Shown piece after piece: positions 1-34,361 of a DNA stretch of 34,361 nucleotides; the stretch's first letter is position 1; each line of letters opens with the position of its first letter. This stretch comes from an uncultured Actinomycetes bacterium (GTDB taxonomy: Bacteria; Actinomycetota; Acidimicrobiia; Acidimicrobiales; RAAP-2). The DNA is taken from the NCBI GenBank assembly GCA_903900235.1, contig CAIUMH010000084.1, positions 1 through 34,361 on the forward strand. The letters are read 5' to 3'. A model generated the notes under the pieces. It worked only from the letters and a program-made list of their open reading frames with translations, made no database searches and had not been told where the DNA came from. The translations under genes and the position numbers were made by a program.

Positions 1-880
1 CGTGCCTCCGATACGAGGCGAGGAGGTCCTGGTCCTGGACGAGGTGCGTGTAGGCGGGCGCCGTCGAGGTGACCTCGAGGGTCGCCCCCGTGGCAGTTGC
101 CCCTGCTTCGAAGCAGGCCTGGACGTGAGGGAGGAGCGCATCGAGATCTTCGATGGTGCGCGCCCTGGCCATGTACTTGGCCGATGCAGAGCCAGGGATG
201 ATGTTCGCCGCCTGACCGCCGCCGACCACGACGCCGTGCACCTGGCAGCCAGGGGGCAGCTGTTGACGGAGCAGTCCGATCGCGACCTGGGAGATCACCA
301 TTGCGTCCCCGGCGTTGATGCCCTCCCATGGTGCGGCGCTGGCATGGGCTGTCCGGCCGGTGAACGAGATGTCGAGCTGGCTCACGGCGAGGCACGACGA
401 GTGCAGGCGCTCAATCGACCAAGGGTGCACCATCATGGCCAGGTCGATGCCATCGAACCCCCCACGCTCGAGCATGAGCGCCTTGCCACCGCCGGACTCT
501 TCGGAGGGTGTGCCAAGGACGCGTACCTCGATGCCGAGCTCGTCAGCGACGGCTGCCAGTCCGATCGCCGCCCCAACGCTTGATGCGGCGATCAGGTTGT
601 GTCCGCAGGCATGGCCGACCTCCGGCAGAGCGTCGTACTCGGCCATGAAGGCCACGACGAGTGCTCCCGATCCCACGCGGGCGTCGAAGGCGGTGGGCAG
701 GTCGCAGACACCGCGATCGACCGTGAACCCCGCCGACTCGAGGACTTCCTCGGTGGCGGCAGCAGATGCCACCTCCTCGAATCCGAGCTCGGCGAAGCCG
801 TGGATGGCCTCAGAGAGGGCGATGAGCTGGGGGCGGGCCGCCTCGATCGCAGCCGTGGCTGTGGTGAGGGCGGCGTCCAC
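1..880 (-). CDS. M20 family amidohydrolase/metallopeptidase (3' part outside window)
   Basis: Likely a zinc amidohydrolase that removes N-acyl or aminobenzoyl groups from amino acids (M20D/AbgB-like); the exact substrate is unknown. Translation from a GTG at 880 gives 293 residues before the window edge. Residues 81-95 carry the family metal-site motif EYDALPEVGHACGHN, with C92 and H94 in the usual metal-ligand context. A later PSEESGGGK stretch holds the acidic pair expected of the catalytic site. The start lies 4 bp after the stop of the upstream carboxylase gene on the same strand, so the two are probably cotranscribed. No strong ribosome site is visible, which fits translational coupling. 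The C-terminal part is missing only because the window ends. Confidence 0.85.
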   Translation of the reverse strand, partial: MDAALTTATAAIEAARPQLIALSEAIHGFAELGFEEVASAAATEEVLESAGFTVDRGVCDLPTAFDARVGSGALVVAFMAEYDALPEVGHACGHNLIAASSVGAAIGLAAVADELGIEVRVLGTPSEESGGGKALMLERGGFDGIDLAMMVHPWSIERLHSSCLAVSQLDISFTGRTAHASAAPWEGINAGDAMVISQVAIGLLRQQLPPGCQVHGVVVGGGQAANIIPGSASAKYMARARTIEDLDALLPHVQACFEAGATATGATLEVTSTAPAYTHLVQDQDLLASYRRH

Positions 881-884
881 GTCG

Positions 885-2645
885 CTACTCGACGACGACG
901 ACGACGTCGCCGCCCGTGACCGAGTCGCCAGCTGCGACCTTCACCTCGGTCACCGTCCCGGCCTTGGTGGCATTGACGGCGTTCTCCATCTTCATGGCCT
1001 CGAGCACGCAGACCGTCTGGCCGGCCTCGATCTCGTCACCGACCTCCACGAGGACCTTCACGATGGTTCCCTGCATCTGGACCGTGACCGAGCCACTCGA
1101 CGCACCGGCGACTGACCCACCGCCCCCGCGCTTGCGGGCCTTGGTGCTCCCGCCGGCGCCTCCGGCAACCACTGTGCCGATCGAAGATTCCGGAAGCCAC
1201 AGCTTGACGTCGTAGCGCCGACCGCCGACCTCCGCAGTCACCGAGCGCAGCACCTTGGCCTCCGGCTCCTCGTCTCCGGCTGTCGGGTTGACCTCGAGGC
1301 CGGACAGGTCGAGCGTCTCTTCGACCCACTTGGTCGAGTAGCGCATCTCCGCGAAGTCAGGATGCGACAGGATGGCCTCAGCGGCCGGGATGGTGGTGGC
1401 AATCCCTTCAATGGTGGTCTCTTCGAGGGCACGCAGCATGCGCCGACGTGCTGACTCGCGATCTTCAGCCCACACCACGAGCTTGGCGATCAGGTTGTCG
1501 TAATACTGGCTGATCGTGTCGCCCGACTCGTATCCGGCATCAAGCCGGACGCCGGGCCCCGAGGGCTGGGCGAATTTGGTCATGGTGCCGGGGGAGGGGG
1601 TGAACCGACCGCCCGAGGGGTCCTCGGCATTGATGCGGACCTCGAAGGCGTGGCCGTCGCGCTTGACCTCACTCTGGGAGAACGGGATGGCTTCGCCGGC
1701 GGCGATACGAAGCTGCCATGCCACGAGGTCGAGGCCGGTGACGAGCTCGGTGACAGGGTGCTCGACCTGCAGCCGGGTGTTCATCTCGAGGAAGTAGAAC
1801 TCGCCGTCTTGGTAGAGGAATTCGACAGTTCCGGCGTTCACGTAGCCACAGGCCTCGGAGACCTTCACGGCGGCGGCGCCCATGGCTTGGCGGATCTCGT
1901 CGGGGAAGTCGGCGGCCGGGCTCTCCTCGATCAGCTTCTGATGGCGTCGCTGGCACGAGCAGTCGCGCTCGCCGAGCCAGAGCGTGTTGCCGTGCGAGTC
2001 GGCCAGGATCTGCATCTCGATGTGTCGCGGCCACGTCAGGTAGCGCTCCACGTAGCACTCGTCGCGACCGAAGTAGGAGAGCGCCTCACGCTGGGCAGAC
2101 TCGAGGGCCTCGGCAGCCTCGTCGGCCGCGTGTACGACCTTCATGCCTCGGCCACCACCACCGAATGCCGCCTTGATCGCCACTGGCCAGCCGAACTCCT
2201 CGCCAAAGGCGACGACTTCATCGGAGGAACTCAGCGTCTGGGACCGACCGGGGACACCAGAGACACCGGCGGCTTCAGCGGCCAGCCGGGAACTGATCTT
2301 GTCGCCCATGACCTCGATCGCCTCAGGCGGTGGGCCGATGAAGGTGACGCCCTTGGCCGTGATGGCCCGGGCGAAATCAGTGTTTTCAGAGAAGAAGCCG
2401 TAACCAGGGTGGACGGCATCGGCCCCGGACTCCTCGATGGCGGCGAGGATGGCTTCGGTATTCAAATAGCTCTCGGCAGCCGTCTGTCCGCCAAGGGCAT
2501 ATGCCTCGTCGGCGAGTCGGACGTGGAGGGCGTCCCGGTCGAGCTCGGAGTACACAGCGACGGTGGCGATGCCCATCTCCCGGCAGGTTCGGATCACCCG
2601 GACGGCAATCTCTCCACGGTTCGCGATCAGGACCTTCTTCAGCAC
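885..2645 (-). CDS. accA3: Acetyl/propionyl-CoA carboxylase alpha subunit (biotin carboxylase + BCCP)
   Basis: Carboxylates biotin with bicarbonate and ATP, then hands CO2 to a separate carboxyltransferase (AccD) to make malonyl- or methylmalonyl-CoA for lipid synthesis or propionate use. The protein is 586 aa from the GTG at 2645, chosen because GAGAGG lies six bases upstream and the protein then opens LKKVLIANRGEIAVR, the normal family start; a longer in-frame extension to 2855 has no family likeness. Seen in order: N-terminal biotin carboxylase fold, glycine-rich ATP-grasp loop FGGGGRGMK (161-169), RHIEMQILAD near 207, catalytic FLEMNTRLQVEHPVTE (285-300), a Gly-rich linker, and a C-terminal biotinyl domain with EAMKMEN (biotinylated lysine K552). 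The very end is a run of valines encoded by a GTC microsatellite. birA is divergent next door, and its product would biotinylate K552. The carboxyltransferase gene is not in the window. The symbol assumes the mycobacterial type. Confidence 0.93.
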   Translation of the reverse strand: MLKKVLIANRGEIAVRVIRTCREMGIATVAVYSELDRDALHVRLADEAYALGGQTAAESYLNTEAILAAIEESGADAVHPGYGFFSENTDFARAITAKGVTFIGPPPEAIEVMGDKISSRLAAEAAGVSGVPGRSQTLSSSDEVVAFGEEFGWPVAIKAAFGGGGRGMKVVHAADEAAEALESAQREALSYFGRDECYVERYLTWPRHIEMQILADSHGNTLWLGERDCSCQRRHQKLIEESPAADFPDEIRQAMGAAAVKVSEACGYVNAGTVEFLYQDGEFYFLEMNTRLQVEHPVTELVTGLDLVAWQLRIAAGEAIPFSQSEVKRDGHAFEVRINAEDPSGGRFTPSPGTMTKFAQPSGPGVRLDAGYESGDTISQYYDNLIAKLVVWAEDRESARRRMLRALEETTIEGIATTIPAAEAILSHPDFAEMRYSTKWVEETLDLSGLEVNPTAGDEEPEAKVLRSVTAEVGGRRYDVKLWLPESSIGTVVAGGAGGSTKARKRGGGGSVAGASSGSVTVQMQGTIVKVLVEVGDEIEAGQTVCVLEAMKMENAVNATKAGTVTEVKVAAGDSVTGGDVVVVVE

Positions 2646-2725
2646 GCTTGACCTCTCGATGGGTGGCCGGGGCACCTCGCCTCCGGCAGGGGGCTTGAGT
2701 TGACTCCCGATACTCTCACGGACCA

Positions 2726-2731
2726 TAGGGT
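2726..2731 (+). promoter_or_regulatory. -10 box of birA, leaderless-type
   Basis: TAGGGT sits 7 bases before the ATG at 2739, and no Shine-Dalgarno sequence is present between them. This matches the TANNNT-then-start arrangement of leaderless actinobacterial genes. A TTGACT at 2700-2705 could be a -35, but the 20-base spacer is longer than usual. Confidence 0.5.
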
Positions 2732-2738
2732 TGGCGCC

Positions 2739-3482
2739 ATGACGCACCACCACTTCGATATTCAGCGCTTCGACGTCATCGACTCGACCAACACCTATCT
2801 GCTCGACCAAGCCCGGAGCGGGGCCCCGAGCCGGCTTGTGGCGGTGGCCGACCACCAGACGGCTGGCCGGGGTCGACTCGATCGTCGTTGGGAGTCACCG
2901 GCGGGAGCGGCCCTGCTGATGTCGGTGCTGCTGCGAGTACCTCTCGAGCCTGGTCAACTGCACCTCGCAACCGCCGCCGTAGCGCTCGCAGCAGTGGCCG
3001 CGGTCGACCAGTCCTGTGGACTCGCCCCAGATCTCAAGTGGCCCAATGACCTGGTGATCGAGGATGCCAAAGTTGCCGGGATCTTGGCCGAGATCGACCT
3101 CTCGGCGGCCGATGGGGTGCCTGCGATCGTCGTGGGGATTGGGATCAATCTCACCTGGCCGGGACCACCGGAAGTGGGCGGGACGTGCCTCCTCGATGCC
3201 ACCGGTGTCACCGTCGAACGTGACGTCCTCCTCGATCTCGTCCTGTCAGAGCTGGCCGGGCGGGTCGATCAACTTGGTGAGAGTGAAGGTCGAGCAGTGC
3301 TGATCTCCGAACTCTCTGAACGGCTGGTGACCATCGGGCGAAGGGTTCGGGTGATGATGGCTGATGGCGAGGTTGAGGGTCACGCAGTTGGCCTGAGCCC
3401 TGAGGGCCACCTGCTCGTTGACACCGAGAACGGGATTCTCGAGGTGGCTGCGGGCGATGTGATCCATCTGCGTCCGGCCTGA
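2739..3482 (+). CDS. birA: Biotin--[acetyl-CoA-carboxylase] ligase
   Basis: Activates biotin as biotinyl-AMP and attaches it to the carrier lysine of biotin-dependent carboxylases, most obviously the alpha subunit encoded divergently 93 bp away. The 247-aa form begins directly with the catalytic domain: DSTNTYLL, the adenylate loop GRGRLDRRW, KWPNDLVI and VGIGINL are all present, followed by the small C-terminal beta domain. There is no N-terminal helix-turn-helix, so this is the monofunctional class and not a biotin-operon repressor. An in-frame TTG at 2700 would add 13 residues. I prefer the ATG at 2739 because family homology begins there and a TAGGGT box lies 7 bases upstream. The stop codon lies inside the first unit of an 18-bp tandem repeat. 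Confidence 0.92.
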   Translation: MTHHHFDIQRFDVIDSTNTYLLDQARSGAPSRLVAVADHQTAGRGRLDRRWESPAGAALLMSVLLRVPLEPGQLHLATAAVALAAVAAVDQSCGLAPDLKWPNDLVIEDAKVAGILAEIDLSAADGVPAIVVGIGINLTWPGPPEVGGTCLLDATGVTVERDVLLDLVLSELAGRVDQLGESEGRAVLISELSERLVTIGRRVRVMMADGEVEGHAVGLSPEGHLLVDTENGILEVAAGDVIHLRPA

Positions 3483-3556
3483 CCTGACAGTCCGGCCTGA
3501 CCTGACTATCCGGCCTGCCCTGACTATCCGGCCTGCCCTGACTATCCGGCCTGACT
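3472..3556 (+). repeat. 18-bp tandem repeat, four full units plus a partial
   Basis: Four head-to-tail 18-bp units (3472-3489, 3490-3507, 3508-3525, 3526-3543) are followed by a partial unit (3544-3556). The commonest form is ATCCGGCCTGCCCTGACT. Units 3 and 4 are identical, and units 1 and 2 differ at few positions. The array starts in the last codons of birA, includes its stop, and runs into the -10 region of the rmlB-like gene. It is not a CRISPR array because there are no spacers. Function is unknown; it could have arisen by slippage or hold repeated protein sites. Confidence 0.9.
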
Positions 3557-3561
3557 AGTCT
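3556..3561 (+). promoter_or_regulatory. -10 box of the rmlB-like gene, leaderless-type
   Basis: TAGTCT lies 7 bases before the ATG at 3569, with only pyrimidine-rich sequence and no Shine-Dalgarno between them. The box abuts the 18-bp tandem repeat, so the -35 region lies inside the repeat array. Confidence 0.5.
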
Positions 3562-3568
3562 CCCCTGT

Positions 3569-4579
3569 ATGCGCATGCTCATCACCGGCGGAGCCGGATT
3601 CATCGGCTCGGCCTTTGCCCGTTATTGGGTCGAGCGACACCCATCAGACACGGTGGTCGTCTACGACGTCATGACCTATGCCGCCACGATGGGGAGTCTT
3701 GAGGGAGTCCTTGACCAGATCGCCTTCGTCAAGGCTGACATCTGCGATCTTGATGCGGCCGTCCTGGCGATCGAGACCAACGAGATCGACACCATCGTTC
3801 ACTTCGCCGCGGAGTCGCACAACTCGCTCGCCGTGCTCGACCCCGCTCGGTTCTTCTCCACCAACGTGATGGGCACCCAGACCATGCTCGAGGCGGCACG
3901 TCGCTCTGGGGTGTCTCGGTTCCACCACATCTCGACCTGTGAGGTCTATGGCGATCTCGATCTCGACACCGATGAGTCATTCAACGAGTCGAGCCCCTAT
4001 CGCCCTCGGACCCCATACAACGCCTCCAAGGCCGGAGCGGACCATGCGGTGCGGGCCTACTCGGAAACGTACGAGCTCCCGATCACGATCACCAACTGCG
4101 CAAACAACTACGGGCCTTATCAATTCCCCGAAAAGGTCATCCCGCTGTTCTCCACCCGGGCGTTGGCCGATCAACCGCTGCCGCTCTATGCCTCGACGCA
4201 GAACCGCCGGGAATGGCTCCACGTCGACGATCACTGCCGGGCCATCGAGGCCGTACTGCTCCGGGGCCGGATCGGCGAGACGTACCACGTGGGCTCCGGT
4301 GTCGAGGCATCGATCGAGCAGATCGCCGATGCCGTCTTGGCAGCGACTGGCAAGCCAGCCAGCCTCAAGACGATCGTCCCTGACCGCCCGGGCCACGACC
4401 GGCGCTACCTCCTTGACATCACCAAGATCCGTACCGAGCTCGGATGGGAGCCGACGATCCCCTTCGAGCAGGGCATCCGAGAGACCGTCGAATGGTACCG
4501 AGACAACCAGGACTGGTGGGCACCACTGCTCGAGCGTGCTCCGGTGGTCGAGTCCACCTGGGGCGACTCCAAGTCCTAG
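3569..4579 (+). CDS. rmlB: RmlB-like NDP-sugar 4,6-dehydratase (extended SDR)
   Basis: Probably converts dTDP-glucose to dTDP-4-keto-6-deoxyglucose, the second step to dTDP-rhamnose. The 336-aa protein has the NAD loop TGGAGFIGS (6-14), YxxxK as Y150/K154, and the family stretch NCANNYGPYQFPEKVIPLF. The usual catalytic STDEVYG reads STCEVYG here (122-128), so the acidic residue thought to protonate O4/assist water loss is a cysteine. HFAAESH is followed by NSLAV where classical enzymes have VDRSI. It therefore belongs to a divergent branch, and the nucleotide or sugar specificity is less certain than the fold. rmlD follows after 12 bp, supporting a deoxysugar role. Confidence 0.82.
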   Translation: MRMLITGGAGFIGSAFARYWVERHPSDTVVVYDVMTYAATMGSLEGVLDQIAFVKADICDLDAAVLAIETNEIDTIVHFAAESHNSLAVLDPARFFSTNVMGTQTMLEAARRSGVSRFHHISTCEVYGDLDLDTDESFNESSPYRPRTPYNASKAGADHAVRAYSETYELPITITNCANNYGPYQFPEKVIPLFSTRALADQPLPLYASTQNRREWLHVDDHCRAIEAVLLRGRIGETYHVGSGVEASIEQIADAVLAATGKPASLKTIVPDRPGHDRRYLLDITKIRTELGWEPTIPFEQGIRETVEWYRDNQDWWAPLLERAPVVESTWGDSKS

Positions 4580-4591
4580 GCCATCGGTACT

Positions 4592-5506
4592 ATGCGAATC
4601 TTGATCACCGGAGCTGGCGGCCAGGTCGGCACGGACCTGTCACAGGTCCTTGGCGGAATGATCCCTCCGGCAGGACGGGCTACCGCCCTGCTCGGGGCAG
4701 ACCCAGTCGCTGATGGGGAGTTCGACCTCCACGCCCTCGACCGCGCTGGCCTCGACATCGTCGATGCCGAGCTTGTTCGGACCACCGTGGAAGCGATCGG
4801 CCCCGACGTGATCGTCCACCTCGCCGCTTACACCGCAGTGGACCGAGCGGAGCTGGACGTGCCCGGAGCGACGGCTATCAACGAGATCGGCACCGGCAAT
4901 GTGGTGGCGGCGGCAGAGGTGGTGGGTGCTCACGTGATCTACGTCTCCACGGACTATGTCTTCGCCGGCAACCTGGGGCGGCCGTTGGTCGAGACCGATG
5001 CGACCGGTCCGCTCAGCGTCTACGGGGCAACGAAGCTCGCAGGCGAAGCCATGTGTCGGGGAACCGACACCATCGTTCGGACCTCTTGGGTGGCCGGGCT
5101 CGCGGGTCGCACGGTCATCAACCTGGCGACGGATGCAGGCCGCACCGGACGTGCCCTTCGCTTCGTGGATGATCAGATTGGAACGCTGACTGCCTCAGCA
5201 GACCTGGCTGCGGGCCTGGTGGCCATGATCAGGCGACGCCCTGCGGGTGTCTTCCATGTTGCCGGGGCTGGTGCGGCGAGCTGGCATGAAGTGATCAGCC
5301 ATGCCGTCGTGGAGGCTGGTGGGTCGGCTGATCAGGTGACCCCGATCACCACCGCTGATCTCAACCCGCAACCGGCAGCGACGCGCCCGAGCTACTCACC
5401 GTTGGTCTCGCAGCGCCTCGCCGAGATCGAAGGGGTGCCGCTCCCCGAATGGCAAGATGGTGTGGCACGGCTGGTCGCCGCGCTCACCTCTGAGGGAGGG
5501 TCATGA
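4592..5506 (+). CDS. rmlD: dTDP-4-dehydrorhamnose reductase
   Basis: Reduces dTDP-4-keto-L-rhamnose to dTDP-L-rhamnose, the last step of the rhamnose donor pathway. The 304-aa protein has TGAGGQVG at 6-13, VSTDYVFAG (118-126), Y144xxxK148 (YGATK), and the C-terminal family signature around TTADLNPQPAATRPSYSPL. It lies 12 bp after the rmlB-like gene and its stop overlaps the start of the UDP-glucose dehydrogenase gene (ATGA), so it is in one operon. The epimerase gene rmlC is not in the window. An RmlA-like gene is far away at 23338. Confidence 0.9.
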   Translation: MRILITGAGGQVGTDLSQVLGGMIPPAGRATALLGADPVADGEFDLHALDRAGLDIVDAELVRTTVEAIGPDVIVHLAAYTAVDRAELDVPGATAINEIGTGNVVAAAEVVGAHVIYVSTDYVFAGNLGRPLVETDATGPLSVYGATKLAGEAMCRGTDTIVRTSWVAGLAGRTVINLATDAGRTGRALRFVDDQIGTLTASADLAAGLVAMIRRRPAGVFHVAGAGAASWHEVISHAVVEAGGSADQVTPITTADLNPQPAATRPSYSPLVSQRLAEIEGVPLPEWQDGVARLVAALTSEGGS

Positions 5507-6834
5507 CGTCGAAGCAGCCCAAGACGGCGAAGCCAGCAGCCGAGGCACGTCGCGTCTGCGTGATTGGCGCGGGATACGTGGGGCTTCCGACAGCCGGGGT
5601 GCTTTCGACCCGAGGACACGACGTCGTCCTCGCTGAGCGCGACGAGCGTCGACTGAACATGCTGCTGGCCGGCGAGATGCCGATCTTCGAGCCCGGTCTC
5701 GATGTGCTTTTGGCCGAGGGTCGTGCTGCCGGTCGCCTTCGGTACATGCCCTCGGCGGCTGAGGCCGTTCAGGGCTGCGAGTTCGTCTTCCTCTGCGTGC
5801 CCACCCCGCAGGGCGATGACGGTGCGGCTGATCTGTCCTATGTCGAGTCGGCGGCCGCAGAGATCGGGCCGTTCCTTGAGCCCGGCACCATTGTGATCAA
5901 CAAGTCGACGGTGCCAGTGGGGACCGTGAACCTGGTCGAGCGGACCATCGGGCGCTCCGATATCGCCGTGGTCTCGAACCCGGAGTTCCTGCGCGAGGGC
6001 ACAGCCGTGACCGACAGCCTCCACCCGGACCGCATCGTCGTCGGATCAACAGATGTGCGGGCTGCCACCGCCGTGGCGGAGCTCTTCGGCTCGACCGGTG
6101 CGGCCATGGTCATCACTGATCCCACGACTGCTGAGACCATCAAGTACGCCTCGAATGCCTTCTTGGCCACCAAGATCAGCTTCATCAACGCCATGGCCGC
6201 CCTGTGCGAAGCAGTAGGTGCCGATGTCCGAGATCTGGTCCTTGGTCTTGGGTTCGACAAGCGCATCGGCTTCGAGTTCCTCCGGCCCGGCCCCGGATGG
6301 GGCGGATCGTGCTTCCCGAAGGACACCTCGGCGCTGGTGCACATCGGAATGGAGCATGGGTACGACTTCGGGCTGCTGCGGGGGGCGATCGCCTGCAACG
6401 ACGAGCAGATCGAACGGATGGTCCACAAGCTCGAGGTAGCAGCGGGTGGCTCCCTTGATGGCAAGACGATCGGAATCTGGGGACTGACCTTCAAAGCCGA
6501 CACTGATGACCGACGCAACTCGCCGGCTACGGCCATCACGGCCAAGGTCGTTGAGCGCGGAGCCACGGTGCGGGCCTACGACCCCACGGTGAGCGCCAAC
6601 GATGCCAACAGCCCCGACCTCGCAGGCGTGGAGATCGTGGCGGATCCCGTCGAGGCGGCTCGCGGGGCTGCGGTCATCGGCTTGCTTACCGAGTGGCAGG
6701 AGTTCAGGTGGGTTGACTTTGACGCCGTGGCCGCCCTTATGGCTGCGCCGTCGATCGTCGACGCGAGGAACCTTCTCGACCCCGAGGCCATTCGTCGGCA
6801 GGGCTTCACCTATGTGGGCGTAGGTCGGACGTGA
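5503..6834 (+). CDS. ugd: UDP-glucose 6-dehydrogenase
   Basis: Oxidises UDP-glucose to UDP-glucuronate with two NAD+. The 443-aa protein opens with a non-conserved tail rich in Lys and Ala, then the NAD-binding VIGAGYVGLPT (20-30). The catalytic cysteine is C270 in GGSCFPKDT, and the C-terminal domain has GLTFKADTDDRRNSPA. GAGGGAGGG lies just before the ATG, which overlaps the rmlD stop by 4 bases. The downstream decarboxylase starts on the GTGA overlap, so substrate and product genes are translationally coupled. UDP-N-acetylmannosamine dehydrogenases are relatives, but the decarboxylase partner favours UDP-glucose. Confidence 0.9.
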   Translation: MTSKQPKTAKPAAEARRVCVIGAGYVGLPTAGVLSTRGHDVVLAERDERRLNMLLAGEMPIFEPGLDVLLAEGRAAGRLRYMPSAAEAVQGCEFVFLCVPTPQGDDGAADLSYVESAAAEIGPFLEPGTIVINKSTVPVGTVNLVERTIGRSDIAVVSNPEFLREGTAVTDSLHPDRIVVGSTDVRAATAVAELFGSTGAAMVITDPTTAETIKYASNAFLATKISFINAMAALCEAVGADVRDLVLGLGFDKRIGFEFLRPGPGWGGSCFPKDTSALVHIGMEHGYDFGLLRGAIACNDEQIERMVHKLEVAAGGSLDGKTIGIWGLTFKADTDDRRNSPATAITAKVVERGATVRAYDPTVSANDANSPDLAGVEIVADPVEAARGAAVIGLLTEWQEFRWVDFDAVAALMAAPSIVDARNLLDPEAIRRQGFTYVGVGRT

Positions 6835-7766
6835 GGGTCGTCATCGCTGGTGGCGCAGGATTCTTGGGGTCGCACCTGACGGATCTCCATGTGGCTCGTG
6901 GGGACGCGGTTGTGGTCCTTGATGACTTCACCACCGGAACGCAGGAGAACCTGGCGCACCTTGCGTCAACTGCTGCGGTCGAGGTCATTGCGGCAGATGT
7001 CAGCGTTGAGGTTCCGGTCACCGGAGCGGTGGATCGCGTCTACAACCTCGCCTCTCCGGCATCGCCTCCGGCCTACCTCGAGCGTCCGCTTGAGACCCTG
7101 GCTGTCGGCTCGGAGGGGACGCGGCGGCTCCTTGAGCTGGCTGACACGAGTTCAGCAAGGTTTGTGATGGCCTCGACGTCGGAGATCTACGGGGATCCGA
7201 TGGTGCACCCGCAGGTCGAGGACTATCGCGGCAATGTCGATCCAATCGGCCCGCGCGGCGTCTATGACGAGGCCAAGCGGTTCGCTGAGGCGATCACGAT
7301 GGCCTTCCATACCAAGCGCGGCACGGATATCGGCATCGCACGGATCTTCAATACCTATGGCCCTCGACTGGCCGCAGGTGACGGTCGGGTGGTGTCGAAC
7401 TTCATCGTCCAAGCACTCCGTGGTGATCCGCTGACGGTGTACGGCGATGGTCTCCAGACCCGCAGCCTCTGCTACGTGGCCGATCTCGTGGCTGGTTTGG
7501 CCGCTCTCGGCGATGCGACGGTGATCGGACCGATCAACCTCGGAAACCCCGATGAGCGGACCGTGCTCGAGATTGCTGAGATCATTCTGGAACTGACGGG
7601 GAGTTCGTCGTCGATCGAGCACCTCCCGCTTCCCACGGATGATCCGACTCGTCGGTGCCCGGATATCACCCGAGCCACCGAGCAACTCGGCTGGCGGCCC
7701 AGTATCAAGACTGAGGATGGCCTCAAGGTCACGATCGACCACTTCGCCGAGCTGCTCGATCGCTGA
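6831..7766 (+). CDS. uxs: UDP-glucuronate decarboxylase (UDP-xylose synthase)
   Basis: Converts UDP-glucuronate to UDP-xylose and CO2 using bound NAD+. The 311-aa extended SDR has GGAGFLGSH (7-15), NLASPASPP (72-80), TSEIYGDP with T116/E118, the HPQVEDYRGNVDPIGPR stretch, and YDEAK (Y145/K149), all typical of the UXS family and not of dTDP-glucose dehydratases. GTG start, overlapping the ugd stop as GTGA. With ugd it forms a two-step route to UDP-xylose. A UDP-apiose or related activity is possible but less likely. Confidence 0.9.
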   Translation: MRVVIAGGAGFLGSHLTDLHVARGDAVVVLDDFTTGTQENLAHLASTAAVEVIAADVSVEVPVTGAVDRVYNLASPASPPAYLERPLETLAVGSEGTRRLLELADTSSARFVMASTSEIYGDPMVHPQVEDYRGNVDPIGPRGVYDEAKRFAEAITMAFHTKRGTDIGIARIFNTYGPRLAAGDGRVVSNFIVQALRGDPLTVYGDGLQTRSLCYVADLVAGLAALGDATVIGPINLGNPDERTVLEIAEIILELTGSSSSIEHLPLPTDDPTRRCPDITRATEQLGWRPSIKTEDGLKVTIDHFAELLDR

Positions 7767-7795
7767 GTCGCCCAAGGAGTGTCGCTGGGCTCGGC

Positions 7796-7801
7796 TAGAT
7801 T
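7796..7801 (+). promoter_or_regulatory. Possible -10 box before the glycosyltransferase pair
   Basis: TAGATT lies 30 bases before the GTG at 7832, in the 65-bp gap after uxs, with GGGAGG close to the start. It could give an internal promoter. No convincing -35 is visible. Confidence 0.3.
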
Positions 7802-7831
7802 GAGGTTCGATCATCGAGACCGGGAGGCATC

Positions 7832-8557
7832 GTGGCGCCAGAGCGATCGCTTGAGCAGAAGGACTACAAGACCCTCAGCGTGCTCGTGCCCGTCTACAAC
7901 GAGCGGTCGACCATTGGCGAAGTGATCCGGAGGATCCGCTCGGTCGATGTGCCCCTCGAGGTTGAGATCGTGGTGGTCAACGACGGATCCTCCGACGGCA
8001 CCGACAAGGTGCTGGCCACTCTTGAGGACTCCACCGTCCGAGTGTTCAACCATGCTCAGAACCAGGGCAAGGGGGCTGCGCTGCGAACGGGCCTCGAGGC
8101 GGCCACCGGCGACCTGATCATCATCCAAGACGCAGACCTCGAATATGACCCGGAGGACTGGATCAAACTGCTCGACCCGATCATGAAGCACAAGGCATTC
8201 GTGGTCTACGGAAGTCGTTTCACCGGAGAGCGCAAGAACATGCTGCTGCTGCACTGGATCGGCAATCGGTTCTTGTCGCTGGTGACCAATGTGCTCTACG
8301 CGACCACGCTTTCGGACATGGAGACCTGCTACAAGTGCTTTGACCGCAGGGTGATCGAGCCGGTGCACATCATCTCCAATCGCTTTGACTTCGAGCCGGA
8401 GATCACCGCCAAGGTCCTGCGTCAGGGGTTCCGGATCTACGAGGTGCCGATCAGCTACGCCGGACGTGAGTTCGACGAGGGGAAGAAGATCACCTGGAAG
8501 GACGGCTTCGCCGCCCTCAAGGCCCTCATTAAGTTCCGCTTCACCAAGTCGCTTTAG
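7832..8557 (+). CDS. Family 2 glycosyltransferase, polyprenyl-phosphate hexosyltransferase-like
   Basis: Likely transfers a sugar from a nucleotide donor, possibly to polyprenyl phosphate (DPM1/ArnC-like fold). The 241-aa protein is a single GT-A domain: LVPVYNE (18-24), VVNDGSSDGT (48-57), and the metal-binding D100-A-D102 in IIIQDADLEYDP, then GSRF and a conserved RFDFEPEIT block. No transmembrane segment is visible, so it is a short cytoplasmic or membrane-peripheral form. GTG start with GGGAGG four bases upstream. The next glycosyltransferase starts 2 bp after its stop. Confidence 0.8.
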   Translation: MAPERSLEQKDYKTLSVLVPVYNERSTIGEVIRRIRSVDVPLEVEIVVVNDGSSDGTDKVLATLEDSTVRVFNHAQNQGKGAALRTGLEAATGDLIIIQDADLEYDPEDWIKLLDPIMKHKAFVVYGSRFTGERKNMLLLHWIGNRFLSLVTNVLYATTLSDMETCYKCFDRRVIEPVHIISNRFDFEPEITAKVLRQGFRIYEVPISYAGREFDEGKKITWKDGFAALKALIKFRFTKSL

Positions 8558-8559
8558 CT

Positions 8560-9423
8560 ATGGGGGATCCCCTCGTGGCGGGTCCGGCTGCAGTGGTGGT
8601 CGACTACAACGTCGGGCCACTCCTGCGTGGCTGCATCGCCTCGCTCCTCGCCGAGGGCATCACCGAGATCGTGGTCGTTGAGAACGGCGACCCTGGATCC
8701 ACTGCCAGCGCCCTCGGTGAGATGACGTCGCAGGTGCGGGTCATCAACCCTGGTGGCAACCTGGGGTTCGGTGCAGGCGTCAACCGAGGGGTCGCTGCGC
8801 TGAGCAGTTCCGCCGACACGATCATCGTGGCGAACCCTGACACCGTGGTACATGTCGGAGCGGTGGCCTCGCTGGTCGCCGCATTGGGCGATCATCCGCG
8901 GTGGGTCCTGGTCGGTCCGACCATCCTGACGAACGATGGGGCTCGTTATCCCTCGGTGCGCCGCTTCCCGTCGCCACTTGTCGCCGTCGGCCACGCCCTG
9001 CTCGGCAAGGTCACGCCCGACAATCCCTTTACCCGCCGCTACCGGTCAACTGGAGAGCGTGGTGATGGTGGGGTCGACTGGGTGTCTGGCGCCTTCTTCG
9101 TAGTTCGCCGGGCGGCATTCGAGCAGCTCGGCGGCTTCGACGAGGCCTACTTCATGTTCGCCGAGGATATGGATCTGTGCTGGCGTGCCCACGAGGCGGG
9201 GCTTGGGGTGGGGGTGGCTCCGGTCGCCATCGTCACCCATGTCGAGGGGGTGGCTCGAGCGGCCCATCCCTATCGGATGCTTCTCGCTCACCATCGCTCT
9301 GCCCTGCGCTTCGCAGCGGCCACCACGCGCGGTCCGGCGCGGGTCTTGCTGCCCTTCGGAGCGTTGATTCTCGGCCTGCGACTCCTCGGTTCGCTGGCTG
9401 GTGTCGCCATCGATCGACACTGA
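8560..9423 (+). CDS. Family 2 glycosyltransferase, rhamnosyltransferase (WbbL)-like
   Basis: Related to WbbL-type rhamnosyltransferases that act in envelope polysaccharide or arabinogalactan linker synthesis. The 287-aa protein has VVVDYN (12-17), NLGFGAGVNRG (67-77), NPD (92-94) as the donor/metal motif, a GAFFVVRR stretch, and the EDMDLCWRAHEAG motif. A hydrophobic C-terminal segment (about 263-283) may anchor it to the membrane. Its place behind rmlB-rmlD makes dTDP-rhamnose a natural donor, but that is inference from neighbours. It starts 2 bp after the previous gene with no clear ribosome site. Confidence 0.75.
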   Translation: MGDPLVAGPAAVVVDYNVGPLLRGCIASLLAEGITEIVVVENGDPGSTASALGEMTSQVRVINPGGNLGFGAGVNRGVAALSSSADTIIVANPDTVVHVGAVASLVAALGDHPRWVLVGPTILTNDGARYPSVRRFPSPLVAVGHALLGKVTPDNPFTRRYRSTGERGDGGVDWVSGAFFVVRRAAFEQLGGFDEAYFMFAEDMDLCWRAHEAGLGVGVAPVAIVTHVEGVARAAHPYRMLLAHHRSALRFAAATTRGPARVLLPFGALILGLRLLGSLAGVAIDRH

Positions 9424-9520
9424 CCACGTCAATTCTTGATAAGTTTGGTCGGGTTTGACACGATGGTCAATGGCGGCCAGGTGGCCTGCCCCGCAGTGAC
9501 CGCGAGCAAGGAGACACCCC

Positions 9521-10810
9521 ATGGCTGACACTCAAGGCTTTGAGACCCGACAGATCCACGCCGGGACCGAGCCGGACCCGACCACAGGGGCACGCGCCGT
9601 GCCGATCTACATGACCACCAGCTACGCCTTCCGCGACACCGACCATGCCGCAGCGCTCTTCGGGCTCGCCGAGGCCGGCAACATCTACACCCGAATCATG
9701 AACCCGACCACCAGCGTGATCGAAGAGCGCATCGCCGACCTTGAGGGTGGTGTCGGTGCCCTTGCGGTGGCGTCCGGGCAGGCTGCGGAGACTCTGGCCA
9801 TCTTGAACCTTGCCGAGGCGGGCGACCAGATCGTGGCCTCACCGTCGCTCTACGGCGGCACCTACAACCTCTTCCACTACACGCTGCCCAAGCTCGGCAT
9901 CACGGTGGACTTCGTTGATGACCCCGATGACCTTGAGCAGTGGGCCGCCAAGGTCACCCCACAGACTCGCGCCTTCTACGGTGAGACGATCGGCAACCCA
10001 CGCGGTGACGTCCTCGATATCGCCGGAATCTCCGGAGTGGCCCATGCCAACAACGTTCCGCTCATCGTGGACTCGACCTTGGCTACGCCCTACCTGGCCA
10101 ACCCGCTGGCCCATGGGGCCGACATCGTCGTGCACTCTGCAACGAAGTTCATCGGTGGCCATGGCACGGCCGTCGCCGGCGTGATCGTTGACGGGGGAAC
10201 CTTTGACTTCGGTGCCTCCGGCCGTCACGCCATGTTCACCGAGCCCGACCCGAGCTACCACGGCCTCAAGTTCTGGGAGGCACTTGGTCCTGGCGCGTAC
10301 ATCGCCAAGGCCCGGGTCCAGGGTCTTCGCGACCTTGGTGCAGCGGTGTCGCCCATGAACGCCTTCCTCATCGTCCAGGGCCTTGAGACCCTCAGCCTCC
10401 GGATGGAGCGTCACGTGGAGAACGCCCAGGCTGTGGCCGAGTTCCTCGAGGGGCGCGACGAGGTCGCCTGGGTGAACTACCCAGGGCTCCCGTCGTCGAA
10501 GTGGCACGACCGGGCCAAGGAGATCCTGCCCAAGGGCAGCGGTGCGGTGCTGAGCTTCGGCCTCGCCGGCGGCGCAGCGACGGGCGCCAAGTTCATCGAC
10601 AGCCTCTCGCTGTTCAGTCACCTTGCCAACGTCGGCGACGTACGCAGCCTGGCCATCCACCCGGCCACGACGACGCACAGCCAGCTCACGGTCGAGGAGC
10701 AGGCGGCCAGTGGCGTCTCTCCAGAGATGGTGCGTCTCTCGGTGGGTATCGAATCGATCGCCGACATCCTGGCCGACCTCGATGCTGGCCTCCGAGCGGC
10801 GAAGGCCTGA
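9521..10810 (+). CDS. metY: O-acetylhomoserine sulfhydrylase
   Basis: PLP enzyme forming homocysteine from O-acetylhomoserine and sulfide. The 429-aa protein is full length for the family, with the PLP lysine K209 in [19 protein letters not shown] near residue 57 and the SGQAA loop. AAGGAG lies seven bases before the ATG. The 97-bp leader holds a TTGACA (9455-9460), but I see no SAM riboswitch fold. metX follows and overlaps, giving the direct sulfhydrylation branch of methionine synthesis. Confidence 0.93.
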
Positions 10811-11987
10811 GCCGCTGACCGTCGATAGAGACCCAGACCTCACGGGTCCACCACCACCGGCCTCCGGCGCATGGCGACCGGGTGACCAAACGGGATCGAG
10901 GAAGTTCCTCGATGTCTTCGTCGACGCGCCCCTCGATCTTGAGGGAGGTGGTCGGCTCGGGGGTGACCTCGGGCCGATCTCGATGGCCTATGAGACGTGG
11001 GGTGAGCTCGATGAGGATGCTGGCAATGCCGTCCTTGTCCTGCATGCCCTGACCGGTGACAGCCACGCCGCCGGACCGGTGGGTCCGGGTCATCGGACGC
11101 CGGGCTGGTGGGACGGTCTGATCGGGCCAGGTCGGGCCATCGACACCGATCGATTCTTCGTGATCGCCCCGAACGTCCTCGGCGGCTGCCAGGGATCACT
11201 CGGGCCATCGTCGCTTCATCCTGACGGTGCCGCTTGGGGAAGTCGTTTCCCTTGGCTCACCATTCGTGACCAGGTGAGCGCCGAACAGGCACTGCTCTCG
11301 GCACTGGGCATCACTCGCCTCCATGCCATCCTCGGTGGATCGATGGGAGGCATGCGGGCGCTCGAGTGGGCCTTGATGGCACCTGAGCGCGTCGAGCGAC
11401 TGGTGTTGCTGGCCTGTGGGCCCGCAGCCACAGCCGAGCAGATCGCCCTCTGCTACGCGCAGAGTTTGGCGCTGACCCTCGACCCGGCATTCAGCGGCGG
11501 CGACTACTACGACCAGGCCGACGGCGAAGGCCCGTGGAAGGGCATGGGGGCGGCTCGTCGGATGGGGCAGATCACCTATCGCACCCGAGCCGAGCTCCGA
11601 GAGCGCTTTGGCCGGACCCACCAAGCCCGAGAGAATCCGTTGGCCGGTGGACGCTTCGCGGTTGAGAGCTACCTCGACCACCAGGCCGAGAAGCTGGCCC
11701 ACCGGTTCGACGCCAACACCTACCTGATCTTGTGCCGGGCCATGGATAGCCATGATGTCGGCCGAGGACGAGGATCGATCCGCGAGGCGCTCGGCCACAT
11801 CGAGACCCCGACGCTGGTGATCGGCTTCGATACCGATCGCCTCTATCCGCTCGATGAGCAGGCGGACATCGTCGAGGGAATCGGGGCCAATGCCACGCTG
11901 GTCCGCCTCGAGTCGACCCTGGGGCACGATGCCTTCCTTCTCGAGGCCGAGGCCATCGACCCTCTGGTGCGCTCGGCGCTGCGGTGA
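10782..11987 (+). CDS. metX: Homoserine O-acetyltransferase
   Basis: Makes O-acetylhomoserine from homoserine and acetyl-CoA, the substrate of the metY product. The alpha/beta-hydrolase fold is clear: [10 protein letters not shown] (86-95), the nucleophile elbow LGGSMGGM with S187, the acid in GFDTDRLYP, and the histidine in LGHDAFLLE. The start is uncertain. The ATG at 10782 overlaps metY by 29 bp and gives 401 aa, with about 35 residues that look non-conserved. The family usually starts closer to the KFLDVFV segment, but no ATG, GTG or TTG is in frame between. Succinyl transfer is possible; acetyl is favoured by metY. Confidence 0.9.
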
Positions 11988-12021
11988 GGTGCCCTGCTGA
12001 GGAGGGTGTCGCTCGTGCCGG

Positions 12022-12027
12022 TAGGCT
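12022..12027 (+). promoter_or_regulatory. -10 box of secA
   Basis: TAGGCT ends 9 bases before the secA ATG at 12037, so the expected transcript would have almost no leader. The same GTAGGCTGG string recurs at 15971-15979 before ftsE. Confidence 0.45.
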
Positions 12028-12036
12028 GGCGGGGTC

Positions 12037-14760
12037 ATGAGCGTCCTCTCGAAAGTCCTGCGCGCCGGTGAAGGCAAGAAGGTTCGCCGCCTCGCCGAGC
12101 TCGTCCCTGCCATCAATGACCTCGAGGCAGCGATGGAGGCACTCTCCGACGCTGAGCTCCAGGCCAAGACCGCAGAATTCAAGGCCCGCCTGGCTGACGG
12201 TGAGACCCTCGACGACCTGCTGATCGAGTCATTCGCTGTCGTGCGTGAAGCGGCATGGCGAGTGCTCGGCCAGCGACACTTCGACGTGCAGCTGATGGGT
12301 GGCATGGCGCTGCACTTTGGCTGGATCGCCGAGATGAAGACCGGTGAGGGCAAGACCCTCGTCTCGACCCTGCCGGTGTACCTCAACGCCCTGGCGGGTC
12401 GCGGCGTGCACGTGGTCACCTCGAACGACTACCTCGCCACCCGAGACGCCGAGTGGATGGGACGACTGCATCGCTGGATGGGGCTCACCGTCGGTCGCGT
12501 CGGTCCCGACATCACAGATCCTGAGCTCAAGCGTGACGCCTATGCCTGTGATGTCACCTATGGCACGAACGCCGAGTTCGGGTTCGACTACCTGCGCGAC
12601 AACATGGCGCGAAGCCGCGAGACGATGGCGCAACGCGATCACGTGTTCGCCATCATCGACGAGGTCGACTCGATCCTCATCGATGAGGCCCGGACACCGC
12701 TCATCATCTCGGGGCCTTCGGACGACGCGGCTCGGTTGTACTACCGGTTCGCCTCCATCGTGAACACGCTCTCTCGGGACACCGACTATGAGGTCGACGA
12801 GGAGAAGAAGACCGTCGTGCCGACAGAGGCGGGCATCGAGAGGGTCGAGCGCGCTCTCAATGTTGAGAACCTCTATGACGCCGTCAGCGTCAACTACGTC
12901 CACCAGCTGACACAGGCACTGCGCGCCAAGGAGCTGTACCACCGGGACAAGGACTATCTGGTGGCCGATGGTGAGGTCCGCATCGTCGACGAGTTCACTG
13001 GACGGACCCTCGATGGACGCCGCTGGTCCGATGGGCTTCATCAGGCCGTGGAGGCCAAGGAGCGAGTGCGGATCAACGAGGAGAACCACACGTGGGCAAC
13101 CGTCACGATCCAGAACTACTTCCGGATGTACGAGAAGCTCGCCGGCATGACCGGTACGGCGGAGACCGAGGCCGGTGAGTTCGCCTCGACCTATGACCTG
13201 TCGGTGGTTCCCATCCCCACGAATCGTCCGATGCTACGCATCGACAAGCCGGACCTCGTCTTCAAGACCGAGATGGCGAAGTTCGAGGCCATCGCCGACG
13301 ACATCGCTGAGCGCCAGACGCTCGGCCAGCCCATCTTGGTGGGTACTGCGTCAGTGGGGAAGTCCGAGTTGCTCTCGCGTGTCCTCGCCAAGCAAGGCAT
13401 CAACCACGAGGTCCTGAATGCCAAGCAGCACTTCCGTGAGGCGGAGATCGTGGCGCAGGCTGGCCGTCTCGGAGCCGTTACCGTGGCCACCAACATGGCC
13501 GGCCGTGGCGTCGACATCCTCCTCGGTGGCAATGCCGAGGGCTTGGCCACCCGGCAGTGCGCCGCCGAAGGAGTCGACCTGAGCACGCCGGAGGGCGAGG
13601 CTCGTCTGGCCGAACTCACCGCCACCTTCGCTGAGCAGTGCAAGGCCGAGGGCGACACGGTGCGAGAGCTCGGTGGTCTCTATGTCCTCGGTTCGGAGCG
13701 GCACGAGTCGCGGCGGATCGACAACCAGCTTCGTGGCCGATCGGGTCGACAGGGCGAGCCCGGCGAGAGCCGCTTCTTCTTGTCCCTCGAGGACGACCTC
13801 ATGCGCCTGTTCGCCACGGGTGCGGTCAGCTGGGTGATGGATCGCGCCCTGCCCGAGGATGCGCCCATCGAGGCCAAGATGGTGACGAAGGCCATCGAAC
13901 GAGCACAGAACACCGTTGAGGGTCGCAATGCGGAAACCCGCAAGGAAGTCCTCAAATACGACGCGGTGATGAATGAGCAGCGCAAGGTCATCTATGCCAG
14001 GCGGCTGCAGGTCATCGATGGGGGAGATCTGCACGACGAGACCGTCGAGCTGCTCACCGAAGAGCTCACGAACGCCGTGGCGTCGAGTTGCCCGAGCGAC
14101 TATCCGGAGGAGTGGGACCTTGACCAACTCCTCGCCGAGATCCAGCAGTTCTACCCAACGGCCTTCTCGACGGAGGATCTCGGCCAAGCTGGGACGCAAG
14201 GTCAGTTGATCGAGTCGATCCTGCTTGAGGCTGACGAGTACTACGAGAACCGATCGGCCACCATGCCGGGCGGCGAAGAGATGGCTCGCGAGATCGAGCG
14301 TGAGGTCATGCTCCAGATCATCGATCAGCGCTGGCGCGATCACCTCTCCGAGATGGACTACCTGCGTGAAGGTATCAATCTGCGAGCCATGGGCCAGCAG
14401 GACCCCCTCGTGGCCTGGCAACGAGAGGGTTTCTCGATGTTCGGCCAGCTCATTGAAGCGATTCAGGCCGACTACCTGCGCTACGTGCTCCACGTCGATG
14501 CCGAGATGACGCCGGTCGAAGAGCCATCACTCGCTGGTGCCGTCTATGAGGCGCCTGACGACTCTGATCCGGCTGGCGGTTTCTCGTTGGCGCCACCGGC
14601 TGCTCCGACGACGGCTGAACAGGCCATGGGTCAGATCGGCGAGCCCGTGCTCGAGAGCTTCGTTCCGGTGGTCAAGGACGAGAACGCCAAGCTTGGCCGC
14701 AACGACCCGTGCTGGTGTGGCTCGGGCAAGAAGTTCAAGCAGTGCCATGGCGCCGCCTGA
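12037..14760 (+). CDS. secA: Preprotein translocase ATPase SecA
   Basis: Motor that pushes unfolded preproteins through SecYEG. The 907-aa protein has Walker A TGEGKT (102-107), the DEAD motif as IIDEVDSILIDEARTPLI, GTAETEAGEF, the helicase motif HESRRIDNQLRGRSGRQG, and a C-terminal zinc motif CWCGSGKKFKQCH. The zinc tail and full length identify the housekeeping SecA1 type, not an accessory SecA2. prfB starts inside its last 14 bases. Confidence 0.97.
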   Translation: MSVLSKVLRAGEGKKVRRLAELVPAINDLEAAMEALSDAELQAKTAEFKARLADGETLDDLLIESFAVVREAAWRVLGQRHFDVQLMGGMALHFGWIAEMKTGEGKTLVSTLPVYLNALAGRGVHVVTSNDYLATRDAEWMGRLHRWMGLTVGRVGPDITDPELKRDAYACDVTYGTNAEFGFDYLRDNMARSRETMAQRDHVFAIIDEVDSILIDEARTPLIISGPSDDAARLYYRFASIVNTLSRDTDYEVDEEKKTVVPTEAGIERVERALNVENLYDAVSVNYVHQLTQALRAKELYHRDKDYLVADGEVRIVDEFTGRTLDGRRWSDGLHQAVEAKERVRINEENHTWATVTIQNYFRMYEKLAGMTGTAETEAGEFASTYDLSVVPIPTNRPMLRIDKPDLVFKTEMAKFEAIADDIAERQTLGQPILVGTASVGKSELLSRVLAKQGINHEVLNAKQHFREAEIVAQAGRLGAVTVATNMAGRGVDILLGGNAEGLATRQCAAEGVDLSTPEGEARLAELTATFAEQCKAEGDTVRELGGLYVLGSERHESRRIDNQLRGRSGRQGEPGESRFFLSLEDDLMRLFATGAVSWVMDRALPEDAPIEAKMVTKAIERAQNTVEGRNAETRKEVLKYDAVMNEQRKVIYARRLQVIDGGDLHDETVELLTEELTNAVASSCPSDYPEEWDLDQLLAEIQQFYPTAFSTEDLGQAGTQGQLIESILLEADEYYENRSATMPGGEEMAREIEREVMLQIIDQRWRDHLSEMDYLREGINLRAMGQQDPLVAWQREGFSMFGQLIEAIQADYLRYVLHVDAEMTPVEEPSLAGAVYEAPDDSDPAGGFSLAPPAAPTTAEQAMGQIGEPVLESFVPVVKDENAKLGRNDPCWCGSGKKFKQCHGAA

Positions 14761-15895
14761 GATCCCGGCGGGAGCCCGCGATCTTGCCCAGTCGCTTGAT
14801 GAGCTCGAATCTCGGCTCGATGAGGCAAAGGGCTACCTCGGCATCGACGCGGCCCGCCTCCGTCGAGATGAGCTCGAAGCCATCGCTGGCGAGCCTGGTC
14901 TCTGGGATGACCAAGATCGAGCCCGTCAGGTCACCACCGAGCTCGGCCGGGTGGCCGATGACTTGAGCCGCTTCGATGCCTTGGCAACGAGCATCGATGA
15001 CGCGCGGGTGATGATCGAGTTGATCGCCGAGTCATCGGATGCTGGCGAGGATGACGACTCGCTCGTTGCCGAGTTGGCGGGATCGGTGACGGAGCTTGAG
15101 CGGAGCATTGGTCGCCTTGAGGTCCAAAGCCTGTTCCAGGGCGACTACGACCAGGCCGACGCCATCGCCGAGGTGCACGCCGGCGCCGGTGGCACCGATG
15201 CCCAGGACTGGGCCGAGATGATGCTGCGGATGTACTCGCGCTGGGCCGAACGTCGAGGCTTCAGCGTCGAGGTGGATGAGACGACGGAGGGATCCGAGGC
15301 CGGGCTGCTGTCGGCTACGTTCATCGTGAAGGGACGGTTCGCCTATGGCCTGCTCTCCGCTGAGCGAGGGGTGCATCGCCTTGTGCGCATGAGCCCCTTC
15401 GATTCACAGCACCGTCGCCAGACCAGTTTCGCCACCTTGCAGGTCACGCCGTTCATGGAGGACCTCGACGACGCCCCCGAGATCGACGAGAAGGACCTGC
15501 GGATCGACACCTATCGGGCCTCTGGGGCTGGTGGTCAGCACATCAACAAGACGGACTCGGCTGTCCGACTCACCCACCTGCCTACCGGCGTCGTGGTCTC
15601 GTGCCAGAACGAGCGGAGCCAGCATCAGAACAAGGCCCGCGCCATGCAGATCCTGGCGAACAAGCTCGTCGACCTCGCACGCGCCGAGCGCGAGGCTGAG
15701 CTGGCGGCGATCACCGGTGAGCGCATCGACAACGCTTGGGGGAGCCAGATCCGCTCCTATGTGATGGCGCCGTATCAGCTCGTCAAGGACCTCCGGACCA
15801 ATGTAGAGACTGGCAATGTCGATGCGGTGCTCGATGGAGACCTCGACGACTTCATGGAGGCCGAGCTTCGGCGGCGGCGGGAGCCCGGCTCCTGA
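14747..15895 (+). CDS. prfB: Peptide chain release factor 2
   Basis: Reads UGA/UAA stop codons and triggers peptide release. The 382-aa protein starts at the ATG at 14747, overlapping the end of secA by 14 bases. GGQ is at 262-264 (SGAGGQHINKTD) and the stop-reading tripeptide SPF at 216-218 marks RF2, not RF1. The frame is open from the start, so the programmed +1 frameshift of enterobacterial prfB is absent. The secA-prfB-ftsE-ftsX order is common in actinobacteria. Confidence 0.95.
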   Translation: MAPPEIPAGARDLAQSLDELESRLDEAKGYLGIDAARLRRDELEAIAGEPGLWDDQDRARQVTTELGRVADDLSRFDALATSIDDARVMIELIAESSDAGEDDDSLVAELAGSVTELERSIGRLEVQSLFQGDYDQADAIAEVHAGAGGTDAQDWAEMMLRMYSRWAERRGFSVEVDETTEGSEAGLLSATFIVKGRFAYGLLSAERGVHRLVRMSPFDSQHRRQTSFATLQVTPFMEDLDDAPEIDEKDLRIDTYRASGAGGQHINKTDSAVRLTHLPTGVVVSCQNERSQHQNKARAMQILANKLVDLARAEREAELAAITGERIDNAWGSQIRSYVMAPYQLVKDLRTNVETGNVDAVLDGDLDDFMEAELRRRREPGS

Positions 15896-15971
15896 TCCTC
15901 GACCGTGATGACAGCCGCGCAACACCACAGAGGCCCTCTGGCGATGGTCCCAAAGGGCAGCGGGGGGCGGG

Positions 15972-15977
15972 TAGGCT
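15972..15977 (+). promoter_or_regulatory. Possible -10 box before ftsE
   Basis: TAGGCT in the 148-bp gap between prfB and ftsE would give a leader of about 60 bases. The surroundings match the secA box. No clear -35 or terminator is seen in the gap. Confidence 0.35.
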
Positions 15978-16043
15978 GGGTTCCATCAGCACTTCGTACG
16001 TCCTGGGTCTCCGACCCGGGAGCTGCGCAGGACGCATGCACCG

Positions 16044-16745
16044 ATGATCCTCCTCGACCACGTCACCAAGACCTACAAGGGCTCCACCGTGGCGCTGCGC
16101 GACGTCTCGGTCGACATCGACAAGGGTGAGTTCGTCTTCCTGGTTGGCTCTTCTGGATCAGGCAAGACCACCTTCCTCCGCCTCTTGCTCCGCGAGGAGG
16201 TCCCAGACTCGGGGCGGATCATTGAAGCGGGTCGCGACATCGTCACCATGCCCAAGGGCCGGGTCCCCTTCCTGCGCCGCAACATCGGCTGCGTGTTCCA
16301 AGACTTCCGACTTCTCCCGAACAAGACCGTGTTCGAGAACGTGGCGTTCGCCCTTGAGGTGATTGGGCGCCCGAAGTCGGTGGTGAAGTCCCAGGTCCCA
16401 CAGGTCCTCGAGCTCGTCGGCCTCGGGCACAAGCACGACAGCCTGCCCGGTGAGCTCTCCGGGGGAGAGCAGCAGCGGGTGGCAGTGGCTCGGGCGTTCG
16501 TAAACCGACCGCTGATCCTGCTCGCCGATGAGCCGACGGGAAACCTCGACCCCGCGACGTCCGAGGGCATCATGAACCTGCTGGACCGGATCAACCGGAC
16601 GGGGACGACCGTGGTCATGGCGACCCATGACAAGGCGCTCGTCGACCGGATGCGCCGTCGGGTGCTCGAGCTCGATCATGGGACCCTGGTGCGCGACCAG
16701 TCCCGAGGTGTCTACGGCATCGACGACGCAGCTGGGCAGGCCTGA
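16044..16745 (+). CDS. ftsE: Cell-division ABC transporter ATPase FtsE
   Basis: ATPase partner of FtsX; the pair recruits or activates peptidoglycan hydrolases at the septum. The 233-aa protein has Walker [10 protein letters not shown] (35-43), Q-loop Q86, signature LSGGEQQR (138-145), Walker B LILLADEP and switch H195. It is slightly longer than enterobacterial FtsE because of a C-terminal extension. ftsX follows after 2 bp. Confidence 0.95.
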
Positions 16746-16747
16746 CC

Positions 16748-17617
16748 ATGCCGATCTTTGCCGAGTACGCCGTGCGAGAGACGGCCTCGAACCTCTGGCG
16801 CAACCGCCTGATGACGATTGCTGCCATCTTGACCGTCTCGGTCTCGTTGATGCTGGTCGGGACCACGCTGTTGCTCAAGCAGGGTGCCGCCAATGCCGAG
16901 GTCGAATGGCAACGTGGGACACAGGTCGTGGTGTGGATGTCCCCCAATGCCTCGAGTTCGGAAATCACTGCCGTCTCGACGCAGCTGACGACGCTGCCCT
17001 ATGTCCATGCCTGTATCTATCGAGACAAGGCCTATGACTTCGCTGAGGCCCGCAAGCTCCTCAGCCCCGCCGAGTTCAGCGTGCTCAAGAAGAGCGGAAT
17101 GCCGACCTCCTACCGCTGTACTCCGAACCAGCCCTCAGACGCCCAGGTGGTCATGAATCGCTTCAGCGGACAGCCAGGGGTCAAGGAGGTTGACGCACCG
17201 CTCCAGCAGATCCACGCCATGGAGCAGGCGATCACCTTCATTCAGGTTGTGTTCATCGTCGTGGCGGTCGTGCTCCTGTTGGCGGCCACGGTCCTCATCC
17301 TCAACACGATCCGCCTGGCAATCTTCGCCCGTCGCCGCGAGGTGTCGGTGATGAAGTTGGTCGGGGCCACAAACTGGTTCATCCGCATCCCCTACATGTC
17401 GGAGGGCCTGATCCAGGGGCTGGTGGGATCGATCATCGCTGCGGCGATCGTCTTCGGGGTTCATCTGTGGATGGACTCCTCGACGAATGCGCTGCTGGTG
17501 CAGATGCGACTCTCAAGCTGGCAGATCTTCTGGACCGACGCCGTCATCGTTGGTCTTGGCGCCGCCATTGGTGCGGGTGGATCGGCCATCGCCATCCGTC
17601 GGTTCCTCGACGTCTGA
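16748..17617 (+). CDS. ftsX: Cell-division membrane protein FtsX
   Basis: Membrane subunit of the FtsEX complex. The 289-aa protein has four predicted membrane helices (about 21-43, 163-186, 219-240 and 263-283), with a large extracytoplasmic domain between the first two and the FtsX core RRREVSVMKLVGAT near 195-208. The external domain has two cysteines, C89 and C124, which could form a disulfide (inference). The N-terminal AEYAVRET...NLWRNRLMT is typical. It is cotranscribed with ftsE. Confidence 0.94.
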   Translation: MPIFAEYAVRETASNLWRNRLMTIAAILTVSVSLMLVGTTLLLKQGAANAEVEWQRGTQVVVWMSPNASSSEITAVSTQLTTLPYVHACIYRDKAYDFAEARKLLSPAEFSVLKKSGMPTSYRCTPNQPSDAQVVMNRFSGQPGVKEVDAPLQQIHAMEQAITFIQVVFIVVAVVLLLAATVLILNTIRLAIFARRREVSVMKLVGATNWFIRIPYMSEGLIQGLVGSIIAAAIVFGVHLWMDSSTNALLVQMRLSSWQIFWTDAVIVGLGAAIGAGGSAIAIRRFLDV

Positions 17618-17636
17618 GCTACCCGCCCCGACCATT

Positions 17637-17674
17637 GGGTCGTGATCGCACCGGGATCAGCCGGTGCACGACCC
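17637..17674 (+). other. Long GC-rich stem-loop between ftsX and ssb
   Basis: GGGTCGTG (17637-17644) pairs with CACGACCC (17667-17674). Inside, CACCGG (17649-17654) pairs with CCGGTG (17661-17666) around a six-base loop. The only interruption is a 4-base bulge on the left side, giving 14 base pairs. It starts 19 bp after the ftsX stop and ends before the GGAGGG ribosome site of ssb. There is no U-tract, so it is a non-canonical terminator for ftsEX or a leader structure controlling ssb. Confidence 0.7.
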
Positions 17675-17688
17675 ATACGGAGGGCATC

Positions 17689-18054
17689 ATGGCCAACACA
17701 ACCATCCTGACCGGCAACCTCACCGGTGACCCGGATCTTCGGCACCTCAGGGACGGAACCGCCACGGCGACGTTCACCTTGGCTGTCGACCGCCGGTGGC
17801 AGGACAAAGAGACGGGCGCCTGGGCGGAGGCGACGAGCTACTTCGACGTGGTGTGTTGGCGTGACCTCGCCGAGCACGTGGTCCTGAGTCTCGATAAAGG
17901 GGCGCGGGTGGTGCTCACGGGCCGGCTCGAGCAGCGAAGCTGGACTGGCGAGGACGGGAGGATTCGCACCAGATCCGAGGTGGTGGCCGACGACGTGGGT
18001 ATCTCCCTGCGCTTCATGCCCGTGGGTGCGGTGGCCCCCCTCGCTGCGAGCTAG
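17689..18054 (+). CDS. ssb: Single-stranded DNA-binding protein, short form
   Basis: OB-fold protein that coats single-stranded DNA. From the ATG at 17689, with GGAGGG upstream, it is 121 aa: TILTGNLTGDPDLRH, FTLAVDRRWQDKE, SYFDVVCWRDLAEHV and GARVVLTGRLEQRSW are typical. It stops soon after the OB fold and lacks the acidic DDDIPF-like tip used to recruit partner proteins. It is therefore probably a paralogue of SsbB type and not the main replicative SSB. Its stop codon shares CTAG with the stop of convergent msrB. Confidence 0.9.
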   Translation: MANTTILTGNLTGDPDLRHLRDGTATATFTLAVDRRWQDKETGAWAEATSYFDVVCWRDLAEHVVLSLDKGARVVLTGRLEQRSWTGEDGRIRTRSEVVADDVGISLRFMPVGAVAPLAAS

Positions 18055-18449
18055 TCCCGTTCGGGGCTGAACTCGATGGAGAGTGAGTTCACGCAGTAGC
18101 GCAGGCCAGTCTCCGTCGGTCCATCAGGAAACACATGGCCGAGATGGCCACCGCAGGATCCGCAGAGGATCTCGGTCCTGACCATGCCGTGGGACCGGTC
18201 TTCGCGCTCGAGGACCGGTCCTGAGGCGGCGTCGAAGCTGGGCCAGCCGCAGCCCGAGTTGAACTTGGAGGCGCTGTCAAAGAGCTCAGTGCGGCACCCA
18301 GCGCAGGTGAAGGAGCCATCATCTTCAAGGTGGAGCAGTGCTCCGGTGAAGGCCGGTTCGGTGGAGGCCTGGCGCAAGATGGCGTAGCGCTCTGGAGAGA
18401 GCTGGACCCGCCACTCGGCGTCAGACTTGTCGTTGGGGAACTCAGGCAT
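18051..18449 (-). CDS. msrB: Peptide-methionine (R)-S-oxide reductase
   Basis: Repairs methionine-R-sulfoxide in proteins. The 132-aa form starts at the ATG at 18449, chosen because GAGGAG lies six bases upstream; a longer in-frame start at 18497 adds 16 unrelated residues. Zinc cysteines are C49, C52, C96 and C99, and the catalytic cysteine is C119 in RYCVNSLSIEF, so it is the cysteine-dependent form. Its promoter region is shared with the divergent acyl-CoA dehydrogenase gene and contains a perfect palindrome. Confidence 0.96.
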   Translation of the reverse strand: MPEFPNDKSDAEWRVQLSPERYAILRQASTEPAFTGALLHLEDDGSFTCAGCRTELFDSASKFNSGCGWPSFDAASGPVLEREDRSHGMVRTEILCGSCGGHLGHVFPDGPTETGLRYCVNSLSIEFSPERD

Positions 18450-18464
18450 GGTGACTCCTCGGGA

Positions 18465-18489
18465 GGTTTCTGACGCTACGTCAGAAACC
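18465..18489 (+). promoter_or_regulatory. Perfect palindrome, probable operator in a divergent promoter
   Basis: GGTTTCTGACG (18465-18475) and CGTCAGAAACC (18479-18489) are perfect 11-bp arms around CTA. It starts 15 bp before msrB on one side. On the other it overlaps the -35 region expected for the acyl-CoA dehydrogenase promoter (-10 at 18505-18510). On the minus strand the centre contains TAGCGT, a possible -10 for msrB. This fits a dimeric repressor such as a TetR-family protein. No regulator gene is adjacent. Confidence 0.75.
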
Positions 18490-18504
18490 CTCGGCATTGT
18501 TCAC

Positions 18505-18510
18505 TACGCT
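18505..18510 (+). promoter_or_regulatory. -10 box of the acyl-CoA dehydrogenase operon
   Basis: TACGCT ends 9 bases before the ATG at 18520, as in secA. A -35 at normal spacing would fall at about 18482-18487, inside the right arm of the palindrome. Confidence 0.45.
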
Positions 18511-18519
18511 ACCCACTCG

Positions 18520-19716
18520 ATGGATCTGCGAGACACACCAGAGGACAGCGCCTTCCGCGAGGAGGTGATCGAGTGGATGGCCGACCACGTCGTCGGTGAC
18601 TTCGCCGCGCTTGGCGGACGTGGGGGTTCGGGTGATGAGACCTATGGCTTCGAGGTCCGTCGCGACTGGGAGCACGAGCTCGCCGCCGGTGGCTGGACCT
18701 GCATTGGATGGCCGGTCGAGTACGGCGGCCGGGCCGCCACGATGAACCAACAGGTCATCTTCAATGAAGAGTATGTGCGGGCTAAGGCCCCCGGACGGGT
18801 GAGCATCCTTGGTGAGGGCCTGCTCGGACCGACGCTCATCCACTATGGCTCAGACGAGCAGAAGGCCCGCTTCCTCCCCAAGATCGTCTCGGGCGACGAG
18901 CTGTGGTGCCAGGGCTACTCGGAGCCCAATGCTGGGAGCGACCTGGCTTCCCTGGCCACCCGTGCGGTGCTCGACGGTGATGAGTGGGTCATCACTGGGC
19001 AGAAGGTCTGGACATCGCTGGCTCATCAGTCGGACTGGTGTTTCGTGATGTGCCGCACCGACCCAGGCTCGTCGCGACACAAGGGCCTGTCGTACCTCTT
19101 GGTTCCGATGGACCAGCCGGGGATCGAGGTCCGACCGATCACCCAGATCACCATGACCAGCGAGTTCAATGAGACCTTCTTCGACGGGGCCCGCACGGCG
19201 GCGAGCAATGTCGTGGGCGAGGTCGGCCAAGGATGGATGGTGGGCCTTGCCACGCTGGCCTTTGAGCGTGGGGTCGGATTGCTCGGCCACCTGCTCTCAT
19301 TTCGGCGGGAGTTCGACGCGGTCGTCGATCTTGGCCGACGCAATGGACGTCTCGAAGACCCGGCGCTGCGCGATCGCGTGGCCGGGTCGTTCGCTGAGCT
19401 CGAGGTCCTCCGACTCACCACGCTGCGAAGCCTGCGCGGCGTCGACGGACCAGTTGCCCCCCCTGAGGCCTCCATCCTGAAGCTCTTCTGGGCTTCATGG
19501 CACCAGCGCTTCGGCGAGCTCGCACTCGATCTGATGGGCCCCGACGCAATGATCACCGGCCCGGACTACGACCTTGACGCCGAGCATCGGACCTTCTTGT
19601 TCTCTCGGTCCGAGACCATCTACGGCGGGTCGAATGAGATCCAGCGGAACATCATCGGTGAACGCGTCCTCGGACTGCCGCCGGAGCCCAAGATCACCCC
19701 GACAGGAGCACCATGA
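18520..19716 (+). CDS. Acyl-CoA dehydrogenase, FadE30-like
   Basis: FAD enzyme introducing a double bond into an acyl-CoA. The 398-aa protein starts at the ATG at 18520, since upstream sequence in the frame is antisense to msrB. It has WCQGYSEPNAGSDLAS (129-144), ITGQKVWTS (158-166) and ETIYGGSNEIQRNI (365-378). The position of the MCAD catalytic glutamate is glycine (YGGS). A glutamate in helix G (E249 in LAFERG) sits where isovaleryl-type enzymes keep their base. The sequence resembles, from memory, mycobacterial FadE30, which acts on the steroid C/D-ring fragment. The SDR gene overlaps at ATGA, and the ligase follows, giving the fadE30-ipdF-fadD3 content. Substrate assignment is inference. 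Confidence 0.85.
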   Translation: MDLRDTPEDSAFREEVIEWMADHVVGDFAALGGRGGSGDETYGFEVRRDWEHELAAGGWTCIGWPVEYGGRAATMNQQVIFNEEYVRAKAPGRVSILGEGLLGPTLIHYGSDEQKARFLPKIVSGDELWCQGYSEPNAGSDLASLATRAVLDGDEWVITGQKVWTSLAHQSDWCFVMCRTDPGSSRHKGLSYLLVPMDQPGIEVRPITQITMTSEFNETFFDGARTAASNVVGEVGQGWMVGLATLAFERGVGLLGHLLSFRREFDAVVDLGRRNGRLEDPALRDRVAGSFAELEVLRLTTLRSLRGVDGPVAPPEASILKLFWASWHQRFGELALDLMGPDAMITGPDYDLDAEHRTFLFSRSETIYGGSNEIQRNIIGERVLGLPPEPKITPTGAP

Positions 19717-20516
19717 GCCTCAGTGACGACTTCGCCCCCACCCCCGCACCCGCCCCCCCGGCCGGGCACAACCTGCTCGCCGACAAGGTGGTGCTCGTCA
19801 CGGCGGCGGCAGGTACTGGGATCGGCATGGCTACAGCCCAGCGGTGCCTTGACGAGGGAGCCGAGGTCGTCGTGTCTGACGCGCACGAGCGTCGTTGTGC
19901 CGAGACTGCCGAGCAGTTGACGGCTCACGCCGGGCGTCGGGTGCTCGGTGTGCCCTGTGACGTGACCAAGGAAGACGACGTGCAACGTCTTTTTGATGCC
20001 GTCACGACGGCGCACGGACGCATCGACGTGGCGGTGAACAATGCTGGCCTCGGAGGCCAGGTGCCGATCGTGGACATGACCGACGACCAGTGGAACCTGG
20101 TGCTCGACGTGACGCTCAACGGGACGTTCCGCTGCACCCGGGCGGCGATGAGCCGGATGATCCCGGCCGGACGCGGGGTGATCGTGAACAACGCCAGCGT
20201 GCTCGGCTGGCGGGCCCAGCCTGGTCAGGCCCATTACGCCGCAGCCAAGGCGGGCGTGATGGCACTCACGAGGTGCGCGGCGGCTGAGGCCGCCCCTCAG
20301 GGCATCCGGATCAACGCGGTCGCTCCGTCGTTGGCGGAGCACCCCTTCTTGAACAGGGTGATCAGTGATGAGGACCTCGCGCTCCTGCGCAGCCGGGAGC
20401 TCTTCCACCGTGGCGCCGAGGTGTGGGAGGTGGCCTCGGTCATCGCATTCCTGGCCAGTGACTACTCGACCTATCTCAGCGGCGAGATCATTTCGGTGTC
20501 GAGCCAACATGCCTGA
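19713..20516 (+). CDS. Short-chain dehydrogenase/reductase, IpdF-like
   Basis: NAD(P)-dependent oxidoreductase. The 267-aa classical SDR has a cofactor loop TAAAGTGIG (30-38), NNAG (109-112) and the catalytic S162, Y175, K179 set, with a distinctive VNNASVLGWRAQ block. The first 20 residues are a Pro/Ala-rich tail not found in most relatives. From memory it is close to mycobacterial IpdF (Rv3559c), a hydroxy-HIP-CoA dehydrogenase of cholesterol breakdown. Coupled by overlap to the genes on both sides (ATGA with the dehydrogenase, 8 bp with the ligase). Confidence 0.85.
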   Translation: MSLSDDFAPTPAPAPPAGHNLLADKVVLVTAAAGTGIGMATAQRCLDEGAEVVVSDAHERRCAETAEQLTAHAGRRVLGVPCDVTKEDDVQRLFDAVTTAHGRIDVAVNNAGLGGQVPIVDMTDDQWNLVLDVTLNGTFRCTRAAMSRMIPAGRGVIVNNASVLGWRAQPGQAHYAAAKAGVMALTRCAAAEAAPQGIRINAVAPSLAEHPFLNRVISDEDLALLRSRELFHRGAEVWEVASVIAFLASDYSTYLSGEIISVSSQHA

Positions 20517-22158
20517 GATCAATCGCTCTTCCTTTGCCCTGGGTGCTGCCGAGGACCCGCGTGGCGACCTCGTGTGGGGCACGATCCCAGGCCTCGTTGC
20601 CTGGGCGGGAGAGCGCTTCGGTGACGATGAGGCCATCGTCGACGGCGACGTCCGTCTGTCATTCGCTGAACTTGCCTCCGCCGTGGATGAGGTGGCGACC
20701 GGCATGCTGGCCATGGGGGTCGAGGCTGGAGATCGAGTGGCGATCTGGGCGCCGAACTGTGTTGAATGGATCCTCGGAGCACTCGGCGCAGTGCGCGCCG
20801 GCGCCGTCATCGTCACCCTGAACACCCGATACAAGGGCGGCGAGGCATCGTTCATCCTGCGCGCCTCGGGGGCACGTTGGCTGCTCACCGTGCGCGGGTT
20901 CCTTGGAGCGGACTACCCGGCGCTGCTCGTGGGCGAGGACATTGGATCGCTCGAGCAGATCGTCGTGCTCAAGGGCGACGCTGAGGGCGACGCACCCTCA
21001 GGCACGACCGTCAGCACCCTCGCGACGGTGGTGGCTGCGGCCGAGGGAGTGGACCGGTCGCTCACCGCCACTCGGGCCGAGGCCATCGACACCGATGCAG
21101 TCTGCGACCTCGTCTTCACGTCGGGGACGACGGGTAATCCCAAGGGGGCGATGACGACGCATGGCCAGACCCTGCGAACCTTCGCCACGTGGGCATCGAT
21201 CGTCGGGCTGCGTCGTGGCGATCGCTACCTCGTCGTGAACCCCTTCTTCCACACCTTCGGCTACAAGGCTGGGTTGCTGGCCTCACTGATGGCTGGGGCG
21301 ACGGTGGTGCCGGAGCCGGTCTTCGACGTCGACGCCGTGCTCGACCGCATCGAAGCCGAGGCCATCACGATGCTTCCGGGACCGCCGACGCTCTATCAGT
21401 CGATCCTGGCGCACCCTCGTCGAGCTTCAGTCAATCTCAGCTCGCTGCGACTCGGCGTCACTGGTGCCGCCGTGGTCCCCGTCGAGCTCGTGGTCGCCAT
21501 GCGCGACGAGCTTGGCTTCGAGACGGTACTGACGGCCTATGGGCTCACCGAGTCCACCGGAGTGGTCACCATGTGCCGCAGTGACGACTCGCCCGAGACG
21601 ATCTCCACCACATCCGGTCGGGCCATCCCGTCGATCGAGGTCTGCGTCGTTGACCCTGAGGGCCGAGAGCTCGATCGAGGACTGCCGGGTGAGATCGTCG
21701 TTCGGGGCTACACCGTCATGCCCGGCTACTTCGAGGATGCGGCCGAGACGGCCAAGGCAATTGACGCCGAGGGCTGGCTCCACACCGGTGATGTGGGGAC
21801 CATGGATGAGGCCGGAAACGTCATCATCACCGATCGACTCAAAGACATGTATGTGACCGGTGGCTTCAACGCCTACCCCGCCGAGATCGAGTCCATGCTT
21901 CGCCGATGCCCCGGTGTCGCACAGGTGGCCGTAGTGGGCTTGGCGGATGAGCGGATGGGCGAGGTCGGCTGTGCGGTGATCGTCCGCGAACGTGGCGACG
22001 GCGATGATGTCACCTTTGCGGAGTCGGTGATCGCCTACGCCCGGGGGGCGATGGCGAACTACAAAGTCCCCCGGACCGTCGAGATCGTCGATGTGCTGCC
22101 GACCAATGCAAGTGGCAAGGTCTTGAAACGAGAGTTGCGCGACCGGTTCGGGTCGTAA
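20509..22158 (+). CDS. Acyl-CoA synthetase, FadD3-like
   Basis: ATP-dependent ligase that activates a carboxylic acid to its CoA thioester through an acyl-AMP. The 549-aa protein from the ATG at 20509 has the P-loop TSGTTGNPKG (204-213), PFFHTFGYKAG, MLPGPPTLYQSILAHP, TAYGLTEST, DRLKDMYVTGGFNAYPAEIE and the terminal lysine in SGKVLKREL (K537). The FFHTFGYKAG and PGPPTLYQS blocks recall FadD3, which activates the HIP fragment of steroids. With the FadE30-like and IpdF-like genes upstream it forms a plausible entry module for that fragment. It is about 45 residues longer than FadD3 as I recall it. A different cyclic or branched acid remains possible. Confidence 0.85.
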   Translation: MPEINRSSFALGAAEDPRGDLVWGTIPGLVAWAGERFGDDEAIVDGDVRLSFAELASAVDEVATGMLAMGVEAGDRVAIWAPNCVEWILGALGAVRAGAVIVTLNTRYKGGEASFILRASGARWLLTVRGFLGADYPALLVGEDIGSLEQIVVLKGDAEGDAPSGTTVSTLATVVAAAEGVDRSLTATRAEAIDTDAVCDLVFTSGTTGNPKGAMTTHGQTLRTFATWASIVGLRRGDRYLVVNPFFHTFGYKAGLLASLMAGATVVPEPVFDVDAVLDRIEAEAITMLPGPPTLYQSILAHPRRASVNLSSLRLGVTGAAVVPVELVVAMRDELGFETVLTAYGLTESTGVVTMCRSDDSPETISTTSGRAIPSIEVCVVDPEGRELDRGLPGEIVVRGYTVMPGYFEDAAETAKAIDAEGWLHTGDVGTMDEAGNVIITDRLKDMYVTGGFNAYPAEIESMLRRCPGVAQVAVVGLADERMGEVGCAVIVRERGDGDDVTFAESVIAYARGAMANYKVPRTVEIVDVLPTNASGKVLKRELRDRFGS

Positions 22159-22212
22159 GTCACAGATCGAGTATCCATCGGGTGCAGCGCACCTGCGAGA
22201 GGGAGGGAATCC

Positions 22213-23328
22213 ATGAGGGGAATCGTCTACACAGGAGATGGCGTCGAGGTCACCGATGACCTGGGCTTGCGCGAGGTCGGACCGAAGGAGGTCCGTGTGG
22301 CCGTGGCGGCGGCGGGTGTCTGTCACTCGGACCTTTCGGTGATCAATGGCACCATTCCCTGGAAGCCTCCGGCGGTGCTGGGCCATGAGGGCGCAGGCGT
22401 CGTCGAGGCAGTCGGCTCCGAGGTTCGTTCGGTCAAGCCGGGGGATCATGTGGTGATCGCCACCTTGGCCAGCTGTGGTGTGTGTCGGGCATGCTCGACC
22501 GGTCACCCAACGTGGTGCCGAGCCTCGCTGGGCAACGTCTCTCACCCGTTCACCTACAAGGGTGAGGCGGCCTCGAACTTCGCCGCCGCCAGCGTGTTCG
22601 TCGAGTCGACCATCGTCGCTGAGGTCCAAGCGATCAGGATCCCCAAGGACGTGCCGCTGACCTCTGCCTGCCTCATTGGTTGTGGCGTCCTCACCGGTGT
22701 GGGCGCCGTCCTCAACCGCGCCAAGGTTCGCCCTGGCGAGACTGCAGTGGTCTTCGGTGTCGGTGGGGTCGGCCTCAACGTCATCCAGGGCCTGGCCATC
22801 GCTGGGGCAACGCGGATCATCGGCGTTGACACGCTCGCCTCGAAGGAGGGTCTGGCCCGGCAGTTCGGTGCTACCGACTTCATTGATGCCTCCTCGACGG
22901 ACGCGGTCGCCGGCGTCCGCGAGCTGCTCCCGCCGAACCGCGAGTCGGCCGCCGGTGCACTCAATCCGATGGGCGGAGCGACCTGGGCATTCGACTGCGT
23001 GGGGCACCCGGCCGTCCTGCGCAATGCTCTCGACGTCCTCGACTGGGGTGGCAACGCTGTCGCCCTCGGGATCCCGGCTCGTGGCACCGAGGTTTCGGTG
23101 GACATCAACTCGCTGGCCTATGTGGACCGGGGCCTCCTCGGCTGCCGCTACGGGTCCTCTCGGCCGCACCACGACGTCGGCCTGATGGTGGACCTCTACA
23201 AGGCGGGCCGCCTGAAGCTTGACGAGCTTGTGACGATGACGCGCCCCATGGATGCGTTCCGGGACATCGTCGAGGCCATGCATGCTGGCCAGGTGGCTCG
23301 CGGTGTCCTTGAGATCTCGACCATCTAG
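22213..23328 (+). CDS. Zinc-dependent alcohol dehydrogenase (class III-like MDR)
   Basis: Oxidises an alcohol or hemithioacetal with NAD-type cofactor or bound nicotinamide. The 371-aa MDR protein has catalytic-zinc ligands C37 (VCHSD) and H58 (GHEGAG), the structural-zinc set C88, C91, C94, C102, and the Rossmann loop FGVGGVGLN. GAGGGAGG lies before the ATG. The 54-bp gap after the ligase gene has no clear terminator, so it may be in the same operon. The family includes NDMA-dependent and formaldehyde-type enzymes; the substrate cannot be read from sequence. Confidence 0.88.
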   Translation: MRGIVYTGDGVEVTDDLGLREVGPKEVRVAVAAAGVCHSDLSVINGTIPWKPPAVLGHEGAGVVEAVGSEVRSVKPGDHVVIATLASCGVCRACSTGHPTWCRASLGNVSHPFTYKGEAASNFAAASVFVESTIVAEVQAIRIPKDVPLTSACLIGCGVLTGVGAVLNRAKVRPGETAVVFGVGGVGLNVIQGLAIAGATRIIGVDTLASKEGLARQFGATDFIDASSTDAVAGVRELLPPNRESAAGALNPMGGATWAFDCVGHPAVLRNALDVLDWGGNAVALGIPARGTEVSVDINSLAYVDRGLLGCRYGSSRPHHDVGLMVDLYKAGRLKLDELVTMTRPMDAFRDIVEAMHAGQVARGVLEISTI

Positions 23329-23337
23329 GGTCTGGCC

Positions 23338-24090
23338 ATGCGTGGAATCCTTCTTGCCGGTGGTACCGGCTCGCGACTGAACCGCCTGACTCGGATCACC
23401 AACAAGCACCTGCTTCCCGTCTACGACCGCTCCATGGTCGAGTGGTCAGTGGAGGCCATGGTGGCGGCCGGCATCGATGAGCTCCTGATCGTCACTGGTG
23501 GGGAGCGGGTTGGTGACTTCATGCGGATGCTGGGCGATGGTTCAGCGTACGGCCTTGAAGGCCTCTCCTATGCCGTCCAAGAGCAAGCCGGTGGTATCGC
23601 TGAAGCCCTCGGCCTCGGTGAGCGCTTCGCCAAGGGTGGGCCCATCGTGGTCATGCTGGCCGACAACATCTTCGAGTTCTCGTTCCGACCGACGATCGAT
23701 GCCTTCCGGGCCAATCCGCAGGGCTGCCGGCTGGTCCTGTCAAAGATGGAGGATCCCACCCACCTCTCCCATCTCGGTGTGCCCGAGATGGACGAAGACG
23801 GTCGGATCGTCCGCATCATCGAGAAGCCGGCGGTTCCGCCGAGCCACTACGCGGTGACAGGGGTCTACTGCTACGAGTCGGCGGTCTTCGACGTCGTCAA
23901 GACCCTTGAGCCTTCGGCGCGCGGGGAACTCGAGATCACCGATGTGAACAACCACTTCATCGGAGCCGGTCACGTGGCCTCTGATGTCCAGCCTGGATTC
24001 TGGGGGGATGCCGGAGAGTCGATCCCTGCGTATCAGGAGGTCGGTGAGTTCGTGGCTCGCAATGGAGCCAACAAGCCCGCTGAGGGTTGA
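23338..24090 (+). CDS. rmlA: Sugar-1-phosphate nucleotidyltransferase, RmlA-like short form
   Basis: Couples a sugar-1-phosphate to an NTP, most likely glucose-1-phosphate and dTTP. The 250-aa protein has GGTGSRLNRLT (8-18), K23 in NKHLLPVYD, a QEQAGGIAEAL block, ADNIFEF, and the EKP motif, ending GFWGDAG, as in short RmlA proteins. It is shorter than classical RmlA (about 290). It lies only 9 bp after the alcohol dehydrogenase gene and about 18 kb from rmlB-rmlD, so its link to rhamnose is functional inference. It ends exactly where convergent dxs ends. Confidence 0.8.
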   Translation: MRGILLAGGTGSRLNRLTRITNKHLLPVYDRSMVEWSVEAMVAAGIDELLIVTGGERVGDFMRMLGDGSAYGLEGLSYAVQEQAGGIAEALGLGERFAKGGPIVVMLADNIFEFSFRPTIDAFRANPQGCRLVLSKMEDPTHLSHLGVPEMDEDGRIVRIIEKPAVPPSHYAVTGVYCYESAVFDVVKTLEPSARGELEITDVNNHFIGAGHVASDVQPGFWGDAGESIPAYQEVGEFVARNGANKPAEG

Positions 24091-26013
24091 TTAGGACTGC
24101 GTCTGCTGGCGGGTCGTCGCCCGGGACCATGCAGCGCGGCTTGACGCGGCGATGCTCGGAGCATCGAGACCCAGCTCAGCAAGGATGACGTCGGGCTTGG
24201 CCTGTGCCAAGAAGCCCTTGGGTGTGCCGAGCAGGGTGACCGGCGGGGAAATTCGTCCTTCAGTAGCCGCGGCAGCCTCGAGGGCTGCGGCGATGTGTGA
24301 GCCCGCTCCGCCGACCCGGATCCCGTCCTCGGCGGTGACCACGCAGCGGTGGTGTCCGGCGATGGCCAGCATTTCTGGGTCGATCGGACTGACCACCCGC
24401 ACGTCGATGACGGTGGCATCGATGCCGTGGTCGCGCTCAAGCAGAGTCGCAGCGGCGAGGCATCGGGCCGTCATCTTGCCGACACCGAGCAGGCAGATCG
24501 ATCCATCGCCGAGTCGCAGGGTGCGACTCGATAGACCCGTGCCCACGCCGCCGTCGAGACGCTCAGGTGGGGTTTTCGGGAAGCGGATCGTGGCCGGTCC
24601 ACTGAGCGCAAGTGCGGTGCGCAGCATCACGTCGACCTCGTCAGTAGAGGAGGGGGCGAAGACGGTCATGTTGGGAATCGTCAGAGCGAGCGCTAGGTCG
24701 AGGACTCCGTGGTGGCTCGCCCCGTCATCGCCGGTGATGCCGGCTCGATCGAGGACGATGGTCACGGGAAGGTTGTGCATTCCGACGTCGTAGGTCGCCT
24801 GATCGACCGCCCGGGTGAAGAAGGTCGAGTAGACGGCGACAACGGGCCGCAGGCCGCCCATGGCCATGCCGGCGGCAGCGGTCATCTCGTGCTGCTCGGC
24901 GATACCCACGTCGACGAAGCGATCGGGGTACGCGGCCTCAAACGGCAGGAGGCCGGTGGGGCCAGGCATGGCCGCCGTCAGGGCAACGATCCTTGGGTCC
25001 TCGGCCGCAGCGGCGAGCAGGGAGCGAGAGAACGCATCGGTGTAGGTGGATGGGGCGATGGCCGCACCCTCATCGATGGTGCTGCTGGCGGCCACAACCT
25101 TGACGTCGTGCAGGCGTTGAACCTCGTCTGCCTCGGCGGGGGCATAGCCACGACCCTTCTGGGTGAGCACGTGGACCACGATGGGTCCATCCCACCCGGC
25201 GGCATTGCGCAAGGCCTGCTCGACGGCGGCGATGTCATGGCCGTCGATGGGTCCGGCATAGCGAACGCCGAGGGCCTCGAAGAAGGTGTGAGGAGCGACA
25301 AGCTCACGCAGAGCGCTGGTGACACCGTGGACGCCCGAATAGGCCACTTCGCCCACGGCTGGGATCTCCCGGAGGATGTGCCGGAGGCGCTCGCGCGCCT
25401 GAACATAGGTCGGGTGGAGCCGCAGGCTCGTCAGCGACTGCGACAGTTGCGAGATGGTGGGGGCATAACTGCGGCCATTGTCGTTGAGGACGATGACCAC
25501 CCGTCGTCCGGAATGACCGAGGTTGTTGAGCGCCTCGTAGGCCATCCCGCCAGTGAGGGCTCCGTCACCGATGACGGCCACGACCCTCCGCTCGCCACCA
25601 TGGCCGGCGAGCTCGCCCTCGAGCTCGTAGGCGGTCGCCATCCCATAGGCATAGGAGAGCACCGTCGAGGCATGCGAGTTCTCGATCCAATCGTGCTCGG
25701 ATTCAGACCGATTGGGGTAACCCGAGAGGCCTCCTTGTTGCCGGAGGTCCTTGAAGCCATAGCGCCGGCCCGTGAGGAGCTTGTGGACATAGGCCTGATG
25801 GCCGGTGTCCCACAAGATGGGGTCTCGAGGCGAGTCGAAGACCCGATGGAGAGCGAGTGTCAGCTCCACGACTCCGAGATTGGATCCGAGGTGCCCGCCG
25901 GTTGTGGTCACCGTCTCGACGATGAAGGACCGAATCTCCTGTGCGAGCTCTTCAAGCTGCTCAGTCGACAGCGACCTGAGGTCCTCAGGTGTCTCGATCT
26001 GAGGAAGGATCAT
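24091..26013 (-). CDS. dxs: 1-deoxy-D-xylulose-5-phosphate synthase
   Basis: TPP enzyme joining pyruvate and glyceraldehyde-3-phosphate, the first step of the MEP isoprenoid pathway. The 640-aa protein has HLGSNLGVVELTLALH (41-56), DTGHQAYVHKLLTGR, the TPP site from GDGALTGGMAYEALNN (149-164) to LNDN, and VDVGIAEQHEMTAAAGMA with the catalytic glutamate. ATG at 26013 with GGTGAG upstream. On the minus strand a TAACCT (26038-26033) could be its -10. Its products feed polyprenyl phosphates, which also carry the glycans built by the transferases above. Confidence 0.96.
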   Translation of the reverse strand: MILPQIETPEDLRSLSTEQLEELAQEIRSFIVETVTTTGGHLGSNLGVVELTLALHRVFDSPRDPILWDTGHQAYVHKLLTGRRYGFKDLRQQGGLSGYPNRSESEHDWIENSHASTVLSYAYGMATAYELEGELAGHGGERRVVAVIGDGALTGGMAYEALNNLGHSGRRVVIVLNDNGRSYAPTISQLSQSLTSLRLHPTYVQARERLRHILREIPAVGEVAYSGVHGVTSALRELVAPHTFFEALGVRYAGPIDGHDIAAVEQALRNAAGWDGPIVVHVLTQKGRGYAPAEADEVQRLHDVKVVAASSTIDEGAAIAPSTYTDAFSRSLLAAAAEDPRIVALTAAMPGPTGLLPFEAAYPDRFVDVGIAEQHEMTAAAGMAMGGLRPVVAVYSTFFTRAVDQATYDVGMHNLPVTIVLDRAGITGDDGASHHGVLDLALALTIPNMTVFAPSSTDEVDVMLRTALALSGPATIRFPKTPPERLDGGVGTGLSSRTLRLGDGSICLLGVGKMTARCLAAATLLERDHGIDATVIDVRVVSPIDPEMLAIAGHHRCVVTAEDGIRVGGAGSHIAAALEAAAATEGRISPPVTLLGTPKGFLAQAKPDVILAELGLDAPSIAASSRAAWSRATTRQQTQS

Positions 26014-26082
26014 GCGCGTCTCACCACGGTCAAGGTTACCAACACCGCTCGCATCCTCGGCGCTCTTGGCACAGCGTCCCGA

Positions 26083-26088
26083 TACGCT
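26083..26088 (+). promoter_or_regulatory. -10 box of tldD, leaderless-type
   Basis: TACGCT lies 6 bases before the GTG at 26095, with no ribosome site between, supporting that GTG as a leaderless start. Confidence 0.5.
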
Positions 26089-26094
26089 GAGCAG

Positions 26095-27498
26095 GTGACC
26101 GCCTCTTTGGACCTCATCGCTCCCGATCTCATTGAACGAGTTCTCTCTGTTGCCGTCGAGCGAGGGGGTGACATGGCTGAGGTCTTCTGCGAGGATCGCA
26201 CCTCACGCAGCGCATCTCGAGACGATGGTCGAATCGAGGAGCTCTCCACGGGGAGCTCTCGAGGGGCGGGGATCCGGGTGGTCGTCGGCGAGACGACGGG
26301 GTTCGCCCATACGGCGGATCTCTCGGAGGCCGGGTTGCTGGCTGCAGCTCGGGCGGCATCGGCAGTGGCCCGAGAGGGCGGAGGGGGGACCCGACTGGCT
26401 CCTCTCGAAGAGCATCGTCGCCACGATGCGACAGCCCGGTACTTGCTCGATGAGATCCCGACCGTGACCAAGCTCGAGCTGCTGGCTGCTGCCGACGAGG
26501 CGGCCCGCTCGGCGGGAAGCGCGATCTCGCAGGTCACCACCGCGTTCTCCGAGGGGCGACGACGGATCTTGGTGGCCACCACCGACGGCATCTACGCCAG
26601 TGACGACCAGGTACGGACTCGATTCAACGTGATGTGCGTGGCCACGGCGGACACTGGCCTCCAGACCGGTTTTGAGTCGATGGCCCGCACAGAGGGATTC
26701 GAGATGTTCGATGATGCCGACGTGGCGGAGATGGGTCGCATCGCTGCACGTCGCGCCATGGCCAAGCTCTCCGCTCGCCCGGCACCGTCGGGGGAGGTTC
26801 CGGTGGTGCTTGCCGGTGGATCGGGTGGCGTGCTGTTCCACGAGGCCTGCGGTCACGGTCTTGAGGCCGACCACATCGTCAAGGACTCATCGGTGTACTG
26901 CGGCCAACTCGGCCGTCAGGTGGCGAGCCCGCTGGTGACACTGGTCGACGACGGCACGGTGTCGGGTGAGTGGGGCACGTCGGCTATCGATGACGAGGGT
27001 CGCCCGGCGCAGCGCAATGTTCTGATCGAAGATGGGATCCTGACCGACTACATGTGGGATTGGCTGCGAGCTCGCAAGGAGGGCCGGCCCTCGAGTGGAA
27101 ATGGCCGCCGCGAGACCTATAAGGACCTCCCCATGGTCCGCATGACCAACACCTTCCTTCTCGCCGGCCAAGAGGACCCTGACGAGATCATCGCCCAGAC
27201 CCCCGATGGTGTCTATGTGGCAAAGCTCGGAGGCGGACAGGTCAGCACGGCCACTGGTGACTTCGTCTTTGGTACGACCGAGGCCTACCTGATCGAGGGT
27301 GGCCGGATCACCGAGCCGCTGCGCGATGCCAACCTCATCGGGAATGGCCCCGAGGTGCTGCGTCGGATCGACGCGCTGGGCAATGACTTCTCCATGATGC
27401 CTGGTACCTGCGGAAAGGATGGCCAGAGCGTCCCGGTTGGCTGTGGTCAGCCGACGCTCCGAATCACCGGTGTGACCATCGGAGGGACAGCAGCATGA
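26095..27498 (+). CDS. tldD: TldD metallopeptidase
   Basis: Catalytic subunit of the TldD/TldE heterodimer that degrades unfolded or modified peptides. The 467-aa protein has the zinc motif HEACGH (H249, E250, H254), SRGAGIRVVVGETTGFAHT near the N-terminus and a C-terminal GTCGKDGQSVPVGCGQPT block. The start is the GTG at 26095, 6 bases after TACGCT. The open frame continues far upstream, but that part is antisense to dxs. The stop overlaps the tldE start (ATGA). Confidence 0.93.
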   Translation: MTASLDLIAPDLIERVLSVAVERGGDMAEVFCEDRTSRSASRDDGRIEELSTGSSRGAGIRVVVGETTGFAHTADLSEAGLLAAARAASAVAREGGGGTRLAPLEEHRRHDATARYLLDEIPTVTKLELLAAADEAARSAGSAISQVTTAFSEGRRRILVATTDGIYASDDQVRTRFNVMCVATADTGLQTGFESMARTEGFEMFDDADVAEMGRIAARRAMAKLSARPAPSGEVPVVLAGGSGGVLFHEACGHGLEADHIVKDSSVYCGQLGRQVASPLVTLVDDGTVSGEWGTSAIDDEGRPAQRNVLIEDGILTDYMWDWLRARKEGRPSSGNGRRETYKDLPMVRMTNTFLLAGQEDPDEIIAQTPDGVYVAKLGGGQVSTATGDFVFGTTEAYLIEGGRITEPLRDANLIGNGPEVLRRIDALGNDFSMMPGTCGKDGQSVPVGCGQPTLRITGVTIGGTAA

Positions 27499-28853
27499 GT
27501 GACGAACTGCTCGACATCGCCGATCGGTTGGTGGCGCAGGGCTCGGGAACCGAGCAGATCGAGGCCTATGTGGCCCGAGGGACCGACACCGAGATCCGAA
27601 TCTACGACGGTGAGATCGAGAGCCTCTCGACTGCGACGTCGGCGGGCATCGGGATTCGAGTCCTCTTGCCCGGACCTGACGGATCGCGGGTGGGGGTCGC
27701 CTACGCCGGATCGCTCGATCCGGGTGCCGTGGCAGCGGCGCTCACCTCGGCTCGAGAGAACGCCACCTTTGCGTCACCTGACCCGATGATGGTGCTGGCT
27801 GCACCCGATGGGATAACCCCAGCGAAGGTGGATCTGGTCGATCCGACAGCTCACCTGGTGTCAATCGACGACAAGATCGCCCTCGCCAAGGCGGTCGAGG
27901 CGGCGGCCAAGGCCGGCGACCCACGGATCCGATCGGTCGACAGCGCCGACTACGGCGACAGTCGCTCGGAGATGGCGCTCGTCTCGACGACGGGGATTCG
28001 GGCTACGTCGGAACGAACCAGCGCCTTTGTCTCGGCGGCCACCCTGGCGGGCGCCGCCGATGAGACACAGACCGGATCAGGCTTCTCGATCGGACGAGGA
28101 CCAGGTGACCTTGATCCAGAGGCTGCGGCGCGAGATGCCGTGGAGCGCTCTGTTCGCATGCTGGGGGCGACCAAGGGCGCCTCGATGCGCACCACGGTGG
28201 TCTTCGATCCTCGAGTCACCTCAACCATCCTTGGAGTTCTCAGCGGGGCGCTCAGCGGAGATGCGGTGGTTCGAGGGAGGTCCTTCTTCGAAGGGCATCT
28301 CGGGGAGAGCGTGGCGGTTCCTGGGTTCACGCTCGTCGATGACCCAACCGACCTGCGTGCGTATGGAGCTTCGGCGCTCGACGGAGAGGGCCTGGCGTGT
28401 CGCCGAAATGTCCTGATTGATGACGGCATCTTGAGCATGTTCGTCTACGACACGGTGTCGGCTCGACGGGCCGGTGCCGCGGCGACAGGTTCGGCGTCGC
28501 GCGGCGGCATCGCCGGGAGTCCAGGGGCGGGCTGCCGGGCGCTGGTGCTGCACTCGGGTGACCTCAGCGCCGACGAACTGCTGGCCTCTGTGGGCGAAGG
28601 CCTCTACGTCCAGTCCATCACGGGCGTCCATTCCGGGGTGAGCACCGTGAGCGGTGACTTCTCGGTGGGAGCAGAGGGCCTGATGATCAGGGATGGTCGG
28701 CTGGCCGAGCCGATCAGGGAGGTCACGGTGGCCTCGTCCTTCCAGCGGATGCTTCAGAACATCATCGGGATCGGCGCCGACCTCACCTGGCTGCCTGGCA
28801 TCTCTGCCGGACAGACTCTGGCGATCGGTGACGTGCAGATCTCCGGGACCTGA
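27495..28853 (+). CDS. tldE: TldE/PmbA, partner of TldD
   Basis: Non-catalytic partner that forms the proteolytic chamber with TldD. The 452-aa protein lacks an HExxxH motif, as expected, and shares the TldD fold: AYVARGTDTEIRIYDGEIESLS, GIGIRVL, and a C-terminal GVSTVSGDFSVGAEGLMI stretch. Translationally coupled to tldD. No modified-peptide cluster is visible nearby, so a general peptide-turnover role is likely. It ends directly against convergent fmdB. Confidence 0.92.
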   Translation: MSDELLDIADRLVAQGSGTEQIEAYVARGTDTEIRIYDGEIESLSTATSAGIGIRVLLPGPDGSRVGVAYAGSLDPGAVAAALTSARENATFASPDPMMVLAAPDGITPAKVDLVDPTAHLVSIDDKIALAKAVEAAAKAGDPRIRSVDSADYGDSRSEMALVSTTGIRATSERTSAFVSAATLAGAADETQTGSGFSIGRGPGDLDPEAAARDAVERSVRMLGATKGASMRTTVVFDPRVTSTILGVLSGALSGDAVVRGRSFFEGHLGESVAVPGFTLVDDPTDLRAYGASALDGEGLACRRNVLIDDGILSMFVYDTVSARRAGAAATGSASRGGIAGSPGAGCRALVLHSGDLSADELLASVGEGLYVQSITGVHSGVSTVSGDFSVGAEGLMIRDGRLAEPIREVTVASSFQRMLQNIIGIGADLTWLPGISAGQTLAIGDVQISGT

Positions 28854-29195
28854 TCAGTCCTTCTTCGCCGCCGGCTTCTTCGCCGCTGGCTTGTCCTTCT
28901 TCGCTGGTGCCGCGTCACTGGTGCTGGCCGGCGTCGGGCTGGGAGTCGCCTCAGCGGCCGGGGCCGGGGTTGGGGTCGTCGAATCAGTTCCCGTGGGCGG
29001 GGTGGTCGATGTGCTGGCGCCACGACTGTCGTTCTTGTAGAAGCCGCTGCCCTTGAAGACAATGCCGACCGACCCGAATACCTTTCGCAGTTTCCCCTTG
29101 CACTCTGGGCACTTGGTCAGGGCGTCATCAGAGAAGGACTGGACGATCTCGAACTGGTGTCCGCACTTCGTGCAGGCGTACTCGTAGGTGGGCAT
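28854..29195 (-). CDS. FmdB family zinc ribbon protein with low-complexity tail
   Basis: Small putative regulatory protein. Residues 1-40 form the FmdB zinc ribbon with C8, C11, C29 and C32; MPTYEYACTKCGHQFE is the family signature. From about residue 58 the 113-aa protein becomes a Thr/Pro/Ala-rich linker ending in Lys-Pro-Ala repeats (AAKKPAAKKD). This tail recalls the KAPAKK repeats of the protein at the window end and may bind nucleic acid (inference). GGAGGAG lies just before the ATG. Confidence 0.9.
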   Translation of the reverse strand: MPTYEYACTKCGHQFEIVQSFSDDALTKCPECKGKLRKVFGSVGIVFKGSGFYKNDSRGASTSTTPPTGTDSTTPTPAPAAEATPSPTPASTSDAAPAKKDKPAAKKPAAKKD

Positions 29196-29219
29196 GACGC
29201 TCCTCCAGGGCAGGGTGCG

Positions 29220-29246
29220 TTGGCAGTCGTCTCAGGTGACTGCCAA
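29220..29246 (+). promoter_or_regulatory. Inverted repeat upstream of fmdB
   Basis: TTGGCAGTC (29220-29228) and GACTGCCAA (29238-29246) are perfect 9-bp arms with a 9-base centre, 24 bp before fmdB and about 150 bp before pafBC. It is not followed by a U-tract on either strand, so a protein-binding operator is more likely than a terminator. Confidence 0.6.
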
Positions 29247-29383
29247 TTCTAGTCGTCAGGACTCGGTGCGATGTCCGTCTCCTGACGGGGTCGCCGATGA
29301 CCGTCCGCAGTGGGCCGGGCCGACCAAGTCCCGTCGGCTGATGGCCGAGCGCAATAGTTGGAGCCGAGGACATCTCCACCACC

Positions 29384-29389
29384 TATCCT
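29384..29389 (+). promoter_or_regulatory. -10 box of pafBC, leaderless-type
   Basis: TATCCT lies 6 bases before the ATG at 29396 with no ribosome site, the clearest leaderless arrangement in the window. Confidence 0.55.
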
Positions 29390-29395
29390 CACACT

Positions 29396-31336
29396 ATGGC
29401 AGCGACTGACAACACCATCGAGCGGCTCATGGATCTCACCGTGACCTTGCTCAACGCCTCACAAGGCCTCACCATGGCCCAGATCGTCAGCGAGCTGCCG
29501 AACTACCCGAACTCGTCGGAGACGGCGTCCCGGCAGCAGTTCGAGCGCGACAAGGTTCTCTTGCGCAAGCGAGGCGTCGAGGTCGAGGTCATCGAGACCG
29601 GAGCGGCCAATGACTATCGCTATCGAATCGACCCGGCCACGTACTATCTGCCCGATCTCAACCTTTCCTCGCAGGAGGTGGCGGCACTCGATCTGGCGCT
29701 GGCGGCAGTGGGGATCAACGGAGTGACCGAGGTCGACGGCCTCGCCAAGATCGGGCTGGGTAACGTCTCGTCAGCCTCGCCCATCGTGGACGTCGATATC
29801 TCCCCGTACAGCCCGGTGCTCTACCAAGCCATCTCGATGCAGGCCGAGGTCCGGTTTGACTATTCGGGGGTCAAGCGGCGGCTCAGTCCGGTCTCGTTGC
29901 GCTTCGCCCTTGGACACTGGTACCTCGAGGCCTATGACACGGCCGACAGCATCTCGAAGAACTTCCGTGTTGATCGGATCGAAACAGAGCCGAAGCTCGG
30001 GACGCGTGGCAGCGGCATCGTTCCTGATGGGGCGAGAGACAGCGGCCGGATCCTGAGCGTCCCGAGTGCGGTGGAGGTAGGCGAGGCCACCGAGATGCTG
30101 GTCCTTGAGGCCGACGCCCGGGCAACATGGCGCCTCGAGCGATCGCTCGGTGCCAACTTCGTGACGACTCGCAATGCTGATGGATCGAGCATCTTCACCA
30201 TTCCGATCCGCTCGTGGAAGCAGGCCCGCTCCTGGGTGATCGGCTTGCTTGACTCAGTGGTGGTGCAGTCACCGGAGGCGGCACGCTCTTCGATGGTGGC
30301 ATGGTTGACCTCGGTGGCTACGCAACCAGCCGCCGCCCCAGTTTCGATCAGCAATCCGGCGAACCTTGGGCCGGCGACCAGCCCGATCGACGCCGCTGGC
30401 ATCAGCATGACGCCGACGGAACGTCGACTCCAGCGCCTCTTCGCCATGCTCGAGTGGTTGGCGGAGATGGGGACAGTGGAGACCATCGAGGTCGCCAAGC
30501 GGTTCAACATGACGGTTGACGAGGTGGTTGCCGAGCTTGAGCTGGCGGCCTGCTGTGGTCGTCCTCCCTACTCACCGGGCGAGTTGATGGACATCATCGT
30601 GGACGCCGATACGGTCACCGCCCGCTTGCCAGACCTCGAGCGCGCCCGGCAGCTTTCAGCTTCGGACGCCATTGTGCTGGTGGCTGCCTCAAAGATGCTG
30701 CTCGAAGTGTCCGGGGGCGGTTCTGGCGGCCCGCTGGCCTCGGCGGTGGCGAAGCTTGAGGCGGCACTCGCTGCGGCGAAGTCAGTGGTGATCGAGATCC
30801 CGCATCCCGAGCACCTCGATGAGTTGGCCCGAGCGTGCAGTGAGGCGCGTGAGCTCGAGGTGGTGTACGTGGCTGACTCGACCGGCATCGAGTCGACGCG
30901 GGTGATTGATCCGATCAAGTGCGAGGTGCGAGAGGGTCAGTGGTACGTGTGGGCGTGGTGCTGCGAGCGCAGCGACTTCCGGATCTTTCACGCCGACCGC
31001 TTTCGGTCAGCGACTGACGTCGGTCCACGACGGGACGGCTTCGATGTATCGGATGCTGATGGCATCGACCTCATCAGCTCAGACGATGCGGAGACCGCAT
31101 TGGTGGTTCTCGGTCCTGATGCTCGTTGGGTCGCCGACTCAGTTCCGATCACTGGTCGACACGTCGAGGACGATGGTCGCATCGTGGTTTCACTGTCGGT
31201 ACTCAGCACGCTCTGGTTCGGGCGCCTGCTCCTCCAGGCTGGTCCCGATGCCACTGTGCTGAGTCCTGTTGACCTTGTGGACTGCGGGCGCGAAACCGCT
31301 CGGCGCGTCCTTCGGAGGTATGAGCCGACCGTGTGA
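29396..31336 (+). CDS. pafBC: Fused PafB-PafC WYL-domain transcription activator
   Basis: Actinobacterial PafB and PafC form the activator of the LexA-independent DNA-damage response; here both halves are one 646-aa chain. Half one: N-terminal winged HTH (about 1-80), WYL domain (about 147-195, HWYLEAY at 174-180) and a C-terminal extension. A Pro/Ala-rich linker follows (about 305-340). Half two: a second HTH-like region (340-410) and a second WYL domain (485-537, QWYVWAW at 515-521). Fused versions are known in some actinobacteria such as Arthrobacter, so this is a known architecture. The usual proteasome/pup neighbours are absent. The relaxase gene starts 17 bp downstream on the same strand. 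Confidence 0.9.
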   Translation: MAATDNTIERLMDLTVTLLNASQGLTMAQIVSELPNYPNSSETASRQQFERDKVLLRKRGVEVEVIETGAANDYRYRIDPATYYLPDLNLSSQEVAALDLALAAVGINGVTEVDGLAKIGLGNVSSASPIVDVDISPYSPVLYQAISMQAEVRFDYSGVKRRLSPVSLRFALGHWYLEAYDTADSISKNFRVDRIETEPKLGTRGSGIVPDGARDSGRILSVPSAVEVGEATEMLVLEADARATWRLERSLGANFVTTRNADGSSIFTIPIRSWKQARSWVIGLLDSVVVQSPEAARSSMVAWLTSVATQPAAAPVSISNPANLGPATSPIDAAGISMTPTERRLQRLFAMLEWLAEMGTVETIEVAKRFNMTVDEVVAELELAACCGRPPYSPGELMDIIVDADTVTARLPDLERARQLSASDAIVLVAASKMLLEVSGGGSGGPLASAVAKLEAALAAAKSVVIEIPHPEHLDELARACSEARELEVVYVADSTGIESTRVIDPIKCEVREGQWYVWAWCCERSDFRIFHADRFRSATDVGPRRDGFDVSDADGIDLISSDDAETALVVLGPDARWVADSVPITGRHVEDDGRIVVSLSVLSTLWFGRLLLQAGPDATVLSPVDLVDCGRETARRVLRRYEPTV

Positions 31337-31353
31337 GCCATGAGGCTCATGGC

Positions 31354-32523
31354 ATGCTCACGATCAATTCGCTGAGCGACAGCTCAGGGAGCTACCTGCT
31401 CAGCGATCCTGCTCGGGAGGTAGGGGACCTCTTCGGCGGACCGCAGCCCGGACGATGGGTTGGGAGATCGGCGCAGCATCACGGGCTCGTCGGGGACGTG
31501 GAGCCCAAGGCGCTCTCGCTTATCTTGTCCGGGCGGATCCCCGGCGGCACGCTCGAGCCAGGGGCTCACCAGCGTCGTAGCGCGTATGACCTGGTGTTTG
31601 CCGCACCGAAGCCCGTCAGTGTGCTCATGGCCTCCCCCAGCGAAGCTGTCGCTCGGCAGGTCGTTTTGGGTCATGAGGTGGCAGTCGAGGCCGCGATGGA
31701 CTACGTCGAAGACCGATCGGCCGGGATCCGGCGAGCGTCGGAGCGAGGGGAGCGGACCTGGCTGCACGTCAATGGTGTCGTCGCGGCGCGGTTCACCCAC
31801 GGGACAAGTCGCTCTGGTGACCCCCATCTCCACAGCCATGTTCTTCTCGCCAATCGCGCTCGAGGCGAGGACGGCCGCTTCGGTGCACTCGACGGCTTGG
31901 CGCTGCGTGCTCACGCCAGAGCGGCAGACGCCATCTATCTGAGTGCGCTGCGATCGGAGATGTCGAGACGGCTTGAGGTGGTGTTCCAGCGGGGGAGCGA
32001 TGGAGTGATCCGCATCATGGGGGTCAGCGATGCGGACTGCATCGCCTTCAGCGGTCGATCAGAGGAGGTTCGCAGGGGGGTGATTGGCCGGCCACTGAAG
32101 ACCAGTCGATCCCGAAGCGAGGCTCTCGGGATCTGGGAGGAACGGAAACGGAGGGCACCGTTGCTCGAGGATGCACCACGCTTCGATCGCTCGGCTCGTC
32201 ATGTCGATGAGCATCGGGCGGGAGCATTGCTCTACGGTCGCCCGCTCCTGGCCCGCCATGTCGTCGAATCGGTCGCCATGGCAGCGACCGCCGGCATCTC
32301 GGCTGAGGCGATTGCCACGGTGCTGGCGCAGTCGGGTTCAGCACTGGGCCGGGGGATCGCTGAGGTCGAGCTCTCATCGAACGTGGTTCCCACGTGGCGA
32401 GCACTCAAGGAACTCGGGCCGAGGCCCACCGATCGAACCCAATTAACGGAGTGGTTCGAGGAGGCAGGCCGCTATCGGGACCTCACGAGTCGATATCGGT
32501 CGCCTATCGCTCGAGGCCGTTGA
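31354..32523 (+). CDS. TrwC/MobF-type relaxase domain protein, no helicase
   Basis: Relaxases of this family nick one strand at an origin of transfer and stay attached through a tyrosine. The 389-aa form begins at the ATG at 31354 (MLTINSL), with GAGG 8 bases upstream; the in-frame ATG at 31333 adds 7 residues. The metal site H158-L-H160-S-H162 lies in FTHGTSRSGDPHLHSHVLLAN, and YDLVFAAPKPVSVL (78-91) is the other family block. Only one tyrosine (Y14) is near the N-terminus, where TrwC has a cluster, so it is the candidate nucleophile. MobF relaxases usually continue into a helicase of several hundred residues; none is present. It is close behind pafBC and overlaps convergent coupling-protein DNA by 20 bp. 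Confidence 0.85.
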   Translation: MLTINSLSDSSGSYLLSDPAREVGDLFGGPQPGRWVGRSAQHHGLVGDVEPKALSLILSGRIPGGTLEPGAHQRRSAYDLVFAAPKPVSVLMASPSEAVARQVVLGHEVAVEAAMDYVEDRSAGIRRASERGERTWLHVNGVVAARFTHGTSRSGDPHLHSHVLLANRARGEDGRFGALDGLALRAHARAADAIYLSALRSEMSRRLEVVFQRGSDGVIRIMGVSDADCIAFSGRSEEVRRGVIGRPLKTSRSRSEALGIWEERKRRAPLLEDAPRFDRSARHVDEHRAGALLYGRPLLARHVVESVAMAATAGISAEAIATVLAQSGSALGRGIAEVELSSNVVPTWRALKELGPRPTDRTQLTEWFEEAGRYRDLTSRYRSPIARGR

Positions 32524-33856
32524 GTCCTCGAGGAGGAAGCCTTCTGGTCCTCGAGGCCCAAGGTTCGTCTCGGTGGGCGACCGTCAGTGGAATCCATCCG
32601 ACGCTGTTGGTGGCGTCGAGAAGCAGACCGTGATCAGGTCGTCCCCGAGCTACGGCATCGATTGGCAGGACTGGCTCGTCGGTAGTGCTCCAGGTCTCGG
32701 TGAGGGTCGTACCGCCTCGCCGGCCCCGGGCAGTAGATCTCGATGATCGAGCGACGCGTGACTGACCAGCGAGGTCGTGAAAGGCGCGCAGGGTCGTGCG
32801 ATCGGCGACGCCGCCTAGGAGCAGAGTGGTGGAGAACAATGAGAGGAACCCATCGGCCTCAGGTCCCCATCGGACTCGGGCCTGTGAGAGGTCCTGGAGG
32901 CATCCGATGGTGAGGAGACCCTGGCCGCCTCCCTCGCTGACGATCTGTGCCAGATCAGGCAGAGGGGCGATATTGGCGAGTTCATCGAGCGCGAGGAGGA
33001 CCGGCCGATCGAGATCGGCGCGTCGGTAGGCGGCGGTGCGAACTTCAGAGAGGAGGCCGACGACGAGTGGGGCAGCGAGTTCTTGGCTTCGACCCGAGGC
33101 ACAGATGTACAGCGTGTGCTGGCCGTCGACGAAGGCCGCGGCATCGAGCCCGTCTCGCTCGGTGGTGGCCAAGGCACCGAGGGATCTGTAGGCCCCGAGG
33201 ACCCCTGACGTGGAGGACCAGATTGCCGACTGCTCCCGGCTGTCGGTAGCGAGAATCCCGGTGAGGAGCGCAGTCGCAGGGTGCTCGGTTCCGATGTGAT
33301 CTTCGAGGATCTCCAAGGCTTCGTTGCCGCTATGGCGGTCCACCCACCTGAGCACTGACGAGAGTGAGAGGTCGCCGCTCCTTCCGGCGTACAGCAGGGT
33401 CGAGAGCAGCGCAGCGCTGCGTTCGGTCCAGTGGTCGACCACAGGGCCAGCACCACCGGCTCTCCGTCGAGATGACGCCACCATCGCCGTGGCGATATCG
33501 ATGGCACCATCCCATGTCGCAGCAGCACCGAGCGGGGACCAGCCGATCGACATCACCCCCTGCGGCGGGGTTGAGTCCCCGAGGGGGTCGAAGAGCAACG
33601 TATGACCGTGTTCGCCGCGTGCTGCCGCGGTGGCCGTAATGACATCTTGCTTCGTCGAGGTCAACACCACGGCACCCGGTGCGCTGAGCACGTTGGGGAT
33701 GATCACGCTGCTGGTCTTCCCCGATCGGGTGGGTCCTAGGACGAGTGTGCTGCGTTGATTCCCCGACCAGATCCAGCCCTCGGCGTCGCGCCCGAGCAGT
33801 ATTCCTGCATGATCGTGTCGAGCTCGGTCGTCGGTGGTGGTCGACGTCTTCATCAC
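32504..33856 (-). CDS. VirD4/TraG-type coupling ATPase, soluble form
   Basis: Coupling proteins carry relaxase-DNA complexes to a type IV secretion channel. The 450-aa protein has Walker A GPTRSGKTS (41-49), a STKQD block near 67, and Walker B PVLLALDELANIAPLP with D291/E292. It lacks the N-terminal membrane helices of VirD4, so it is either a soluble form or relies on a partner for membrane attachment. Start is GTG at 33856 or the ATG immediately after. It faces the relaxase gene tail-to-tail with a 20-bp overlap. No other secretion genes are visible, so the partner channel is unknown. Confidence 0.85.
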   Translation of the reverse strand: MMKTSTTTDDRARHDHAGILLGRDAEGWIWSGNQRSTLVLGPTRSGKTSSVIIPNVLSAPGAVVLTSTKQDVITATAAARGEHGHTLLFDPLGDSTPPQGVMSIGWSPLGAAATWDGAIDIATAMVASSRRRAGGAGPVVDHWTERSAALLSTLLYAGRSGDLSLSSVLRWVDRHSGNEALEILEDHIGTEHPATALLTGILATDSREQSAIWSSTSGVLGAYRSLGALATTERDGLDAAAFVDGQHTLYICASGRSQELAAPLVVGLLSEVRTAAYRRADLDRPVLLALDELANIAPLPDLAQIVSEGGGQGLLTIGCLQDLSQARVRWGPEADGFLSLFSTTLLLGGVADRTTLRAFHDLAGQSRVARSSRSTARGRRGGTTLTETWSTTDEPVLPIDAVARGRPDHGLLLDATNSVGWIPLTVAHRDEPWASRTRRLPPRGLNGLER

Positions 33857-34212
33857 TAGTCCAACGGTCGCAACGCCGAGATGCTTGACCCGGCATCGGG
33901 GATGAAGTCAACTATGGACAGTCAACAGCATGAGGTGATGTCGATGAGTGGTGTGAGTGCTGCGTTCAGCGGGAAGTCGGACGGTCGGATCAACGCCGTC
34001 GCTGACCGTGTCGCAGTACGGCGCATCAGCACCGGAGCATCCTGCTTGAGGCTGTGTGCCACCTTGACATCGATCGACAGCCGAGAGGCTGACGGTCGCG
34101 GCGGGTGGGTTCACTCAACTACCTCCGTTGCACGTCGAAGCAGCCGGTTTGTCCGGACTCTGCATCGGTCAGTGACGGCTGCGTAGCAACGGAAACCCAA
34201 GGAGGTACTCCC
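33857..34212. other. 356-bp gene-poor gap with a short direct repeat
   Basis: Open frames on both strands here (plus 33881-34186; minus 33908-34114) have no recognisable domain or convincing start, and I do not call them genes. AGTCAAC occurs twice, at 33906-33912 and 33920-33926, 14 bases apart; read on the other strand each gives TTGACT, like a -35 facing the coupling-protein gene. A 5-bp hairpin CAGCC/GGCTG lies near 34078-34091. A TTGACA is at 34064-34069 with no matching -10. The gap ends with the AAGGAGGT of the next gene. Confidence 0.6.
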
Positions 34213-34361
34213 GTGGCAACTGCCGCAAAGAAGAAGGCTCCGGCCAAGAAGGCTCCGGCCAAGAAGGTCGCCGCCAAGAAGGCTCCAGCCAAGAAGGCTC
34301 CAGCCAAGAAGGCTCCAGCCAAGAAGGCTCCAGCCAAGAAGGCTCCAGCCAAGAAGGCTCC
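34213..34361 (+). CDS. Lys/Ala/Pro-repeat protein, 5' end only
   Basis: A GTG preceded by AAGGAGGT at good spacing opens a frame reading [18 protein letters not shown] and continuing in five-residue KKAPA repeats to the window edge (about 49 residues seen). The strongly basic repeat suggests nucleic-acid binding. Candidates are a histone H1-like nucleoid protein, or a protein with a basic N-terminal tail ahead of a folded domain, such as a DksA/TraR zinc-finger or HU-like protein. The folded part lies outside, so I cannot choose. Confidence 0.75.
34231..34361 (+). repeat. 15-bp coding tandem repeat
   Basis: Eight full units and a partial of AAGAAGGCTCCAGCC or close variants run from 34231 to the edge. 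The first two units use CCG where the later ones use CCA. The third reads GTC GCC GCC after AAGAAG. Units 4 to 8 are identical, pointing to recent expansion by slippage. Confidence 0.92.

Follow-up and report, generated by a model that had tools for sequence, protein, structure and literature searches.

Bacterial conjugation is usually ascribed to mobile elements. We asked why, in the chromosome of an uncultured actinobacterium, the gene for the DNA-damage activator PafBC stands beside genes for a relaxase and a coupling ATPase, two proteins of the conjugation machinery. The window, that is, the whole stretch of DNA analysed here, is contig C84 (34,361 bp) of a 2.4 Mb genome assembled in 157 contigs. 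It encodes a fused PafBC (29396..31336, plus strand), followed on the same strand by a 389-aa MobF/TrwC-family relaxase without a helicase (31354..32523), with 17 bp between the pafBC stop and the relaxase ATG. A possible alternative GTG start seven codons upstream would give the relaxase a 5' extension (31333..31353, plus strand) that overlaps the pafBC stop by 4 bp; the family consensus in an alignment of homologues favours the ATG at 31354. Convergent with the relaxase and overlapping its tail by 20 bp is the gene for a VirD4/TrwB-type coupling ATPase of 450 aa without transmembrane segments, here called T4CP-A (32504..33856, minus strand). The right boundary, outside the module proper, is a divergent intergenic region (33857..34212) with the conserved promoter-like ATGCTTGAC. 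An earlier note on this DNA had described the same arrangement, namely a fused PafBC followed 17 bp later by a relaxase domain without helicase, which runs tail-to-tail into a VirD4-like ATPase without membrane helices, and had seen no integrase. The coordinates and the Pfam and NCBIfam matches bear this out: TrwC/MobF was the sole domain matched in the relaxase, the ATPase has no membrane-spanning hydrophobic segment, and neither a tRNA nor an integrase-like gene was seen in the window.

The module proteins appear to be intact. In PafBC, Pfam recognised HTH_PafC, two WYL and two WCX stretches, arranged as two HTH-WYL-WCX halves, and phmmer aligned the protein with PafBC of A. aurescens (6sj9) and M. 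smegmatis (7p5x). PafBC is activated by ssDNA in mycobacteria, and R211 and R214 of the M. smegmatis protein are reported to be essential for ssDNA binding (PMC11804915). In the PafB half of the window protein the WYL tyrosine and the FR-x-x-R arginines are conserved, and two flanking arginines are replaced. The window PafBC thus resembles the mycobacterial protein (PMC6789036, PMC11804915) in its domain order and has kept most of the ssDNA-binding WYL residues of the PafB half, but its gene lies outside the proteasome operon and is linked to a relaxase, and the RecA-NDp promoter of mycobacteria was not found with it. PafBC together with a relaxase was not mentioned in the literature searched.

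The relaxase matched Pfam TrwC at 166.8 bits (cut-off 25; 1e-48) and NCBIfam MobF at 168.7 bits (cut-off 100), the MobF assignment applying to the relaxase domain of the window protein. Tyr14, the candidate nucleophile, and His149, His160 and His162 (389-aa numbering) were invariant in 27 and 31 homologues, and the AF2 model (mean pLDDT 89) showed the TrwC fold (Foldseek E 4e-17). The protein shares the relaxase fold, the tyrosine and the three histidines with the MobF proteins TrwC of R388 and TraI of F, pKM101 and pCU1, and aligns with them over the full N-terminal domain. Unlike TrwC and TraI, it lacks the helicase and C-terminal domains, ends in a short family-specific part and is chromosomal, with no oriT recognised. 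A search of the window relaxase for a C-terminal helicase gave no match. Since two pafBC-linked homologues (L197 and L208) have kept the AAA_30 helicase, it has apparently been lost from the window protein; a weak remnant is present in a third homologue (L169) and none in most, so that the loss looks stepwise across the pafBC-linked relaxases.

T4CP-A matched the Pfam families T4SS-DNA_transf and TraG-D_C, and its Walker A (GP-x-RSGKT) and Walker B (LxLDE) motifs were invariant in 29 sequences. A single-sequence phmmer search of the PDB gave no match, but a Foldseek search with the AF2 model (pLDDT 88) did, placing it in the TrwB/Cag-beta fold. No transmembrane segment was found in T4CP-A of the window, and its homologues likewise lack one at the N-terminus. 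Small plasmids of Mycobacterium and Rhodococcus carry relatives of T4CP-A at ~40% identity.

Such plasmid relatives raise the question whether the module is a decaying relic of a mobilisable plasmid or IME inserted behind pafBC, as would also fit the truncation of the window relaxase relative to plasmid MobF proteins and a relaxase match with internal stops in one genome (G112). The earlier note had proposed comparing the pafBC locus across related genomes for a conserved order of the three genes, and this comparison returned the order throughout the host family. Among the 37 family genomes (nearly all genomes used in this work are MAGs), pafBC lay directly upstream of the relaxase in 35 and no genome showed a contrary arrangement; the two others were uninformative, one contig ending at this point (G016) and one incomplete genome missing both genes (G036). 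At least 33 also had the convergent T4CP-A. On both sides the module borders on ordinary chromosomal genes: to one side either TldD/TldE, FmdB and Dxs or genes for type IV pili, to the other a gene for an HU or lysine-rich histone-like protein together with CofC, GpsA and a GH38 glycosidase. Between-genome distances of the module proteins followed those of host proteins (relaxase-GpsA, r 0.82; T4CP-A-GpsA, r 0.86) to the degree seen in a host-gene control (GpsA-GH38, r 0.79). Values of dN/dS against the nearest relative, which are rough because synonymous sites are near saturation, were 0.16 for PafBC, 0.22 for the relaxase and 0.14 for T4CP-A. With gene order kept family-wide, active sites invariant, dN/dS at 0.14-0.22, distances that track host genes and no element boundary seen, the relic explanation is largely refuted and we regard it as very unlikely.

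The same data bear on a live ICE or IME that would be present through repeated transfer. Elements of this kind are typically recognised by their relaxase, T4CP and T4SS genes, and clusters resembling true conjugative elements, with a full-length relaxase and T4SS genes of the family found in the host (see below), were seen in a few relatives (G010:C164, G028:C49 and G057:C188). At the module itself, however, the chromosomal neighbours are constant across the family, neither an integrase nor a tRNA marks the site, the host genome has a single relaxase, no second one having been found, and the distances follow a vertical pattern, so that a live element is scarcely credible here. Nor did the module show the integration, excision or replication genes, the boundaries or the sporadic distribution of a mobilisable element. 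The earlier note had held that a simple mobile insertion would explain these genes if close relatives had pafBC without them and the genes showed element boundaries. Relatives with pafBC but not the other two genes do exist, but most of them have it in the proteasome operon; at the module, neither an integrase nor another element boundary was seen. Judged by these comparisons of gene order and divergence, the module is neither a mobile insertion nor a relic; it is vertically inherited and belongs to the core genome. Among the options that the note had left standing, a relic of a mobilisable element, a minimal mobilisation module or a chromosomal DNA-processing system under damage control, order, active sites and dN/dS argue against the first, and the last is favoured, with a transfer machine added to it.

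How, then, did pafBC come to lie beside a relaxase? Outside the clade that carries the module, many relatives have pafBC in an operon of the order ARC-Dop-Pup-PrcB-PrcA-PafA-PafBC-...-TatA-TatC-HelY. The host has this proteasome operon intact on contig C67 (L261), but without pafBC after pafA, and the only pafBC match in its genome is the copy adjoining the relaxase. The operon is likewise intact and without pafBC in G002 and G003. Gene order therefore indicates that in this clade pafBC has moved out of the proteasome operon and now lies beside the relaxase. Loss of the proteasome along with this move was considered and rejected, the operon being intact. As a separate observation, pafBC stands elsewhere than in the proteasome operon in some other relatives outside the clade.

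A relaxase and a coupling protein would need a channel to move DNA between cells, and the earlier note had seen no mating-pair genes. None is present in the window, but the genome has them elsewhere. When a further coupling protein was sought, one was found on contig C69 (L127), where a small two-helix protein, an SCO6881-family protein, an SCO6880-family protein, a VirB4-type ATPase and a VirD4 are encoded on one strand. The small protein is VirB2-like (DUF6112, with weak TrbC/VirB2-pilin similarity in relatives), and the SCO6881-family protein is VirB6-like. The VirD4 of this locus has a membrane segment, as do most copies of it in other genomes, unlike T4CP-A. Because the T4SS locus is found next to phoR/phoP in one family genome after another, it too belongs to the core genome. 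Furthermore, in three loci (L188, L201 and L266) a relaxase of the window family lies directly beside the same T4SS genes. The simplest history is that a conjugative element was captured, its relaxase and soluble ATPase ending beside pafBC.

To extend the comparison to the order, 148 genomes were sampled evenly, T4CP-A being called at about 190 bits or more. T4CP-A was present in 51 genomes, VirB4 in 64 and both in 49; VirB4 thus occurred in 49 of the 51 T4CP-A carriers and in 15 of the 97 non-carriers (Fisher p 3e-23, uncorrected for phylogeny), a co-occurrence that one or a few gains may underlie. At least 25 genomes, from 13 families and invariably with T4CP-A, have a relaxase gene on the pafBC strand no more than 2 kb downstream of pafBC, the gap being 20-210 bp in most cases. 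Of the 97 genomes that lack T4CP-A, 33 have some MobF relaxase, and none of the matches listed there showed linkage to pafBC. In about half of the T4CP-A genomes of the order, T4CP-A or pafBC does not adjoin the relaxase. Because the ATPase lies elsewhere in about half of the genomes, pafBC and the relaxase form the most tightly kept pair. An independent, named sample of 80 relaxase loci showed the pafBC-relaxase order in most Acidimicrobiales entries.

These results allow the main rival explanation to be weighed, in which relaxase and soluble ATPase serve replication or repair within the cell, where they would nick and rejoin DNA, handle ssDNA or act as a translocase, with PafBC co-regulating them as repair genes and no transfer taking place. 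The absence of a membrane anchor from T4CP-A, the lost helicase, the direct link to a damage regulator and the separate location of the T4SS all fit such a use. So does G002, a near relative (~91% complete, 4 contigs) that has the module and gave no VirB4 match. On the other hand, T4CP-A and VirB4 occur together in 49 of the 51 genomes, relaxases of the window family adjoin the same T4SS genes in three loci, and known relaxases and T4CPs serve transfer. We therefore consider purely intracellular work unlikely, and lean towards the reading that PafBC, relaxase and soluble ATPase belong to a conjugation-type system for DNA transfer that the host has domesticated, and that their genes are a module of the core genome passed on vertically. 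This reading is built on observations: the genes are present with their domains and conserved active sites, they are inherited vertically, and the module occurs together with a second, T4SS locus. A host-owned relaxase-T4CP pair at a damage sensor, together with a core T4SS, would represent domesticated conjugation machinery, from which we infer transfer itself.

In the working scheme that we propose for the domesticated system, damaged or stalled DNA would expose ssDNA, which would activate PafBC through its WYL domains. Transcription through pafBC would also yield the relaxase, so that, with 17 bp between the genes on one strand, damage sensing and nicking capacity would be made together. 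The relaxase would nick chromosomal DNA and remain on the 5' end, soluble T4CP-A would hand the ssDNA-relaxase complex to the minimal T4SS of the phoR locus, and the T4SS would export ssDNA, most simply into a neighbouring cell, as a repair template. Among these steps, nicking by the relaxase and pumping of ssDNA by the T4CP have the strongest support (families and active sites), followed by the partnership with the T4SS (co-occurrence and linked relatives), co-transcription of pafBC and relaxase (17 bp, same strand), a rise of the system through PafBC after damage and, last, a benefit of chromosomal DNA to repair. For control by PafBC, the RecA-NDp promoter was sought with the mycobacterial consensus, which may differ in this lineage: it had 0 matches in the host genome, showed no excess over a reversed-pattern control in 61 genomes and did not distinguish upstream regions of the module from control regions. 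RecA-NDp being not enriched, PafBC control of the module is a step that we infer.

DNA might also leave the cell without reaching a neighbour directly. The T4SS of the gonococcal genetic island, which comprises a chromosomal relaxase, a coupling protein and a T4SS, is thought to export ssDNA, and a comparable system here would secrete ssDNA into the medium, where type IV pili could take it up or it could contribute to biofilm. A soluble T4CP, a relaxase and a minimal T4SS are compatible with release of this kind, and PilB and PilC lie directly upstream of pafBC in many genera. However, the pilus genes do not adjoin the module in the window's own genus, and no feature separates release from contact-dependent transfer; we rate release as rather improbable. 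The gonococcal island differs in being a mobile island with another relaxase and a large MPF apparatus, whereas the host system is core-genome, minimal and placed beside a damage regulator.

The archaeal Ced system is the nearest precedent for the module and its T4SS. In Ced, chromosomal VirB2/VirB4/VirB6-like genes move cellular DNA after damage; the system takes DNA up and lacks a recognisable relaxase (PMC9905601). The host likewise has core-genome VirB2-, VirB4- and VirB6-like genes, a chromosomal machinery which in the Ced and Ted systems of Sulfolobales and Thermoproteales is tied to the damage response (PMC9905601). In contrast to Ced, the host system is bacterial and includes PafBC, two VirD4-type ATPases and a MobF relaxase that is intact. 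In Patescibacteria a core T4SS of monoderm-type conjugation machinery has been co-opted in the chromosome as well, mostly without a relaxase (PMC12102498), whereas the host relaxase is conserved and linked to pafBC. Across a large group of uncultured actinobacteria from soil and freshwater, pafBC has left its operon and stands beside intact, vertically inherited transfer genes, so that a tamed conjugation machine may serve the DNA damage response of these bacteria. In its fullest form, which we put forward tentatively as conceivable rather than probable, an order-level clade would possess core-genome, damage-induced conjugation in which PafBC senses ssDNA and drives a relaxase-T4CP-T4SS route that sends chromosomal ssDNA to neighbours for repair, Ced-like but with a dedicated relaxase. 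The activator of PafBC is ssDNA, the very molecule that the machine would handle, which makes the proposed link specific and testable. If true, relaxase, ATPase and T4SS, kept across at least 13 families, would constitute a host-owned system for moving chromosomal DNA, a bacterial counterpart of the archaeal DNA-exchange systems, and could help to explain gene flow in abundant uncultured actinobacteria.

An origin of transfer was sought around the module as well. In agreement with the earlier note, which had seen no clear oriT, no conserved inverted repeat was found upstream of pafBC or of T4CP-A, and no conserved oriT-like element near the module; an oriT of unfamiliar sequence may still be present. 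Two candidates were rejected. Upstream of pafBC, a perfect inverted repeat of 9 bp (29219-29245) seemed promising, but it was not found in the nearest relative, and other loci have similar repeats by chance. A hairpin with compensatory changes in the right-hand intergenic region (34052-34126) gave a covariance model that matches only its 8 source genomes. The nearby conserved ATGCTTGAC (33881-33889, plus strand) stands before the HU-type gene in other genera, and because it is the promoter-like element of the divergent HU/lysine-rich gene, the hairpin is more likely the leader of that gene.

Right of the gene for the soluble VirD4-type coupling ATPase (T4CP), the nine-base motif ATGCTTGAC is found on the forward strand at 33881-33889. 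It occurs 22 times in 1.37 Mb of loci, and 20 of these occurrences are just upstream of the T4CP gene. Because it precedes a downstream gene for an HU domain with a lysine-rich tail by 66 nt in three genomes (G024, G025 and G034), ATGCTTGAC is probably the promoter (-35) of that gene.

A 75-nt hairpin (34052-34126, forward strand) lies in the leader of the gene for the lysine-rich protein; 6 of its 18 pairs show compensatory base changes across eight genomes from two genera. No match for this hairpin was found in Rfam. It may be a riboregulator or leader, with an oriT being less likely. The gene itself (34213-34361) encodes AKKAPAKK repeats, which probably explain the many contig breaks at this gene, and is incomplete, continuing past the contig end. 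Other genera carry an HU domain with a fused lysine-rich tail of this kind at the same position; thus, the HU domain seems to have been lost in the genus of the window.

A proteasome operon encoding ARC, Dop, Pup, PrcB, PrcA, PafA, TatA, TatC and HelY is located on another contig of the host genome (C67, locus L261:6002-16331), and pafBC is the sole gene absent from this otherwise complete operon. At the pafBC locus, some genera have separate pafB and pafC genes and others the fused gene (L196, L194, L190, L171 and others). In many of the family's genera, the type IV pilus genes PilB and PilC precede the pafBC-relaxase-T4CP module (loci L097, L098, L099, L101, L106 and L122). Between fmdB and pafBC, the window carries a perfect 9-bp inverted repeat, TTGGCAGTC-N9-GACTGCCAA (29219-29245), which was not found in the nearest relative.

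The closest plasmid relatives of the soluble T4CP share ~40% identity with it and are carried by Mycobacterium and Rhodococcus plasmids of 14-20 kb (NZ_CP023148.1, L269; NZ_CP046576.1, L270), on which no MobF relaxase gene is annotated (annotation only). The host genome also has a minimal T4SS locus on contig C69 (L127:8762-14803, reverse strand), comprising VirB2-like, SCO6881, SCO6880, VirB4 and VirD4 genes. It is adjoined by phoR/phoP in an arrangement conserved family-wide, and is part of the core genome.

Elsewhere in the window, an intergenic tandem repeat (3473-3555) consists of 4.6 copies of an 18 bp unit.
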